Shown: in pieces, positions 1 through 64,000 of the stretch
How positions within the stretch are numbered: position 1 is the stretch's first letter
Layout: every line of letters starts with the position of its first letter
Source: Roseivivax jejudonensis
Lineage (GTDB): Bacteria; Pseudomonadota; Alphaproteobacteria; Rhodobacterales; Rhodobacteraceae
Direction of reading: 5' to 3'
DNA: 64,000 nucleotides
Assembly: GCF_900172265.1 (NCBI RefSeq)
Contig: NZ_FWFK01000004.1
Span: 248,001 to 312,000 of the forward strand
Notes under the pieces: model-generated
The model's input: the letters and a program-made list of their open reading frames with translations, nothing else
The model's database searches: none
Told to the model about the DNA's origin: nothing
Made by a program: the position numbers and the translations under genes

Positions 1-253
1 AGGCGCCGTCGAGCCCGCCCATCTGGTCCTTCACCTTCTCGGCGAGAACATCGGCCTCGGCCGGGTCGAGCGAGTCGTTGCGCAGCACGAGGCTGCCGGA
101 AGGAAGCCGGCGGCCGGCCTCGTCGAGATGGTCCTGGCTGGTGCCGGTGACCGCGACCTCGCCGCCTTCGTCGACGATGCGAAGAGCGGTGGCGAGGCCG
201 ATCCCGGAGGTGCCGCCGGTGATAAGAATGCGCTTGCCGTCGAAACGGGCCAT
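1..253 (-). CDS. SDR family oxidoreductase (partial, 3' end outside window)
   Basis: The first 84 residues of a short-chain dehydrogenase/reductase are visible; the gene runs off the left edge. It begins at an ATG whose product opens MARFDGKRILITGGTSGIG. This contains the classical SDR dinucleotide-binding motif TGxxxGIG at residues 12-19, followed by the expected beta-alpha-beta Rossmann fold with a second strand 'EVAVTG'. The catalytic Ser/Tyr/Lys region is off-window, so the substrate cannot be inferred. It is divergent from the pyruvate carboxylase gene, with 171 bp between the two starts. Confidence 0.85.
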   Translation of the reverse strand, partial: MARFDGKRILITGGTSGIGLATALRIVDEGGEVAVTGTSQDHLDEAGRRLPSGSLVLRNDSLDPAEADVLAEKVKDQMGGLDGA

Positions 254-424
254 CGGATTTCCTTTCGGGAGGGTTGCGTCGCGTGGCCAACGGCGCCGGG
301 GCCGCCCGCGTTCCGCGCCGCAGCGACGGCGCGCCCGATGTCGTGCCCCGCGCGGCGTCCATTGTTGTTCGGGTGGCCGCGCCCTACCATGCTGCGAAGC
401 AGAAAAGACCGAGGACAGACCCAG

Positions 425-3400
425 ATGGCCGATTTCCAGAAGATCCTCATCGCCAATCGCGGCGAGATCGCCATCCGCGTGATGCGGGCGGCCAACGAGA
501 TGGGCAAGAAGACCGTCGCGGTCTTTGCCGAGGAGGACAAGCTGGGGCTGCACCGGTTCAAGGCCGACGAGGCCTACCGGATCGGCGAGGGGCTGGGCCC
601 GGTGCAGGCCTACCTGTCGATCCCCGAGATCATCCGGGTGGCGAAGCTGTCGGGCGCCGACGCGGTGCACCCGGGCTACGGCCTGCTGTCGGAGAACCCC
701 GAGCTCGTCGATGCCTGCGATGCCGCGGGGATCACCTTCATCGGGCCGAAGGCCGAGACGATGCGCGCGCTCGGCGACAAGGCCAGCGCGCGGCGGGTCG
801 CGATCGAGGCGGGGGTCCCGGTCATCCCGGCGACCGAGGTGCTCGGCGACGACATGAAGAAGATCCGGGCCGAGGCCGACGAGATCGGCTATCCGATCAT
901 GCTCAAGGCGTCGTGGGGCGGCGGCGGCCGGGGGATGCGGCCGATCCTGTCGGCCGACGAGCTCGAGGACAAGGTGAAGGAAGGCCGGCGCGAGGCCGAG
1001 GCGGCGTTCGGCAACGGCGAGGGCTACCTCGAGAAGATGATCGAGCGCGCCCGCCACGTCGAGGTGCAGATCCTCGGCGACCGGCAGGGCAACATCTATC
1101 ACCTCTACGAGCGCGACTGCTCGGTCCAGCGGCGCAACCAGAAGGTCGTGGAGCGCGCGCCCGCGCCCTACCTGTCGGACGCCCAGCGCGAGGAGCTGTG
1201 CGAGCTGGGGCGCAAGATCTGCGCCCACGTGAACTACGAATGCGCCGGCACCGTCGAGTTCCTGATGGACATGGACACCGGCAATTTCTACTTCATCGAG
1301 GTCAATCCGCGGGTGCAGGTCGAGCACACGGTGACCGAGGAAGTCACCGGCATCGACATCGTGCAGGCGCAGATCCTGATCGCTGAGGGCAAGAGCCTCG
1401 TCGAGGCGACCGGCAAGGCGTCGCAATACGACGTGGCGCTGAACGGGCACGCGCTGCAGACGCGGATCACGACCGAGGATCCGACCAACAACTTCATCCC
1501 CGATTACGGCCGCATCAGCGCCTATCGCTCGGCGACAGGCATGGGCATCCGGCTCGACGGCGGCACCGCCTATGCCGGCGGCGTCATCACGCGGTTCTAC
1601 GATTCCCTGTTGGTGAAGGTGACGGCGTGGGCGCCGACGCCCGAGAAGGCGATCGCGCGGATGGACCGGGCGCTGCGCGAGTTCCGCATCCGCGGGGTCA
1701 GCACGAACATCGACTTCGTGAACAACCTGCTGCGGCACCCGACCTTCCTGTCGAACCAGTACACGACCAAGTTCATCGACACGACGCCGGAGCTGTTCGA
1801 CTTCAAGCAGCGCCGCGACCGGGGCACCAAGGTGCTGACCTACATCGCCGACATCACGGTGAACGGGCATCCCGAGACCGAGGGCCGCACCCTGCCCCGC
1901 GCCGACCTGAAGGTGCCGAAGGCGCCGGAGACCGAGGGCACGGCGCCCGACGGCACCCGGCAGCTTCTGGAGCGCGAGGGGCCGCAGGCGGTGGCCGACT
2001 GGCTCGCCGCGCAGAAGCAGGTGCTGATCACCGACACCACGATGCGCGACGGGCACCAGTCGCTTCTGGCGACGCGGATGCGCTCGATCGACATGATCCG
2101 GGTCGCGCCGGCCTATGCCGAGACCCTGCCCGGCCTGTTCTCGGTCGAGTGCTGGGGCGGCGCGACGTTCGACGTCGCCTACCGCTTCCTGCAGGAATGC
2201 CCGTGGCAGCGGCTTCGCGACATCCGCGCGAAGATGCCCAACATCATGACGCAGATGCTGCTGCGCGCGTCGAACGGGGTGGGCTACACCAACTATCCCG
2301 ACAACGTGGTCGAAGGCTTCGTCAAGCAGGCGGCCGAGTCCGGCGTCGACGTGTTTCGCGTGTTCGACAGCCTGAACTGGACCGAGAATATGCGCGTCGC
2401 GATGGACGCGGTGATCGACAGCGGCAAGATCTGCGAGGGGTCGATCTGCTATACCGGCGACATCAACGACCCCGACCGGGCGAAGTACGACCTCAAGTAC
2501 TACGTCGCGATGGGCAAGGAGCTGAAGAAGGCCGGCGCGCACATCCTCGGGCTCAAGGACATGGCGGGGCTCCTGAAGCCCGCCGCCGCCGGGCCGCTGA
2601 TCAAGGCGCTGAAGGACGAGGTGGGCCTGCCCGTCCATTTCCACACGCACGACACCTCGGGCGCGGCGATCGCGTCGATCATGGCCGCGGCGGAGGCCGG
2701 TGTCGACGCGGTGGACGCGGCGATGGACGCGCTGTCGGGCAACACCTCGCAGCCGACGCTGGGGTCGATCGTCGAGGCGCTGCGCTTCACCGACCGCGAT
2801 ACCGGGCTCGACATCGCGCGGGTGCGCGCGATCTCCAACTACTGGGAACAGGTGCGCGCACAATACGCCGCGTTCGAGAGCGCGATGCAGGCACCGGCGT
2901 CGGAGGTGTATCTGCACGAGATGCCCGGCGGGCAGTTCACCAACCTGCGCGCGCAGGCAAGGTCGCTGGGGCTCGAGGAGAAGTGGCCCGAGGTCGCCAA
3001 GACCTATGCCGAGGTGAACCAGATGTTCGGCGACATCGTGAAGGTGACGCCGTCGTCCAAGGTGGTGGGCGACATGGCGCTGATGATGGTCAGCCAGGGC
3101 CTGACCCGCGAGGAGGTCGAGGATCCGAAGAAGGACATCTCGTTCCCCGACTCGGTCATCGACATGATGAAGGGCAACCTCGGACAGCCGCCGGGTGGCT
3201 GGCCCAAGGGCATCCAGAAAAAGGTCCTGAAGGGTGAAAAGCCGATGACGGACCGGCCGGGCAAGCATCTCGATCCCGTGGACTTCGACGCCAAGCGCGA
3301 GGAATTGCAGGAGAAGTTCCCGGACCGCGAGTTCGACGCGGAGGACCTGAACGCTTACCTGATGTATCCCAAGGTCTTTACCGACTACGTCGCCCGCCAC

Positions 3401-3865
3401 GAGACCTACGGCCCGGTGCGGACGCTGCCGACGCGGACGTTCTTCTACGGCATGCAGCCGGGCGAGGAGGTCACCGCCGAGATCGATCCGGGCAAGACGC
3501 TGGAGATCCGGCTGGTGACCGTGGGCGAGACCCACGAGGGTGAGGTGCGCGTCTTCTTCGAGCTGAACGGCCAGCCGCGGACGGTGCGCGTGCCCGACCG
3601 CAAGGCGACAGGCGGCGCCGCGGCGCGGCCGAAGGCCGAGCTCGGCAACCCGCTGCATGTCGGGGCGCCGATGCCCGGCGTGGTCAGCCAGATCGCGGCC
3701 GAGGCGGGCAAGAGCGTGAAGGAGGGCGACCTTCTGCTGGTGATCGAGGCGATGAAGATGGAGACCGGGCTCTATGCCGAGCGCGACGCGACCGTGAAGG
3801 CGGTGCACGTGCAGGCCGGCGGCCAGATCGACGCCAAGGACCTGCTGGTGGAATACGAGGAGTGA
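425..3865 (+). CDS. pyc: Pyruvate carboxylase
   Basis: The 1146-residue product carries all domains of a single-chain pyruvate carboxylase, which makes oxaloacetate from pyruvate, bicarbonate and ATP (anaplerosis). An N-terminal biotin carboxylase (KILIANRGEIAIRV at the start, glycine-rich ATP loop GGGGRGM) spans roughly residues 1-450. A carboxyltransferase TIM barrel begins near residue 540 (DTTMRDGHQS), and a C-terminal biotinyl domain has the biotin-acceptor sequence EAMKMETG with Lys1111. The length matches the family. The open frame extends upstream, but homology starts at the ATG chosen here (MADFQKI) and a GAGGA-like element lies about 10 nt before it. Confidence 0.97.
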   Translation: MADFQKILIANRGEIAIRVMRAANEMGKKTVAVFAEEDKLGLHRFKADEAYRIGEGLGPVQAYLSIPEIIRVAKLSGADAVHPGYGLLSENPELVDACDAAGITFIGPKAETMRALGDKASARRVAIEAGVPVIPATEVLGDDMKKIRAEADEIGYPIMLKASWGGGGRGMRPILSADELEDKVKEGRREAEAAFGNGEGYLEKMIERARHVEVQILGDRQGNIYHLYERDCSVQRRNQKVVERAPAPYLSDAQREELCELGRKICAHVNYECAGTVEFLMDMDTGNFYFIEVNPRVQVEHTVTEEVTGIDIVQAQILIAEGKSLVEATGKASQYDVALNGHALQTRITTEDPTNNFIPDYGRISAYRSATGMGIRLDGGTAYAGGVITRFYDSLLVKVTAWAPTPEKAIARMDRALREFRIRGVSTNIDFVNNLLRHPTFLSNQYTTKFIDTTPELFDFKQRRDRGTKVLTYIADITVNGHPETEGRTLPRADLKVPKAPETEGTAPDGTRQLLEREGPQAVADWLAAQKQVLITDTTMRDGHQSLLATRMRSIDMIRVAPAYAETLPGLFSVECWGGATFDVAYRFLQECPWQRLRDIRAKMPNIMTQMLLRASNGVGYTNYPDNVVEGFVKQAAESGVDVFRVFDSLNWTENMRVAMDAVIDSGKICEGSICYTGDINDPDRAKYDLKYYVAMGKELKKAGAHILGLKDMAGLLKPAAAGPLIKALKDEVGLPVHFHTHDTSGAAIASIMAAAEAGVDAVDAAMDALSGNTSQPTLGSIVEALRFTDRDTGLDIARVRAISNYWEQVRAQYAAFESAMQAPASEVYLHEMPGGQFTNLRAQARSLGLEEKWPEVAKTYAEVNQMFGDIVKVTPSSKVVGDMALMMVSQGLTREEVEDPKKDISFPDSVIDMMKGNLGQPPGGWPKGIQKKVLKGEKPMTDRPGKHLDPVDFDAKREELQEKFPDREFDAEDLNAYLMYPKVFTDYVARHETYGPVRTLPTRTFFYGMQPGEEVTAEIDPGKTLEIRLVTVGETHEGEVRVFFELNGQPRTVRVPDRKATGGAAARPKAELGNPLHVGAPMPGVVSQIAAEAGKSVKEGDLLLVIEAMKMETGLYAERDATVKAVHVQAGGQIDAKDLLVEYEE

Positions 3866-3950
3866 CGTCGCGTCCGGGGCGCCCTGCGTTGACCGCGGGG
3901 CACCCCACCCGCATGATCGCCGCCGGTACGAGTTCCGGGTGGAGTGCGAC

Positions 3951-4331
3951 ATGTGTGAGCCGGGCGAAAAGCTCAAGTTGTGTACCTGCACGGGCCCCGG
4001 GCCGCTGAAGCGGCCCTACTGGACCTTGAAGCGCCGGGATCCCGAACGGGCCGACCCTGACCTCATGGCCGTCGGCAGTTGCGAGATGGTTCGGCACAGC
4101 TTCGAGGAGAAGCTCCTGCGCTCCAAGATCCTGGAGGATATCAACCGCTTCGACGCGTTCGACACCGAGATGACGCTTGCGGACGGCGACATCCTCGAAC
4201 TGGCGCTCGACCGGATGGACCTGACGTTTCGGTTCACGGGCGGGCGCTGGCAGGACGCGGACGACCTCGGCGACCGCCGGAGCGCGGGTGACCTCGTCGG
4301 AGTGGGACGCTTCTCGTGCTCCATTCGCTGA
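3951..4331 (+). CDS. Hypothetical protein with N-terminal cysteines
   Basis: A 126-residue product that I do not recognise. It begins MCEPGEKLKLCTC with cysteines at positions 2, 11 and 13 and a fourth in 'VGSCEMV', which could bind a metal. The middle is acidic and looks like a soluble alpha/beta fold (DTEMTLADGDILELALDRMDLTF). The ATG at 3951 is preferred over an in-frame GTG at 3939 because a GGTGGAG ribosome-binding sequence sits six bases upstream of the ATG. It lies 85 bp downstream of pyc on the same strand. No signal peptide or membrane segment is seen. Confidence 0.6.
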   Translation: MCEPGEKLKLCTCTGPGPLKRPYWTLKRRDPERADPDLMAVGSCEMVRHSFEEKLLRSKILEDINRFDAFDTEMTLADGDILELALDRMDLTFRFTGGRWQDADDLGDRRSAGDLVGVGRFSCSIR

Positions 4332-4545
4332 CGCGCCCGCGGCGGGTGCCGTTTCGGTGATCGTCACGTAGAGCCGTGCGGCCGCGTGCACCTTGGTCGG
4401 CCGTCGGAGGGCTCAACGGGGCGCTGGCCCCTGCCCTGCGGGTATCGCGTCATGCACACCGGCGCGCACGGGCTGTGCGACGCTGTGCTTGTCAGTCGGC
4501 CCGCGCGGTGCATCCTTTCAACGAGAGCCACCCGGGAGGGCGATC

Positions 4546-4926
4546 ATGCTGAGCGTCACGCCGATCTATGCCGCGCTGCTGACGGCGCTGTTCATCGCGC
4601 TGAGCGTCCGGGTCATCCGGGCGCGGCAGGGGGCCGGGGTCTCGCTCGGGCATGGCGGGGATCCGGGGCTCGAGGCGCGAATCCGGGCGCAGGGCAATTG
4701 CGCGGAATACGCGCCGCTCGGGATCCTGTTGCTGCTTCTGGCCGAGTTGCAGGGCGCGCCGGCGATCGCGCTGCATCCGCTGGGCCTCTTGCTGCTGGCG
4801 GGGCGGGTGGCGCATGGCCTCGCGCTGACGCGCGGCGCGCTCGGGCTGCGCGTCGCGGGCATGGCGCTGACCTTCACGATGCTGGCGATCACCGCCGCGG
4901 GCCTGTTGCTGCACGCGTTGATCTGA
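4546..4926 (+). CDS. MAPEG family membrane protein
   Basis: The 126-residue product is a four-helix integral membrane protein of the MAPEG superfamily (microsomal glutathione S-transferase-like). Helices lie at about residues 3-22, 55-70, 75-90 and 100-125. The family signature region after the first helix (RVIRARQGAGVSLGHG, then RAQGNCAEYAPLGILLL) is present, including the Arg/Asn/Glu cluster expected at the glutathione site. A GGGAGGG Shine-Dalgarno sequence precedes the ATG. The bacterial members are mostly uncharacterised, so an enzymatic role is inferred from the family only. Confidence 0.85.
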   Translation: MLSVTPIYAALLTALFIALSVRVIRARQGAGVSLGHGGDPGLEARIRAQGNCAEYAPLGILLLLLAELQGAPAIALHPLGLLLLAGRVAHGLALTRGALGLRVAGMALTFTMLAITAAGLLLHALI

Positions 4927-5022
4927 CCGGTCGGCACCGCGCGACACGGCGTGACGCGGCGCGGAAATTTCTGCTTGCAGCGCTGGGCGCGAGACTTTAA
5001 ATCCCGCGCACACCCAAGGAAT

Positions 5023-5097
5023 GCGGGCGTAGCTCAGGGGTAGAGCATTACCTTGCCAAGGTAAGGGTCGTGAGTTCGAATCTCATCGCCCGCTCCA
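5023..5097 (+). tRNA. tRNA-Gly(GCC), copy 1
   Basis: A 75-nt gene including an encoded CCA. The acceptor stem GCGGGCG pairs with CGCCCGC (5087-5093), with discriminator T and CCA at 5095-5097. The D-arm is AGCTCAGGGGTAGAGC, the anticodon loop TTGCCAA gives anticodon GCC, and the T-loop TTCGAAT is canonical. Confidence 0.97.
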
Positions 5098-5132
5098 TTG
5101 GGTCGACATCGCCGGGACAGACCGGCCGGAGC

Positions 5133-5207
5133 GCGGGCGTAGCTCAGGGGTAGAGCATTACCTTGCCAAGGTAAGGGTCGTGAGTTCGAATCTCATCGCC
5201 CGCTCCA
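5133..5207 (+). tRNA. tRNA-Gly(GCC), copy 2
   Basis: A 75-nt copy of the preceding tRNA, identical over its full length, starting 110 bp later with a 35-nt spacer. The anticodon is GCC and CCA is encoded. The two are probably one transcript. Confidence 0.97.
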
Positions 5208-5223
5208 ATCATCAGGCAGACAG

Positions 5224-5700
5224 TCACGATGTCAGCGGCTTGCGCATGCGGGCCCGTTGCAGCGCGACGCCGCGGCGCCGCACCTCTTCGCGCAAGACGG
5301 TGGTGAAGCCGCAGGCGGCGAACGGCGCTTCGGCCGCGAGGCTCGCATCGGTGACGAGTTCGGTCTCTCCGGCCGCGCGCGCCGCCGCCTCGATTGCGCG
5401 GAGAAGGTCGCGGAAGACGCCCCGGCCCCGCGCCTCGGGCAGGATGAACGCGAGATCGACGTAGCCGCCGGGACCGAGCGTCATGAAACCCGTGATGCCG
5501 CCCGATTCTTCGGCCACCCGCACTTCCTGCGCGGCGAGGCGCAGTTCCCAGTCCGGGGCGGCGGGCACGGACGGCGCCCAGGCGCGGCGCTGGCGCCGCG
5601 TGTAGGGGCTGGGCTCGGCATGGATGGCGGCGTGGAAGATCACCGCCAGCGCGCGCAGATCGGCGGCGCGGGCCGGGCGGATCCGGCGCGCACCCGCCAC
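5224..5700 (-). CDS. GNAT family N-acetyltransferase
   Basis: A 158-residue acetyltransferase of the GCN5 fold. The N-terminus (RRIRPARAADLRALAVIF) and the acetyl-CoA loop LPEARGRGVFRDLLRAIEAA (about residues 88-107, the Q/RxxGxG/A signature) are typical. The C-terminal 'AEAPFAACGF' matches the usual terminal Y/F-x-x-x-GF element. Translation starts at GTG. The gene lies 4 bp after the Lrp-type gene on the same strand, so the two are probably co-translated. Its 3' end is 17 bp from the second tRNA-Gly. The substrate is unknown. Confidence 0.85.
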   Translation of the reverse strand: MAGARRIRPARAADLRALAVIFHAAIHAEPSPYTRRQRRAWAPSVPAAPDWELRLAAQEVRVAEESGGITGFMTLGPGGYVDLAFILPEARGRGVFRDLLRAIEAAARAAGETELVTDASLAAEAPFAACGFTTVLREEVRRRGVALQRARMRKPLTS

Positions 5701-5704
5701 CGGA

Positions 5705-5944
5705 TCAGAATGCCTTGAACGTCAGCGTCGTGAGCGAGCGTTCGATGCCCGGGATGTCGAGAAGCTGTTCGTTGATGTACTTGCCGACATCCTCGTCCTC
5801 GGGGATGTAGAGCTTCATCAGGAGATCCCACTCGCCCGAGGTCGAGAAGAGCTCCGAATGCAGTTCGCGCAGCGCGATCGCCTCGGCCACCTTGTAGGTG
5901 CGGCCGGGCGTGCAGCGGATCTGGACGAAGGCGCAGGTGGACAT
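5705..5944 (-). CDS. Stand-alone Lrp/AsnC ligand-binding (RAM) domain protein
   Basis: A 79-residue protein consisting only of the effector-binding RAM/alpha-beta-sandwich domain of Lrp/AsnC regulators. It opens with [19 protein letters not shown] and contains [21 protein letters not shown]. The helix-turn-helix half of a full Lrp protein is absent, as in known stand-alone RAM proteins, so it is not a DNA-binding regulator by itself. It may oligomerise or bind amino acids. It is upstream of, and nearly abuts, the GNAT gene. Confidence 0.85.
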
Positions 5945-6080
5945 TTTCGGGCCTCGCAGCGGACAGGAACGCGCGGGAACGCTTGCACGGGCGACACGCG
6001 GATCACAAGGGCCGCGCGCGCCCCTTGGCCTCGGCCCCCGGCCCGCCTATACCGGCGCGCGACGACACGAAGGAGAGCCC

Positions 6081-6668
6081 ATGCGGCGCGCGCGCATCAC
6101 CCGCAAGACCGCCGAGACCGACATCACCGTCGCGCTGACGCTCGACGGGTCGGGCAGCTACGACAATCGCACCGGCGTCGGCTTCTTCGATCACATGCTC
6201 GACCAGCTGGCGCGGCATGCGCTGTTCGATCTCGAGGTGCGCTGCGACGGCGACCGGCACATCGACGATCACCACAGCGTCGAGGACGTGGGCATCGCGC
6301 TCGGCCAGGCGCTGACCGAGGCGCTGGGCGACAAGCGCGGGATCCGGCGCTACGGCGCCTGCCACCTGCCGATGGACGACGCGCTGGTGCGCGCGGCGCT
6401 GGACCTGTCGGGACGGCCCTACCTCGAATGGCACGTGGCGTTCCCGACCGAACGGATCGGCAGCTTCGACACGGAGCTGGTGCGCGAGTTCTTCCAGGCG
6501 TTCGCGACCCACGGCGGGATCACTCTCCACGTGGACGGGCTGCGCGGGCTCAACAGCCACCACATCGCCGAGGCGGCGTTCAAGGCGGTGGCGCGCAGCC
6601 TGCGCGACGCGGTCGAGACCGATCCGCGCAAGGGCGACGCCGTGCCCTCGACCAAGGGCACGCTCTGA
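6081..6668 (+). CDS. hisB: Imidazoleglycerol-phosphate dehydratase
   Basis: A 195-residue monofunctional HisB (no phosphatase domain) catalysing dehydration of imidazole glycerol phosphate in histidine synthesis. Both metal-binding histidine motifs are present: [10 protein letters not shown] near residues 60-69 and [10 protein letters not shown] near 157-166. Also present are the N-terminal RKTAETDI and [10 protein letters not shown] sequences. An AAGGAGAG ribosome-binding site precedes the ATG. hisH follows after 81 bp on the same strand. Confidence 0.97.
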
Positions 6669-6749
6669 GCCGGGCGCGCCGACGGGGCGCGCGCGGAGAC
6701 CACACCTGAGGCGCGCGCCGGCCGCGCGCGGCACGAACGAGAGACGGGC

Positions 6750-7385
6750 ATGCTGACAGCGATCATCGACTACGAGAGCGGCAACCTGCATTCCGCCGAC
6801 AAGGCGTTCCAGAAGATGGCGCGCGAGGCCGACGCCGGCGAGGTCGTGGTGACCTCGGAGGCGGAGACGGTCGCGAAGGCCGACCGGCTGGTCCTGCCGG
6901 GCGACGGCGCGTTCCCGGCCTGCGCCGCCGCGCTGGCCGAAAGCGGCGTGAAGGAGGCGCTGGTCGAGGCGGTCGAGCAGCGCGGCGTGCCGTTCATGGG
7001 CATCTGCGTCGGCATGCAGCTGATGGCGCGGATGGGCCACGAATACGAAGAGACCCGCGGCCTGGGCTGGGCCGACGGCGAGGTGATGCGGATCACCCCC
7101 TCGGATCCGGGGCTGAAGGTGCCGCACATGGGCTGGAACGACCTGATGATCGACATCCAGCACCCGGTGCTCGAGGGCGTGCGGAGCGGCGATCACGCGT
7201 ATTTCGTCCACTCCTACCAGATCCGCATGGCCGACCCGGCCCAGCGCATCGCCAAGGTGGATTACGGCGAGGACGTCACCGCGATCGTCGGCTCCGAGAA
7301 CCGGATCGGGCTGCAGTTCCACCCCGAGAAGAGCGGGCCGACCGGCCTGCGGATGATCGCCAACTTCCTCAACTGGCGGCCGTAG
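6750..7385 (+). CDS. hisH: Imidazole glycerol phosphate synthase, glutaminase subunit
   Basis: A 211-residue class-I glutamine amidotransferase that supplies ammonia to HisF. The nucleophile motif MGICVGMQ (catalytic Cys) and the C-terminal catalytic pair in LQFHPEKS are intact. The N-terminus (TAIIDYESGNLHS) is the HisH signature. Length is normal. It is downstream of hisB; its partner gene hisF is at 9.9 kb, so the his genes are in one neighbourhood but not one tight operon. Confidence 0.97.
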   Translation: MLTAIIDYESGNLHSADKAFQKMAREADAGEVVVTSEAETVAKADRLVLPGDGAFPACAAALAESGVKEALVEAVEQRGVPFMGICVGMQLMARMGHEYEETRGLGWADGEVMRITPSDPGLKVPHMGWNDLMIDIQHPVLEGVRSGDHAYFVHSYQIRMADPAQRIAKVDYGEDVTAIVGSENRIGLQFHPEKSGPTGLRMIANFLNWRP

Positions 7386-7766
7386 GGGCCGCCGCACGGC
7401 GGTGGGGCCCTTGCGTGTCGCGGAACGGTGCGGGCGGCCGTGTGCGCGGATGCGCGGGTCTGTCCGACCGGCTGATGGCAGCGCGGCGCGGGCCTGTCCC
7501 GTCGGCGGCGGCCGCACCGGACCACGCCCGAGTGTGGCGTTGCCGTTCCGCTCCAACGTCCCGAGATCGGCAGCACACGCCCCGCGCTTGACCGCGGCGG
7601 GCCGGCGGGGCAAGGACGGTCCCGGATCCCGGCGCGGTGTGACGCGCCACATGGAGAGTGGATGCGCGAGCTTGTGTGACGGCCGCCTTTCCTGAGGGAA
7701 AGGCCACCACCCTGCCCCGAACCGAGGCGGTCGGCGGCATTGTCATGGCCGAACACGAGACTTCCG

Positions 7767-8024
7767 ATGAACTTGTCGAAACGGGAACAGCGCGTGCTGC
7801 ACGTGCTGGCGCAGGGCGGTGCGATCCGCCACGAACGCGGCGACACCGCGAAAATCACCGGCGTCACCTGCGTGACGCGCGACGGCGCGATCCTCTCCGA
7901 GTGCGGGATCGCGCTGTTCCAGCGGCTGCGCCGCCGCGGGCTGATCGCCAGCCACAAGGGCGCCGCCTACCGCATCTCGATGAAGGGCCGGCGCGCCGTG
8001 CGCGCCGAGCTCGACAACCGCTGA
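7767..8024 (+). CDS. YjhX family (UPF0386) protein
   Basis: An 85-residue protein matching the YjhX/UPF0386 family over its whole length: [20 protein letters not shown], then [22 protein letters not shown]-like sequence (here [13 protein letters not shown]...) and a basic C-terminus. The family forms a small winged-helix-like fold and is listed as a putative toxin with YjhQ in E. coli. No GNAT-type antitoxin partner is adjacent here, so a toxin function is only inferred from the name. The ATG at 7767 gives the family length; a possible upstream start at 7740 is out of keeping with homologues. Confidence 0.85.
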
Positions 8025-8032
8025 TGCGCCGC

Positions 8033-8057
8033 CGGGGCGGGCCGAGGGCCCGCCCCG
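8033..8057. terminator. Perfect hairpin between convergent genes
   Basis: An 11-bp perfect stem (CGGGGCGGGCC with GGCCCGCCCCG) closed by the loop GAG, located between the YjhX gene (+) and the DUF2147 gene (-). There is no T-run on either side, so termination is inferred from its position and stability. Confidence 0.45.
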
Positions 8058-8064
8058 TGCGGTC

Positions 8065-8451
8065 TCAGCGCACGCGGCTCCAGGTCTGGCTGGAGCACAG
8101 CAGGCCGCCGGCGACGCAGCCCGAGAGCTTCAGCGAGTTGCCGGCGAGATCCATCTTGCCGAGATAGATCTTGTCGTTCGACGGCCGCCACACGCGGCCC
8201 TCGTATTTGCCGCCACCCTGCGGGACCATGTTGATGACCAGCGTCTTGCCCTTGTTGGGCGAATCGTATTCGCCCGAGGAATCGAAGGTGCGCTGGATGA
8301 CGCCGCACAGCTTGTCGCCGCAGGGCACCATGGCGACGTGGGCGTAGGAGCCGTCGTCGACCTGGGTCTGCCAGATCCCTTCGACCGGATCGGCGGCGGC
8401 GGCGCCGGCCATCAGCGTCAGTCCGGCGATCCATGCGCTCAGTCGTGTCAT
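8065..8451 (-). CDS. DUF2147 domain-containing exported protein
   Basis: A 128-residue protein with an N-terminal Sec signal peptide (about residues 1-20, cleaved after AGAAAA). The mature domain is DUF2147: DPVEGIWQT near the start, the cysteine pair in [12 protein letters not shown], the conserved [12 protein letters not shown] element, and a third and fourth cysteine in [18 protein letters not shown]2147 proteins are small periplasmic lipocalin-like beta-barrels of unknown function. It is convergent with the YjhX gene and divergent from hisA. Confidence 0.85.
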
Positions 8452-8589
8452 GTGAGTGTCTCCTCCCGTCAATGGTGGCCCGGAGCCTGTGGCCCGATCG
8501 GCCCCTCGATCAAGGTTGACGCGAGGTCGCGTTGCATGTGCCGTTCCGTCATGGCAAGGGCCGGACGCCCTCACAGGACGGAGCCCGAG

Positions 8590-9306
8590 ATGATCCTCTA
8601 CCCCGCCATCGACCTCAAGGACGGCCAGGCCGTGCGGCTTCTGCGCGGGGACATGGAGGCGGCGACGGTGTTCAACGACGATCCCGCCGGGCAGGCCCGC
8701 GCCTTTGCCGAGGCCGGATGCCGGTGGCTTCACCTCGTCGACCTGAACGGCGCCTTTGCCGGGCGGCCGGTGAACGCGGCGGCGGTGGAGGCGATCCTGC
8801 GCGCGGTGGACGTGCCGGCGCAGCTCGGCGGCGGCATCCGCGACATGGCGACGATCGAGACGTGGCTGGACAAGGGCCTCGCGCGGGTGATCCTCGGAAC
8901 CGTCGCGGTGGAGGATCCGGGCCTCGTGCGCGAGGCGGCGCGCGCCTTTCCGGGGCAGGTCGCGGTCGGGATCGACGCGCGCAAGGGCCGCGTGGCGACG
9001 AAGGGCTGGGCCGAGGAAACCGAAGTGGACGCCACCGCGCTGGCCCGAAGCTTCGAGGACGCGGGCGTGGCGGCGATCATCTATACCGACATCGACCGCG
9101 ACGGCGCGATGGGCGGCCCGAACGCGGAGGCGACCGAGGCGCTGGCGCGCGCCGTCGACATCCCGGTGATCGCGAGCGGCGGGGTGTCGTCGCTGGACGA
9201 CCTGATCCGGCTGCGCGACACCGGCGTGATCGCGGGCGCGATCTCGGGGCGCGCGCTCTACGACGGGGCGCTCGACCTGCGCACGGCGCTGGACGCGCTC
9301 GGCTGA
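8590..9306 (+). CDS. hisA: ProFAR isomerase (1-(5-phosphoribosyl)-5-[(5-phosphoribosylamino)methylideneamino]imidazole-4-carboxamide isomerase)
   Basis: A 238-residue TIM-barrel enzyme of histidine biosynthesis, the step before HisHF. The general acid/base aspartates are in [10 protein letters not shown] at the N-terminus and in [15 protein letters not shown] near residues 162-176. The two phosphate-binding regions ([18 protein letters not shown]) are conserved. The length is typical. It lies on the same strand as hisB-hisH and hisF-hisE but is flanked by opposite-strand genes. Confidence 0.97.
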
Positions 9307-9337
9307 GCGCGCGCCACGCCGGGCGCGGCGCCGCGCA

Positions 9338-9778
9338 TCAGTCTTCTGCGGTGGCGGCGGCAGAGAGATTCTCGAGCGCGCCTTCCATGCGCTCGATGTA
9401 GTCGGCATCGTCGTCGATATCGAAATCGTCGAACATTTCTTCGGGCTCTTCCCAGCTCAGGTAGGTCTGCCCTTCCCAGGTGTAGGCGAGGACGCGCAGC
9501 GGCAGCACGAGACCCGCGCGGATGTCGTCCTGCATTGCCGGCGTGCCGAGCTGCGGGTTGCCGAAGATCAGCAGCGTCGCGGGCTCCAGCTCCATGTCGA
9601 CCGAGGCCGCGCCCTCGGCGTGATCGACACGGGCGAACACGGTCGCGCCGGCCTCTTCCACCGCGGCTTCGAGCCGGTCCACGGTGTCGGCGACGGAATG
9701 CGGGCTCTCGACGCTGACGAGATCGGCGGCGGCGGGACTGGCGACGAGCGCGAACGCCGCGAGGGAACGACGGAACAT
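9338..9778 (-). CDS. DUF302 domain-containing exported protein
   Basis: A 146-residue protein with a signal peptide ([18 protein letters not shown]) followed by a DUF302 domain: [26 protein letters not shown] and [16 protein letters not shown], the last being the most conserved block of the family. The C-terminal 40 residues are acidic ([15 protein letters not shown]). DUF302 proteins are soluble periplasmic proteins of unknown role. It is convergent with hisA and divergent from hisF. Confidence 0.88.
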
Positions 9779-9932
9779 GGCGGGATCTCCGGGTTGATGG
9801 ACGTAACGGCAACGCCGCCGGTCGCGCCCGGTTCCGCCTTTGCCCGACCCGGCCCATCGCCCTGCCCGGCCGCACGCGCGGTTGCGCTCGCGCCGCCGCT
9901 TCGGCATATCGAGGCGCGACAGGAGGTCCCCC

Positions 9933-10694
9933 ATGCTGAAGACGCGCATCATCCCCTGCCTCGACGTGGCGGACGGCCGCGTGGTCAAGGGCGTCAACTT
10001 CGTCGACCTGCGGGACGCGGGCGACCCGGTCGATGCCGCCCGCGCCTACGACGCGGCAGGCGCCGACGAGATCTGCTTTCTCGACATCACCGCGACGCAC
10101 GAGGACCGCGACACGATCCTCGACGTCGTGACGCGCACGGCCGAGCAGTGTTTCATCCCGCTGACCGTGGGCGGCGGCGTGCGCACCGTCGAGGACGTGC
10201 GCAAGCTGATGCTCGCGGGCGCCGACAAGGTCAGCTTCAACTCGGCCGCGGTGAAGGACCCCGACGTGGTGACCGCCGCCGCCGACCGGTTCGGCAGCCA
10301 GTGCATCGTCGTGGCCATCGACGCGAAGGCCAAGGAAACCGGCGAGGGCTGGGAGATCTACACCCATGGCGGCCGCCAGGCGACGGGCATCGACGCGGTG
10401 GAGTTCGCGCTCGACATGGTGGCGAAGGGCGCGGGAGAGATCCTGCTGACCTCGATGGATCGCGACGGCACGAAATCGGGCTTCGACCTCGAACTGACGC
10501 GGACGATCGCGAACGCCGTGCCGATCCCGGTGATCGCCTCGGGCGGGGTCGGCACGCTCGATCACCTCGTGGAGGGGATCACCGAGGGCGGCGCGTCGGC
10601 GGTGCTGGCCGCCTCGATCTTCCACTTCGGCACGTTCAGCATCGCCGAGGCGAAGGATCACCTCGCCGCCGCGGGTATCCCGGTGCGGCAATGA
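9933..10694 (+). CDS. hisF: Imidazole glycerol phosphate synthase, cyclase subunit
   Basis: A 253-residue TIM barrel that, with HisH, converts PRFAR to imidazole glycerol phosphate and AICAR. The catalytic aspartates are in [16 protein letters not shown] (Asp11 region) and [13 protein letters not shown]. The phosphate loops VGGGVR and IASGGVG are conserved. An AGGAGG ribosome-binding site precedes the ATG. Its stop codon overlaps the hisE start (ATGA), showing translational coupling. Confidence 0.97.
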
Positions 10695-10999
10695 CGCTCG
10701 AGGAGCTCGCCGCCATCGTGGACGCGCGGGCCTCGGCGGCCTCCGGCGAAAGCTGGACGGCAACGCTGTTGTCCAAGGGCCCGGAGAAATGCGCCGAGAA
10801 GTTCGGCGAGGAGGCCGTGGAGGCGGTGATCGCCGCCGCGACGGGCGACCGCGCCGGGCTGACCGGCGAGGCCGCGGACGTGCTGTTTCATCTCCTGGTG
10901 ATGCTGCGCGCGCGCGGCGTGCCGCTGTCGGACGTGATGGACGAACTGGCGCGGCGCCAGGGACAGTCCGGCCTCGCGGAGAAGGCCGCGCGGCGCTGA
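10691..10999 (+). CDS. hisE: Phosphoribosyl-ATP diphosphatase
   Basis: A 102-residue all-alpha MazG-fold enzyme that hydrolyses PR-ATP to PR-AMP in histidine synthesis. The metal-binding E-x-x-E and E-x-x-D elements are visible in [14 protein letters not shown] and [14 protein letters not shown]. It is a separate gene rather than a HisIE fusion, as in many alphaproteobacteria. The start overlaps the hisF stop by four bases. Confidence 0.95.
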
Positions 11000-11042
11000 G
11001 GGCGCGGGCCGCCCAATTCGCGGCCGGGCCCGCCCCCGTCGA

Positions 11043-11429
11043 TCATGCCTCGCTCGGGCGCCGTTCGTCGCGCGCCGCGACGAGGAGCGCCCGGATCTCG
11101 GGCCGTGCCGCGTCGTCCGGTGCGGCGAGCTTCACGTGCCGGAGCGCCTTTCCGGTGCCTTGGAGCAGGCCGGCCGGATCGGCCAGCGACGTGCCCCGGA
11201 AGAAGCCGAGGTTGACGTGCCGGGCGTGCGGCATCGCGTAGGCGTAGCCGTGCGTCATCTTGCCCGGGCCCCAGCCCCACCAGACGCTGCCTTCGCGGCG
11301 GCTCGCGGCCTCCAGCGCGTCGGGGTGCACGTCCGCCACCAGCGCGCGCACGGCCCGGAGCGTCCCGGCGTGGGCGGGCGCCCCCGCCACCACGTCCTCG
11401 AACGTTCCGAGCCGCGCGTCGACGCGCAT
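11043..11429 (-). CDS. DUF1801 domain-containing protein
   Basis: A 128-residue protein of the YdhG/DUF1801 fold. Recognisable elements are LRALVADVHPDALEAAS-like helices, the strand GPGKMTHGYAYAMPHARHVNLGFF and LLQGTGKALRHVKL. This fold is frataxin-like; cellular roles are mostly unknown. Its start overlaps the stop of the CoA-transferase B subunit gene by one base, so it is the last gene of that operon. Confidence 0.82.
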   Translation of the reverse strand: MRVDARLGTFEDVVAGAPAHAGTLRAVRALVADVHPDALEAASRREGSVWWGWGPGKMTHGYAYAMPHARHVNLGFFRGTSLADPAGLLQGTGKALRHVKLAAPDDAARPEIRALLVAARDERRPSEA

Positions 11430-12055
11430 CAGACGATGGTCGCCTCGGTCTTCTCGCGGATCTCGTCCTCGGTCACGTCGGGGGCCGTCTCGACGATCCT
11501 GAGGCCGCCGTCGACGACGTCGAGAACGCCCAGGTTGGTGATGATCCGGTTGACCACGCCGGTCCCGGTCAGCGGCAGCGTGCACTCCTTGAGAAGCTTC
11601 GGCTCGCCCGCCTTGTTGGTGTGGTCCATGACCACGATCACGCGCTTCACGCCGGCGACGAGATCCATCGCGCCGCCCATGCCCTTGACCAGCTTGCCCG
11701 GGATCATCCAGTTGGCCAGATCGCCGTTCTCGGCCACTTCCATCGCGCCGAGGATCGCCATGGCGATCTTGCCGCCGCGGATCATGCCGAAGGAGGTCGC
11801 GCTGTCGAAATAGGCGGTGTGCGGCAGCTCGGTGATGGTCTGCTTGCCCGCGTTGATGAGGTCGGGGTCCTCTTCGCCCTCGACCGGGAACGGGCCCATG
11901 CCGAGCATGCCGTTCTCCGATTGCAGCGTCACCTCGACGCCCTCGGGGATGTAGTTGGGCACGAGCGTCGGGATGCCGATCCCGAGATTGACGTAGGTGC
12001 CGTCCTCGAGCTCCTGCGCCGCGCGCGCGGCCATCTCGTTGCGATCCCAGGGCAT
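11429..12055 (-). CDS. scoB: 3-oxoacid CoA-transferase subunit B
   Basis: A 208-residue beta subunit of succinyl-CoA:3-ketoacid (acetoacetate) CoA-transferase. The catalytic glutamate lies in the hallmark [10 protein letters not shown]. The N-terminus [17 protein letters not shown] and the [12 protein letters not shown] motif are typical. The enzyme moves CoA between succinyl-CoA and acetoacetate for ketone-body or PHB-derived acetoacetate use. It is separated from its partner scoA by the LOV kinase gene, an unusual arrangement. Confidence 0.95.
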
Positions 12056-12059
12056 GTGG

Positions 12060-13112
12060 TCACTCTCCTTGGCTGGTCAGGTCGTGCGGATCCACCGGCA
12101 CATCGATCATCACGACGGTTCCGGCGGCGCCGCGCGCCACGTTGATGGTCGCGTCGAGCCCTTCGAGCAGCGACGCGGTGAGACGGCCGCCGCGGGTGCG
12201 TTCGGACGGCCAGTCGATGTTGCGGGGGATGCCGACCCCGTCGTCGGCGACGAGGATCCGCAACCCGCCTTCGGACAGGCGCGAGACGCGCAGATCCACC
12301 GTGCCGCGGTCGTGCCCGACGAAGGCGTGACTGAAGGCGTTAGACAGCGCCTCGGACACCAGGAGCGCCACGCGGGTCGCGACCTCGAGCGTGACATCGG
12401 CGGGGTCGATGCGCTGACCGAAGCGGATTCCGGGCCGGCCCTCGTGATGCGCCACGGTGCTCGCGATCCGGCCGAGCAGCGCGCCGAGATCGATGCCGAG
12501 CCAGTCGACGTGATCGTCGGTGAGCCGCAGTTCCTCGTAGACCAGCTGCAGGCATTCGAGCCGCCGCGGCAGCGCCTCGACCTCGCGCATGGGATCCTCG
12601 AGCGTGCCGCTGTGGTCGGCGGCGCCGATGGTGGTGAGGATCATCGCGAGGTCGGTGTGAACCCGCGAGCGGATCACCTCGAGATTGTGATCGAGCGTGC
12701 CCCGGCCGCTGTCGTTCGTGCGGATCTCCTTCTGCAGGCCGAGAAAGTAGATCGGCTTGCCGTCCTGGTCGTGGATCGGGGCGATGGTGAGCCGGTTGGT
12801 GAAGGGCTCGCCGCTCGCGCGGTAGTTCAAGATGTCGACGGTCACGTCGCGCCCGCCCTCGACCGCGTCGCGGACCTTGTCCACGTCCGACTTGGCGGTG
12901 CGCTCGCCCTGCAGGAACCGGCAGTTGCGGCCCACCACGGCCGAGCGCGAATAGCCGGTCGTGCGTTCGAAGGCGTCGTTGACATAGACGATCGGGTTGT
13001 CCGGGGCGAGCGGGTTGGTGATGATCACCGAGATCGCGAGACGCGAGAAGCCGGCGACGACCTCGCGGTCGTCGAGCACGGCGGCCAGGGCGCGCTTTTC
13101 GGTGATGCTCAC
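12060..13112 (-). CDS. LOV-domain (blue-light) sensor histidine kinase-like protein
   Basis: The 350-residue product has an N-terminal LOV/PAS domain (about residues 20-128) with the flavin-binding signature GRNCRFLQG; photoactive Cys is Cys64. After it come a HisKA_2-type dimerisation region (about 138-200) and a HATPase_c domain with N-box [11 protein letters not shown] (254-264) and G1 box ADDGVGIP (289-296). In HisKA_2 kinases the phospho-acceptor precedes 'RVKNNL'; here the aligned sequence is RSRVHTDL, placing Ser149 where histidine is expected. His142 and His152 are close by, so activity is uncertain. It sits between scoA (20 bp away) and scoB (4 bp away) in the same direction. Confidence 0.9.
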
Positions 13113-13131
13113 TCGCGGGCCCCTTCCCGGC

Positions 13132-13830
13132 TCAGGCGGCGGGCCGCGTGGTGCGCTGCTCGATGCGCTTCTCGTGCTCGCCCTGGATCAGGCGGTGCAC
13201 GTAGATCCCGGGCAGGTGGATGTGGTCGGGGTCGAGCTGGCCGGGCTCCACGATCTCCTCGACCTCCATGATGCAGACCTTGCCGCACATCGCCGCCGGC
13301 GGATTGAAGTTGCGCGCGGTCTTGCGGAAGATGCAGTTGCCGGTGGTGTCGGCCTTCCACGCCTTCACGATCGAGACGTCGGCGAAGATGCCGCGTTCGA
13401 GGATGTAGTGCTCTCCGTCGAACTCCTTGACCTCCTTGCCCTCGCCGATCTGGGTGCCGTAGCCGGTCTTGGTGTAGAAGCCGGCGATGCCGGCGCCGCC
13501 GGCGCGCATGCGCTCGGCCAGAGTGCCCTGCGGGTTGAATTCGAGCTCGAGCTCGCCGCCGAGATACTGGCGCATGAACTCCTTGTTCTCGCCCACGTAG
13601 GAGGACATCATCTTCTTGATCTGCTTGGATTCCAGGAGAATGCCGAGCCCGAAGCCGTCGACGCCCGCGTTGTTCGACGCGACGGTCAGATCCTTCGTGC
13701 CGGCCTCGTTGATCGCCTGGATCAGCAGCTCGGGGATGCCGCAGAGGCCGAAGCCGCCCGCCGCGATGGTCATGCCGTCGAACAACAGCCCGTCGAGCGC
13801 CTCGGCTGCGGAACCGTAGACTTTCTTCAT
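13132..13830 (-). CDS. scoA: 3-oxoacid CoA-transferase subunit A
   Basis: A 232-residue alpha subunit of succinyl-CoA:3-ketoacid CoA-transferase. The CoA-binding glycine cluster [13 protein letters not shown] (about residues 25-37) and the [11 protein letters not shown] element are conserved, as is the C-terminal [10 protein letters not shown]. It is the first gene of the scoA-LOV kinase-scoB-DUF1801 operon. A GGGAGTG sequence upstream of the ATG serves as ribosome-binding site. Confidence 0.95.
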
Positions 13831-13920
13831 GGATCACTCCCTCGTGCGGTGGTTGCGGATGTTGTGGCGAAGGGGGCTGGCAGAGTCAAACCCGTGCGGG
13901 GGCCGCCCTGCCGCTCGGGC

Positions 13921-14003
13921 GCCGGTCCGGGCCCTGCGTGGGGGACCGGCGGGGGCGCTGCCCCCCGCACCCCCGGGGTTTCCGGCAAGATGAAGGATCG
14001 GCG
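13921..14003 (-). repeat. 3'-end repeat family, copy A
   Basis: Read on the minus strand this is CTTCATCTTGCC...ACCCCGGGGGTG followed by a GGGGGGCAGCGCCCCC hairpin. It is a divergent member of the family seen intact at 17.1, 50.8 and 54.0 kb. It is a direct duplicate of copy B, 175 bp away, including about 30 bp of flank (GCCGGTCCGGGCC). It lies downstream of topA. The rest of the 356-bp gap 13831-14186 shows no gene. Confidence 0.7.
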
Positions 14004-14095
14004 GGGTGCCCGGCCCTCGCCGGGCGACGTGGATCGGGCGCTGTCCCTGGCGGAGTGTCGCGGGGCTCGCTTCGCAAGGGGCGCGCCGCCCCGGC

Positions 14096-14180
14096 GCCGG
14101 TCCGGGCCCCGCGGGGTGGACCGGCGGGGGCGCTGCCCCCGCACCCCCGGGGTTTCAGGCAAGATGAAGGCGGATCGGCG
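14096..14180 (-). repeat. 3'-end repeat family, copy B
   Basis: The second of two tandem copies immediately downstream of the topA stop codon, with the same order on the minus strand: CTTCATCTTGCC, then CCCCGGGGGTGCGGGGGC hairpin sequence. Position and hairpin suggest a terminator-like role. Confidence 0.7.
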
Positions 14181-14186
14181 GGGCGC

Positions 14187-16979
14187 TCAGCTCTCGCCGG
14201 AGGCCTTGGAGCGGGTGCCGCTCTTGGCGGACGTCTTGGCGGCGCCCGTCTTCGCGGCCGCGCCGCGCGCCGGGGCCTTGGCGGTCGACTTGGCCGCGCC
14301 GGTCTTCTTCGCCGCGGTCGTCTTTGCGGGGGCCTTCTTGGCCGGGGCCTTCTTGGCGGCGGTCTTGCTGGCCGGGGCCTTCTTCTTCGCGCCGCCCTTC
14401 TTCGCCGCCTTCTCGTCGACGAGGGCCACCGCCATGTCGAGCGTCACGTCGGCGGGCTCGGTGCCCTTGGGCAGCGTGGCGTTGACCTTGTCCCACTTCA
14501 CGTAGGGCCCGTAGCGGCCGTCGAGCACGTTGACCGGGCCGCCGTGTTCGGGGTGCTCGCCCAGTTCCTTGAGCGGCTTGGCGGCCGCGCCGCGGCCGCC
14601 GCCGCGCTTGGCCGCCTTCTCAGCGAGGACGTCGACCGCGCGGTTGATGCCGATCTCGAAGACCTCGTCGACCTCCTTGAGATTGGCGTAGAGGCGGTTG
14701 TGCTTCACGTAGGGGCCGTAGCGCCCGATCCCGGCCTCGATCGGCTCGCCGTCCTCGGGGTGGCGGCCGACCTCGCGCGGCAGGGACAGCAGCGTCAGCG
14801 CCTTCTCGAGATCCATGTCCTCGGCCGGCCAGCCCTTGGGCAGGCTGGCGCGCGGCGGCTTGGGCTGCTCCTCGGTCGCCTCGCCGCGCTGGACGTAGGG
14901 CCCGAAGCGGCCGGAGCGCAGGCTGATCTCGTCCTCGCCGTCGTAGCCGAGCACCCGGTCACCGGCGCCGTCGTCGCCGCCGATCGGGCGGGTGTAGCGG
15001 CACTCCGGGTAGCGCGAGCAGCCGACGAAGCCGCCCGACCGCGAGGTCTTGAGGTGCAGGTTGCCTTCGCCGCAGAGCGGGCAGACGCGCGGGTCCGAGC
15101 CGTCCTCGCGCGGGGGGTAGAGCTGGGGCGCGAGGGCGTCGTCGAGCACGTCGAGCACCTCGGCGATGCGCAGCTCGGAGGTCTCGGCAATGGCCGCGGA
15201 GAAGTCGCGCCAGAACTTCGACAGGAGTTCCTTGTAGTCGCGCTCGCCGGCGGAGACGTCGTCGAGCTCCTCCTCGAGCGCGGCGGTGAAATCGTACTCG
15301 ACGTAGCGCTTGAAGAAGTTCAGCAGGAAGTGGGTGACGATCCGGCCCTTGTCCTCGGGAATCAGGCGGTTCTTGTCCTTGCGGACGTATTCGCGGTCCT
15401 GGATCGTGGAGAGCACGGAGGCGTAGGTGGAGGGGCGGCCGATGCCGAGCTCCTCCATCTTCTTGACCAGCGTCGCCTCGGTGTAGCGCGGCGGCGGCTG
15501 CGTGTGATGCTGGAGCGCGAGCACCGCGTCGCCGCCGCCGATCACCGCGTGGCCGTTGCGGTCGCGCCCGGCGCCGGCGGTGGCGGCGCCGGCGGCCGCG
15601 TCCTTCTCGGCCGCCTTCTCGAATTCCGCGCGCAGGCCGGTCGCGGCGAAGGCGGCGGGCTCGCCCTCGGCGATCTGCGGCAGGCGCTTGTCGTCGTCGT
15701 CCTGCGGCTCGTCGCGGCCTTCCTCGTAGACGCGGATGAAGCCGTCGAAGAGCACGACCTGGCCGGTGGCGCGCAGCCCGACCTGCCCGTCGGGCGAGGC
15801 GATCTCGACCGTCGTGCGCTCGAGCCGCGCGGCCTCCATCTGGCAGGCGAGCGTGCGCTTCCAGATGAGATCGTAGAGTTTCTTCTGGTCGGCGTCGGTC
15901 AGGCGCAGCGCGGCGGCGTCGGCGGCCATGTCGGTGGGCCGGATGCATTCGTGCGCTTCCTGCGCGTTCTTGGCCTTGTTCTTGTAGATGCGCGGGCTGG
16001 AGGGCACGTAGTCGTCACCGTAGCGCGCGCGGATCGCGTCGCGCGCGGCGTCGACCGCCTCCTGCGCCATGTCGATGCCGTCGGTCCGCATGTAGGTGAT
16101 GTGGCCCGCCTCGTAGAGCCGCTGGGCGGCGGACATGCATTGCTTGGCGCCCATGCCGAACTTGCGGCTGGCCTCCTGCTGGAGCGTCGAGGTCATGAAC
16201 GGCGCGGAGGGATTGCGGTTCGCGGGCTTGGCCTCGACCGAGGTGACGCGCAGATCGCGCGAGCCGACCGCCTGCACCGCCATCTCGGCCTGGGTCTCGT
16301 TCTCGAGGTCGTACTTGTCGAGCTTCTTGCCGGCGAGCGTGGTCAGCCGGGCCTCGAACTCCTTGCCGCGCGGGGTGGCGAGCAGCGCCCTGACCGACCA
16401 GTACTCGCGAGGGTCGAAGGCCTCGATTTCCATCTCGCGCTCGACGATCAGGCGCAGGCACACCGACTGGACCCGGCCGGCGGAGCGCGCGCCCGGCAGC
16501 TTGCGCCAGAGCACCGGGCTGAGATTGAAGCCGACGAGGTAGTCGAGCGCGCGGCGGGCGAGATAGGCCTCGACGAGCGGCGCGTCGATCTCGCGCGGGT
16601 TGCGCATCGCTTCGGCCACGGCGGACTTGGTGATGGCGTTGAAGGTGACGCGGCGCACGTCGGTGTCGGCCTTGATCGACTTGCGCTTGGTCAGCGCCTC
16701 GCGCAGGTGCCAGGAGATCGCCTCGCCCTCGCGGTCGGGGTCGGTCGCGAGGATCAGCTGCTGGTCGTCCTTGAGCGCGTCGGCGATGGCCTTGACGTGC
16801 TTCTTGCTGTCGGCGCCGACCTCCCACGTCATCTCGAATTCGTGGTCGGGATCAACCGACCCGTCCTTGGCGGGCAGGTCGCGCACATGGCCGTAGGAGG
16901 CGAGGACCGTGTAGTCGGAGCCGAGATACTTGTTGATTGTCTTGGCCTTGGCCGGGGACTCGACGACGACGACGGGCAT
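14187..16979 (-). CDS. topA: DNA topoisomerase I
   Basis: A 930-residue type IA topoisomerase that relaxes negative supercoils. The TOPRIM domain starts at residue 1 (VVVVESPAKAKTINK) with the acidic triad in ATDPDREGEAISWH. The active-site tyrosine is Tyr296 in HITYMRTDG. One C4 zinc ribbon (CPLCGEGNLHL...CSRYPEC) and three repeated RFGPYVQ/RYGPYVK-type topoisomerase C-terminal repeats follow. The last ~75 residues are a Lys/Ala/Pro-rich tail, common in high-GC alphaproteobacteria and likely DNA-binding. The ATG at 16979 gives the conserved N-terminus; a GTG at 16991 is a less likely alternative. Confidence 0.97.
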   Translation of the reverse strand: MPVVVVESPAKAKTINKYLGSDYTVLASYGHVRDLPAKDGSVDPDHEFEMTWEVGADSKKHVKAIADALKDDQQLILATDPDREGEAISWHLREALTKRKSIKADTDVRRVTFNAITKSAVAEAMRNPREIDAPLVEAYLARRALDYLVGFNLSPVLWRKLPGARSAGRVQSVCLRLIVEREMEIEAFDPREYWSVRALLATPRGKEFEARLTTLAGKKLDKYDLENETQAEMAVQAVGSRDLRVTSVEAKPANRNPSAPFMTSTLQQEASRKFGMGAKQCMSAAQRLYEAGHITYMRTDGIDMAQEAVDAARDAIRARYGDDYVPSSPRIYKNKAKNAQEAHECIRPTDMAADAAALRLTDADQKKLYDLIWKRTLACQMEAARLERTTVEIASPDGQVGLRATGQVVLFDGFIRVYEEGRDEPQDDDDKRLPQIAEGEPAAFAATGLRAEFEKAAEKDAAAGAATAGAGRDRNGHAVIGGGDAVLALQHHTQPPPRYTEATLVKKMEELGIGRPSTYASVLSTIQDREYVRKDKNRLIPEDKGRIVTHFLLNFFKRYVEYDFTAALEEELDDVSAGERDYKELLSKFWRDFSAAIAETSELRIAEVLDVLDDALAPQLYPPREDGSDPRVCPLCGEGNLHLKTSRSGGFVGCSRYPECRYTRPIGGDDGAGDRVLGYDGEDEISLRSGRFGPYVQRGEATEEQPKPPRASLPKGWPAEDMDLEKALTLLSLPREVGRHPEDGEPIEAGIGRYGPYVKHNRLYANLKEVDEVFEIGINRAVDVLAEKAAKRGGGRGAAAKPLKELGEHPEHGGPVNVLDGRYGPYVKWDKVNATLPKGTEPADVTLDMAVALVDEKAAKKGGAKKKAPASKTAAKKAPAKKAPAKTTAAKKTGAAKSTAKAPARGAAAKTGAAKTSAKSGTRSKASGES

Positions 16980-17117
16980 GGCGGAGGGCACCTGTACTGC
17001 GGGAAACGCGGCTCTTAATGGCGGGGCAGCATGTGGGCTTCAAGCCCGGATTGTCAATCTGGCCCGCGGCGGGGGCCGCCGGACCCGGCCGGAGCGCGAT
17101 GCGGCGCGCGCGGGAAC

Positions 17118-17170
17118 GAGGGGCGCTGCCCCTCGCGCTCCCCGGAGTATTTCGGCCAAGAAGAGGGGGA
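17118..17170 (-). repeat. 3'-end repeat family, copy C
   Basis: Read on the minus strand it is CCCCCTCTTCTTGGCCGAAATACTCCGGGG, a short spacer, then the hairpin AGGGGCAGCGCCCCT. It begins 11 bp after the dprA stop codon, in the same orientation relative to dprA as the other copies to their upstream genes. Confidence 0.8.
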
Positions 17171-17180
17171 TGGCGCGCGG

Positions 17181-18368
17181 TCAGACCGCGCGGGCGAGCA
17201 GGCCGCCCGGGGCGCGGCGGATCTCGCCCGCAAGCTCGAGATCGGTGAGCGCGGGGCCGACCTCGCCGAGGCCGGCGCCGAGATCGCGCGCGATCTGGTC
17301 CTCGGCGACGGGAACCGGGCCGAGGCGGTCGAGAATCGCCTGGTGCAGCGCGCGGGTATCCGGGCCGGGCGCCGATGGCCGCGGTGCGGCGGGCTCCGGG
17401 ACGGGGGCCGGCGCCACGGGGGCCGGGGTCGGCACGGGCTGGGCCGTGGCGGGGGCGGCCGGCGCGGCGGCGAGCTCCGGCACGGCATCGAACACGTCGG
17501 CGGCCGAACGCACGAGCCGCGCGCCATCGCGCAGCAGGAGATTGGTGCCGCCCGAGCGGGCATCGAGCGGGTGGCCGGGCACCGCCAGCACCTCGCGGCC
17601 CTGGTCGAGCGCGGTGCGCGCGGTGATGAGCGAGCCGGATTTCGCTGCCGCCTCGACCACGATGACGCCGCGGGCGAGCCCTGAGATCAGCCGGTTGCGG
17701 GCGGGGAAGTGGCGCGCCTGCGGCTGCAGGCCGATCGGCTGTTCCGCCAGGCGCAGGCCGCCGACGGCGGCCAGATCCTCCGCCAGGCGGCCATTTTCGG
17801 CCGGGTAGAGCACGTCGACACCGCCGGCGAGCACCGCCACGGTTCCGGTCGCGAGGCTCGCCTGGTGGGCGGCGGCGTCGATGCCGCGGGCGAGGCCCGA
17901 GACCACGACGACGCCGGCCTCGCCCAGGTCGCGGGCGAGGAGCCGCGCCATGCGCAGCCCGAGCGAGGAGGCGTTGCGCGCGCCGACCAGGGCGACCATC
18001 GGGCGGGACAGGATCGCGGGCGTGCCGACCGCCCAGAGGAAGGGCGGCGCGTCGTCGATCGCGGACAGCGGGGCGGGCCAGTCGGGGTCGCCCTCGAAGA
18101 TCAGGCGGGCGCGCGCGGCGCGGCCGGCGGCGAGTTCGGCGCGGGCGGTGCGCTCGGGGCAGGCCGCGTAGTCGGTGAGGCCGGCGTCCCGGGCGATCGC
18201 GGGCAGCGCGGCGAGCGCGGCGGCGGCGGAGCCGTGTTCGGCGATCAGCCGACGGTAGGTGGCGATGCCGACGCGGCGGGAGCGCAAGAGTCGAAGCCGG
18301 TCGAGACGGTCGTCTTCCGTGGTGGGTGGGAGTAGGGGGTGAGTGGAAGAAGAATAATGCTCAACCAT
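17181..18368 (-). CDS. dprA: DNA-processing protein DprA
   Basis: A 395-residue DprA/Smf protein, which loads RecA on incoming single-stranded DNA during transformation. An N-terminal SAM/HhH-like region (DRLRLLRSRRVGIATYRRL) is followed by the Rossmann core ALVGARNASSLGL, VVSGLARGIDAAAHQ, LAGGVDVLYPAEN and the family motif ARNRLISGLA. A Pro/Ala linker (about residues 305-340) joins a C-terminal winged-helix domain (about 340-395). It could contribute to natural competence or GTA DNA uptake. It is downstream of nothing on its strand and 201 bp upstream of topA. Confidence 0.95.
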   Translation of the reverse strand: MVEHYSSSTHPLLPPTTEDDRLDRLRLLRSRRVGIATYRRLIAEHGSAAAALAALPAIARDAGLTDYAACPERTARAELAAGRAARARLIFEGDPDWPAPLSAIDDAPPFLWAVGTPAILSRPMVALVGARNASSLGLRMARLLARDLGEAGVVVVSGLARGIDAAAHQASLATGTVAVLAGGVDVLYPAENGRLAEDLAAVGGLRLAEQPIGLQPQARHFPARNRLISGLARGVIVVEAAAKSGSLITARTALDQGREVLAVPGHPLDARSGGTNLLLRDGARLVRSAADVFDAVPELAAAPAAPATAQPVPTPAPVAPAPVPEPAAPRPSAPGPDTRALHQAILDRLGPVPVAEDQIARDLGAGLGEVGPALTDLELAGEIRRAPGGLLARAV

Positions 18369-18588
18369 CCGCCCTCGGCTCCGAACTCTTGCCGGACCTG
18401 TTTAGGCGGGCCGGGGTTAATGCGGCGTAAACGACGGGCGGGGAATTCGCGGGTCGGCGCGGAAATTCGGCGAAAGCCGGGCCGGCCCCGGGCGCGGCGG
18501 CGGCGCATCGTGTCGATTCGTCCTGAGTCGGCGCCGTGTGGCGCCGCGATGCCCCTGCCCCGCCGCGTCCTGCCGCGCCACGCCGGGC

Positions 18589-20010
18589 TCAGCCGCCGGC
18601 GCCGCCGACGGTCAGCCCGCCGATCAGCACCGAGGGCTGGCCGACGCCGACCGGGACCCACTGGCCGGCCTTGCCGCAATTGCCCATGCCGGGATCGAGC
18701 GCCATGTCGCCGGCGAGGCCGCGGATCTGCTGCAGCGCGGTTGCGCCGTCGCCGATGAGCGTCGCGCCCTTGACCGGCGCGCCGACCTTGCCGTCCTTCA
18801 CGCGGTAGGCCTCGGTGCAGGAGAACACGAACTTGCCGTTGGTGATGTCGACCTGGCCGCCGCCGAAGCCGACGGCGTAGATGCCGTCCCTGAGCTCGGC
18901 CACGAGATCGTCGCGCGTGGCGTCGCCGCCCAGCATGTAGGTGTTGGTCATCCGCGGCATCGGGATGTGGGCGAAGCTTTCGCGCCGGCCGTTGCCGGTG
19001 GGCGCCGCGCCCATGAGCCGGGCGTTCTGCCGGTCCTGCATGAAGCCCACGAGGATGCCGTCCTCGATCAGCACGTTCCGGCCCGAGGGCGTGCCCTCGT
19101 CGTCGACCGTGAGCGAGCCGCGGCGGTCGGGAATCGTGCCGTCGTCGAGCACGGTGACGCCGGGGGCGGCGACGCGCTGGCCCATGAGCCCGGCGAAAGC
19201 CGAGGATCCCTTGCGGTTGAAGTCGCCCTCGAGGCCGTGGCCCACGGCCTCGTGCAGCAGGATCCCGGGCCAGCCGGGGCCGAGCACGATGTCGAAGACG
19301 CCGGCGGGCGCGGGTTCGGCGCGCAGATTGACCAGCGCGATGCGCAGCGCCTCGCGCGCCTTGGCCTGCCAGTCCTCCGGCGCCAGCAGGCCGTCGAGCG
19401 CGACGCGGCCGCCGCCGCCGGCGGTGCCGCTCTCGCGGCGGCCGTCCTCCTCGACGATGACGCTGACGTTGAGCCGGGTCATCGGGCGGATGTCGGTGAC
19501 GAGCGAATCGTCCTCGCGCAGAATCGCCACCTCCTGCAGCGAGGCCGCCACGCTTGCGGTGACCTGCACCACGCGCGGATCGAGCCCGCGGACGAAGGCG
19601 TCGATCTCGGCGAGGGTCTCGACCTTGGTCGCAAACGGCTGGCCGGCGATCGGGTCGGCTTCGGTGTAGAGCTTGCGGTTGGTGGCCTGCGGGCCGGGCG
19701 CCATCACGCCGCCGCCCTGCCCCACGGCCAGCCGCGCGGTGTCGGTCGCGCGCGCCAGCGCCGCGGCGCTGATCTCGGTCGAATGGGCGTAGCCCGCGAC
19801 CTCGCCGCGCACCGCGCGCAGGCCGAAACCCTCGGAGGCATCGTAGCTTGCCTGCTTCACGCGGCCGTCGTCGAAGACCACGCCCTCGGAGCGGCGGCGT
19901 TCGAGAAACAGCTCGCCGTCCTCGGCGCCGGCGAGCGCCCCGCGCAGGCCGGCGAGCGCCTCCGCCCGGTCGAGATGCGTGTCGAAGGGGCGGAACGGAG
20001 AGTCTGTCAT
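18589..20010 (-). CDS. tldD: Metalloprotease TldD
   Basis: A 473-residue TldD subunit of the TldD/TldE zinc protease that cleaves unfolded peptides and matures some ribosomal peptides. The HExxxH zinc motif is in LLHEAVGHGLEGDF (about residue 250), with the third ligand region NCGKAGQ near the C-terminus. The ending SVLIGGLTVGGAGG is typical. The chosen ATG gives MTDSPFRPFDTHL; upstream codons are not conserved. It is divergent from the cytochrome oxidase operon, with a shared 185-bp promoter region. Confidence 0.95.
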   Translation of the reverse strand: MTDSPFRPFDTHLDRAEALAGLRGALAGAEDGELFLERRRSEGVVFDDGRVKQASYDASEGFGLRAVRGEVAGYAHSTEISAAALARATDTARLAVGQGGGVMAPGPQATNRKLYTEADPIAGQPFATKVETLAEIDAFVRGLDPRVVQVTASVAASLQEVAILREDDSLVTDIRPMTRLNVSVIVEEDGRRESGTAGGGGRVALDGLLAPEDWQAKAREALRIALVNLRAEPAPAGVFDIVLGPGWPGILLHEAVGHGLEGDFNRKGSSAFAGLMGQRVAAPGVTVLDDGTIPDRRGSLTVDDEGTPSGRNVLIEDGILVGFMQDRQNARLMGAAPTGNGRRESFAHIPMPRMTNTYMLGGDATRDDLVAELRDGIYAVGFGGGQVDITNGKFVFSCTEAYRVKDGKVGAPVKGATLIGDGATALQQIRGLAGDMALDPGMGNCGKAGQWVPVGVGQPSVLIGGLTVGGAGG

Positions 20011-20022
20011 ACGGGCCTCGAT

Positions 20023-20036
20023 ATGATCTGGATCAT
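20023..20036. promoter_or_regulatory. FNR/CRP-type palindrome in the tldD-ctaC intergenic region
   Basis: ATGATCTGGATCAT is a perfect inverted repeat around a TG centre and contains TGAT-N4-ATCA, the core of the FNR/FnrL consensus (TTGAT-N4-ATCAA) with one mismatch in each outer base. It lies 160 bp before ctaC and 13 bp before the tldD start. A second inverted repeat, TTGCC-GCAA-GGCAA, is at 20051-20064. Binding is inferred only. Confidence 0.45.
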
Positions 20037-20195
20037 GGACAAGCGTCTGTTTGCCGCAAGGCAAGTTCTTTATCCCGGGGTGAGAATATGGTTAGAGGCT
20101 GGGCCAAACAACGGGAGTGGCCCGAAGTGCGCCCTGAGGCAGCACCTAGTGCTCCCGGCCCCGGATGCGACAGACGACAACCGACAAGGTGAGAC

Positions 20196-21095
20196 ATGAA
20201 ACTTAAGACGATGCTGTTGGGCGCTCTGGCGAGCTTCGCCGCACCGGCCGTTGCGCAGGATGCGGGCGAGAACCTTCCTGTCATCGGCGCACCGACGCCG
20301 GGCGCCATGGGCTTCCAGGAGGCCGCGACCGAGCTTGCGCGCGACATCCACTGGCTCGACGGCATGGTGACGATCATCATCACCGGCATCACGCTCTTGG
20401 TGGTCGGCCTGCTCGGGGTCTGCATCGTCCGCTACAACCGCCGCGCCAACGCGGAGCCGGGCAGCTTCACCCACAACTCGCCGCTCGAGATCGCGTGGAC
20501 CGTGGGCCCGATCTTCATCCTCGTCTTCATCGGCGCGTTCTCGCTTCCGGTGCTGTTCAAGCAGCAGGAGATTCCCGAGGGCGACATCTACATCAAGGCG
20601 ACCGGCTACCAGTGGTACTGGGGCTACGAGTACATGGACGACGGCTTCGCCTTCGACAGCTACATGATCGGTTCGCCGGCGACCGGCGGCGACAACCGCA
20701 TGACCGAAGAGGTTGCGGCCCAGCTCGAGGAGGCCGGCTACGCCCGCGAGCACTTCCGCCTGGCGACCGACACCGCGGTGGTCGTGCCCGTGGGGCAGAC
20801 CGTGGTGATGCAGGTGACCGGCGGCGACGTGATCCATTCGTGGACCATCCCCGCCTTCGGCGTGAAGCAGGACGCCGTTCCCGGCCGCCTCGCCGAGCTG
20901 CACTTCACCCCCGAGCGGGAAGGCGTCTACTTCGGCCAGTGCTCCGAGCTCTGCGGCATCGCGCACGCCTACATGCCGATCACCGTGAAGGTGGTCAGCG
21001 AAGAGGCCTACGCGACCTGGAAAGAGCAGATGGTCGAAGAATACGCCGTCGCGCCCAGCGCCGACGCACCGGTCCGGCTCGCCGCGGCGGAGTGA
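20196..21095 (+). CDS. ctaC: Cytochrome c oxidase subunit II
   Basis: A 299-residue subunit II of an aa3-type cytochrome c oxidase. It has a signal peptide (MKLKTMLLGALASFAAPAVAQ), two transmembrane helices (about 53-78 and 98-120), the aromatic electron-entry sequence YQWYWGYEY, and the binuclear CuA site ligands: His in DVIHSWTIP and GQCSELCGIAHAYM. It is exported, with the CuA domain in the periplasm. Subunit I (ctaD) is not in this window. It is the first gene of the oxidase operon. Confidence 0.97.
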   Translation: MKLKTMLLGALASFAAPAVAQDAGENLPVIGAPTPGAMGFQEAATELARDIHWLDGMVTIIITGITLLVVGLLGVCIVRYNRRANAEPGSFTHNSPLEIAWTVGPIFILVFIGAFSLPVLFKQQEIPEGDIYIKATGYQWYWGYEYMDDGFAFDSYMIGSPATGGDNRMTEEVAAQLEEAGYAREHFRLATDTAVVVPVGQTVVMQVTGGDVIHSWTIPAFGVKQDAVPGRLAELHFTPEREGVYFGQCSELCGIAHAYMPITVKVVSEEAYATWKEQMVEEYAVAPSADAPVRLAAAE

Positions 21096-21136
21096 TACGG
21101 CCCGCGCCGCCGGCCGGCGGCGCCAGACATCTCCGG

Positions 21137-21161
21137 CGCGGCCCCCGTGACGGGGGCCGCG
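21137..21161 (+). terminator. Perfect stem-loop between ctaC and cyoE
   Basis: An 11-bp perfect stem (CGCGGCCCCCG / CGGGGGCCGCG) with loop TGA in the 103-bp gap between two co-directional operon genes. No T-run follows. It could be an attenuator or an mRNA-stabilising 3' structure that makes ctaC more abundant than downstream genes. Confidence 0.5.
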
Positions 21162-21198
21162 CGATCCATCTCAGGACAGACCGCCAGGACGACCCAGG

Positions 21199-22143
21199 AT
21201 GACCGACGCCTCCCTCGATCCCACCGACGTCACCGGCGACGCGCAGTTCGGCGACTACTTCGCGCTGCTGAAGCCGCGGGTGATGACGCTGGTCGTGTTC
21301 ACGGCGCTCGTCGGGCTCCTGGCCGCGCCGGTGGCGATCCATCCCTTCGTGGCGTTCTGCGCGATCCTGTTCATCGCCGTCGGCGGCGGCGCGTCGGGCG
21401 CGCTCAACATGTGGTGGGACGCCGACATCGACGCGGTGATGCGGCGCACCGCAAAGCGGCCGATCCCCGCCGGGCGCGTGTCGGGCAGCGAGGCGCTTGG
21501 CCTCGGAATGGCGCTGAGCGGGTTCTCGGTCGTGTTCCTCGGGCTCGCGACCAACTGGCTCGCCGCCGGGCTCCTGGCGTTCACGATCTTCTTTTACGTG
21601 GTCATCTACACGATGTGGCTGAAGCGCTGGACGCCGCAGAACATCGTCATCGGCGGCGCCGCCGGGGCCTTCCCGCCGATGATCGGCTGGGCCGCGGCCA
21701 CGGGCAGCGTGTCGGTCGAGGCGGTGCTGATGTTCTCGCTCACCTTCCTGTGGACACCGCCGCATTTCTGGGCGCTCGCGCTCTTCATGCGGAAGGACTA
21801 CGACAATGCCGGCGTGCCGATGCTGACGGTGACGCATGGCCGCCGCGCGACGCGGAACCAGATCTTCGTCTATACGCTGATCCTCGCGGCGCTGGCGCTC
21901 GCCACCGGGTTCACCTCGGCCGGCGGGCCGCTCTACCTGACCGTCGCGATCGTGCTGAACGCCATGTTCGTCAAGGGCGCGTGGGAGATCTGGATGCGCG
22001 ACGAGCTGCTGGCCGAAACCGACAACTTCGCGGTGGAGAAGTCGTTCTTCAAGCTGTCGCTTCTCTACCTGTTCCTGCATTTCGGCGCGCTCCTCGCCGA
22101 GGCGACGATCGAGCGCGCGGGCATCCTCTGGGGGGCCGCCTGA
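21199..22143 (+). CDS. cyoE: Protoheme IX farnesyltransferase
   Basis: A 314-residue UbiA-family membrane prenyltransferase that converts heme b to heme O for the aa3 oxidase. The first Asp-rich site is in [15 protein letters not shown] and the second conserved loop in [20 protein letters not shown]; around eight to nine transmembrane helices are visible. The region [17 protein letters not shown] is the family N-terminus. Its stop codon overlaps the start of the next gene. Often also named ctaB in this operon. Confidence 0.97.
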
Positions 22144-22328
22144 TGAGCATACGCACCACGCACGAGATCCACACCCGCCGCTTCGGCCGGAACCTCGGCC
22201 TCGGGCTGACGCTGGCCGGGTTCATCGCGGTGATCTTCGGCCTGACGGTCGTGAAGGTCCAGGGGCTGGAGTATCGCCAGCCCGCCGCCGGCACCGTCAC
22301 GGTCACCGACACGGAGGCAGACAGCTGA
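22143..22328 (+). CDS. Small single-span membrane protein of the oxidase operon
   Basis: A 61-residue protein, [20 protein letters not shown] at its start, with one transmembrane helix (about residues 17-38, GLGLTLAGFIAVIFGLTVVKV) and a short polar C-terminus. It overlaps cyoE by one base and ctaG by one base, so it is translationally coupled to both. Small proteins at this position between cyoE and ctaG are widespread in Rhodobacterales. The function is not known to me; an assembly role is inferred from position. Confidence 0.8.
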   Translation: MSIRTTHEIHTRRFGRNLGLGLTLAGFIAVIFGLTVVKVQGLEYRQPAAGTVTVTDTEADS

Positions 22329-22918
22329 TGGCATTCAGATCGCTCGACAAGAAGACCCGCACCGTCGCCGGGCTCGGCGGCGTGATCGTGTTCATGGGCG
22401 CGATGTCCTGGGCGGCGATCCCACTCTACAACTGGTTCTGCGCGGTGACCGGCTATGGCGGCACCACCGGCGTGGCCGAGGCCGGCAGCGACGCGGTGCT
22501 CGACCAGACGATCAAGGTGCGCTTCGACGCCAACACCGAAGCCCGGATGCCCTGGGAATTCCGCCCGATGGAGCGGGAAATGGAGCTGAAGATCGGCGAG
22601 GACGGTCTGGCCTACTACGAGGCCTACAACCCGACCGATCGCCCGGTCGCCGGGCAGGCGGGTTACAACGTCGCGCCGTTCACCGCCGGAGCCTATTTCG
22701 AAAAGGTGCAGTGCTTCTGCTTCAACGAGCAGGTCCTGCAGCCGGGGGAACGGGTCGAGATGCCGGTGTACTTCTACGTCGATCCCGAGATCGTCGAGGA
22801 TCGCGACGCGAAGTTCACCAAGACCATCACCCTGAGCTATACGTTCTACGAGATCGACCTTCCCGACGCGGCCAAGCAGGCCGCGCTGGGCGAGGACAGC
22901 GACACCACCGTCAACTGA
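22328..22918 (+). CDS. ctaG: Cytochrome c oxidase assembly protein CtaG/Cox11
   Basis: A 196-residue Cox11-type copper chaperone that inserts CuB into subunit I. It has one N-terminal membrane anchor (about residues 13-33), the conserved [14 protein letters not shown] segment and the copper-binding motif [10 protein letters not shown] with the CFCF cysteines, followed by the beta-domain motif [11 protein letters not shown]. Topology is N-in, C-out in the periplasm. The start overlaps the upstream stop (ATGA). Confidence 0.97.
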
Positions 22919-22946
22919 CGACGCCATCCGAAGAGGGACAAGACAC

Positions 22947-23747
22947 ATGGCGCATGCTAAGAACCACGACTATCACATCCTGAGCCCTTCGCTCTGGCCG
23001 TTCTTGTCGGCCGTCGGGGCCTTCGTGATGCTCTTCGGCGCCGTCATCTGGATGAAGCAGGACAGCCCCTGGCTCTTCCTGATCGGCTTCGTCGGCATCC
23101 TCTACTGCATGTTCGGCTGGTGGTCCGACGTCATCTCCGAGAGCAACGCGGGCGACCACACGCCCGTGGTGCAGATCGGGCTGCGCTACGGCTTCATCCT
23201 GTTCATCATGTCCGAGGTGATGTTCTTCTTCGCGTGGTTCTGGTCCTTCTTCAAGCACGCGATCTACCCGATGGGCCCCGAGAGCCCGGGCGTCGACGGC
23301 GTGTGGCCGCCGGCGGGCATCGAGACGTTCGATCCGTGGCACCTGCCGCTCATCAACACGCTGATCCTGCTGTGCTCGGGCGCGGCGGCGACGTGGGCGC
23401 ACCACGCGCTGGTTCACGAGAACAACCGCAAGGACATGAAGTGGGGCCTCGTCATCGCGATCCTGCTCGGCCTGATCTTCTCGGTCTTCCAGGCCTACGA
23501 GTACAGCCACGCGGCCTTCGGCTTTGCCGGCAACATCTACGGCGCCAACTTCTTCATGGCGACGGGCTTCCACGGCGCGCACGTCATCATCGGTACGGTG
23601 TTCCTGTTCGTGTGCCTGCTGCGCCTGATGAACGGGGCGTTCACGCCGAACAAGCACGTCGGCTTCGAGGCCGCCGCGTGGTACTGGCACTTCGTCGATG
23701 TGGTGTGGCTGTTCCTCTTCGCCGCCGTCTACGTCTGGGGCGGCTGA
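22947..23747 (+). CDS. ctaE: Cytochrome c oxidase subunit III
   Basis: A 266-residue seven-helix subunit III of aa3 oxidase. Recognisable segments are [18 protein letters not shown] at the N-terminus, [18 protein letters not shown] and the terminal [21 protein letters not shown] motif containing the conserved His and Glu regions. A GAGGGAC ribosome-binding site precedes the ATG. It is the last oxidase gene here; a SURF1 gene, often next in related genomes, is not found downstream. Confidence 0.97.
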
Positions 23748-23776
23748 GCCTCCGCGCCTTCAGCGACATGGACCGA

Positions 23777-23804
23777 ACGCCCGCCCTCCCCGGCGGGCGT
23801 TTTT
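23777..23804 (+). terminator. Rho-independent terminator of the cta operon
   Basis: Stem ACGCCCGCC (23777-23785) and GGCGGGCGT (23792-23800) with loop CTCCCC, followed by TTTTTC. It is 30 bp after the ctaE stop. The rest of the 394-bp gap to rplY (23805-24141) contains no convincing gene; only the rplY promoter and leader are expected there. Confidence 0.85.
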
Positions 23805-24141
23805 CGTTGCCGGGTCCGCGCAAGCTGCGCAGCGACGGGCCGCGGATCGGCGATCCCGACGGTCGGGCGGCGGCGCGTTATGGCTGCCATTACGGCAAGA
23901 CCCCCGAGCGTCGCGCCAAGCGTCAGCGGATCGCCGGTCCGGGGGCGGCCCGGCGATGCGCGGCGGCCTGACGGCCTTTTGTCCGCGCGGGTCACGTCCG
24001 ACCGCAGCATGCCCGCCCCCGCCATTCTGCCGCACGCGGGGCGAATCGCCTTGCCAACGTCGCCCGGCCCTTGTAACGGGCAAGCCTCGCGCGGGGTGAC
24101 AGCCTTGGAGGCACCCTGCGGCACACATTAGGAGACACATC

Positions 24142-24813
24142 ATGGCTGGAGAAATTCCTGATCTTCACGCCCTGGAACGCACGGGGACGGGCAAGGGCGC
24201 CGCTCGTGCAGCGCGTCGTGCGCACCTGGTTCCGGGGATCGTGTTCGGTGGCGACAAGGATCCCTTGCCCATCAACCTGCCCTACCACGACCTGATCAAG
24301 CGCCTGAAGGCCGGCCGCTTCAAGTCGACGCTCTTCAACCTGAAGGTCGACGGGCACGAGGACGTCCGCGTCATCTGCCGCGACGTGCAGCGCGACATCG
24401 TCAAGGACCTGCCGACGCATCTCGACTTCATGCGCCTGCGCCGCACCTCGAAGATCAACCTCTTCATTCCCGTCGAGTTCGTCGGCGAAGAAGAGTCGCC
24501 CGGTCTCAAGAAGGGCGGCGTGATGACGGTGATCCGCCCCGAGGTGGAGCTGATCGTGACCGCGGGCGACATCCCCGAGAAGCTGGTGGCCGACATCTCC
24601 AAGCTCGACATCGGCGACACGGTGACGATCTCGGCGATCGACCTGCCCGCAGGCACGAAACCCACGATCGACCGCGACTTCGTGATCTGCAACGTCACCG
24701 CGCCGTCGGCCCTCGCCGCAGCCGAGGACGAGGAGGACGAGGTCCAGGAGACCGAGGTCATCGAACAGACCGACGACACGGTCGAGGAAGAGAAGGAATA
24801 CGCCGAGGAGTGA
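24142..24813 (+). CDS. rplY: 50S ribosomal protein L25/general stress protein Ctc
   Basis: A 223-residue long-form L25 (Ctc family) that binds 5S rRNA. The N-terminal L25 domain includes [21 protein letters not shown] and ends near residue 95; the C-terminal TL5-type domain contains [18 protein letters not shown] and VTISAIDLP. The last ~35 residues are highly acidic ([18 protein letters not shown]), common in alphaproteobacterial copies. AGGAGA precedes the ATG by eight bases. Confidence 0.96.
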
Positions 24814-24844
24814 TCCCCGGCGGCTCCGGCTCAGACATCATCCG

Positions 24845-24877
24845 AACGGCCCCACGCCCCCGGCGCGGGGCCGTTTT
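24845..24877 (+). terminator. Rho-independent terminator after rplY
   Basis: Inverted repeat AACGGCCCC (24845-24853) and GGGGCCGTT (24867-24875) followed by TTTT. It lies between rplY and pth, which are therefore likely separate transcripts or linked only by read-through. Confidence 0.85.
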
Positions 24878-24934
24878 CGTTGCAGGCCCGGCGCACGCGG
24901 CCTATCTGTCGGGCGACCAGAGAGGGAGCGACGC

Positions 24935-25663
24935 ATGAAACTCTTCGTCGGCCTCGGCAATCCCGGCGCGCAATATGCCGGCCACCGGCACAATATCGGC
25001 TTCATGGCCGTCGACCGGATCGTTGAGGAGCACGGGCTGGGCCCGTGGAAAGCCCGGTTCCAGGGCCGCACCGCCGAAGGTCGGCTGGGCGGTGACAAGG
25101 TGCTGCTCCTGAAGCCCGAGACCTTCATGAACCGCTCGGGCCAGTCGGTCGGCGAGGCGATGCGCTTCTTCAAGATCGACCCCGAGGATGTCTGCGTCTT
25201 TCACGACGAGCTGGACCTCGCGCCCGGTCGGCTGAAGGTGAAGATGGGCGGCGGGCATGCCGGCCACAACGGATTGCGCTCGATCCACGGACATATCGGC
25301 GAAGGCTACCAACGCGTGCGGCTCGGGATCGGGCATCCCGGACACAAGGACAAGGTGTCGGGCTACGTGCTGCACGATTTCGCCAAGGCCGACCAGGACT
25401 GGCTCGACGACCTGATGCGCGGGATCGCCGACGGCGCGCCGGCGCTGGCCGACGGCGACGCGCCCGGCTTCATGAACAAGGTCAGCCTGCGCGTTGCGCC
25501 GCCCAAGGCGCGCGATGCCGGCGGCGATGGCAAGCCGAAAGCGGCGGCCGCGCCGAAGCCGGAGGCGGACCCTGCGCCCAGGTCCGACGCGGCGGCGCCG
25601 TCGGACGCCCCGGAGCCCGACACGCGCAGCGCGCTGCAGAAGCTGGCCGACCGCTTCCGCTGA
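24935..25663 (+). CDS. pth: Peptidyl-tRNA hydrolase
   Basis: A 242-residue Pth that recycles peptidyl-tRNA. The catalytic His is in GHRHNIGFMAVDRI (about residue 20), with the conserved Asn in ETFMNRSGQSV and Asp in VFHDELDLAPGRL. GGGHAGHNGLRSI is the classical second signature. The enzyme core ends near residue 190; a ~50-residue Ala/Pro/Lys-rich tail follows, typical of Rhodobacterales. It follows rplY, a frequent pairing. Confidence 0.96.
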   Translation: MKLFVGLGNPGAQYAGHRHNIGFMAVDRIVEEHGLGPWKARFQGRTAEGRLGGDKVLLLKPETFMNRSGQSVGEAMRFFKIDPEDVCVFHDELDLAPGRLKVKMGGGHAGHNGLRSIHGHIGEGYQRVRLGIGHPGHKDKVSGYVLHDFAKADQDWLDDLMRGIADGAPALADGDAPGFMNKVSLRVAPPKARDAGGDGKPKAAAAPKPEADPAPRSDAAAPSDAPEPDTRSALQKLADRFR

Positions 25664-25745
25664 GGCGGGCGACAGCGTAGCGACGGAGCGTCGCGCTTGC
25701 GCGGTGCGCGCGGGTCGTATGTCCTTCGCTCCGGGAGGACGACAC

Positions 25746-26921
25746 ATGCGACGACTGGTCCTGCGGGCGCTGACCGCCCTGATCATCCTGGCCGTGATCG
25801 CGGCCGGCGCCGCCCTGTGGCAGCGCGAGCGGCTGGAGCGGCTCGCGGCGGTCACGACGCTGTTCGCCGAAGACCGGATCGTCGAGAACTTCAGCAATAT
25901 GGACGAGCTCTTCGAGACGGCGGCGGTGCCGCGCGGCGACGGGCCGGTCACGCCCCTGCCCGAGGGGCCCGCGCTGACGCTGCCGGCGGGGTTCGAGGCA
26001 TGGCTGGCGCGCCGGGCGGTCACCGGCATCGTCGTGCTGCACGAGGGCGCGATCGTGCACGAGGGCTACCACCTGGGCACCGGGCCCGAGGACAGGCGGA
26101 TTTCGTGGTCGGTCGCGAAATCCTACCTGTCGATGCTGTTCGGGGTGATCGTCGAGAGCGGCGCGATCCGCAGCCTGGACGATCCGGTGACGGAGTACGC
26201 CCCGGTGCTGGCCGGCAGCGCCTATGACGGCGTGACGATCCGCAACGTGCTGCAGATGGCGTCGGGCGTGGAATTCGACGAGGATTACCTGGACTTCTGG
26301 AGCGACATCAACCGGATGGGGCGCGTTCTTGCGCTTGGCGGGTCGATGGACGGGTTCGCCGTCGCGCGCGAGGCGCGCGTGCGGCCGCCCGGCGAGGCGT
26401 GGCAATACGTGTCGATCGACACGCACGTGCTGTCGATGGTGCTGCGCGGCGCGACGGGGCGCACCCTGCCCGAGCTGATGTCGGAGCACATCATCGGCCC
26501 GATGGGGGTGGAGAGCGCACCCTACTACGTCACCGACGGCAACGGCGTGGCGTTCTCGCTCGGCGGGCTCAACCTGTCCACGCGCGATTACGCGCGGATG
26601 GGCCAGACGGTGCTGGCCGGCGGCACCTTCGGCGGCCGGCAGATCGTCCCCGAAGGCTGGATCGCCGAGAGCACGGCGCCGTCGGCGCCCACCGCTCCGG
26701 GCGAGATCCGCTACGGCTACCAGTGGTGGATCCCGGCCGACGGGCGCGAGGGCGAGGTCCTTGCCCGTGGCGTCTATGGGCAATACGTCTACATCGACCG
26801 GCAGGCGGGGCGCGTCGTCGCGTTGAACGGGGCCGACCGCGCGTTTCGCGAGCCCGGCGCCTTCGACGACACGCTCGGTATGGTGCGCCAATTGCGCGAC
26901 GCGCCGCTCGAAGAGAGGTGA
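25746..26921 (+). CDS. Serine hydrolase (class C beta-lactamase/penicillin-binding fold)
   Basis: A 391-residue protein with an N-terminal membrane anchor or uncleaved signal (RLVLRALTALIILAVIAAGAALW) and a periplasmic beta-lactamase-type serine hydrolase domain. The nucleophile motif SxxK is in ISWSVAKSYLSM (about residue 120), the second motif Tyr-x-Asn-like position is in WQYVSIDTHVL, and GYQWWIP precedes the C-terminal VYGQYVYIDRQAG, which supplies the third motif. No evidence points to antibiotic resistance; such proteins act on esters, D-amino peptides or are cryptic. Starts after an AGGAC-like site. Confidence 0.9.
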   Translation: MRRLVLRALTALIILAVIAAGAALWQRERLERLAAVTTLFAEDRIVENFSNMDELFETAAVPRGDGPVTPLPEGPALTLPAGFEAWLARRAVTGIVVLHEGAIVHEGYHLGTGPEDRRISWSVAKSYLSMLFGVIVESGAIRSLDDPVTEYAPVLAGSAYDGVTIRNVLQMASGVEFDEDYLDFWSDINRMGRVLALGGSMDGFAVAREARVRPPGEAWQYVSIDTHVLSMVLRGATGRTLPELMSEHIIGPMGVESAPYYVTDGNGVAFSLGGLNLSTRDYARMGQTVLAGGTFGGRQIVPEGWIAESTAPSAPTAPGEIRYGYQWWIPADGREGEVLARGVYGQYVYIDRQAGRVVALNGADRAFREPGAFDDTLGMVRQLRDAPLEER

Positions 26922-26923
26922 GT

Positions 26924-27301
26924 ATGGAAAAGGATCCGCAAATCAACGTTCTGGGCACGGACCTTGAACCGTGTTCGTCGGACCCGCTGACCGGGTTCTT
27001 CCGCGACGGGCACTGCAACACCTGCGCCGCCGACCAGGGCAGCCACACCGTGTGCGCCGTGGTGACGGAAGAATTCCTCGCCTATTCCAAATACGTCGGC
27101 AACGACCTGTCGACGCCGCGGCCGGAATTCCAGTTTCCGGGGCTGAAGCCGGGCGACCGCTGGTGCCTGTGCGCCGGCCGCTTCCTCCAGGCCCATGACG
27201 AGGGCTACGCGCCGCGCGTGTCGCTGGCCTCGACCCATCGCCGGGCGCTCGACATCGTTCCGTTCGAGACGCTCGAGAGCCACGCCGACGACGCGGTCTG
27301 A
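26924..27301 (+). CDS. DUF2237 family protein
   Basis: A 125-residue protein of DUF2237. Family hallmarks are the N-terminal NVLGTDLEPCSSDPLTGFFR, the Cys-rich GHCNTCAADQGSHTVCAVV, the strand EFLAYSKYVGNDLSTP and GDRWCLCAGRFLQA. The conserved cysteines suggest metal or redox chemistry, but no function is established. A GAGAGG ribosome-binding site lies before the ATG, and the gene starts only two bases after the serine hydrolase stop, so the two are co-transcribed. Confidence 0.9.
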   Translation: MEKDPQINVLGTDLEPCSSDPLTGFFRDGHCNTCAADQGSHTVCAVVTEEFLAYSKYVGNDLSTPRPEFQFPGLKPGDRWCLCAGRFLQAHDEGYAPRVSLASTHRRALDIVPFETLESHADDAV

Positions 27302-27317
27302 GCGAGAGCGCTGAGCG

Positions 27318-27851
27318 TCAGCGCCCCGCGTCGGCAAGGCGGGGCGGCTCCGGAGCGGGCTCGATCGGCATCTGCGGCTCGATCAGATCCTCTATGAACG
27401 TCGACAGGAGCTGAGAGCGGCCGCTGACGCCGGCCTTGCGGTAGATGGCGTTGGTCTGGGCCTTTACCGTCCCCTCTGAGGTCTGCCGCAGCGACGCGAT
27501 CTCGGCCACCGACAGGCCCTTGATCGAGAAGAGCGCGACATCGCGCTCGGCCGGGGTGAGCCGCCACGCATCGAAGCGGTCGTGCACCACCTTCATGAAG
27601 TCGCCCGAGGCGATGCGCACGCTGTCCTCCGCGCGCTTGGCGGCGAGGACGCTCTGCCGCAGCATCGCCGCCGTCATCGCGACGCCGAGCGTCAGCCCGA
27701 GCGCCGCGCCCACCTCGGCCAGTTCCCACAGAGTCCACGGGATCGGGTCGCGGCGGATGCCGAGCAGGCTTGGCAGGAAGTCCCAGAGGAAGAACAGCGA
27801 GCACGTCGCCTGCAGCAGCAGGAGCGCGACGAAGGCGACCTGACGTTTCAC
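27318..27851 (-). CDS. Membrane-anchored LuxR-type HTH regulator
   Basis: A 177-residue protein with two predicted transmembrane helices (about residues 5-27 and 43-66) and a C-terminal LuxR/FixJ-type helix-turn-helix (about 95-155: LTPAERDVALFSIKGLSVAEIASLRQ...EGTVKAQTNAIYRKAGV). No receiver or autoinducer domain is present, so sensing, if any, must occur through the membrane segment. It is the third gene of a minus-strand set behind two exported Asp-rich proteins (36-bp gap), suggesting it controls or responds to them. Ends with a Pro/Glu-rich tail. Confidence 0.85.
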   Translation of the reverse strand: MKRQVAFVALLLLQATCSLFFLWDFLPSLLGIRRDPIPWTLWELAEVGAALGLTLGVAMTAAMLRQSVLAAKRAEDSVRIASGDFMKVVHDRFDAWRLTPAERDVALFSIKGLSVAEIASLRQTSEGTVKAQTNAIYRKAGVSGRSQLLSTFIEDLIEPQMPIEPAPEPPRLADAGR

Positions 27852-27887
27852 GCCGCCGGCCCGAGGCGACGCCCGGATGCGGGCCGG

Positions 27888-28241
27888 TCAGTCCTCTTCG
27901 CCATCGCCGCCTCCGCCGTCATCGTCATCGTCGTCGTCGTCATCGCGGTCGTCGTCATCGTCGTCATCGCGGTCGTCATCGTCGTCGTCGCCGCGGCGGC
28001 GATCGGTGTAGTCGCGCAGGACGGAGCCGGTGGACGGGTCGATGACGATCTCGCGCTGGCCGGCGGGCCCGTCGGCGACGATGCGGATCCGGCCCAGCCA
28101 CGTGCGCGACACGCGGATGTTGCCGAACCCTTGCGCGCGCAGTTGCTCGGCCACGCTTTCGGCCAGGCCCTGCGCCTCGGCGGCGCACGCCGGGGCCACC
28201 ACGAGAGCGGCCGCCCCGGCCAGGAAGACGCGGCGTTTCAT
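27888..28241 (-). CDS. Exported PepSY-like protein with poly-Asp tail
   Basis: A 117-residue protein. A signal peptide with an Arg-Arg n-region (MKRRVFLAGAAALVVAPACA) is followed by a small PepSY-like alpha/beta domain (about residues 27-78: LRAQGFGNIRVSRTWLGRIR, EIVIDPSTGSVLRDY). The final ~35 residues are almost entirely Asp with scattered Arg and Gly. The acidic tail could bind divalent cations in the periplasm. It lies 27 bp after the second Asp-rich gene and 36 bp before the LuxR gene on the same strand. Confidence 0.8.
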   Translation of the reverse strand: MKRRVFLAGAAALVVAPACAAEAQGLAESVAEQLRAQGFGNIRVSRTWLGRIRIVADGPAGQREIVIDPSTGSVLRDYTDRRRGDDDDDDRDDDDDDDRDDDDDDDDDGGGGDGEED

Positions 28242-28268
28242 CGGCGCATCCGGAGGAACACCAGGATG

Positions 28269-28631
28269 TCAGTCGTCGTCGTCCCAGTCGTCGTCGTCAT
28301 GGTCGTCGTCATCATCCCGATCGTCATCGTCGTCATCATACCGATCGTCATCGTCGTCATCATACCGATCGTCGCGATCGTCATCGTCGTCGCGATCCCA
28401 GCCGTCGTCGGAATCGTCGCCATCGCGCCAGCCGCCGTCGTCATCGTCGTCGTCGTCATCGTCCCGTGCAAGGATGATGCCGCCGTCGAACGCACGCGCG
28501 CCGTCCGCGACGCGGTCGCGCACCTCGTCGGCGAAGGCCGCGACGAAGCCGGAATTGAGTGTATCCGCGCCGGCGGTGCCGGCGGTCAGCGCGCCGAGGG
28601 CTGTGGCCGTTGCGAGCAGAAGCGGTTTCAT
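28269..28631 (-). CDS. Exported Asp-rich low-complexity protein
   Basis: A 120-residue protein with signal peptide MKPLLLATATALGALTAGTAGA, a ~30-residue folded-looking segment (LNSGFVAAFADEVRDRVADGARAF) and then ~65 residues dominated by Asp, punctuated by Arg, Tyr and Trp. It contains an 8-residue repeat RYDDDDDD in tandem, encoded by a 24-bp DNA repeat. The first segment resembles that of the neighbouring gene only in layout. The ATG at 28631 is chosen because it opens the signal peptide. No recognised family; calcium or metal binding is a guess from composition. Confidence 0.72.
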   Translation of the reverse strand: MKPLLLATATALGALTAGTAGADTLNSGFVAAFADEVRDRVADGARAFDGGIILARDDDDDDDDDGGWRDGDDSDDGWDRDDDDDRDDRYDDDDDDRYDDDDDDRDDDDDHDDDDWDDDD

Positions 28632-28837
28632 GTCGTCTCTCCTGTGATCGTATGATCTTCGGGGTTCGACGATCACGCCGGTGGCGCGACCGTGGACGAC
28701 AGGATGCGCGCCCTGCCGCGTCGAGCCATCGGGAGAGAGTTTAGGACCGGCCGCGTAAACCGGGTGCCGACGCGCATAAACCCAGGTTTATGCGCGGGCC
28801 GGCGGCGTTTCACGGCGCGAACGCCGTGGTCGCGGTG

Positions 28838-30055
28838 TCAGATGTCGTGGCCGAGCGCCTTGGCGACGGTGAAGATGTCCTTGTCGCCGCGTCCGCACAT
28901 GTTCATGCAGATGATGTGGTCGGACGGCAGCTCCGGCGCGATCTTGGTCACGTGCGCCAGCGCGTGCGACGGCTCCAGCGCGGGGATGATCCCCTCCATC
29001 TCGCAGCAGAGCTGGAACGCCTCCAGCGCCTCGGCATCGGTGATCGAGACATACTTGGCGCGGCCGACCTCGTGCAGCCAGGCATGTTCGGGCCCGATGC
29101 CCGGGTAGTCGAGACCCGCCGAGATCGAGAATCCTTCGAGGATCTGGCCGTCGTCGTCCTGCAGCAGGTACGTGCGGTTGCCGTGCAGCACGCCCGGGCG
29201 CCCGCCGGTGAGCGACGCGCAATGCTCCATCTTGTCGCTGACGCCCTTGCCGCCGGCCTCGACACCGATGATCGACACGTCCTTGTCGTCGAGGAACGGA
29301 TAGAACAGGCCCATCGCGTTGGATCCGCCGCCGATTGCCGCGACCAGCGTGTCGGGCAGTCGGCCCTCGGCCTCCTGCATCTGCTCGCGCACCTCCTTGC
29401 CGATGATCGACTGGAAGTCGCGGACCATCGCCGGATAGGGATGCGGGCCGGCCACCGTGCCGATGCAGTAGAACGTGTCGCGCACGTTCGTCACCCAGTC
29501 GCGCAGCGCGTCGTTCATCGCGTCCTTGAGCGTGCCGCGGCCCGACGTGACCGGCACCACCTCGGCGCCCAGAAGCCGCATGCGGAACACGTTGGGCTGC
29601 TGGCGCTCGACGTCGTGCGCGCCCATGTAGACCACGCATTTCAGGCCGAACTTGGCGCAGACCGTCGCGGTGGCGACGCCGTGCTGACCGGCGCCGGTTT
29701 CGGCGATGATGCGGGTCTTGCCCATGCGGCGGGCGAGGATGATCTGGCCCAGCACGTTGTTGATCTTGTGCGCGCCGGTGTGGTTCAGCTCGTCGCGCTT
29801 CATGTAGACCCGGGCGCCGCCCAGACGCTCCGTCAGCCGCTCGGCGAAGTAGAGCGGCGAGGGCCGGCCGACGTAGTGGGTCCAGAGATCGTGCATCTCG
29901 TCCCAGAACGATTGGTCGGTCTTGGCGTGGGTGTAGCGCTCCTCGAGTTCGAGGATCAGCGGCATCAGCGTTTCGGACACGAAGCGGCCGCCGAAATCGC
30001 CGAAGCGGCCCTTTTCGTCCGGGCCGGTCATGAAGGAATTAACGAGCTCGTTCAT
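28838..30055 (-). CDS. trpB: Tryptophan synthase beta chain
   Basis: A 405-residue PLP enzyme that joins indole and serine to tryptophan. The Schiff-base lysine is Lys97 in [10 protein letters not shown]; the phosphate-binding GGGSNAMG and the C-terminal CGRGDKD are present. [17 protein letters not shown] is the standard N-terminus. Neither trpF nor trpA adjoins it in this window (trpA would be expected downstream, where the Asp-rich cluster lies instead). It is divergent from pcaD, with 163 bp between starts. Confidence 0.97.
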
Positions 30056-30218
30056 CGTGACGCCTCCCGCGCGCATTCAGACCCGTGGTCTAGTCGAGAC
30101 GCGGCGCGGTTTCCAGCGAGAATGCCGGGTCATTCGCCCGCCGCGTGCCGCCCCATTTCCTTTGGCGCGCAGGCGTCCTACACCGGGCACGACGGCGAGG
30201 CAGAGGGGAGACACGCAC

Positions 30219-31007
30219 ATGCGCATGGCGGATCTGGGCGGGCTGCGCCTGCACTATCGCGAGGACGGCGACCCGGACGGCGCGCCGGTGGTCTTTGCCA
30301 ACTCCCTGGGCACCGATCTGCGGCTGTGGGACGACGTTCTGCCGCACCTGCCGTCGGGGCTGCGGCTCATCCGTTACGACAAGCGCGGGCACGGCCTGTC
30401 GGATTGCCCGCGCGGCCCCTACGGCATGGGGCAGCTCGTCAGCGACGTGGAGGGCCTGCTCGATCATCTCGGCGTCCGCAACGCGGTCTTCGTCGGGTTG
30501 TCGATCGGCGGCATGATCGCGCAAGGCCTCGCGACCAAGCGGCTCGACCTCGTGCGCGCGGCGGTGCTGTCGAACACCGCGGCGAAGATCGGCACGCGCG
30601 AGATGTGGCAGGAGCGGATCGAGGCGGTGGAGACCGGCGGCATCGCCGCGCTGGCCGACCCGATCCTCGAACGCTGGTTCTCGGCCAGGTTCCGCGAGAC
30701 CGACGCGCTGCACGCGTGGCGCAACATGCTGCTGCGCCAGCCGGTCGAGGGCTACACCGGCTGCTGCCACGCGATCGCGGGGACGGACTTCTTCACGCCG
30801 ACGGCGGCGCTGCGCCTGCCGGTGCTGGGGATCGCCGGGTCCGAGGACGGCTCCACCCCGCCCGACCTCGTGCGGGAAACGGCGGAGCTGGTGCCCGGGG
30901 CCGAGTTCCGGCTGATCCGCGGTGCCGGGCACCTGCCCTGCGTCGAGGCGCCCGAGGAATACGCCGAGATCCTGACCGAGTTCCTGAAGGTGCAGGGCCA
31001 TGTCTGA
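30219..31007 (+). CDS. pcaD: 3-oxoadipate enol-lactonase
   Basis: A 262-residue alpha/beta hydrolase of the protocatechuate branch of the beta-ketoadipate pathway. The nucleophile elbow GLSIGGMIAQ (Ser near residue 93), an Asp in GIAGSEDGSTPP and the catalytic His in GAGHLPCVEAPE complete the triad. The NSLGTDLRLWDDVLPHL segment is characteristic of PcaD. A GGGGAGAC ribosome-binding site precedes the ATG. It is followed after 39 bp by pcaB, supporting the assignment. Confidence 0.92.
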   Translation: MRMADLGGLRLHYREDGDPDGAPVVFANSLGTDLRLWDDVLPHLPSGLRLIRYDKRGHGLSDCPRGPYGMGQLVSDVEGLLDHLGVRNAVFVGLSIGGMIAQGLATKRLDLVRAAVLSNTAAKIGTREMWQERIEAVETGGIAALADPILERWFSARFRETDALHAWRNMLLRQPVEGYTGCCHAIAGTDFFTPTAALRLPVLGIAGSEDGSTPPDLVRETAELVPGAEFRLIRGAGHLPCVEAPEEYAEILTEFLKVQGHV

Positions 31008-31046
31008 GCGCCTGCCCGGCCCCGCCGCGTGCCCGGGAGGCGCCCG

Positions 31047-32375
31047 ATGACCGGCACGATCGCCAGCCCTCTTTATGCCCACCTGTTTCCGGCCGGCGAC
31101 GTGGGGCGGCTCTTCACCGACAGCGCAGAAGTGCGCGCCATGATGATCGTCGAGGGTGCGCTCGCCAAGGTTCAGGGCGCGGCCGGCACGATCCCCGAGC
31201 TGAGCGCGGCGGCGATTCACCGTGCGTCGCTCGAGCTTCAGATCGACCCCGGAGGGTTGGCGCGCGCGACCGGCGAGAACGGCGTTCCGGTGCCCTCGCT
31301 CGTGGCGGCGTTCCGCGACGCGATGCAGGCGCCGGAGCATGCGCAATACCTGCACTGGGGGGCGACCTCGCAGGATATCGTGGATACCGGGCTGATGCTG
31401 CGGCTGCGGCAGGTTCTGGGGCATTACGGCGACGCGCTCGACCGGCTGCTGGACGCGCTGGCCGGGCTGGCCGAGACGCACGCGCGCACGCCGATGGCGG
31501 CGCGCACCTACGGTCAGCATGCGACGCCGACGGCGTTCGGCGCGGTGGCGGCGTCGTGGGGCTGGCCGCTTCTGACCCTGCGCGCCGAGATCCCGGCGCT
31601 GATCGATGCGCTGCCCGTGTCGCTGTCGGGCGCGGCGGGCACCGCCGAGGCGCTCGGCCCCGAGGCGCCGGTGCTGCGCGCCGCGCTGGCCGAGGCGCTC
31701 GGTCTCGCCGATCCGGGGCACAGCTGGCACACCGACCGGACGCCGGTGACGGCGGTTGCCGCGTGGATCGCGCGGGCGGCTTCGGCGCTGGCCAAGATCG
31801 GCGAGGACCTGATCCTTGCGGCGCAGTCGGACGTGCGCGAGGTGCGGCTGGCACAGGCGGGCGGATCCTCGACCATGCCGCAGAAGCAGAACCCGGTGGC
31901 GCCGTCGGCCCTCGTCGCGCTGGCGGCGCAGGCGCACGGGCTGAACGCGACGCTGCAGGGCGCCGGTGCCCACCGGCAGCAGCGCGACGGCGCGGCGTGG
32001 TTCACCGAGTGGCTGACGCTGCCGCCGCTGGCGCAGGCGCTGGCAGCCGCCCTCGCCCGGGCCGAGGAGGCCGTGGGCGGGCTCGAGATCGACGCCGCGG
32101 CGATGGAGCGCGTCCTGTCCGAGAGCCAGGGTCTCCTGGCCGCCGAGGCGCTGAGCTTCGCGCTGACCGCGCGCATGTCGCGGCCCGAGGCGCAGGCGGA
32201 GGTGAAGGCGCTGGTGCGCGAGGTCGTGGCCACCGGCGGGCATCTGCGCGACGCGGCGCTGGCCAAGTGGCCCGAGATCGACTCCGGGCTGTTCGATCCG
32301 CACGTGGAGCTCGGGCAGGCCCCGGCGGAGGCGCATGCCTTCGCAGCGGCGGCGCGTCAGGCAACGGCGCGCTGA
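31047..32375 (+). CDS. pcaB: 3-carboxy-cis,cis-muconate cycloisomerase
   Basis: A 442-residue member of the fumarase/aspartase superfamily that lactonises 3-carboxymuconate in protocatechuate degradation. The superfamily signature GGSSTMPQKQNPV is near residue 272-284, with HWGATSQDIVDTGLML earlier and the C-terminal CMLE-type domain. It is longer than lyases of purine synthesis and pairs with pcaD. The other pca genes (pcaGH, pcaC, pcaQ) are not in the window. Confidence 0.93.
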   Translation: MTGTIASPLYAHLFPAGDVGRLFTDSAEVRAMMIVEGALAKVQGAAGTIPELSAAAIHRASLELQIDPGGLARATGENGVPVPSLVAAFRDAMQAPEHAQYLHWGATSQDIVDTGLMLRLRQVLGHYGDALDRLLDALAGLAETHARTPMAARTYGQHATPTAFGAVAASWGWPLLTLRAEIPALIDALPVSLSGAAGTAEALGPEAPVLRAALAEALGLADPGHSWHTDRTPVTAVAAWIARAASALAKIGEDLILAAQSDVREVRLAQAGGSSTMPQKQNPVAPSALVALAAQAHGLNATLQGAGAHRQQRDGAAWFTEWLTLPPLAQALAAALARAEEAVGGLEIDAAAMERVLSESQGLLAAEALSFALTARMSRPEAQAEVKALVREVVATGGHLRDAALAKWPEIDSGLFDPHVELGQAPAEAHAFAAAARQATAR

Positions 32376-32452
32376 GCCCCGGGACCGGCGGGTTGTTTTC
32401 CGCCGGCCCGCCGATGACAGTCCGCCAGAGCACAGCGAGAAAGAGGTCCGCC

Positions 32453-33532
32453 ATGCCGCGCATCCGCGCCGCCGTCTGCACCGCCTTCGGGGCGCCGCTC
32501 GAGATCGAGGAGCTGGACCTGCGGGCGCCGGGGCCCGGCGAGATCGAGGTCGCGATCGAGGCGGTGGCGATCTGCCATTCGGACATCCACTACGCCGAAG
32601 GCAGCTTTCCGAGCCGCCTGCCCTGCGTCCTCGGCCACGAGGCGGCGGGCCGGGTGACGGCGCACGGGCCCGGGGTCACCGGCCCCGCCATCGGCAGCCG
32701 CGTGGTGGTGACGCTGGTGCGATTCTGCGGTGCCTGCCCCGCCTGCCTGTCGGGGCACTCGACGATCTGTCGCGACTTCGACCGCGCCGACACGCCGCTG
32801 GCACGCCCGGACGGCACGCCGGTCTGGAACGAGATGGAAACCGCGGCCTTTGCCGAACGGGTGGTCGTGCACGCCACGCAATGCGTCGCGGTGACCGAGG
32901 AGATCCCGGCCGACCGCGCCGCGCTTCTGGGCTGCGGGGTGGTCACGGGCGTCGGCGCGGTCGTCAACGCGGGCGCCCTGCGCCCGGGCGAGGACGTGGT
33001 GGTGATCGGGGCCGGCGGCGTGGGCCTGAACGCGATCCAGGGCGCCCGGATCGCCGGCGCCCGGCGGATCGTCGCCGTCGACGTGTCGCAGAGCAAGCTG
33101 TCCGATGCCGCGGCCTTCGGCGCGACCGACGGCGTACTGGCGACCGATCCGTCGCCGTGGCGGCGCGTGGCCAAGGCGCTCGGGCGCGCGGCGGACCTCT
33201 GCATCGTGACGGTGGGCGCGACGGCGGCCTACGATGCCGCGCCGCGCTATGTCGGCTGGGGCGGCCGGATCGTCATGGTCGGCATGCCCGCCGCCGGGGA
33301 AACCGCCGCCTACGAGCCGCTGAAGGCGGCATTCACGGGCCAGCGCCTGATCGGGTCGAAGATGGGGGATGCGGTGATCGCGCGGGACATTCCGTGGATG
33401 GCCGACCTCTACGCCCAGGGGCGGCTGGAGCTCGACGCGCTGGTGTCGCGGCACTGGACCTTCGACCAGATCAACGATGCGATGGCCGACACCGAAGCGG
33501 GCGGCGCTCGCCGAAACGTGATCGTTTTCTGA
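32453..33532 (+). CDS. Zinc-dependent alcohol dehydrogenase
   Basis: A 359-residue medium-chain dehydrogenase. Catalytic zinc ligands are in AICHSDIHY (Cys38 region) and VLGHEAAGRV; the structural zinc lobe CGACPACLSGHSTIC is intact (C-x2-C-x2-C-x7-C). The Rossmann motif is VIGAGGVGLNAIQGA followed by VAVDVSQSKL, whose Asp predicts NAD rather than NADP. The closest families are S-hydroxymethylglutathione and aryl-alcohol dehydrogenases, but the substrate is not determined. AGAGGT precedes the chosen ATG; an in-frame ATG 39 bp upstream lacks one. It follows pcaB by 77 bp. Confidence 0.9.
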   Translation: MPRIRAAVCTAFGAPLEIEELDLRAPGPGEIEVAIEAVAICHSDIHYAEGSFPSRLPCVLGHEAAGRVTAHGPGVTGPAIGSRVVVTLVRFCGACPACLSGHSTICRDFDRADTPLARPDGTPVWNEMETAAFAERVVVHATQCVAVTEEIPADRAALLGCGVVTGVGAVVNAGALRPGEDVVVIGAGGVGLNAIQGARIAGARRIVAVDVSQSKLSDAAAFGATDGVLATDPSPWRRVAKALGRAADLCIVTVGATAAYDAAPRYVGWGGRIVMVGMPAAGETAAYEPLKAAFTGQRLIGSKMGDAVIARDIPWMADLYAQGRLELDALVSRHWTFDQINDAMADTEAGGARRNVIVF

Positions 33533-33674
33533 GGGTCCAGGGACGGCCTTTGCAGCGGTGAAACGGCGCGTTTCCGCGAGGGCAAGTTCACTTCTTGGAA
33601 CTCGGCGCCGGACAAACTAGTATTGCCGATACACCTTTTGACCACCACCGACCTGGCTGCGGAGGGCTGGTACC

Positions 33675-33992
33675 TTGACGATGGACGACGCCTCCAGCGT
33701 AGACCGTGACGCGTTCGAACGTGTGGACGACGCCACGGACTATCTCAAGACGCTGAGCCATCGCGGCCGCCTGCTGATTCTGCACCATCTCCAGGATGGC
33801 GAGAAATCGGTTACCGAACTCGAGCGTCTGCTCGACAGCAGGCAGGCCGCGGTAAGCCAGATGCTGGCACGGCTTCGGGGTGACGCGCTGGTTCAGACCC
33901 GGCGCGAAGGCAAGACGATCTACTATCGTCTCGACGACCCCGAGACCGGGCGGGTTCTGGATCTGCTCAGGCAGAAGTTCGCGCCGCTCTGA
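33675..33992 (+). CDS. ArsR-family transcriptional regulator
   Basis: A ~105-residue winged-helix protein of the ArsR/SmtB family, nearest to the BigR/SqrR/SoxR-like group: LKTLSHRGRLLILHHLQDGEKSVTELE, the recognition helix SRQAAVSQMLARLRGDALV and the wing REGKTIYYRL. There is no cysteine anywhere in the protein, so it cannot sense sulfide or metals through the thiols used by BigR/SqrR. TTG at 33675 is chosen because GGAGGG sits eight bases before it; an ATG two codons later (33681) is the alternative. It is downstream of the alcohol dehydrogenase in a locally AT-richer region. Confidence 0.85.
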   Translation: MTMDDASSVDRDAFERVDDATDYLKTLSHRGRLLILHHLQDGEKSVTELERLLDSRQAAVSQMLARLRGDALVQTRREGKTIYYRLDDPETGRVLDLLRQKFAPL

Positions 33993-34003
33993 GCGGCGGG
34001 CGG

Positions 34004-34025
34004 ACGGCGCGCTGCGACGCGCCGT
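34004..34025 (+). terminator. Hairpin after the ArsR-type gene
   Basis: Stem ACGGCGCG / CGCGCCGT with a 6-base loop, 12 bp after the stop codon. A second hairpin, GCGGCGC-GCAAG-GCGCCGC at 34085-34103, flanks the convergent acyl-CoA synthetase gene. Neither has a clear T-run. Confidence 0.4.
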
Positions 34026-34116
34026 CCCGCGATGCCATGCCGAGGCTTCGGCCCGGCGGTTATCCTCATACGGGAAACGACGAAGCGGCGCGCAAGGCGC
34101 CGCCGCGCCCGTGCGT

Positions 34117-36015
34117 TCAGGCGGCTGCCGACGTCGCCTCGGCGTGGTCCCACGGACGCGTGAACGCGCCGAGCACGTCGCCGATTTCCGAATCCGACGC
34201 GCCGTTGGGCACGATCTGAGCGACGAGGCCGCGGGTCTTGTCGTCGATCACCGACACGACGCGCGCGGCGCTGCCGGCCTTTTCCAGCGCGTCGTTGTAC
34301 ACGCGGGTGATCGCATGCTTGCGCAGGTCGGGCTTGAAGACCTTGCCGACCGCCGTCTTGGGCAACTCGTCGAGGATCGTGAGGTGCTTGGGCTGGGCCG
34401 CGCGCTCGTGCACGTGCGTCTTGCAATGCGCCATCAGCTCGTCCTCGGTCACCGTGGCGCCGTCCACCAGTTCGACGAAGGCGCAGGGCAGTTCGCCGGA
34501 ATGCGCGTCGGGCTGACCGATCGCGCCCGCGAACGCCACCGCGGGATGGCCGAGCAGCGCCTCCTCGATCTCGGCGGGGTCGATGTTGTGGCCGCCGCGG
34601 ATGATGAGATCCTTCGCGCGCCCGGTGATCCAGAGGTAGCCGTCCGCGTCGATCCGGCCGAGATCGCCGGTGCGCAGGTAGACGCCCTCGTGGAACAGGT
34701 CGCGGTTCTTGTCTTCCTCGGTGTAGGTCGAGCCGGCGTAGACGCCGGGGCTCGCGATGCAGATCTCGCCGATCTCGTCGGTGGCGCATTCCTCGGGGCC
34801 GTTGCCGCTGCGCTTGACGATCTTCACCTGCGTGTAGGGGAACGGGATGCCGATCGAGCCGACCTTCTTTTCGCCGTCGGGCGGGTTGCAGGACACGAGG
34901 CAGGTCGCCTCGGTCAGGCCGTAGCCTTCGCAGATGGTCACGCCGCAGGCCTTTTCGAACCGCTTGAAGAGTTCCAGCGGCATCGGCGCGGAGCCCGAGA
35001 ACGCGGTCTTGACGGTGGAGACGTCGGCATCGACCTTGCGCTGCATCAGCGCCGACACGGCGGTCGGAACGGTGATCACGAAGGTGATCTTCCAGCGCTC
35101 GACCAGCTTCCAGAAATTGTCGAACACGCCGTCGCCGCGATAGCCCTGCGGCGTGGGGAAGACGACATGCGCGCCCGAGGCCAGCGACGCCATCAGGATC
35201 ACGTGGCAGGCGAAGACGTGGAACAGCGGCAGCGGGCAGATGATGTTGTCCTCTTCGGTGAAGAGGAGACGGTGCCCGAGCCAGCCGTTGTAGATCATGC
35301 CGGAATACAGGTGCTGGGCGACCTTCGGCATGCCGGTGGTGCCGCCGGTGTGGAAATAGGCGGCGACGCGATCGACCTCGCGATCCTCGAACTCCAGGGT
35401 CTTCGGCTGCCTGGCGACCTCGCGGCCGAAGTCCTTGACGTCGACGTGGTCCTTGCCGGCGAGCTTGGGCCGGATCAGCGGGACGATCCACGATTTCGGC
35501 GGCGTCAGGTAGCGGTTGAGATCGACCTCGAGCACGGTAGACACCGACGGCGCGTGGCGCACCGCCTCGTGGACCTTCTGCGCCACGTCGGTCTTGGGAA
35601 ACGGCTTCAGCGTGACCACGACCTTGGCGCCGGTCTCGCGCAGGATGGCGGCGATCTGCTCGGGTTCGAGCAGCGGGTTGATCGGGTTGACGATGCCGGC
35701 GACGGCGCCGCCCAGAAGCGTGATCGTCGTCTCGTTGCAGTTGGGCAGGACGTAGGCGACGACGTCGTCTTCGCCGACTCCGAGCGAGCGGAAGAGGTTG
35801 GCGGCCTGCGTCGTCTTTTGGTGCAGCGCCTTCCAGCTCAGGGTCTCGGCCTTGTCCTTCGGTCCCGACAGGATCTGGTAGGACACCGCCGGACGCTCGG
35901 GAAACTTGCCGGCCGTGCGCGACAGCAGACCGTAGAGCGTGACCGGCAGGTCGCGATCGGCCCACGGCATCTCGTTCTCGATGGCGTCGCGGTCGGCGAA
36001 CGAGGCAAATGTCAT
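34117..36015 (-). CDS. AMP-dependent acyl-CoA synthetase
   Basis: A 632-residue ANL-superfamily ligase. The P-loop-like A3 motif is in YFHTGGTTGMPKVAQ (about residue 225), the A5 region in GYGLTEATC, the hinge/A7 region in YLRTGDLGRIDADGYLWITGRAKDLIIRGGHNI, and the catalytic Lys near the C-terminus in TAVGKVFKPDLR. It activates a carboxylic acid as acyl-adenylate and then acyl-CoA; chain length is not evident from sequence. It has an N-terminal extension compared with acetyl-CoA synthetase and no lipid anchor. It is convergent with the ArsR-type gene and divergent from dnaX. Confidence 0.93.
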   Translation of the reverse strand: MTFASFADRDAIENEMPWADRDLPVTLYGLLSRTAGKFPERPAVSYQILSGPKDKAETLSWKALHQKTTQAANLFRSLGVGEDDVVAYVLPNCNETTITLLGGAVAGIVNPINPLLEPEQIAAILRETGAKVVVTLKPFPKTDVAQKVHEAVRHAPSVSTVLEVDLNRYLTPPKSWIVPLIRPKLAGKDHVDVKDFGREVARQPKTLEFEDREVDRVAAYFHTGGTTGMPKVAQHLYSGMIYNGWLGHRLLFTEEDNIICPLPLFHVFACHVILMASLASGAHVVFPTPQGYRGDGVFDNFWKLVERWKITFVITVPTAVSALMQRKVDADVSTVKTAFSGSAPMPLELFKRFEKACGVTICEGYGLTEATCLVSCNPPDGEKKVGSIGIPFPYTQVKIVKRSGNGPEECATDEIGEICIASPGVYAGSTYTEEDKNRDLFHEGVYLRTGDLGRIDADGYLWITGRAKDLIIRGGHNIDPAEIEEALLGHPAVAFAGAIGQPDAHSGELPCAFVELVDGATVTEDELMAHCKTHVHERAAQPKHLTILDELPKTAVGKVFKPDLRKHAITRVYNDALEKAGSAARVVSVIDDKTRGLVAQIVPNGASDSEIGDVLGAFTRPWDHAEATSAAA

Positions 36016-36240
36016 CGGCAGGGTCCTCCCAGAAATCTCCCGGCGCGCAGTCTCGCGCGGCGGGCCGGCCTTCTGCAAGTGTGCGCGACGTGACGGCAGA
36101 TTGCGCTGACGCGACGTTCCGGACCGGGCGGACGGGCGGCAGGCGGCGCGTCGGGCCGCGCCGTCCGGTGCGGGGCCCGCACGCGGTGGACGCCGCCGCG
36201 TCCGCGCCCTAGGCTGCGGTCGCCCCCCAAGGAGTCGCGC

Positions 36241-38010
36241 ATGTCCGACAGCCCCGCCTACCAGGTGCTCGCCCGCAAGTATCGCCCCGAGACGTTCGCC
36301 GATCTCGTCGGGCAGGACGCGATGGTGCGCACGCTGAAGAACGCCTTTGCCGCCGACCGGATCGCGCAGGCCTTCATCATGACGGGGATCCGGGGCACCG
36401 GGAAGACGACGACCGCGCGGATCATCGCCAAGGGCATGAACTGCATCGGTCCCGACGGCACCGGCGGACCGACGACCGAGCCGTGCGGCGAATGCGAGCA
36501 TTGCCGCGCGATCATGGAGGGGCGTCACGTCGACGTGCTCGAGATGGACGCGGCGTCGAACACGTCGGTCAACGACGTGCGCGAGATCATCGACAGCGTG
36601 CACTACCGGGCGGCCTCGGCGCGCTACAAGATCTACATCATCGACGAGGTGCACATGCTCAGCACCTCGGCCTTCAACGCTCTCCTCAAGACGCTGGAGG
36701 AGCCGCCCGAGCACGTGAAGTTCATCTTTGCGACGACGGAGATCCGGAAGGTGCCGGTGACGGTGCTGTCGCGCTGCCAGCGGTTCGACCTGCGGCGGAT
36801 CGAGCCCGAGACGATGGTCGCGCTGCTGCGCCGCATCGCAGATACCGAAGGCGCGGCGATCGGCGACGAGGCGCTGGCGCTCATCACCCGCGCGGCCGAG
36901 GGGTCGGCCCGGGACGCGACGTCGCTGCTCGACCAGGCGATCAGCCATGCCGGCGGCGAGACCACGGCCGAGGAGGTGCGCGCGATGCTCGGCCTCGCCG
37001 ATCGCGGACGCGTCATGGACCTGTTCGAGCTGGTGATGCGGGGCGATGCGGCGGGCGCGCTGACCGAGCTCTCCGCGCAGTATTCCGACGGCGCGGACCC
37101 GATGGCGGTGATGCGCGACCTGGCCGAGGTCACGCACTGGGTGTCGGTGGTGAAGATCACGCCGGAGGCCGCCGAGGACCCGACCATCGGCCCGGAGGAG
37201 CGCACGCGCGGCATCGCGCTGGCCGAGGGGCTGGGGATGCGGCCGCTCACCCGGATGTGGCAGATGCTGCTGAAGGCGCTCGAAGAGGTCGCGCAGGCGC
37301 CGAACGCGATGATGGCCGCGGAGATGGCGATCATCCGCATGACCCACGTGGCCGAGTTGCCGAGCCCCGAAGAGCTGGTGCGCCGGCTGCAGGCGGAGCC
37401 GGCGCCGCCCGCGCCGGGCCCCGGCGGCGGTGGCGGTGGCGTCGCCGAGGCCGGCGGCGCGGCGCAGGGCCAGCCCGCGCAGGGTCAGCCCATGCCGACA
37501 CATCGCGCCCCGGCGGGTCCGTCGGCGCGGTCGACCGGCGGGGCACTGGCGGCCGTCGCCGAGGATCAGGCGCTCGCGCGGTTCCCGACCTTCGAGCACG
37601 TGGTCGAGCTGATCCGCGCCAACCGCGACGCCAAGCTCCTGATCGAGGTCGAGAGCCATGTGCGTCTGGCGGCCTACCAGCCGGGCCGGATCGAGTTCAC
37701 CCCCACCGACGACGCGCCCGGCGACCTGGCGCAGCGGCTGGGCGCCGCGCTCGGCCGCTGGACCGGCAACCGCTGGGCGGTGATCCTGGTCAACGGGGCC
37801 GAGACGCCCACGATCTTCGAGACGCGCAACGCAGACCGTCTGGCGCTGGAGGCCGAGGCGGCGGCGCACCCGATGGTGCGCGCGGTGCTCGACGCCTTTC
37901 CGAAGGCGACGATCGCCGAGATCCGCACCGAGGAGGCCGTGGCGCAGGAAGCCGAGGTCGAGGCCCTGCCCGAGGTCGAGGACGAGTGGGACCCCTTCGA
38001 GGAAGACTGA
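36241..38010 (+). CDS. dnaX: DNA polymerase III subunits gamma and tau
   Basis: A 589-residue clamp-loader ATPase. Walker A is GIRGTGKTTTA (about residues 50-60), the zinc module is C-x13-C-x2-C-x2-C starting in GMNCIGPDG and ending CGECEHC, Walker B is YIIDEVHMLS, and sensor 1 is FIFATTEIRKVP. After residue ~370 come a Gly/Pro-rich linker and a tau-type C-terminal domain ending in an acidic tail. No obvious slippery heptamer for gamma frameshifting was seen. It heads a dnaX-ybaB-recR set conserved across bacteria. Confidence 0.97.
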   Translation: MSDSPAYQVLARKYRPETFADLVGQDAMVRTLKNAFAADRIAQAFIMTGIRGTGKTTTARIIAKGMNCIGPDGTGGPTTEPCGECEHCRAIMEGRHVDVLEMDAASNTSVNDVREIIDSVHYRAASARYKIYIIDEVHMLSTSAFNALLKTLEEPPEHVKFIFATTEIRKVPVTVLSRCQRFDLRRIEPETMVALLRRIADTEGAAIGDEALALITRAAEGSARDATSLLDQAISHAGGETTAEEVRAMLGLADRGRVMDLFELVMRGDAAGALTELSAQYSDGADPMAVMRDLAEVTHWVSVVKITPEAAEDPTIGPEERTRGIALAEGLGMRPLTRMWQMLLKALEEVAQAPNAMMAAEMAIIRMTHVAELPSPEELVRRLQAEPAPPAPGPGGGGGGVAEAGGAAQGQPAQGQPMPTHRAPAGPSARSTGGALAAVAEDQALARFPTFEHVVELIRANRDAKLLIEVESHVRLAAYQPGRIEFTPTDDAPGDLAQRLGAALGRWTGNRWAVILVNGAETPTIFETRNADRLALEAEAAAHPMVRAVLDAFPKATIAEIRTEEAVAQEAEVEALPEVEDEWDPFEED

Positions 38011-38184
38011 CCGGGCCGGAGCGGGGCAGCACAAGACGGCCGAACGGGCCGGAGTGGCGCAAGGCGGCGGAGCGGACAGAGGGCCGACCGGACCGGGCGC
38101 TGCGACAGCGACGCGCCCTGCCCTTGTGAGCCCGCGATGCGCCGCGTATCTGTGTCTCGACACCTCACGCGACGGGAGACGGGC

Positions 38185-38529
38185 ATGTTCAAAGGATTGG
38201 GCGGTCTCGGCGACATGGCCGGGATGATGAAGAAGGCGCAGGAGATGCAGACCCGCATGGCGGAGCTGCAGGAAGAGCTGCACGCGATGACGGTCACCGG
38301 CGAAAGCGGGGCGGGTCTCGTGAAGGCGACCGCGTCCGCCAAGGGCGAGCTCAAGTCGCTCGACATCGATCCGTCGATCTTCAACGGCGACGATAAGGAA
38401 GTCGTCGAGGACCTGATCCTCGCCGCGATCAAGGACGCGCAGACCAAGGCGAACGAGCGCGCGCAAGAAGAGATGCGGGCGCTGTCCGAGAGCCTCGGGC
38501 TGCCCAAGGACATGAACCTGCCGTTCTGA
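38185..38529 (+). CDS. YbaB/EbfC family nucleoid-associated protein
   Basis: A 114-residue DNA-binding protein of the YbaB/EbfC family: [20 protein letters not shown] at the start, the amphipathic helix [20 protein letters not shown], and the domain-swapped core [16 protein letters not shown] followed by [13 protein letters not shown]. It sits between dnaX and recR, its usual position, with 10 bp before recR. A GGGAGACGGGC leader provides the ribosome-binding site. Confidence 0.95.
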
Positions 38530-38539
38530 GGCGGGCGCC

Positions 38540-39139
38540 ATGGCCGGATCCGACCGCGACGACATCGACGCGCTGATCGAGCTGATGGCCCGCCTGCCGG
38601 GCCTCGGGCCCCGGTCCGCGCGCCGCGCGGTGCTGCACATGATCGCCAAGCGCGGGCAGATCCTGTCGCCGCTGGCGGAGCTGACCCGCAAGGTCGCCGA
38701 CACCGCGCGCGAATGCCTGAACTGCGGCAATGTCGGCACCGCCGACGTCTGTGCGATCTGCCGCGACGAGGCGCGCGCGACGGGCCTTCTGTGCGTGGTG
38801 GAGGATGTCGCCGATCTCTGGGCGATGGAGCGTTCGGGCCAGTTCGGCGGGCGCTACCACGTGCTCGGCGGGACGCTGTCGGCGCTCGACTCCGTCGGGC
38901 CGGAGGATCTCGGCATTCCGCGGCTGGTCGACCGGGTATCGGCAGAAGGGGTGACCGAGGTCATCCTCGCGCTGAACGCGACCGTGGATGGCCAGACCAC
39001 CGCGCATTACATCGCTGACGCGCTGGAGGGCCGCGTGACGCTGTCGTCGCTGGCGCAGGGCGTGCCGATCGGCGGCGAGCTCGACTACCTCGACGACGGG
39101 ACGATCACCGCCGCGCTGCGGGCCCGCCGCGCGCTCTGA
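38540..39139 (+). CDS. recR: Recombination protein RecR
   Basis: A 199-residue RecR of the RecFOR gap-repair pathway. The N-terminal helix-hairpin-helix is [23 protein letters not shown], the C4 zinc finger is [19 protein letters not shown] (residues ~57-75), and the TOPRIM core includes [15 protein letters not shown]. The C-terminal Walker-B-like [17 protein letters not shown] is complete. Third gene of the dnaX set. Confidence 0.97.
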
Positions 39140-39160
39140 CGCGGCGGTGCCGGGCGCGGA

Positions 39161-39955
39161 TCAGCCGCGCGGGTCGTCGCTGTCGTCGTCTTCGTCCTCG
39201 TCGTCGTCGTCGTCGGAGCCGTCTTCGGGCAGGTTGAAGAAGCTCTCGGCGTCGGCGTAGTCGCCGTCGTCACGCTCTGCCGTCTCGGGTGCGGCCTCTT
39301 CCTCGTTGCCGTCGGTCAGGCTGAACGTCTCGAGCCCCTCGATCGCCGAGGGCAGACGCGGTTCGGGATCCATCTCGAGCGACTGCTCGGTCGAGACGAG
39401 CTTGCGACGCGCGTCGTCGTCCATCACCTCGCCGGTCTTCTTCGACGCCTTCTGGATCGCCTCGTCGAGTTCCGACTGGCGGCAGAGGCCGAGCGCGACC
39501 GGATCGATCGGCTGGATGTTGGAGATGTTCCAGTGCGTCCGGTCGCGGATCGACTGGATCGTCGGCTTCGTGGTGCCCACGAGCTTGCCGATCTGGCCGT
39601 CGCTCAGCTCGGGGTGGAACTTCACCAGCCACAGGATCGCCGCCGGGCGGTCCTGCCGCTTGGACAACGGCGTGTAACGCGGGCCGCGGCGCTTTTCCTC
39701 GTCGCGGGCGGCGGGGTTGAACTTGAGCTTCATCCCGCGCAGCGGATCCTTCTCGGCCGCGTCGATCTCGGACTGTTCCAGCTGGTTGTTGGCGACGGGG
39801 TCGAAGCCCTTGACGCCCGCGGCCACGTCGCCGTCGGCGATGCCCTGGACCTCGAGCTCGTGCATGTCGGTGAAATCGGCGATCTGCTTGAAGGTCAGGG
39901 TGGTGTTGTCCACGAGCCAGACGGCAGTCGCCTTCGGGTGCAAGAGCTTGGCCAT
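39161..39955 (-). CDS. trcR: DUF1013 family cell-cycle transcriptional regulator (TrcR-like)
   Basis: A 264-residue protein of DUF1013, a family restricted to alphaproteobacteria and named TrcR for a conserved DNA-associated cell-cycle regulator. The N-terminus PKATAVWLVDNTTLTFKQIA and the helix-turn-helix-like segments FTDMHELEVQGIADG and DGQIGKLVGTTKPTIQSIRD are conserved. The C-terminal third is acidic, ending in an Asp/Glu run (about residues 240-262). The symbol is from family knowledge, not from experiment here. It is convergent with recR. Confidence 0.85.
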   Translation of the reverse strand: MAKLLHPKATAVWLVDNTTLTFKQIADFTDMHELEVQGIADGDVAAGVKGFDPVANNQLEQSEIDAAEKDPLRGMKLKFNPAARDEEKRRGPRYTPLSKRQDRPAAILWLVKFHPELSDGQIGKLVGTTKPTIQSIRDRTHWNISNIQPIDPVALGLCRQSELDEAIQKASKKTGEVMDDDARRKLVSTEQSLEMDPEPRLPSAIEGLETFSLTDGNEEEAAPETAERDDGDYADAESFFNLPEDGSDDDDDEDEDDDSDDPRG

Positions 39956-40102
39956 GTCATCGTCTCCTAGTGGTCATCTTTCTCGGGCTCCCGAAGCGCG
40001 GCCAGCGCCTTCGGAAGCTCCCGGATCGGCCCGGGTCGGGGTTACCGTTGTCGGGGAACTCGACTGGCATATAGTGGCTGCGACGGCGAGAGGAAAGAGC
40101 AA

Positions 40103-40726
40103 ATGCGGCTTGTGATGGCCCTGCTCCTGATGGCCGGCGCGGCGCGCGCCGAGGGCGAACGGGCAGGAGAGTTCGACTACTGGGTGCTGGCGATGAGCTG
40201 GTCGCCGACCTACTGCGCGCTGGAGGGCCGGGCCGAGGGATCGCAGCAATGCGACCGGCCGCTGGGCTGGATCCTGCACGGGCTCTGGCCGCAATACCAT
40301 CGTGGCTGGCCGTCCTACTGCCCGACCGGCGCGGCGCCGCCGTCGCGCGCCGACACGCGCGCGATGGCCGACGTGATGGGCACCGCCGGGCTTGCCTGGC
40401 ACCAGTGGAAGAAGCATGGCACCTGTTCGGGGCTGTCGTCCGAGGCCTATTTCGCGACGTCGCGCCGGGCGTTCGACGCCGTCACCCGGCCCGAGGTGCT
40501 GCGCCGGCTGGACGCGCCCGTGCGCGTTCCCGCCGCGGTAATCGAGGAGGCGTTCCTCGAGGCCAATCCGGGCCTTGCGCCCGACATGCTGACGATCACC
40601 TGCCGCGACGGCCGGATCCAGGAGGCGCGGCTTTGCCTGTCGAAGGCGCTGGAGCCGGTGCCCTGCGGCGCGGACGTGGTTCGCGACTGCCGGGCGACCG
40701 ACGCGCTTCTCGATCCGGTGCGCTGA
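40103..40726 (+). CDS. Ribonuclease T2 family protein
   Basis: A 207-residue secreted endoribonuclease. It has a signal peptide (MRLVMALLLMAGAARA), the active-site block CAS I in WILHGLWPQYHRGWP and CAS II in WHQWKKHGTCSG, containing both catalytic histidines and the Glu-equivalent position replaced by Gln (WHQW rather than the usual W-x-x-E). Six or more cysteines suggest periplasmic disulfides. It likely scavenges RNA. It is convergent with the FG-GAP gene. Confidence 0.92.
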   Translation: MRLVMALLLMAGAARAEGERAGEFDYWVLAMSWSPTYCALEGRAEGSQQCDRPLGWILHGLWPQYHRGWPSYCPTGAAPPSRADTRAMADVMGTAGLAWHQWKKHGTCSGLSSEAYFATSRRAFDAVTRPEVLRRLDAPVRVPAAVIEEAFLEANPGLAPDMLTITCRDGRIQEARLCLSKALEPVPCGADVVRDCRATDALLDPVR

Positions 40727-40745
40727 CGGCCGCGACGACGACGGC

Positions 40746-41483
40746 TCAGCGGCAGGCGCGCGCCCGCGCTTCGGCTTCGGGGCTCCACGGGCCAATATCG
40801 CGCGCCGAGAGGCGCGTGCCGTCGAAGCCGATCGCCAGAAGCCGCCGCCACGTGCCGTCGGCGGCGACGAGTTCGGGCCGGTCGCCGCAGGCGCGCAGGC
40901 CGCCGTGGATCACCGCCTCTCCGATCCGGTGGTTGGTGACGCCCTGCATCGACGCGACCGCGACGAGGCGGTCGCCCTCCAGCCGCCAGAGCCGCAGCAC
41001 GCGTGCCAGGTGCGGCCGGTCGACATAGGCGATCTCCACCCGGCCGTCGCCGTCGAGATCGGCGGCGGCGAGCGGGGCCAGCCAGCGGTGCCGTTCGCCG
41101 ATGAAGGGCGTCGCGGCGCGGCGGCCCTCGGCCGACCAGATCGCGAGCCGGGCGCCCCGGTCGAGCGCGGTCTCGACCGTTACGACCTCGGGGGCACCGT
41201 CGCCGTCGACATCCCAGAGCCGCGGCGCGAGATCCTCGAACACCATGTCGGCGGGCAGCGTCGCCCGCAGCCGGCGTCCGTCGGTCAGCGTCATCTCGAG
41301 GCTGCGCCATTCCAGCGCGTCGCCCAGCACCGCGTGGTCGTAGACCGCCGTGGCGTCGGTGTAGCGGGCGGCGGCGATGTCGGCGGATTGCGCCGCCGCC
41401 GGGAGCGCGCCGAGACCGCAGAGTCCGCCGAGCGAAAGCAGCGCCGCGCGAAGCGCGCGACGCCGCCCGGACGGGCGAAGGAG
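40746..41483 (-). CDS. Exported FG-GAP/VCBS repeat protein, start codon unresolved
   Basis: The reading frame encodes a signal-peptide-like sequence (GRRRALRAALLSLGGLCGLG, then ALPAAAQ) followed by ~220 residues with FG-GAP/VCBS calcium-loop repeats: DVDGDGAPEVVTVE and ADLDGDGRVEIAYVD. That is a partial beta-propeller. No ATG, GTG or TTG occurs in this frame between the ferredoxin stop codon (41636) and the signal sequence; the coordinate given is simply where the signal-like region begins. The frame stays open through a 27-bp tandem repeat. A CTG at 41441 is the only plausible late start. Either a rare start codon, a frameshift or a decayed gene is possible. Confidence 0.65.
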   Translation of the reverse strand, partial: LLRPSGRRRALRAALLSLGGLCGLGALPAAAQSADIAAARYTDATAVYDHAVLGDALEWRSLEMTLTDGRRLRATLPADMVFEDLAPRLWDVDGDGAPEVVTVETALDRGARLAIWSAEGRRAATPFIGERHRWLAPLAAADLDGDGRVEIAYVDRPHLARVLRLWRLEGDRLVAVASMQGVTNHRIGEAVIHGGLRACGDRPELVAADGTWRRLLAIGFDGTRLSARDIGPWSPEAEARARACR

Positions 41484-41634
41484 CTGCGCCCAGGGGAACG
41501 GGCGACAAAGCTGCGCCCGGGAGGACGGGCGACAAAGCTGCGCCCGAGGGGACGGGCGACAAAGCTGCGCCCGGGAGGACGGGCGACAAAGCTGCGCCCG
41601 GGAGGACGGGCGACGGAGCTGCGGCCGGCGGCCG
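41473..41634. repeat. 27-bp tandem repeat (six units)
   Basis: Units begin at 41473, 41500, 41527, 41554, 41581 and 41608. The inner units are nearly identical to GGGCGACAAAGCTGCGCCCG plus GGAGGAC. Since 27 is a multiple of three, every unit keeps the FG-GAP frame open on the minus strand (encoding QLCRPSSRA repeats). It fills the gap between the ferredoxin and FG-GAP genes. Confidence 0.9.
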
Positions 41635-41635
41635 G

Positions 41636-41992
<357 letters not shown>

Positions 41993-42095
41993 CTAGAGAA
42001 GCGCGTCGCGGGCTTCCAGAGGTTTCGGGCGCGCCGTGGTGCCGCGGCACCGCCCGGGCTGGACGCGATCCCGGATGTTCGCTAAATGTTCACGC

Positions 42096-42482
42096 ATGCG
42101 CACCATCCAGCCCCCGACCGGCCCCTGGCCGCGCCCGCCCTCCTGCCTGACCGCCGAGCGGTTGGTGGAGCCGCCCGAGGGCGCACGGATCGCGGTGGCG
42201 GGACTCGTCATCCTGCGCCAGCGTCCGGGCACGGCGAAGGGCGTGATCTTCCTCACGCTCGAGGACGAGACCGGCGTGGTGAACGTGATCGTCTGGCGGG
42301 CGCTCTACGAGCGCTTTCGCCGGGCGGTGATCGCGGGCCGGATGCTGCGGGTGACCGGCCGGCTGCAGCGCGAGAGCGGCGTGACCCACGTGATCGCCGA
42401 GGAGATCGAGGACATGTCCCACCTGCTCGACCGGTTGCTGGACGAGCGCCCGGCGCTTTCGTCCGGCGGGCCGGAGCGGTAG
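42096..42482 (+). pseudogene. Orphan C-terminal OB-fold fragment of error-prone DNA polymerase DnaE2
   Basis: A 128-codon frame whose product matches the final OB domain of DnaE2: GARIAVAGLVILRQRPGTAKGVIF, LEDETGVVNVIVW, RFRRAVIAGRMLRVTGRLQRE, then the terminal HVIAEEIEDMSHLL. The polymerase, PHP and HhH domains that should precede it (about 950 residues) are absent; the ferredoxin gene lies directly upstream on the other strand. A start is available at ATG 42096 (or 42075), so it may still be expressed as a small OB protein. I read it as a truncated remnant. Confidence 0.75.
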
Positions 42483-42536
42483 GATCCGCCAAAACGGCGC
42501 GCGGTCCCGGCGCGCCGGCCCGACAACGAGCAGGAC

Positions 42537-43070
42537 ATGACCGGACGGTTTTTCCCCTTCGCCGCGCTGACGCTGGCCGTTCTCGGAGCGTGCAGCGCCT
42601 CCGACCGAGGCACCACGCCCCCCGCCGACGCCGAGACCTCGCAGCGGACCGAGACCGGCGCCGACGGGCGCTGCTACGCGGTCGAGCCGATCCCGGCGAT
42701 CTACGAGCAGGTGCCCGGACAGGTGCAGGTCGTGCAGGCCGAGATCGCCGAGGACGGGACCGTGATCCGCCCGCCGATCTATCGCAACGCGTCGGTGCCG
42801 CGCATCGTCCGGCCGCGCGGCGAGATCCGCTTTGCCGTGCCGTGCCGCGAGCGGGTCACGCCCGAGCTGGTGGCGTCGGTGCAGCGCGCACTCAAGGTGC
42901 GCGGCCTCTATGCCGGTCCGGTGACCGGAGAGATCGACGCCGGGACAGAGGCCGCGATCCGCGCCTACCAGTCCGATCGCGGGCTCGACAGCGGGCGGCT
43001 GTCTCTCGAGACGGCGCGGGCGCTGGGACTGATCGAGGTGCCGCGCCCCGCTCCGGACGCCGAGGAATGA
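42537..43070 (+). CDS. Peptidoglycan-binding domain lipoprotein
   Basis: A 177-residue protein with a lipoprotein signal peptide (lipobox in AVLGACSAS, lipidated Cys19). A beta-rich middle region (residues 44-105) precedes a C-terminal PG_binding_1 domain (about 108-165: VASVQRALKVRGLYAGPVTG, GTEAAIRAYQSDRGL). It is expected to tether to the outer or inner membrane and contact murein. The catalytic partner, if any, is unknown. It is convergent with degP. Confidence 0.88.
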   Translation: MTGRFFPFAALTLAVLGACSASDRGTTPPADAETSQRTETGADGRCYAVEPIPAIYEQVPGQVQVVQAEIAEDGTVIRPPIYRNASVPRIVRPRGEIRFAVPCRERVTPELVASVQRALKVRGLYAGPVTGEIDAGTEAAIRAYQSDRGLDSGRLSLETARALGLIEVPRPAPDAEE

Positions 43071-43083
43071 GCCCGAACGAAAA

Positions 43084-43109
43084 CGGCGCACCCCCGAGGG
43101 AGTGCGCCG
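43084..43109 (-). terminator. Rho-independent terminator of degP
   Basis: Inverted repeat CGGCGCAC (43084-43091) and GTGCGCCG (43102-43109) with a 10-base loop. On the minus strand the stem is followed by TTTTCG, so it terminates degP transcription; it can also stop the convergent lipoprotein gene. Confidence 0.75.
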
Positions 43110-43150
43110 CATGTCCGTCGTCGGGTGACGGGATCAGCTGAGACTAACGA

Positions 43151-44662
43151 TCACTCGTTCCCGCTTTCCTCGAGGCTGAGGGCGACAAAGCGCGGGCTGC
43201 CGTCGCGGCGCACCAGCAGCAGCAGCGACATCCGGCCGGCGTCCCGGGCCTCGGTGATACGCTCCTGCAGGTCCTCGATCGCCAGCACTTCGGTCTGGCC
43301 GGCCTCGGAGATCACGTCACCACGGCGCAGGCCCTTTTCGTAAGCCTCGGCACTTTCGTCGACCTCGAGCACGGCGAGGCCGCGCACATCGTCTTCAAGC
43401 CCGAGTTCCCCGCGCAGGTCGGAGGTCAGGGGCGACAGCGTCATGCCGAGGACGCTTTCCTCGGACGGCGCCTCTTCCTGCGGCGTCTCGCCGCTCGGGC
43501 CGACCTGGGCCGCCTCGGCCTCTTCACGGCGGCCGAGCGTCACGCGGAAGGTCTCGGTCGCGCCCTCGCGGTTGACGACCACGCGCACGGTCTTGCCGAC
43601 CGCGGTGTTGCCCACCTGGCGCACGAGGCCGCGGGTATCCTCGACCTCGACGCCGTCGAAGCTGACGATCACGTCGCCGGTCTCGATCCCGGCCTCGGCG
43701 GCGGGGCCGTCGGGCACGTCGGTGACGAGCGCGCCGGCCGCGGCCTCAAGGCCCATCGCCTCGGCCACGTCGTCGGTCACGTCCTGGATCGACACGCCGA
43801 GCCAGCCGCGGCGCGTCTCGCCGTATTCGCGCAGCTGATCGACGACGTTGGTCACGACGTTCGACGACATCGCGAAGCCGATGCCGATCGACCCGCCCGT
43901 GGGCGACAGGATGGCGGTGTTCACGCCGATCACGTCGCCGTCCATGTTGAACAGCGGGCCGCCGGAGTTGCCGCGGTTGATGGCCGCGTCGGTCTGGATG
44001 TAGTCGTCGTAGCTGCCCGACAGCGCGCGGCCCGAGGCCGACACGATGCCGACCGACACCGAGAAGCCCTGCCCGAGCGGATTGCCCATCGCCATCACCC
44101 AGTCGCCGACGCGCATCGCTTCGCTGTCACCGAAATTGACGAAGGGCAGCGGCTCGTCGGCCTCGACCTTCAGAAGCGCGATGTCGGTGTTGGGATCGGT
44201 GCCCACCACCTCGGCCGGCATCTCGCCGCCCGAGAAGAACTCCACCTGAATCTCGTCGGCGTTCTCGATCACGTGATTGTTCGTCACGACGTAGCCGTCC
44301 TCGGAGATCACGAAGCCCGATCCGAGCGCGGAGGAGCGCCGCATCGGGGCATCATCGCCCTCGGGGTTGCGGAACTCGCGGAAGAACTCCTCGAATGGGG
44401 AGCCTTCGGGCACGATCCCCTGCGGTCCCGACTGGCGCGCGACGGTGGTCGCCGTGGTGATGTTGACCACCGAGCCGCTGATGCGGTCGACGAGCGGCGC
44501 AAGGCTCTGCGGAGCGCCCTGCGCTGCGGCGCTGGCCACGTGGGCGAGAATCAGCAGCATCGAGAGCGTGGCGATCCAGAGCGCCTGAATCGGGAAGCGC
44601 GCGGCGCGCGCTCGGGCGGCGGCGGCACTGGCGGCAGGTCTCGCGGTCGGTCTGACGGTCAC
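43151..44662 (-). CDS. degP: Do family serine endopeptidase (DegP/HtrA)
   Basis: A 503-residue periplasmic protease-chaperone. The signal/anchor helix is at about residues 27-48. The catalytic triad is His in YVVTNNHVIENA, Asp in DPNTDIALLKVE and Ser in AAINRGNSGGPLF. Two PDZ domains follow (about 275-370 and 400-495), separated by an acidic linker (EEAEAAQVGPSGETPQEEAP). Translation starts at GTG with AAGGAG seven bases before it. Involved in envelope protein quality control. Confidence 0.96.
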   Translation of the reverse strand: MTVRPTARPAASAAAARARAARFPIQALWIATLSMLLILAHVASAAAQGAPQSLAPLVDRISGSVVNITTATTVARQSGPQGIVPEGSPFEEFFREFRNPEGDDAPMRRSSALGSGFVISEDGYVVTNNHVIENADEIQVEFFSGGEMPAEVVGTDPNTDIALLKVEADEPLPFVNFGDSEAMRVGDWVMAMGNPLGQGFSVSVGIVSASGRALSGSYDDYIQTDAAINRGNSGGPLFNMDGDVIGVNTAILSPTGGSIGIGFAMSSNVVTNVVDQLREYGETRRGWLGVSIQDVTDDVAEAMGLEAAAGALVTDVPDGPAAEAGIETGDVIVSFDGVEVEDTRGLVRQVGNTAVGKTVRVVVNREGATETFRVTLGRREEAEAAQVGPSGETPQEEAPSEESVLGMTLSPLTSDLRGELGLEDDVRGLAVLEVDESAEAYEKGLRRGDVISEAGQTEVLAIEDLQERITEARDAGRMSLLLLVRRDGSPRFVALSLEESGNE

Positions 44663-44829
44663 GTCTCACTCCTTGTGGATTGTGCCCTTGTGAATTTCGG
44701 CGCGGCGGGCCGGGCGGTCGGTCGCGCGCCGGGATCTGTCGAGGACCAAGATAGAGTCCTCGCGGCAAGTCTCAAAGCCCGATCCGCGGTCTCAACCTCT
44801 CGTGACCGGGCGCGACGCCGCTCGCGCCC

Positions 44830-45168
44830 TCAGCCCGCGGCGCATTCGACGCAGCGCGTGGCCGTCGGATCGAGCGCCAGCCGCTTCGGCGCGATCTCCT
44901 CGCCGCAGGTGTCGCAGTAGCCGTATTCGCCGTCGTCGAGACGTTCCAGCGCCTGCGCCAACCGGCGGCGCTCGGCATCGCGGCGGGCCTGCCCGGCCTT
45001 GGCCATCGCCTGCGATTGCAGCGCGTCCATCCGGCTGAGGCGGCCGACCGATTGCTGGTCGAGGGTCACCACGCCCTGCCCCTCGCGGCCGAGCGCGTCC
45101 TCGGCATCGAGCTCCTCGAGCCGCGCGGCGATGCGCGCGCGGGCCTCGTCGTCGGGCACCGCATTCAT
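44830..45168 (-). CDS. TraR/DksA-type C4 zinc-finger protein
   Basis: A 112-residue protein of the TraR/DksA family. An N-terminal coiled coil (about residues 8-75) is followed by a C4 zinc finger CDTCGEEI...TRCVECAAG, with all four cysteines. It is shorter than DksA (about 150) and lacks the tip aspartates DxxDxA seen in true DksA, so it is likely a short DksA-like modulator of RNA polymerase. The ATG at 45168 is preferred to a start 45 bp upstream. Divergent from cysE (83 bp between starts). Confidence 0.88.
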   Translation of the reverse strand: MNAVPDDEARARIAARLEELDAEDALGREGQGVVTLDQQSVGRLSRMDALQSQAMAKAGQARRDAERRRLAQALERLDDGEYGYCDTCGEEIAPKRLALDPTATRCVECAAG

Positions 45169-45251
45169 CTCTGTGATCGCTCCGGTCACGGGCTTTGAGT
45201 TTCGCGCCCACATCCTATTTGCTAGGGTGCCGGTGTCAAAGGAGGCTTGCC

Positions 45252-46061
45252 ATGGCAGAAACCCGCGCGAAGGTCGCCGAACTCGATCCCGTCTGGGCCC
45301 GCGTCATGCGCGAGGCCGAAGAAGCCGTCGCGAACGAGCCGCTGCTCGGCGGGCTGGTTCATCAGTCGGTGCTGCACCATCCGACGATCGAGCGCGCGCT
45401 CGCCTATCGCATCTCGCTCAAGCTCGCCTCCGGCGAGATGTCCGAGCAGATCCTGCGCGAGATCGCCGACGAGGCCTACAAGACCGATCCGGAGCTCGCG
45501 CTTGCCGCGCGCGCCGACATCGTCGCGATCTGGGAGCGCGACCCGGCCTGCCATCGCTTCCTGCAGCCGCTTCTGTTCTTCAAGGGCTTCCAGGCGGTGC
45601 AATCCTACCGCGTCGCCAACTGGCTCTATCGGCAGGGCCGGCAGGATCTGGCGTTCTTCCTGCAGATGCGCTGCTCCGAGGTGTTCGGCGTCGACATCCA
45701 CCCGGCGGCCCGGATCGGGCGCGGCATCATGATCGACCACGCCCATTCCATCGTGATCGGCGAGACGGCGGTCGTCGGCGACAACGTGTCGATGCTCCAT
45801 TCGGTGACGCTCGGCGGGACCGGCAAGGAGGAAGAGGACCGCCATCCGAAGATCGGCGACGGCGTCCTGATCGGCGCGGGCGCGAAGGTTCTGGGCAACA
45901 TCCGCATCGGGCGCTGCTCGCGCATCGCGGCGGGGTCCGTCGTTCTCGAGGAAGTGCCGGACTGCAAGACCGTGGCGGGCGTGCCCGCCCGGATCGTGGG
46001 CGAAGCCGGCTGCGCGCAGCCGTCGATCAGCATGGATCACCTCATCACCGGCGGCACCTGA
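45252..46061 (+). CDS. cysE: Serine O-acetyltransferase
   Basis: A 269-residue CysE making O-acetylserine for cysteine synthesis. The N-terminal alpha-helical domain (residues 1-140, LVHQSVLHHPTIERALAYRI) and the C-terminal left-handed beta-helix with hexapeptide repeats (VDIHPAARIGRGIMIDHAHS, VIGETAVVGDNV) are complete, including the catalytic Asp-His pair in IDHAHS and LHSVTLGGTG. The tail ends PSISMDHLI, the Ile-terminated segment that docks cysteine synthase in many bacteria, followed by a short extension. AAAGGAGG precedes the ATG. Confidence 0.97.
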   Translation: MAETRAKVAELDPVWARVMREAEEAVANEPLLGGLVHQSVLHHPTIERALAYRISLKLASGEMSEQILREIADEAYKTDPELALAARADIVAIWERDPACHRFLQPLLFFKGFQAVQSYRVANWLYRQGRQDLAFFLQMRCSEVFGVDIHPAARIGRGIMIDHAHSIVIGETAVVGDNVSMLHSVTLGGTGKEEEDRHPKIGDGVLIGAGAKVLGNIRIGRCSRIAAGSVVLEEVPDCKTVAGVPARIVGEAGCAQPSISMDHLITGGT

Positions 46062-46077
46062 CCCCAGACCCGGCGCG

Positions 46078-46851
46078 TCAGACCTCCGGCAGACCGGACA
46101 GGAGCGGCCCCGGCCGCTCCAGCATTGCGGCGACGTCCGACAGCGTCGCGGCGGCCTGGTCCGGCGTCCAGTGATCCGGATCGGCCACCAGAAGCAGATC
46201 GAGCGCCGCATCCTCGCAGCGTGGGCACCGAACCGCCGCCGGCCCGATCGCCAGCATCAGGGTGCGTCCCGCCGGCAGCGGCAGCGCCTCCGGCGCGTGC
46301 GGCAGCACGGCGAGCGCGACCGCGGCGGCGCCGTTGCCCCGCGCGGCCTGCCCCGCGCCGAGCGCGCGCGTGCCCGGGGCGGACAGCGCCCGCCACTCGG
46401 CCAGGTCCGTGCTGACGGCGACGGCCTCGACCGACGGGAGCGCCCGGCCGAGCGCCTTGGCCGCGAAGGCCCAGAGCGGCGTGGCGCCGTGGCTGTCGCC
46501 AAGGATCTCCACCAGCATCTCGAGCCGGGCGGACGCGACGCGCTGCCGCAGGGCGATGGTGGGGGCCATGCGCGACGGCTTGGCGGCTTGCGCTCCGGGC
46601 GCAGCCGCGCGCGGCGCGGGCGCGGAGGACGCGGCGCCCTCGGGCGCGGGCGCGGAGGACGCGGCGCCCTCGGGCGCGGGCAGATCGGCCTCCACGATGC
46701 GTCCGTTCGGGCCGCTTCCGCTCAGCGTCGCGAGGTCGATGCCGCGTTCGGCAGCGAGCCGGCGCACGAGGGGCGAGGCGCGCGGCCGCGCCGGTGCGGC
46801 CGCCTCCGCGGCGCCGTCGGGATCGGACCAGTCGTGCGCGCTATCGTCCAT
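46078..46851 (-). CDS. Short E2-like protein: peripheral-subunit-binding domain plus degenerate acyltransferase domain
   Basis: A 257-residue relative of dihydrolipoamide acyltransferase (E2). It has a clear E3/E1-binding domain (about residues 23-57: RASPLVRRLAAERGIDLATL), a linker with a perfect 10-residue duplication (APEGAASSAP twice) and a reduced catalytic domain. It lacks any lipoyl domain. The catalytic HxxxDG motif appears as H227-W-T-P-D231-Q232, i.e. Gly replaced by Gln. A CPRC cysteine pair (209-212) is unusual. It overlaps the preceding gene by 11 bp and belongs to the pdhA-pdhB operon. It could be a structural scaffold rather than an enzyme. Confidence 0.8.
   Translation of the reverse strand: MDDSAHDWSDPDGAAEAAAPARPRASPLVRRLAAERGIDLATLSGSGPNGRIVEADLPAPEGAASSAPAPEGAASSAPAPRAAAPGAQAAKPSRMAPTIALRQRVASARLEMLVEILGDSHGATPLWAFAAKALGRALPSVEAVAVSTDLAEWRALSAPGTRALGAGQAARGNGAAAVALAVLPHAPEALPLPAGRTLMLAIGPAAVRCPRCEDAALDLLLVADPDHWTPDQAAATLSDVAAMLERPGPLLSGLPEV
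46621..46680. repeat. 30-bp perfect direct duplication in the E2-like linker
   Basis: Positions 46621-46650 and 46651-46680 are identical 30-bp units, encoding the duplicated Ala/Pro/Ser/Glu linker of the E2-like protein on the minus strand. Confidence 0.95.
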
Positions 46852-47110
46852 CGCTCTCCTCCAGCGTGACCAGATCGTAGGGTGGCCGCGGGGCGCGGCC
46901 CGCACGCCGCGCGGCGACCGCCGCGGCCAGCGGCCGCCGGTGCGCCGCGATCCACTCGTAGGCCTCCTGGTGGGAGGGCCGCTCGCCCGGGCGCATCCCC
47001 TCCATCAGGCATTCCGGCACCAGCGCCCGCGTCGCGCCCTCGGGCAGCGCGACGCGCACGCGGTACGCCTCGCGCGCGACGTCGCGGCCGGTGACCTCGA
47101 CCCGGCTCAT
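46841..47110 (-). CDS. Hypothetical protein in the pdh operon
   Basis: An 89-residue basic protein, not recognised. It starts MSRVEVTGRDVAREAYRVRV and ends RPPYDLVTLEESDGR; the middle contains SHQEAYEWIAAHRRPLAAAV. There is no signal, transmembrane helix or cysteine cluster beyond one Cys. Its ATG overlaps the pdhB stop (ATGA), and its end overlaps the E2-like start by 11 bp, so it is co-translated with both. A role in assembling this complex is inferred from position only. Confidence 0.7.
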   Translation of the reverse strand: MSRVEVTGRDVAREAYRVRVALPEGATRALVPECLMEGMRPGERPSHQEAYEWIAAHRRPLAAAVAARRAGRAPRPPYDLVTLEESDGR

Positions 47111-48459
47111 CGGTAGCGCACCTGCCGCACCGCGGCGATCACGTCCTCGGCGCACGGCAGCGCCGCCCGCTCGAGCGTCTCGGCATAGGGCATCGGCACG
47201 TCGGCCCCGGTGACGCTGGCGACCGGCGCATCGAGCCAGTCGAAGGCCGCGCGCGTGACCTCGGCAGCGAGATGCGCGCCGATCCCGCCCTGCGGCCAGC
47301 CCTCCTCCACCGTCACCAGCCGATGGGTCCGGGTGACGCTCTGGGCCACCGTGTCCACGTCCAGCGGCCGCAGCGTGCGCAAGTCGATCACCTCGGCCTC
47401 GATCCCGTCGTCGGCGAGCGCCTCGGCGGCCTCCAGCGTCGCCGCCATCGCCGGGCCGTAGCTTGCGAGCGTCACGTCGCCGCCCGAGCGCCAGATCCGG
47501 GCGCGACCGAACGCGACGACGTGATCGTCGAGCGCGGGCACCTCGAAGCTCTTGCCGTAGAGCCGCTCGTTCTCGAGGAAGATCACCGGGTTCGGATCGC
47601 GGATCGCGGCCTTCAGCAGCCCCTTGGCGTCCGACGCGGCATAGGGATAGACCACCCGCAGGCCGGGGATGTGCGCGAACCACGCGGCAAAGCACATCGC
47701 GTGCTGCGCGCCCACCCGCCCGGCCGCGCCGTTCGGGCCGCGGAACACGATCGGGCAGGCGATCTCCCCGCCCGACATGTAGTGCGTGAACGCCGCCGAG
47801 TTGACGATCTGGTCCATCGCCTGCAACGCGAAGGACAGGTTCATGAACTCCACGACCGGCCGCTGCCCGGCGAAGGCCGCACCCACGCCGATCCCGGCGA
47901 AGGCGGCCTCGGTCACCGGAGTGTCGATCACGCGCGCCGCGCCGAAGGCGTCGAGCAGGCCCTGGGTCACCCGGTAGGGCCCCTCGGCCATGCCGACCTC
48001 CTCGCCGATGACGAAGACCGACTCGTCACGGCGCATCTCTTCGGTCAGCGCGTCGCGCAACGCCTCGCGCACGATGAGCGGCGACAGGTGCGCGCCGGCC
48101 GGCCATCCGGGCTCGGGGATCGCGGCGGCGCGCGCGCCGCGCGGGCGCGGCCGGGTCACCGGCGCCGGCGCCGGCGCCGCGGACTCGGCGGCCGTCGCCG
48201 CCGGCCGGGTCGCGTCGTTGGCCGGAACGAGAAGCGCGATCGGCGTGTCGACCTTGACCGGGTCGCCGCCCTCGGGAACGAGGATGCGGTCGAGCCGGCC
48301 GGCCGCCACCGCCTCGAACTCCAGCGTCGCCTTGTCGGTCTCGATCTCGGCGATCACGTCACCCGGCTCCACCGCGTCGCCCTCGGCGACGAACCAGCGC
48401 GACAGCCGGCCCTCCTCCATCGCCGGCGACAGCGCGGGCATGCGGATCTCGGTCGCCAT
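47107..48459 (-). CDS. pdhB: Pyruvate dehydrogenase E1 component beta subunit with N-terminal lipoyl domain
   Basis: A 450-residue protein. Residues 1-80 are a lipoyl domain (MPALSPAMEEGRLSRWFVAE, lipoate acceptor Lys43 in EIETDKATLEFE). After an Ala/Pro/Arg linker, the transketolase-type E1-beta domain starts near 125 (VREALRDALTEEMRRDESVF, GEEVGMAEGPYRVTQGLL) and its C-terminal domain follows (VTVEEGWPQGGIGAHLAAEV). A lipoyl domain on E1-beta is established in alphaproteobacterial PDH. Here it is the only lipoyl domain encoded in the operon. Confidence 0.94.
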   Translation of the reverse strand: MATEIRMPALSPAMEEGRLSRWFVAEGDAVEPGDVIAEIETDKATLEFEAVAAGRLDRILVPEGGDPVKVDTPIALLVPANDATRPAATAAESAAPAPAPVTRPRPRGARAAAIPEPGWPAGAHLSPLIVREALRDALTEEMRRDESVFVIGEEVGMAEGPYRVTQGLLDAFGAARVIDTPVTEAAFAGIGVGAAFAGQRPVVEFMNLSFALQAMDQIVNSAAFTHYMSGGEIACPIVFRGPNGAAGRVGAQHAMCFAAWFAHIPGLRVVYPYAASDAKGLLKAAIRDPNPVIFLENERLYGKSFEVPALDDHVVAFGRARIWRSGGDVTLASYGPAMAATLEAAEALADDGIEAEVIDLRTLRPLDVDTVAQSVTRTHRLVTVEEGWPQGGIGAHLAAEVTRAAFDWLDAPVASVTGADVPMPYAETLERAALPCAEDVIAAVRQVRYR

Positions 48460-48463
48460 CGGT

Positions 48464-49456
48464 TCAGCCCTCCGCCACGACGTGGGCATGCAGCGTCTCC
48501 GCAGCCGGTTCGGGCGCGGCCCGGGCGGCGTCAGCGGCGGCGCTGACCACGTCCTTCACCTCGCGGTCGATGCGCCGCAGGTCGTCCTCGGTGGCGAGTC
48601 CGGCCTCGAGCAGGACGCGGCGCAGCCCGTCGATCGGATCGCGCGCGGCGCGCACGCGGGCGGCCTCGTCACGGGTGCGGTACTTGGCCGGATCGGCCAT
48701 CGAGTGGCCGCGATAGCGGTAGGTGCGCGCCTCGAGCGCGACCGGCCCCTTGCCGGCGCGCGCATGCAGCACCGCGTCGCGCGCGGCCTCGCGCACGGCG
48801 CGGACGTCCATGCCGTCGACCGACTGCACCGGCAGGCCGTAGGCGCGCGCCCGGTCGAGCAGGCTCGACCGCGCCGCGGCCCCGGCCACGCCGGCGGCGA
48901 AGGAGTTGTTCTCGATCACGAACAGGACCGGCAGGCGCAGCATCTCGGCCATCCGGTAGGTCTCGGCCACCTGCCCCTGGTCGGCGGCGGCGTCGCCGAA
49001 ATACACGAACGTCACCGCGTGGCGGCCCTGCTGTTTCTGCGCGAGCGCGACGCCGGCGCCGATCGGCACCTGCGCGCCGACGATCCCGTGGCCGCCCCAG
49101 AAACCCGCCTCGCGGCCGAACATGTGCATCGATCCGCCGCGGCCGCGCGACACGCCGGTCTCGCGACCGAGGAGCTCTGCCATGAGCGCCGCCGGGTCCA
49201 TCCCGGCGGCCAGCATGTGCCCATGGCCGCGATACGAGGTGATGCGCTGGTCGCCGGGCCGGGCGGCGGCCTCGATCCCGGTGACGACGGCCTCCTGGCC
49301 GATATAGAGATGGCAGAACCCGGCGATCAGGCCCATCCCGTAGAGCTGCCCCGCCTTCTCCTCGAAGCGGCGGATCAGCAGCATGTCGCGGTAGAGTGCC
49401 ACATCGTCGTCCGACGCCGCCTCGGGCGCCCGGTCGGTCCCGTCGCGTGCCGCCAT
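48464..49456 (-). CDS. pdhA: Pyruvate dehydrogenase E1 component alpha subunit
   Basis: A 330-residue thiamine-diphosphate-binding alpha subunit. The N-terminus has YRDMLLIRRFEEKAGQLYGMG and SYRGHGHMLAAGMDP; the ThDP motif runs from FGDAAADQGQVAE to FVIENNSFA (GD...NN), and RYRGHSMADPAKYRTR is the phosphorylation-loop-like region of PDH alpha. The ATG at 49456 has GGGAGGG upstream and is preferred to a TTG at 49501. It is 4 bp upstream of pdhB. The alternative is an acetoin dehydrogenase alpha subunit; the domain layout favours PDH. Confidence 0.93.
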   Translation of the reverse strand: MAARDGTDRAPEAASDDDVALYRDMLLIRRFEEKAGQLYGMGLIAGFCHLYIGQEAVVTGIEAAARPGDQRITSYRGHGHMLAAGMDPAALMAELLGRETGVSRGRGGSMHMFGREAGFWGGHGIVGAQVPIGAGVALAQKQQGRHAVTFVYFGDAAADQGQVAETYRMAEMLRLPVLFVIENNSFAAGVAGAAARSSLLDRARAYGLPVQSVDGMDVRAVREAARDAVLHARAGKGPVALEARTYRYRGHSMADPAKYRTRDEAARVRAARDPIDGLRRVLLEAGLATEDDLRRIDREVKDVVSAAADAARAAPEPAAETLHAHVVAEG

Positions 49457-49584
49457 CGGCGCGCCCTCCCAATCCCGGCCTTCGGCCGTCCTTTGCGTCA
49501 AGTCTAGGCGCCGCGCAATATTCTTTCAAGCCGCCATCGCGGGACGACCCCTGCGCGGCCGGGGTGCGTTTTCCGCGGCCGCGG

Positions 49585-49692
49585 ACTGTGCCGTTGCCGC
49601 CCGCGCGGCGGCCTGTGCGATTGCCGCCTGCGCGGCAGCCTGTGCGATTGCCGCTTTCGCGGCGGCCTGTGCGATTGCCGCTTTCGCGACGG
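49585..49692. repeat. 27-bp tandem repeat (four units) upstream of corA
   Basis: Units start at 49585, 49612, 49639 and 49666, with consensus CCTGTGCGATTGCCGCTTTC plus GCGGCGG; the first and second are more diverged. They lie in the 283-bp divergent region between pdhA and corA, ending 48 bp before the corA start. The sequence is unrelated to the 41.5-kb array but has the same period. Confidence 0.9.
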
Positions 49693-49739
49693 GGCGCTAT
49701 GGCTGGCGGCACGCACGCCGTCCGGGAAAGAGGCGAAGA

Positions 49740-50693
49740 ATGATCCGCTGCTTCACGCTCGACGGCCGGCACCTGGTGCCGGCGCCGCGGCTGCGGCACG
49801 ACTCGATCTGGATCGATCTCGTCGCGCCCGACGCGGACGAGTCCGCCGAGGTGGCCGATCTCGTCGGGCTGCGCGTGCCGAGCCGCGCCGACATGGAGGA
49901 GATCGAGGTCTCCTCGCGCCTCTACTCCGCCGGCGGCGCCGCCTACATGACCGCGATCCTGCCGGCCCAGAGCGAGGACGGCGACCCCGAGATGGCCCCG
50001 GTGAGCTTCGTGCTCGCCGAGGACCGGCTGGTCACGGTCCGCCATCACGCGCCGCGCGCCTTCGACACCTTTCCCGGCCCCGAGGGACGCCTCCTGCCCG
50101 ACCCGGCCGACGCGACCGCGGTGCTCATCGGTCTGCTCGAGGCGGTGGTCGACCGGCTCGCCGACATCCTCGAGACCGCCGCGGGCGACATCGACGCCAT
50201 CTCGCGCGCCGTGTTCCGCCCCGGCGACGCCACCGAACGCGACTTCCAGGCGATGCTGGAACGGATCGGCCGCAAGGGCGACCTGACCTCGAACATCCGC
50301 GACAGCCTCGTCACGCTCGACCGCCTTGCGCGCTATCTCGGGCAGATGACCGCGCGCGGCCGCACCGAGAAGGAGCTGCGCGACCGCGTCAAGGTGCTCG
50401 GCCGCGACGTCGCCTCGCTGCTCGACCACGCCGGCTTTCTGGCGCAGAAGATCACCTTCCTGCTCGACGCGACGCTCGGCATGATCTCGATCGAGCAGAA
50501 CGCGATCATCAAGATCTTCTCGGTCGTCGCGGTGATGTTCCTGCCGCCGACGCTCATCGCCTCGATCTACGGCATGAACTTTCGCCTGATGCCCGAACTG
50601 GGCTGGCCCTTCGGCTACCCGCTGGCGCTGGCCCTGATGGCCGTCTCCGCCGTCGTGCCCTACTTCTACTTCAAGCGGCGTGGCTGGCTCTGA
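49740..50693 (+). CDS. CorA family magnesium/zinc transporter
   Basis: A 317-residue CorA-type (ZntB-like) divalent cation channel. A large cytoplasmic domain (residues 1-250, with long helices LIGLLEAVVDRLADILETAA and RDRVKVLGRDVASLLDHAGF) precedes two C-terminal transmembrane helices and the pore signature YGMNF. The C-terminus is positively charged (KRRGW). Whether Mg, Co or Zn is carried cannot be told from sequence. AAAGAGGCGAAGA precedes the ATG. Confidence 0.94.
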   Translation: MIRCFTLDGRHLVPAPRLRHDSIWIDLVAPDADESAEVADLVGLRVPSRADMEEIEVSSRLYSAGGAAYMTAILPAQSEDGDPEMAPVSFVLAEDRLVTVRHHAPRAFDTFPGPEGRLLPDPADATAVLIGLLEAVVDRLADILETAAGDIDAISRAVFRPGDATERDFQAMLERIGRKGDLTSNIRDSLVTLDRLARYLGQMTARGRTEKELRDRVKVLGRDVASLLDHAGFLAQKITFLLDATLGMISIEQNAIIKIFSVVAVMFLPPTLIASIYGMNFRLMPELGWPFGYPLALALMAVSAVVPYFYFKRRGWL

Positions 50694-50755
50694 CACCACC
50701 GCAGCGCCCCGGCGGCACCACCTCCGCCGCGACGGCCCCCGGATCGCCCCCACCG

Positions 50756-50805
50756 TCTTCTTCTTGGCGCAAATACTCCGGGGGTGTGGGGGCTGGCCCC
50801 CACGC
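50756..50805 (+). repeat. 3'-end repeat family, copy D
   Basis: GTCTTCTTCTTGGCGCAAAT, then ACTCCGGGGGTG and a GGGGGCTGGCCCCC hairpin, downstream of corA (+) in the same relative orientation as the other copies. The rest of 50694-50923 contains no gene. Confidence 0.8.
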
Positions 50806-50923
50806 CACCGCCGCAACCCGTCCCGCCGGCCGCCGCAATGCCTGCCCCGGCACGGCGTCTCCAGCAGGATTGCCCCCCGCAGGACCGCGGCGCGCCGCAC
50901 CGCCAGCCGCCCCAGGGCGTCCG

Positions 50924-52297
50924 TCAGCAGTTCGGCACGTTGACCGCGAGCCCGCCGAGCGCGGTCTCCTTGTATTTCTCCGACATGTCCGCGCCGACCT
51001 GCCGCATCGTCTCGATGCACGCGTCGAGCGGCACCAGATGCGTGCCGTCGCCGCGCAGCGCCAGCGACGCCGCCGACACCGCCTTGATCGCGCCGAGCCC
51101 GTTGCGCTCGATGCAGGGCACCTGCACGAGGCCCTTCACCGGATCGCAGGTCATGCCGAGGTGATGCTCGAGCGCGATCTCGGCGGCGTTCTCGATCTGC
51201 GCGGGCGTGCCGCCCATGACCGCGGCGAGGCCCGCCGCCGCCATCGCCGAGGCGGATCCCACCTCGGCCTGGCAGCCGGCCTCGGCGCCCGAGATCGAGG
51301 CATTGTACTTCACCAGCCCGCCGATCGCCGCCGCGGTCAGCAGGAATTCGGGCACGCGCGACCGGGTCGCGCCCGGCACATGGTCGAGCCAGTAGCGGAT
51401 GGTCGCCGGCACGACGCCCGCCGCGCCGTTCGTGGGCGCGGTGACGACCTGCCCGCCGGCGGCGTTCTCCTCGTTGACCGCCATGGCGTAGACGCTCATC
51501 CAGTCGTTGATCGTGTGCGGCGGGGCGAGGTTGGTGCCGCGCTCGGCCAGGAGCGCCGCGTGGATGCCGCGGGCGCGGCGGCGCACCGAGAGCCCGCCCG
51601 GCAGGGTGCCGTCGCCCTCCAGCCCGCGGTCGATGCAGTCGGTCATGACCGTCCAGATCCGCGCCAGCCCGTCGTCGAGCGCCGCGCGCGGGGCGCGCGA
51701 CAGCTCGTTGGCGCGCTTCATCTGCGCGACCGACAGCCCCGACGCCTCGGCCATCGCCAGCATCTCGGCGGCGGTCTTGAACGGGTACGGCACCGGCGGG
51801 CCGTCGTCGGTGTCCTTGCCGCGGGACAACTCGTCCTCGGTCAGCACGAATCCCCCGCCGACGGAATAGTAGGTCTCCTGCAGGATCACGTCGCCCTGCG
51901 CGTCGGTCGCCATCAGGATCATGCCGTTGGCGTGCCCCGGCAGCGCCCGGTCGTAGTCGAAGACGAGGTCGCGCCCGGGATCGAAGGCGAACGGCCCGAT
52001 CCCGTCCGGCGCCACCTGCCCGGTCTCGCGGATCTCGGCCAGCGCCGCCTCCGCGGCGGCGGCGTCGTAGGTCTCGGGCCGGAACCCGGCGAGGCCGAGG
52101 ATCACCGCACGGTCGGTCGCGTGCCCGACGCCGGTGAAGGCCAGCGATCCGTGCAGCGACCCGCGCAGCCCGTGCGCGGTGTAGTCCGCCGCGCGCACGC
52201 GCTCGAGAAACCGCGCCGCGGCCACCATCGGCCCCATCGTGTGCGAGGACGACGGCCCGATCCCGACCTTGAACATCTCGAAGACCGACAGGAACAT
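50924..52297 (-). CDS. sdaA: L-serine ammonia-lyase
   Basis: A 457-residue single-chain iron-sulfur L-serine dehydratase that deaminates serine to pyruvate. The beta domain opens with [20 protein letters not shown]; the alpha domain carries three cysteines for the [4Fe-4S] cluster in [27 protein letters not shown]. The substrate loop SSSHTMGP is intact. The end NVPNC keeps the conserved C-terminal cysteine that inserts in the active site. It starts one base after the GST stop codon, so the two form an operon. Confidence 0.96.
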
Positions 52298-52298
52298 T

Positions 52299-53003
52299 TC
52301 AGACCGCGCTCCCTTCCGGCGGATCGGGCAATTCGGGCGCCGTGAACGGGCTGGGGCCCAGCCCCTCGGCCGCGGCCGCACGACGCGCAGCCTCGCGCGT
52401 CTCGACGCGGGCCGCAACCCGGCGCAGCGCCGGGCGCCCGGAGAGATCGTACCAGCCGGTCTCGCCCGGCGGATAGATCGCGAACCAGCGCAGGAGACAG
52501 GCCAGCAGCAGGTCCGCGACCGACGGCACCTCCGCCCCGAGCCAGCCATGCCCCGCCCCGGCCGCCGCCTCGACGAGGTCGAGGTGCCAGGACAGGTTGC
52601 GCTTGACCCGGGCGCGCAGCGCCGCCGCGGCCGCCGGCGCCTCCCGCCCCACATACGTCTCCGGGTAGGCCAGGAGCCGCAGCTCCGCCTGCACCGTGTT
52701 CGACAGGAAGAACAGGTGGCTGAGAAAGATGCCGCGATCGGCCGCGTCCGGCCGCGGCGCCAGCGCCCCGTGCGTGTCGGCGAGATGGAGCAGGATCGCC
52801 GCGGTCTCGAAGATCGGGCCCTGCGGTGTCTCGAGCGCCGGGATCCGCCCCGCCGGGTTCACCCGGCGAAAGGCCGGCTGCGCCTGCGCCCGCGCCGCGC
52901 GATCGACGAGAACGGTCTCGTAGGATTGCCCGAGCTCCTCGAGCGCGAGGCGCACCGCGAGCGAGGCGTTGTCCGGGGCGTAGTGCAGGCGATAGCGGCT
53001 CAT
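52299..53003 (-). CDS. Glutathione S-transferase family protein
   Basis: A 234-residue GST. The thioredoxin-like N-terminal domain starts MSRYRLHYAPDNASLAVRLALEELG and has the cis-Pro strand NPAGRIPAL and the gamma-Glu-binding FETAAILLHLAD (Glu-Thr/Ser). The all-helical C-terminal domain has the N-capping motif PSVADLLLACLLRW. The usual catalytic Ser/Tyr position falls in 'DNAS'. It overlaps no neighbour but abuts sdaA. Confidence 0.9.
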   Translation of the reverse strand: MSRYRLHYAPDNASLAVRLALEELGQSYETVLVDRAARAQAQPAFRRVNPAGRIPALETPQGPIFETAAILLHLADTHGALAPRPDAADRGIFLSHLFFLSNTVQAELRLLAYPETYVGREAPAAAAALRARVKRNLSWHLDLVEAAAGAGHGWLGAEVPSVADLLLACLLRWFAIYPPGETGWYDLSGRPALRRVAARVETREAARRAAAAEGLGPSPFTAPELPDPPEGSAV

Positions 53004-53156
53004 GCCGCGACGGATAGGCGCCCGCGCCGGCGCCGCCGCGCCCGTTTGCGACGCGCCGCACCCCGAATGCGCCGGCGGGCCGGGCCGGATTGCCTCTCGC
53101 GCCCGGCGCGCACGCCGCCTATACACGGCGCGGAACCGATCCCCCGGAGGCCGCCC

Positions 53157-53945
53157 ATGACCGCAGAGCTCTCGCCCATCGACAAGGCCAAGTTCGTCGC
53201 CGCCCGCCGCGCCGCCGACTACGTGCAGGACGGCATGCGCGTCGGCCTCGGCACCGGCTCGACCGCCGCCTGGCTGGTGCGCTGCCTCGGCGAGATGGTG
53301 CGCGAGGACGGGCTGCGCTTCCGCGGCGTGCCGACCTCCTCGCGCACCGCCGCGCTCGCCCGCGAGGAAGGCATCGACGTCGTCGGCCTCGACGAGGCGC
53401 GCTGGCTCGACCTGACGATCGACGGCGCCGACGAGTTCGACACCGAGCTCAACCTCGTCAAGGGCGGCGGCGGGGCGCTCCTGCAGGAAAAGATCGTCGC
53501 CGCGGCGTCCGACCAGATGGTCGTGATCGCCGACGCCGCCAAGGAGGTCGCGCATCTCGGGGCCTTCCCGCTGCCGGTCGAGGTGGTGCCGTTCGGCTGG
53601 CGCACGACCCAGGCGCTGGTCACCGAGACGCTCGAGGCGATGGACGTGCTCGGCCGCGAGATCACGCTCAGGATGAACGGATCGCAGCCGTTCGTGACCG
53701 ACGAGGGCAACTACATCCTGGATCTGCACCTGGGCCGCATCGGCAACGCGCGCCAGCTCGCCATGGTGCTGAACCAGATGCCCGGCGTGGTCGAGAACGG
53801 TCTCTTCATCGACATCTGCGACACCGTGATCGTCGGTCACGGCGACGGCCGCATCGAGATCCGCGACATCAATGCCGGCACCGTCAGCGAGGACCGCATC
53901 GACTTCGTCGAGGACGACAACCTCTTCCGCGACCTCGGCGACTGA
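53157..53945 (+). CDS. rpiA: Ribose-5-phosphate isomerase A
   Basis: A 262-residue RpiA of the pentose phosphate pathway. The phosphate loop GLGTGSTAAWLV (about residues 30-41), the catalytic IDGADEFD and KGGGGALLQEKI segments, and the base Glu in the latter are all present. The C-terminal ACT-like lid ends normally. A CCGGAGGCCGCCC leader supplies the ribosome-binding site. It is divergent from the GST gene and upstream of gor. Confidence 0.97.
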   Translation: MTAELSPIDKAKFVAARRAADYVQDGMRVGLGTGSTAAWLVRCLGEMVREDGLRFRGVPTSSRTAALAREEGIDVVGLDEARWLDLTIDGADEFDTELNLVKGGGGALLQEKIVAAASDQMVVIADAAKEVAHLGAFPLPVEVVPFGWRTTQALVTETLEAMDVLGREITLRMNGSQPFVTDEGNYILDLHLGRIGNARQLAMVLNQMPGVVENGLFIDICDTVIVGHGDGRIEIRDINAGTVSEDRIDFVEDDNLFRDLGD

Positions 53946-53965
53946 GCCGCCCGCACGCCCCTGCC

Positions 53966-54017
53966 CCTTCTTCTTGGTCGCAAATACTCCGGGGAGCGCG
54001 AGGGGCAGCGCCCCTCG
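53966..54017 (+). repeat. 3'-end repeat family, copy E
   Basis: CTTCTTCTTGGTCGCAAATA, CTCCGGGGAGCGCG, then AGGGGCAGCGCCCCT hairpin, 21 bp after the rpiA stop. This copy and copy C are the clearest members; the conserved core is CTTCTTGGNCNNAAATACTC. Confidence 0.8.
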
Positions 54018-54122
54018 CCGGCCGGCCGGCGGCCCCGGGCGCCGCGGCGGGCGGGCACGCCCGCGTCTGGCCAAGCGGCGTGCGCTGTGGAATACCGAGC
54101 CTGCAACGAGCCGGAGGCATTC

Positions 54123-55613
54123 ATGAGCGACTTCGACTACGATCTCTTCGTCATCGGCGGCGGCTCGGGCGGCACGCGGGCGGCGCGGATGGCGGCCGGA
54201 GAGACCGGGGCCCGGGTCGGGCTGGCGGAGATGAGCCGCTACGGCGGCACCTGCGTGATCCGCGGCTGCGTGCCGAAGAAGCTCATGGTCTTCGCCTCGG
54301 AATACGCGGACGTGGCAGAGGCCGCGAACGATTACGGCTGGGAGATGACGCGCGGGGCCTTCGACTGGCCGAGCTTCTCGCGGCATCTCAACGCCGAGCT
54401 CGACCGGCTGGAGCAGGTCTACCGCGACCTGCTGTCGAAGGCGGGCGTGACGACCTACGACGCGCGCGCGACGCTGCGCGATCCGCACACGGTCGAGCTG
54501 TCGAGCGGCGAGGTGGTCACCGCCAAGCACATCCTGATCGCCGCCGGCGGGCACCCTGTCCGGCCGGACATGGCCAATGCCGATCTGGGCCTCGTGTCGG
54601 ACGACATCTTTCACCTCGAGCGGCTGCCGAAATCCATCCTGATCGTCGGCGGCGGCTACATCGCGTGCGAATTCGCCTGCATCCTCAAGGGGCTGGGCGT
54701 CGACGTGACACTCTATTACCGGGGCGCGCAGATCCTGCGCGGCTTCGACGACGAGGCGCGCGGGCTGATCGCCGAGGAAATGGGCCAGCGCGGGATCGAG
54801 ATCCACACCGGCACCAACATCGTCGAGATGCGCTGTGCCGAGGAGGGCGAGATCGAGGATCCCGACGAGGCGCGCATGGGCGCGAGCGTCGACCAGATCG
54901 GGGAGCTGGCCGGCGACAGCGGGCTGGCGACGCAGGAGCGCGAGGACGACACCGAGGCCGCCGAGCGCAAGGGCCCGATCTGGGTGAAGTCGACCAATGG
55001 CGGCGAGCATGTCTTCGACGCGGTGCTCTTCGCCACCGGCCGCAAGCCGAACACCGACGATCTGGGCCTCGAGGCCGCGGGGGTGCAGCTCGGCCGGCGC
55101 GGCGAGGTGAAGGTCGACGAATACAGCCAGTCCAGCGTGCCGTCGATCTACGCGATCGGCGACGTGACCGACCGCGTGGCGCTGACCCCGGTGGCGATCC
55201 GAGAGGGCATGGCCTTCGTCGACACCGTGTTCCGGGGCGAGCCGACGCCGGTCGATCACGCCTACATCCCGTCGGCGGTCTTTACCCAGCCCGAGATGGG
55301 CAGTGTCGGCATGACCGAGGAGGACGCGACCGAGCAGGAGGAGGTCGAGGTCTACTGCACGTCGTTCCGCCCGATGCAGACCGCGTTCATCGGACGGCCC
55401 GACCGGGTGCTGATGAAGCTGATCGTGTCCAAGGCGTCGCGTCGGATCATGGGCTGTCACATCGTCGCACCGGGTGCGGGCGAGATGATCCAGCTGGCGG
55501 GCGTCGCGATCAAGATGGGCGCGACGAAAGAGGATTTCGACCGCACCTGTGCGGTGCATCCGACCATGTCCGAAGAGATCGTGACCATGCGCAAGCCGGT
55601 CCGGAGCGGTTGA
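54123..55613 (+). CDS. gor: Glutathione-disulfide reductase
   Basis: A 496-residue flavoprotein disulfide reductase. FAD motif GGGSGGTRAARMAA; redox pair Cys44-Cys49 in GGTCVIRGCVPKK; NAD(P)-binding IVGGGYIACEFACIL followed by LYYRG, whose Arg favours NADPH; C-terminal catalytic His in VHPTMSEEI. It is about 45 residues longer than usual because of an acidic insertion at about residues 239-283 (EEGEIEDPDEARMGASVDQI and following) before KGPIWVKSTNGG. The start ATG follows a GGAGGC ribosome-binding site. Confidence 0.95.
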   Translation: MSDFDYDLFVIGGGSGGTRAARMAAGETGARVGLAEMSRYGGTCVIRGCVPKKLMVFASEYADVAEAANDYGWEMTRGAFDWPSFSRHLNAELDRLEQVYRDLLSKAGVTTYDARATLRDPHTVELSSGEVVTAKHILIAAGGHPVRPDMANADLGLVSDDIFHLERLPKSILIVGGGYIACEFACILKGLGVDVTLYYRGAQILRGFDDEARGLIAEEMGQRGIEIHTGTNIVEMRCAEEGEIEDPDEARMGASVDQIGELAGDSGLATQEREDDTEAAERKGPIWVKSTNGGEHVFDAVLFATGRKPNTDDLGLEAAGVQLGRRGEVKVDEYSQSSVPSIYAIGDVTDRVALTPVAIREGMAFVDTVFRGEPTPVDHAYIPSAVFTQPEMGSVGMTEEDATEQEEVEVYCTSFRPMQTAFIGRPDRVLMKLIVSKASRRIMGCHIVAPGAGEMIQLAGVAIKMGATKEDFDRTCAVHPTMSEEIVTMRKPVRSG

Positions 55614-55678
55614 TTTCACCCCCCGCATGACCAGCTATAACGCAGAACGAACGAATTGGTTCAACAAGGGAAGAGTTC

Positions 55679-56848
55679 ATGGCAGGCAATAGCGGCGGCC
55701 CGTGGGGCGGCGGCGGCTCCGGCAACAACGGACCGCAGCGCCCGCAGGGCGGCGGAGGGGGCGGCGGACGCCGGCCCGACGACAACCAGATCCCCGAGAT
55801 CGACGAGCTGGTCCGCAAGGGCCAGGAACGTCTGCGGGTCCTGATGGGCGGCCGGGGCGGCAACGGCGGATCGGGCGGCGGCGGCGACGGCCCGTCGGGC
55901 CGCACGATCGGCATCATCGTTGCCGTGGTCGTGTTGGGCATCTGGGCCTGGAACAGCTTCTACACCGTGCGCCCCGAAGAGCAGTCTGTGGAGCTGTTCC
56001 TCGGCGAGTACGCGTCGACGGGACAGCCCGGCCTCAACTTCGCGCCCTGGCCGCTCTACTCCTACGAGGTGGTCAATGTCACCTCGGAGCGGACCGAGAA
56101 CATCGGCATGGGCCGCGGCGCCAACGAGGACGGCCTGATGCTGACCACCGACGCCAACATCGTGGACATCGAGTTCCAGGTGGTCTGGAACATCCAGGAT
56201 CCGGCACGGCTGCTGTTCAACATCCGAGATCCGCAGCTGACGGTGCAGGCGGTGTCGGAAAGCGTGATGCGCGAGATCATCGCGGCCTCGAACCTGGCGC
56301 CGATCCTCAACCGTGACCGTGGCATCATCGCCGATACGGCGCTGGAGAACATCCAGGGCACGCTCAACGAGTACGAGTCGGGCATCAACGTGGTGCGTGT
56401 GAACCTCGACGCGGCGGACCCGCCGGCCGAGGTGATCGACGCGTTCCGCGAGGTGCAGGCCGCCGAGCAGGAGCGCGACAGGCTGCAACGCCAGGCCGAC
56501 GCCTACGCCAACCGCGTTCTGGCCGAAGCCCGCGGCGAGGCCGCGCAGACGCTCGAACAGGCCGAGGCCTACCGCGCGCAGGTGGTGAACGAGGCCATCG
56601 GTGAGGCATCGCGCTTCATCTCGGTGGCGCAGGAGTTCAACCAGGCGCCCGAGGTCACGCAGCGCCGTCTCTACCTCGAGACGATCGAGCGGACGCTCGG
56701 CGACATCGACAAGATCGTGCTCGACGAGGCCGGGGCCGGCGGCGACGGACAGGGCGTGCTGCCCTACCTGCCGCTCAACGAGCTGAACCGGAACCGTCCG
56801 GCGGCGTCGTCCGGCAACTCCAACCAGACCAGCGGAGGGTCGAACTGA
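55679..56848 (+). CDS. hflK: FtsH protease activity modulator HflK
   Basis: A 389-residue HflK. A Gly/Asn-rich cytoplasmic N-terminus (residues 1-75) precedes one transmembrane helix (about 80-98), then the SPFH/band-7 domain (QSVELFLGEY, GLNFAPWPL, SVMREIIAAS) and a long coiled coil (VQAAEQERDRLQRQADAYAN). It forms, with HflC, the large periplasmic cage around FtsH. A GGGAAGAG site precedes the ATG; the stop overlaps the hflC start. Confidence 0.96.
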   Translation: MAGNSGGPWGGGGSGNNGPQRPQGGGGGGGRRPDDNQIPEIDELVRKGQERLRVLMGGRGGNGGSGGGGDGPSGRTIGIIVAVVVLGIWAWNSFYTVRPEEQSVELFLGEYASTGQPGLNFAPWPLYSYEVVNVTSERTENIGMGRGANEDGLMLTTDANIVDIEFQVVWNIQDPARLLFNIRDPQLTVQAVSESVMREIIAASNLAPILNRDRGIIADTALENIQGTLNEYESGINVVRVNLDAADPPAEVIDAFREVQAAEQERDRLQRQADAYANRVLAEARGEAAQTLEQAEAYRAQVVNEAIGEASRFISVAQEFNQAPEVTQRRLYLETIERTLGDIDKIVLDEAGAGGDGQGVLPYLPLNELNRNRPAASSGNSNQTSGGSN

Positions 56849-57954
56849 TGCGCTGGACCGCTCTCCCAATCATCGTGATCGTCGGCGTGTTGATCGCCGT
56901 CTGGTCGGCCATCTTCATCGTGGACGAACGCGAAAAGGCCCTCGTGCTGCAGTTCGGCCAAATCAAGCAGGTGCGCGAGGAGCCCGGGCTCGGGTTCAAG
57001 ATCCCGGTCATCCAGGAAGTCGTCTACTACGACGACCGGATCCTGTCGCTCGACACCGACACGATCGAGGTGACGCCCGCGGACGACCGCCGGCTCGTGG
57101 TCGACGCCTTCGCGCGCTACCGCATCGCCGATGTCGTGCAGTTCCGGCAGGCGGTCGGCATCGGCGGCGTGCGCGCCGCCGAGGACCGGCTGAGCTCGAT
57201 CCTCAACGCCGACATCCGCGAAGTGCTCGGTGCCGACCAGGTCACGTCCGACCGGATCCTGTCGCAGGATCGTCGGGACCTGGCGCGGCGGATCCTGTCG
57301 GAGGCGCGGTCGGAGGCCGAGAGCCTCGGGCTGCAGATCGTCGACGTGCGGCTGAAGCAGACCAACCTGCCGCAGCAAAACCTCGAGGCGACGTTCGCCC
57401 GGATGCGCGCCGAGCGTGAACGCGAGGCGGCCGACGAGATCGCCCGCGGTAACGAGGCGGCGCAGCGCGTGCGCGCCGCGGCCGACCGCACGGTGGTCGA
57501 GACGACCTCGAACGCGGGCCGCGAAGCCGAGATCATCCGAGGCGAGGCGGACGCCGAGCGCAACCGCGTCTATGCCGAGGCGTTCGGCGACAACCCGGAG
57601 TTCTTCTCGTTCTACCGGTCGCTCACCGCGCTGGAGCGGTCGCTGCAGCGAGACAACTCCACGCTCGTTATCTCGCCCGATAGCGAATTCGTCGGACCGC
57701 TCTTCGCGGCGATCCGGGCCGAGGGGCTCGAGGGCGTCGAGATCTCGGACACCGACGTTGAGCGGCTGCGCGAACTGGCGCCGCAATCCGAGATCTCGCC
57801 CGACCTGCCCGACAGCGCGCGCGAGGAGATCGAACGCTCCGCCGAGGAGGCCGAGCGCCAGATCGAGGAGCGGGCCAACCAGAACCGGCCCCAGGGCAGC
57901 GGCGAAGATGACGCCGAGAGCACGCCCGAAGAGGACGCACCGGTCGGGAACTGA
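56848..57954 (+). CDS. hflC: Protease modulator HflC
   Basis: A 368-residue HflC partner of HflK with one N-terminal transmembrane helix (about residues 5-25), the SPFH core (EKALVLQFGQIKQVREEPGL, DNPEF-ending helix) and a C-terminal acidic, low-complexity extension of ~60 residues (EEIERSAEEAERQIEERANQ) that is longer than in E. coli HflC. Starts on the last base of the hflK stop (TGATG), so it is coupled. Confidence 0.96.
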   Translation: MRWTALPIIVIVGVLIAVWSAIFIVDEREKALVLQFGQIKQVREEPGLGFKIPVIQEVVYYDDRILSLDTDTIEVTPADDRRLVVDAFARYRIADVVQFRQAVGIGGVRAAEDRLSSILNADIREVLGADQVTSDRILSQDRRDLARRILSEARSEAESLGLQIVDVRLKQTNLPQQNLEATFARMRAEREREAADEIARGNEAAQRVRAAADRTVVETTSNAGREAEIIRGEADAERNRVYAEAFGDNPEFFSFYRSLTALERSLQRDNSTLVISPDSEFVGPLFAAIRAEGLEGVEISDTDVERLRELAPQSEISPDLPDSAREEIERSAEEAERQIEERANQNRPQGSGEDDAESTPEEDAPVGN

Positions 57955-57957
57955 CGC

Positions 57958-58146
57958 ATGACCGCAGAGATCGTTCTGGCGATGATCGCCGGTGCGCTGA
58001 TCGTGGAGGGGCTGGCCTATGCGCTGGCCCCTTCGCTTGTCGAGCGCGTGCTGGAGGCGCTGGCCGCGATGCCGCTGGAGGCGCGGCGCACCCTCGGGCT
58101 TCTGACGGCCCTGACCGGCGTGGCGGTCCTCTGGCTCGCGCTTTAG
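57958..58146 (+). CDS. DUF2065 family small membrane protein
   Basis: A 62-residue protein with two hydrophobic helices (about residues 4-24 and 44-61): EIVLAMIAGALIVEGLAYAL, ARRTLGLLTALTGVAVLWLA. It matches DUF2065 (YjeT), commonly found immediately downstream of hflC, as here (3-bp gap). Its function is unknown; co-localisation suggests a link to the HflKC-FtsH complex. Confidence 0.9.
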   Translation: MTAEIVLAMIAGALIVEGLAYALAPSLVERVLEALAAMPLEARRTLGLLTALTGVAVLWLAL

Positions 58147-58152
58147 CGCGGG

Positions 58153-60609
58153 TCACCCGAGATCGAGGCGCGCGGCCGGCCCCGGACCGAAGCGCGCCGA
58201 CACCTGCGCGACCGCGAGCCGCACCGGCCCGCCTGCGAGGTCCGTGCCCAGCGCGCCGGCCTCGTAGCGCCAGCGCGGCGCATCGGTGGATGCCTCGCGC
58301 AGCACCTCCGCCCCGCGCAGGATCCGCACGAGATAGGTCTCGCGCTCTTCGCCGAGCGGTACGTCCGGGCCGGTCCAGTCGTCGCCATCGATGCGCGTGC
58401 GGCGGATCCAAGTTACATCGAGCCCACCGCCCGAGGGGACCGCGCGCAGGTGCGCGGGCGCATACGGCCGGAGGCCGACGCCATCGAACGCGGCGACGGT
58501 CAGCGTGTAGGACGGATCGTCGAGCGGCCGCCGCGCCGGTCCGATGCGGTAGTGCCGCGCCTGCCGCCGCGCCGCCGCCGCCAACGCGATCTGCGCCGGC
58601 GCGCCGTCCATGCGGACGACGACGCTGCCCGCGGGCCAGACCGGCGGCATCACCCCGTCGGTGCCGAACTGCCCGCGCAGGCGCATCGACAGACGCCAGC
58701 GGTCCGGCGCGATCATCTCGACCTCGCGCGCCTGCAGAAGCTCCCATCCGTCCGGTGAGCCGTCACCGACGGCAAAGAGGTTGCCGCCGGCCAGAAGCGC
58801 CGGCCCGTCGATCCGCGACAGCGCCCCCGAGAAGAGCCGGATACCGAGCGGAGCACCGCGATCGAGCCGCCCGACCGGACCGGCGGCCAGCGGCGTTTCC
58901 GTAGCCCCGACGGTGGCGCGGGCCGCGATCACCGTGTTGAGCGCGTAGCCGGAATCGTCCGCGGCATCGTAGACGGCGACCGACCCGGGCCAGGGGCTCG
59001 CCGTCAGTGCGAGATGCGGCGCGTGCGGCGCCTCGTCTCCGATCATCAGCGGCAGGTCGAGGAACCGGGCCTGAACCGGGATCGCCGGCACGAACGGGCG
59101 CAGCGTGGCCGGATCGTCCGGAAACGCCGCCGCAAGGTAGGTGCCCGGCTCGATGCGCACGGCCTCGAGCAGCTGGCGATCGGTGATCTCGGCCCGGTCG
59201 ATCCGGTAGCGCGCGCCGTCGAGCGAGACCACGTCGCCGGCCCCCAGCGCGATCCGGGAGGGCGGAAGGGCGAAACGCAGCGTATCGCGGGCGAGCCGCG
59301 CCTCCACCAGCCAGCGCTCCGTCACCTGCCGCGCCTCCGCGCGGGTGAGCGACAGCGCGACATCGGTCTCCGAGATCGCGTGGGTGGCGTCGTCCGGCAG
59401 AACGCTTTCCTCGGCGACGGTCTCGTGGTCGCCGTCGGCCTCGAAGAAGCGCAGGCGCACACGACCGGCCATCTCGGCCTCGGCGGCGCGCGTTTCGGTC
59501 AGGCGGGCCTCGAGGTCGTCCGACAGCGCCAGCGCGTCGGGGTCGAGCTCGGTGGCATGCGCGCCGTCGCGCATGCGGAACACGAGCCGCCCGCCCCGTT
59601 CGATGGCGTCGAATCCGTGGGCCAGCATCAGCGGCTGCAACGCGCGGCGGGCGTCACCGACATCCGGAACGAGGTAGCCGCGCACGAAACCGTGGAGCGC
59701 GGAGGTGTCGATCTCGTGCAGACCGGCGCGGGCGCAGATCTCCGTCACGACCGACGCCAGCGTGCGCGCGCTGGCACGGCCCGTGATCCAGTGGCCCCGG
59801 CGCCAGTTCGCGCCGTCGGCCCACACGTCTGACAGGCCCGGAAACCACGGGTATGGCCGCGCGTCCCACGCCCAGACGAAGGCGCGCGACAGGTCGACCA
59901 TGGGTCCGTCATAGACCGGCGACACCGGGTTGTTGTCCGGGTCGTCCCAGTAGAGGTGCAGCGCGCGCAGGTACTGCCGCTGAATCAGTTCGTCGCGCTG
60001 CCCGGTCGAGTGTCGCGGCAGGTGGCTTTCGGAGGATCTGGGATCGAGAAAGACGTTCGGCTGGTTCGTGCCCTTGTCGACGGCGGGGCAGCCGAGCTCG
60101 TCGGCCCATGCGCCGTCGAATTGCGGCCCGCGCAATCCCTCCGGCTCGTGTGCGGAAAACGCCATCGCTTCGGCGCCGTTCGGCCATTCGAGGCACTTGC
60201 GCGAGGCCTTCCACGTCGGACGCCGATCGGGTGGCGAACAGGCCATGATGCCGCTGTCGCCGAAGATCATCACCTCGCGCACCTGGTCCTGGGTCTCGCC
60301 GAGAAGCGCGAGCCGGCGGCATCGCCCGGGGTCGAGGGGTTTCGGCCCCTCGACCGCCGCGCGCACCCATTCGGCGCCGGCGCGGGTCTTGCCCGCGCCG
60401 CGCCCCCCGAGGATGACCCACGTGCGCCAGTCGCCCTCGGGCGGCAGCTGGTGCGGCATCGCCCAGACCTCGAAGAGGAAGGGCAAGGCCAGTTCCACGC
60501 CGTCACCCAGGGCGCGCAGCCATTCAGTCCGACGCGCAGCACTTGCGGAGGCGATGGATTCGGCAGCGGACCTCGTTCCGGGCCGCGTCGAGGTCGAGTC
60601 CGTAGCCAT
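58153..60609 (-). pseudogene. In-frame fusion of GTA large terminase N-terminus to GTA gp15 C-terminus
   Basis: An open frame of 818 codons. Residues ~27-171 match the ATPase part of the gene-transfer-agent/HK97-type large terminase: WAMPHQLPPEGDWRTWVILG, Walker A GGRGAGKT (68-75), LALLGETQDQVREVM, and the Walker-B region GLRGPQFDGAWADEL. From ~172 on it matches the tail/host-specificity protein gp15 of RcGTA-type clusters, from the end of its glycosidase-like barrel (GCPAVDKGTNQPNVFLDP), through MVDLSRAFVWAWDARPYPWF and RGHWITGRASARTLASVVTE to its normal C-terminus. The terminase nuclease, all capsid and tail genes and the N-terminal half of gp15 are missing. The junction is at about 60093-60108. 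No stop or frameshift occurs. The start codon overlaps g1 by 86 bp and is uncertain. Confidence 0.85.
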
Positions 60610-60853
60610 ATGCGATGCCCGCTTTTTCCTTGCGAAAGGCCGCGATCTCGCCCTCGGTCTCGCGCGCGGCTTTCAGCCAGTAGCGCACATCGCCGAGAAG
60701 ACGCGCCGTTTCCGTCCGCTCGCCGAGATCGCCGGCTTCGGCGCGTGACCTCAGCTCGGTCAGTTCCGTCCGGATCGATCGGAGCGTCTCGGCGATCGCG
60801 TCGCGATCCTCTTCGAGCTCGGAGACCCGGTCTTCGAATGTGATCAGTGCCAT
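60524..60853 (-). CDS. Gene transfer agent g1 (small-terminase-like) protein
   Basis: A 109-residue protein at the position of RcGTA orfg1, immediately before the terminase. A long N-terminal coiled coil (about residues 6-45, FEDRVSELEEDRDAIAETLR) is followed by RLLGDVRYWLKAARETEGEI and a basic Cys-containing C-terminus (CRIHRLRKCC). GTA gp1 acts as the small terminase partner in DNA packaging. With the terminase truncated it has no functional partner here. The ATG at 60853 follows GGTGAGGC. Confidence 0.82.
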   Translation of the reverse strand: MALITFEDRVSELEEDRDAIAETLRSIRTELTELRSRAEAGDLGERTETARLLGDVRYWLKAARETEGEIAAFRKEKAGIAYGYGLDLDAARNEVRCRIHRLRKCCASD

Positions 60854-61013
60854 GCTCGCCTCACCTTCGCGGTTATGTGCGTGGGGCCGCGCCGGGACGT
60901 GCCCGGACTGCGACGATGCGGCGAAGCTACATCGGCGATGCACAATTCCGGATTGATCGCCGGAGCCCGGCGCTAATCCTTTGTTCAAATATCGGGGGCC
61001 CGGAGCCCGCGCC

Positions 61014-62792
61014 CTACAGCGGCCAGATCAGCGGGATCATGAGGGTCGAGACAACACCGACCAGAAGGTTGAGCGGAATGCCCACGCGCAGGAAATCGGT
61101 GAAGCCGTAGCCGCCCGGCCCGTAGACCAGCGTGTTGGTCTGGTATCCGATGGGCGTGGCAAAGCTGCACGACGCGGCCACCATGACCGCGACGACCAGC
61201 GGGCGCGGATCGACGCCGAGCGCTTCGCCGAGCGAGATCGCGATCGGCGTGACCACGACGGCGACGGCATTGTTGCTGACGAGCTCCGTCAGCGTGCTCG
61301 TCAGCAGGAACACGGCGCCGACCACGAAGAATCCGTTCAGACCGTCGAAGAATGGCACCACGGCCTGCACGATGAGTTCGACCGCGCCCGAGCTTTCGAG
61401 CGCCGCCCCGATCGCGAGCATCGCGAAGATGAGCGCGAGCAGCTGCCCCTCGACGAAGGTGAACGCCTCATCGGCATCGATGCACCGCGCGAAGAGGACG
61501 ACCGCGACCGCCATCACCGCCAGCGCGAGGATCGGCGCGACGCCGAGGGTCGACAGGATCACGATACCGGCCAGCGCGAGGACGGCGATCGGCGCGTGCC
61601 CCCGCCGGAAGGCGCGCGCCGACGGCTGCGACACGTCGACGAGGTTCATTTCCTCGGCCAGCCGCTTGATGTCGGCCGGCGCCCCCTCGAGCAGCAGGGT
61701 ATCGCCGACGCGCACCACGAGTTCGTCCAGCTGCCGGCCGATATTCTGGTTCCGGCGGTGCACCGCAAGCGGGTAGACACCGTAGCGCCGCCGCAGGCGC
61801 AGCGCCCCGAGCGAGCGGCCGATCATCTTGCAGCCGGGCGTGATCAGCACCTCTACGGTCGTTGTCTCGACCGCCGAGACCTGGTCGACGCGGCGCAGGG
61901 ACTTGTTGCTCTGCAGGCTCAGGAGCTCGGTCATCTGCGTGCGCAGCACCACGCGGTCGCCGACCTGCAGCTGAACGCCCTCCAGCTCGCGCCGGAGCGA
62001 CTCGTCGCCGCGCACGACGTCGACAAGGCGCACGCCGTCGCGCTTGAACAGTTGCACGCTCAGCACGTCGCGCCCGATCAGGTTGGAGTCGGGCGGGATG
62101 ACCGCCTCGGTGAAGAACTTCATCTTGCTGCGGTCCGACAGCGTGCCGGCCATGCTCGTCCGCGCCGGCAGCAACCAGCGGCCGAAGAGCATCAGGTAGC
62201 CCAGCCCGCAGACCACGAGGACGAGCGCCAGCGGCGTCACTTCGAAAATGGTGAACGGCTCGAGGCCGCGGGTGCGCGCGACGCCATCGACCAGCAGGTT
62301 GGTCGACGTGCCGATCAGCGTCGTCATGCCCCCGAGGATCGCCGCATAGCTCAGCGGGATCAGAAGCTTCGACGGCGTGACACCCAGAACCTTCGACAAT
62401 TGCACGAAGATCGGCAGCATCACGACCACCACCGGGGTGTTGTTCATGAACGCCGAGGCCACCACGACGAGCCCCATGATGCCCGCCATCGCGGTCCGGG
62501 GGCGTTTCTGCGCGCCCGACTGCGCCACCGACGTCACCGCCTCCAGCGCGCCTGTGCGCACGAGCGCCCCCATCACGAGGAACATCGCGGCGATCGTCCA
62601 CGGCGCCGGGTTGGCCAGAACCTCGAGGCCTGCCTCGTAGGGCAGAACGCCGGTCGCCAGCAGAACCGCGACGCCGCCGATCGCGACGACCTCGGTCGGA
62701 TAAAACTCGCTCACGAACAGCGCGAACATCACGGCGATCACGCCGAGCGTGACATACGCCTCTGCGGTCTGCCCGAGGTTCAGAAACTCCAT
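61014..62792 (-). CDS. SLC13/ArsB-CitT family permease with two RCK_C (TrkA-C) domains
   Basis: A 592-residue membrane transporter. Two blocks of hydrophobic helices flank a cytoplasmic region. The first block (residues ~10-205) includes the reentrant motif SAFMNNTPVVVVMLPI and LIGTSTNLLVDG; the second (~400-592) has the mirrored ELVSNNAVAVVVTPIAISLG and FATPIGYQTNTLVYGPGGY. Between them are two RCK_C domains (about 215-295 and 305-385), implicated in ligand gating. The family moves dicarboxylates, sulfate or other anions with Na+ or H+; the substrate is not evident. Confidence 0.93.
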   Translation of the reverse strand: MEFLNLGQTAEAYVTLGVIAVMFALFVSEFYPTEVVAIGGVAVLLATGVLPYEAGLEVLANPAPWTIAAMFLVMGALVRTGALEAVTSVAQSGAQKRPRTAMAGIMGLVVVASAFMNNTPVVVVMLPIFVQLSKVLGVTPSKLLIPLSYAAILGGMTTLIGTSTNLLVDGVARTRGLEPFTIFEVTPLALVLVVCGLGYLMLFGRWLLPARTSMAGTLSDRSKMKFFTEAVIPPDSNLIGRDVLSVQLFKRDGVRLVDVVRGDESLRRELEGVQLQVGDRVVLRTQMTELLSLQSNKSLRRVDQVSAVETTTVEVLITPGCKMIGRSLGALRLRRRYGVYPLAVHRRNQNIGRQLDELVVRVGDTLLLEGAPADIKRLAEEMNLVDVSQPSARAFRRGHAPIAVLALAGIVILSTLGVAPILALAVMAVAVVLFARCIDADEAFTFVEGQLLALIFAMLAIGAALESSGAVELIVQAVVPFFDGLNGFFVVGAVFLLTSTLTELVSNNAVAVVVTPIAISLGEALGVDPRPLVVAVMVAASCSFATPIGYQTNTLVYGPGGYGFTDFLRVGIPLNLLVGVVSTLMIPLIWPL

Positions 62793-62895
62793 GCTGCCCG
62801 TTACTCCGCCGCACTTGCCCGGTCCGAGGCCAGCCGCCATCTTGTCGAAGGCGTCGGCGCGGCACAAGCGGGTCCGGCGTCGCGGCTCGGGCGTG

Positions 62896-63714
62896 TCATG
62901 CGGACGGATCGCCCGGCATGAGTCGCCCGCCATCCCGCACCATGTGCACCGCGGTCGCCCGGCCCGTGCGGTCGTCGGTCTCCACCAGAACGCCTGACAG
63001 CGTGGCGTCGCCCAGCGCCGGCTGGAACCTCCCCTTCGGCATGCCCGTGATGAACCGGCGCAGCGGTTCGGTCTTGTCCATGCCGATGACCGAGTCGTAG
63101 TCGCCGCACATTCCGGCATCGGTCAGGTACCCGGTCCCGCCCGGCAGAACCTGCGCGTCGGCGGTCGGCACGTGCGTGTGCGTGCCGACGACGAGGCTGG
63201 CGCGGCCGTCGCAGAAATGGCCCATCGCCATCTTCTCCGACGTCGCCTCGCAATGCATGTCGAGCACGATCGCCTGCGCCTGCCCGCCGAGGGGATGCGC
63301 CTTGAGCACCGTTTCCACCGCCGAGAACGGATCGTCGAAGGGCCGCTTCATGAAGACCTGGCCCAGCACCTGCACGACCAGCACCTTGCGGCCGCGCGCA
63401 TCGGTGAACAGCCGGTGACCGCGGCCCGGCGCGCCCTTGGCGAAGTTGAGCGGGCGGACGATGCGGGTCTCGGACTCGATGGCCTGCAGCATGTCCTTCT
63501 GATCGAAGGCATGGTCGCCCAGCGTCACGCAATCCGCGCCGGCCTCGAACAGGGCCTTCGCGTGGTCCCCGGTCAGCCCCGCACCGTTGGACGCGTTCTC
63601 GCCGTTGACGATGCAGAAATCGACGCGCCACCGCGTTCGAAGCTCTGCCAGCCGCTCCGCCACCGCGGCCCGGCCGGCCCGCCCCATCACATCGCCGAGA
63701 AAGAGAATTCGCAT
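62896..63714 (-). CDS. YmdB/TIGR00282 family metallophosphoesterase
   Basis: A 272-residue calcineurin-like phosphoesterase. The dinuclear metal ligands are in MRILFLGDVMGRAGR (Asp8), VNGENASNG (Glu/Asn), TLGDHAFDQ (Asn/Asp-His), DMHCEATSEK and VVGTHTHVPTADA. YmdB of Bacillus hydrolyses 2',3'-cyclic nucleotides, so a similar activity is plausible. Homology begins at the ATG at 63714. It is 103 bp upstream of the permease gene on the same strand and divergent from the gene at the window edge. Confidence 0.94.
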   Translation of the reverse strand: MRILFLGDVMGRAGRAAVAERLAELRTRWRVDFCIVNGENASNGAGLTGDHAKALFEAGADCVTLGDHAFDQKDMLQAIESETRIVRPLNFAKGAPGRGHRLFTDARGRKVLVVQVLGQVFMKRPFDDPFSAVETVLKAHPLGGQAQAIVLDMHCEATSEKMAMGHFCDGRASLVVGTHTHVPTADAQVLPGGTGYLTDAGMCGDYDSVIGMDKTEPLRRFITGMPKGRFQPALGDATLSGVLVETDDRTGRATAVHMVRDGGRLMPGDPSA

Positions 63715-63839
63715 GCAGCGAGGCCTAGTGCCGCCGGTCGCAAAAGCAAAGCGCAAACACGGTCCGCGCCCGCCCCGCGACAACGCGCCCGCGTGCGGCC
63801 TCAACCGGAACTTCAGGCCCGTATGCTCGGTTTCACATC

Positions 63840-64000
63840 ATGCGGCCTTTCGTCCTCGCCCTCTTCGCCTCTCTCGCGCTTACCGGCGCGGCATCGGCGT
63901 TGCCCACCGGCGACCCGGCGACGGTTTTCGCGCGGTGCGAGGGGCGCATGGGGGCCGCGCTCGCCTTCGGATGGCTCGACGGCCGGCATGACGACCGCAC
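63840..64000 (+). CDS. Exported hypothetical protein (partial, 3' end outside window)
   Basis: The first 53 codons of a gene running off the right edge. The product opens with a clear signal peptide (MRPFVLALFASLALTGAASA, cleavage after ASA) followed by LPTGDPATVFARCEGRMGAA, which includes a conserved-looking Cys. No family can be named from this length. The codon usage and GC skew fit the neighbours. Confidence 0.65.
   Translation, partial: MRPFVLALFASLALTGAASALPTGDPATVFARCEGRMGAALAFGWLDGRHDDR

Follow-up and report, generated by a model that had tools for sequence, protein, structure and literature searches.

A 64,000-nucleotide stretch of the Roseivivax jejudonensis genome (G000), here called the window, holds a reading frame that begins as the large terminase (TerL) of an RcGTA-type GTA and ends as the megatron protein gp15, and the question this locus raises is whether the frame is a scar of GTA loss or a gene that has been kept. 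We confirmed that the ORF runs from residues 1–171 of TerL, without a change of frame, into the C-terminal half of gp15 (Table 1). Fusion residues 66–172 matched the Pfam family Terminase_6N (E = 6.3e-14), and residues 161–818 matched RcGTA gp15 (6tba_8A 643–1303; E = 7.4e-224). Positions 643–1298 of the NCBIfam GTA_megatron model (NF048004) aligned with fusion residues 166–816, scoring 782.3 bits where the cut-off is 800. The TerL part ends after E171 (codon 60099–60097) and the gp15 part starts at residue 172. The original prediction of an uninterrupted 818-codon frame that opens as a terminase, with Walker A at residues 68–75, and switches to the gp15 C-terminal half at about residue 171 held in each respect, and the alignment of both halves that it proposed as a check overturned the identity of neither.

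Table 1. Features of the collapsed GTA locus in the window.
Feature	Position	Strand	Description	Basis
TerL-N::gp15-C fusion ORF	58153..60609	minus	818 aa, in frame, stop-free	ORF and family matches
TerL-derived part, residues 1–171	60097..60609	minus	ATPase N-half up to Walker B-like W-x-D-E	Terminase_6N; alignment with intact congener TerL
Walker A GGRGAGKT, residues 68–75	60385..60408	minus		
Deletion join, GAG 171 / CTC 172	60094..60100	minus	few bases of shared sequence make exact site ambiguous	
gp15 (megatron)-derived part	58153..60096	minus		6tba 643–1303 match
g1, GTA small terminase-like ORF	60524..60853	minus		position and similarity to same ORF of intact clusters

The fusion lacks the full TerL ATPase and the nuclease, residues 1–171 alone being left, and it lacks the megatron iris/penetration domain, with NF048004 and 6tba both matching only from their residue 643. 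By the domain limits given in the available text of PMC7296036 (RcGTA numbering), the end of the peripheral domain, the central domain and the fibre-binding domain are kept, and the iris/penetration domain, the adhesin-like domain and most of the peripheral domain are absent. Compared with RcGTA gp15 (PDB 6tba/6teh), the fusion thus shares the central and fibre-binding domains, is without the penetration domain and is joined to a terminase half. Walker A and the Walker B-like D-E, the sequence marks of a terminase ATPase, are retained in 12/12 full-length fusions described below. An AlphaFold model of the fusion built from nine sequences had a mean pLDDT of 37 and was left unused.

We next consider what was lost and from where. 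TIGR02217, which we take to be g12, served as the sole marker of the lost interior in a genome-wide test. It was absent from G000 and from R. marinus DSM 27511 (G005), and present in the congeners R. halodurans (G001) and R. sediminis (G006). Overall, TIGR02217 was found in 0/15 fusion genomes and in 7/7 comparison genomes, one of which (G011) has its match elsewhere than at its own collapsed GTA locus. Seven of the eight Roseivivax congeners carry the TerL and gp15 halves ~11–12 kb apart, including one (G004) with a disrupted gp15 frame (784 aa). The predicted loss of everything between g2 and g15 is borne out by the disappearance of g12 from the genome and by the spacing in congeners; the search for g3–g14 elsewhere in the genome that accompanied this prediction was run for the g12 marker, which is absent. 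This comparison with congeners shows that the locus is a collapsed remnant of an RcGTA-type cluster at its original site. Of the RcGTA-type head-tail cluster of Rhodobacterales, the locus retains homologues of g1, of the TerL N-half and of the gp15 C-half, at the place where relatives have the cluster, whereas the interior, the rest of the TerL ATPase with the nuclease, and the full gp15 are missing. A full TerL, the g12 marker and the megatron iris/penetration domain, by which a functional cluster of this type would be recognized, are all absent here. DUF6456, presumably of GafA type, was found in 22/22 genomes and does not separate fusion genomes from others. Multiple GTA-like or prophage copies of g12 or the megatron per genome were seen in G039, and in G109, G138 and G277.

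The g1 gene that had been predicted beside the fusion is indeed there, identified by its position and its similarity to the corresponding ORF of intact clusters, and it shares 86 nt with the start of the fusion; Pfam, PHROG and NCBIfam gave it no name at a useful E-value. A g1 profile confined to ORFs just upstream detected it in 13/15 fusion loci, the exceptions being G152 and G147, and the same profile recovers g1 in 39/51 non-fusion loci. The fetched flanks of the 15 fusion loci contain ORFs that we take, by recognition rather than by family search, to be FabF- and MltG-like (12/15 each) and CysE-like (13/15). The fusion sits where relatives carry the GTA cluster: a transporter neighbour is common to the Roseivivax genomes G000 and G005 and the intact G001 and G006. 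The genes hflKC, beside which the original prediction proposed to look for the intact cluster in sister genomes, are not the general neighbour of fusion loci. Within the window, two ORFs at 55679–57954 that we take to be hflK and hflC are convergent to the fusion; at the equivalent position R. marinus and other genera have cysE, and the downstream flank differs. A fibre gene that we take to be DUF2793-like lies within the fusion locus in five genera and is also found in nine non-fusion loci. It starts at the fusion stop in four genera (G252, G148, G087 and G225); by locus, it lies directly past the fusion stop in L040, L043, L044 and L046 and was also found in L042. On the four fusion branches tested, its omega was 0.03–0.11.

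Among 295 genomes of the family, each from a different genus, a search recovered at least 11 further full-length continuous fusions (G100, G078, G051, G145, G252, G249, G152, G148, G087, G112 and G225). With G000 included, 12/12 full ORFs join at the same codon, FD[AG]AWxDE/xGC, with the slash marking the join. A DNA pattern for the join matched 14 of 394 family genomes (about one per genus), adding G147 and G063. The reversed control of this pattern gave 0 matches in the 394 genomes, indicating that the matches are not due to chance. R. marinus (G005) lies outside the 394-genome sample and was counted in addition, for a total of 15 copies of the join in 14 genera; genus-level searches for G100 and G078 covered one genome each. 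Complete single frames account for 12/15 copies, with G005 and G063 being frameshifted and G147 running off its contig. The frame of G005 is lost through an 11-bp deletion close to codon 125, and its gp15 part is still open. The two frameshifted copies indicate that the chimera is dispensable at times. The kept gp15 part is 51–76% identical to the intact gp15 rows compared, and lower in a further comparison. We rejected the idea that every in-frame TerL–gp15 fusion has this join: in-frame ORFs with other joins occur in G218 (L156, 1083 aa), G053 (L157, 977 aa) and G026 (L158, 615 aa), and TerL–gp15 collapses that are out of frame, again with other joins, occur in G084, G131, G248 and G119.

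On a gp15-C tree of 85 rows, the fusion label needs 13 changes, with starred branches forcing at least six and shuffles averaging 14.0. The label needs nine changes on an rpoB tree of 29 genomes (one genome of 30, without an rpoB hit, was left out), at least five of them forced by starred branches, and 11 changes on a tree of the FabF+MltG+CysE flank (48 rows), at least six of them forced. A single clade of all fusions was rejected both on rpoB (p-AU 1.3e-4; 29 genomes) and on gp15-C (p-AU 3.6e-8; quick tree of 30 of the 85 rows). Trees of rpoB, of gp15 and of the flanking genes all fail to group the fusions together, so several separate origins are probable. Within Roseivivax, rpoB places G005 with the intact G001 (99/98) and favours two separate losses; a joint clade of both Roseivivax fusions was not rejected (p-AU 0.055 on rpoB, 0.075 on gp15-C), and one event is indistinguishable from two. 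G087 and G225 form one clade in gp15-C (100), in the flanks (100/100) and weakly in TerL-N (80), and stand apart on rpoB. G100 and G145 are sisters on gp15 (97) and rpoB (100/99), and the flank tree pairs G145 with the intact G247 (88/86). Each of these two pairs may share one fusion event. We also considered a fusion ancestral in Roseivivax, with clusters regained by transfer; this was unsupported, as distances for the inner and outer parts of the cluster group the species alike. Over 56 rows, inner and outer parts agree only moderately (correlation 0.74; 15/53 splits shared), with two strongly supported conflicts, both involving G105 with G090 or G094, so that some clusters may have been regained by transfer.

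Why should the same codon be used repeatedly? The original prediction was that microhomology guided the break. The parent sites share W-x-x-E and at most 8 nt at the join. In 27 loci, of which 23 have a long gp15 frame, the longest exact match along the join diagonal was 5–9 nt; this match ranks 50 to 2,930 among 3,310–6,151 diagonals, and the best run elsewhere was 10–16 nt. TerL and gp15 share longer repeats than that of the join in every cluster examined. Across 57 clusters, a median of ~2% of in-frame pairs outscore the microhomology of the join, and in 9/57 the join outranks every other pair up to 10 codons away on each side. Microhomology at the breakpoint is thus better than average but insufficient, and as sole cause it is ruled out by the longer repeats elsewhere and by the higher-scoring in-frame pairs. 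The nine clusters in which the join is the local optimum suggest that short homology may help to choose the site locally. The TerL codon itself is also a site of other breaks, with 2/13 other partial loci (G038 and G201) breaking TerL at or beside it. In L163 (G038:C197, reverse strand), a TerL-internal deletion joins FDAAWV to AEVNQGGD of the nuclease part at the fusion codon, and the frame is soon lost. In L116 (G201:C14, reverse strand, ~8150–8215), TerL stops right after FDAA and gp15 is intact in a 1324-aa frame; the deletion partner is probably the terminal part of the major tail gene. A break-prone TerL codon, combined with selection for the kept frame, is our preferred reading of the shared join.

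Codon models (triplets) gave omega values on fusion branches of 0.016–0.13 for gp15-C and 0.016–0.16 for TerL-N, which are rough values given saturated synonymous sites and several branch lengths at the model bound. Omega = 1 was rejected in both halves for G087/G225 and for G100/G145 (LR 104–411). Fusions were set against non-fusion sisters in 11 tests (six for gp15-C and five for TerL-N, with sisters G204 and G011 being partly deleted themselves); omega was never significantly higher on the fusion branch, and the one comparison with p < 0.05, for TerL of G148, was lower on the fusion branch. Such single branch tests are noisy, since the branches of an all-intact control (G136/G221, gp15) differ at p 0.003. 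Between G087 and G225, 268 of the 811 residues compared are different and zero stops have arisen, where ~13 stops would be expected without constraint (opportunity ratio 0.047–0.049).

We then compared the two halves at positions that are invariant among GTAs. The 14 fusions kept 861/868 invariant cells in TerL-N and 1781/1858 in gp15-C (Fisher 3e-7, for cells that are not independent). In the four fusions with the lowest gp15 values, chosen post hoc, the corresponding figures were 247/248 for TerL and 514/572 for gp15. Random intact rows keep 99% of invariant cells in both halves; against 200 random intact draws, fusion gp15-C fell below all, and fusion TerL-N did not (21/200). The higher retention of invariant cells in TerL-N than in gp15-C indicates that the TerL half is the guarded part in diverged fusions. 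Overall, the data support the chimera being a real gene under purifying selection in some lineages, strictest in the TerL half; selection after the collapse is supported for the pairs that seem to have a fusion in common. We infer that purifying selection also acts on the chimera in G000 itself, although for this genome, as for any other lineage taken singly, a recent deletion with constraint left over from the intact cluster would fit as well. The original prediction left a choice between a recent event and a retained chimera; retention is the better-supported half.

Our best explanation, to which we assign a probability of about 0.62, is that the chimera formed repeatedly in the family at one codon, with selection keeping copies in some lineages. 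As the comparison with congeners shows, a deletion of ~11–12 kb joined TerL codon 171, at the end of the Walker B-like strand, to the gp15 C-half, leaving g1 and one chimeric gene. The same collapse recurs scattered over the trees of the family, probably through several events, with the codon re-used in 15 copies. The break-prone TerL codon and short homology would probably bias the join, and selection would then retain in-frame copies. The fusion should not package DNA, as it is without the motor C-part and the nuclease, and should not inject DNA, as it is without the penetration domain. At one end, the kept parts could bind nucleotide and g1; at the other, tail and fibre. With a terminase half that binds ATP and is encoded beside its partner g1, and a baseplate half that binds tail and fibre, the protein could interfere with related GTA or siphophage particles as a dominant-negative decoy.

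Phage genes that have been domesticated as decoys of phage assembly are a known class of mechanism, and the fusion would be analogous to these if the decoy idea were true. A dominant-negative decoy against assembly of related GTAs or GTA-like siphophages is a tentative assignment, and one that we regard as rather unlikely. We are just as doubtful that a favoured deletion turns the GTA cluster into a selected poison or decoy gene (g1 + TerL-N::megatron-C), directed at GTA-like siphophages or at the GTAs of neighbours, in parallel in many genera and at one codon, and that, as part of this, the putative decoy unit of some genera includes the DUF2793-like fibre gene behind it. The fusion protein matches 170 phage records, 3/170 covering at least 80% of the query; the best eight of the 170 align with the megatron part and are from Rhodobacter phages. 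The tally includes phages of Roseobacter, Dinoroseobacter and Paracoccus, indicating that related tails attack hosts of Rhodobacteraceae. Among the matches to the query are also 50 records of Microbacterium phages, whose host is actinobacterial. Fifteen plasmid records match the fusion, and the best eight of these 15 align only from query residue 143 or later.

The main rival to a decoy is an inert scar: each fusion would be young, its open frame and low omega would be left over from the intact GTA, and the shared codon would be a mutational hotspot. Such plain decay accounts for the 2/15 frameshifted fusions, for the existence of other GTA deletions with unrelated joins, for G038 and G201, in which this TerL codon or one next to it has been broken and joined to a different partner, and for the length of several fusion branches (e.g. 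G000, G005 and G078), which does not exceed that of branches of intact relatives. It does not readily account for G087 and G225, one clade at the locus, having diverged to the extent described above without the expected stops, nor for the unequal constraint of the two halves, which leftover selection does not predict; in addition, gp15 of G112 evolves fast (end branch 0.82 vs 0.088 for the flanks), yet its frame is open. We consider plain decay unlikely, if the most serious rival. An artefact of misassembly or a collapsed repeat is highly improbable. In the assembled sequence, the join lies well inside its contig (G000:C16, 559,883 bases), it is shared by 15 separate genomes, among them the single-contig G063 and an R. 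marinus record in another collection, and g12 is absent genome-wide.

We consider it unlikely, more so than decay, that the join arose once and was recombined into other species via conserved TerL-N and gp15-C arms, deleting resident clusters, on a fragment that, in contrast to the complete cluster, would fit into a GTA particle, and with arms homogenised later. Such templated spread would explain an identical codon in 15 genomes despite longer repeats being available, as well as the strong conservation on both sides of the join, and with 39 rows TerL-N fusions were clustered beyond chance (6 changes; 0/500 shuffles). This clustering faded with 74 rows (68/500), and neither windowed similarity nor segment trees revealed excess fusion–fusion similarity beside the join. 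Clustering was strongest at a distance from the join, in the middle and distal parts of gp15: some mid-gp15 windows reach 7–20 of 200, and the most distal gp15 segment clusters most (18/500). Moreover, synonymous letters at the join are widely different, and two synonymous codons left of the G005 join follow its relative G001, not G000. Repeated formation at one codon, with selection on some copies, remains our preferred explanation.

Pseudogenised and lost alphaproteobacterial GTAs are discussed as possible cheaters in the available text of PMC10883770, and the fusion lineages are likewise GTA-negative and fit the ideas of loss and cheating set out there. Unlike the cases covered in that text, in which the word "fusion" is absent, they carry an open chimeric gene with a fixed join in 15 genomes. 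No TerL–gp15 fusion was described in the titles or abstract openings of the literature searched.

Accounts of GTA loss usually speak of decay or disappearance. In the present case, the loss favours one outcome, a single chimeric protein with a single join, seen in 15 genomes and constrained in both halves. The fusions represent a repeated natural deletion with a fixed breakpoint. With such a form of loss, the fate of GTA-negative lineages, as cheaters or as cells with a new function, becomes testable, as does the re-use of particle parts against related phages.
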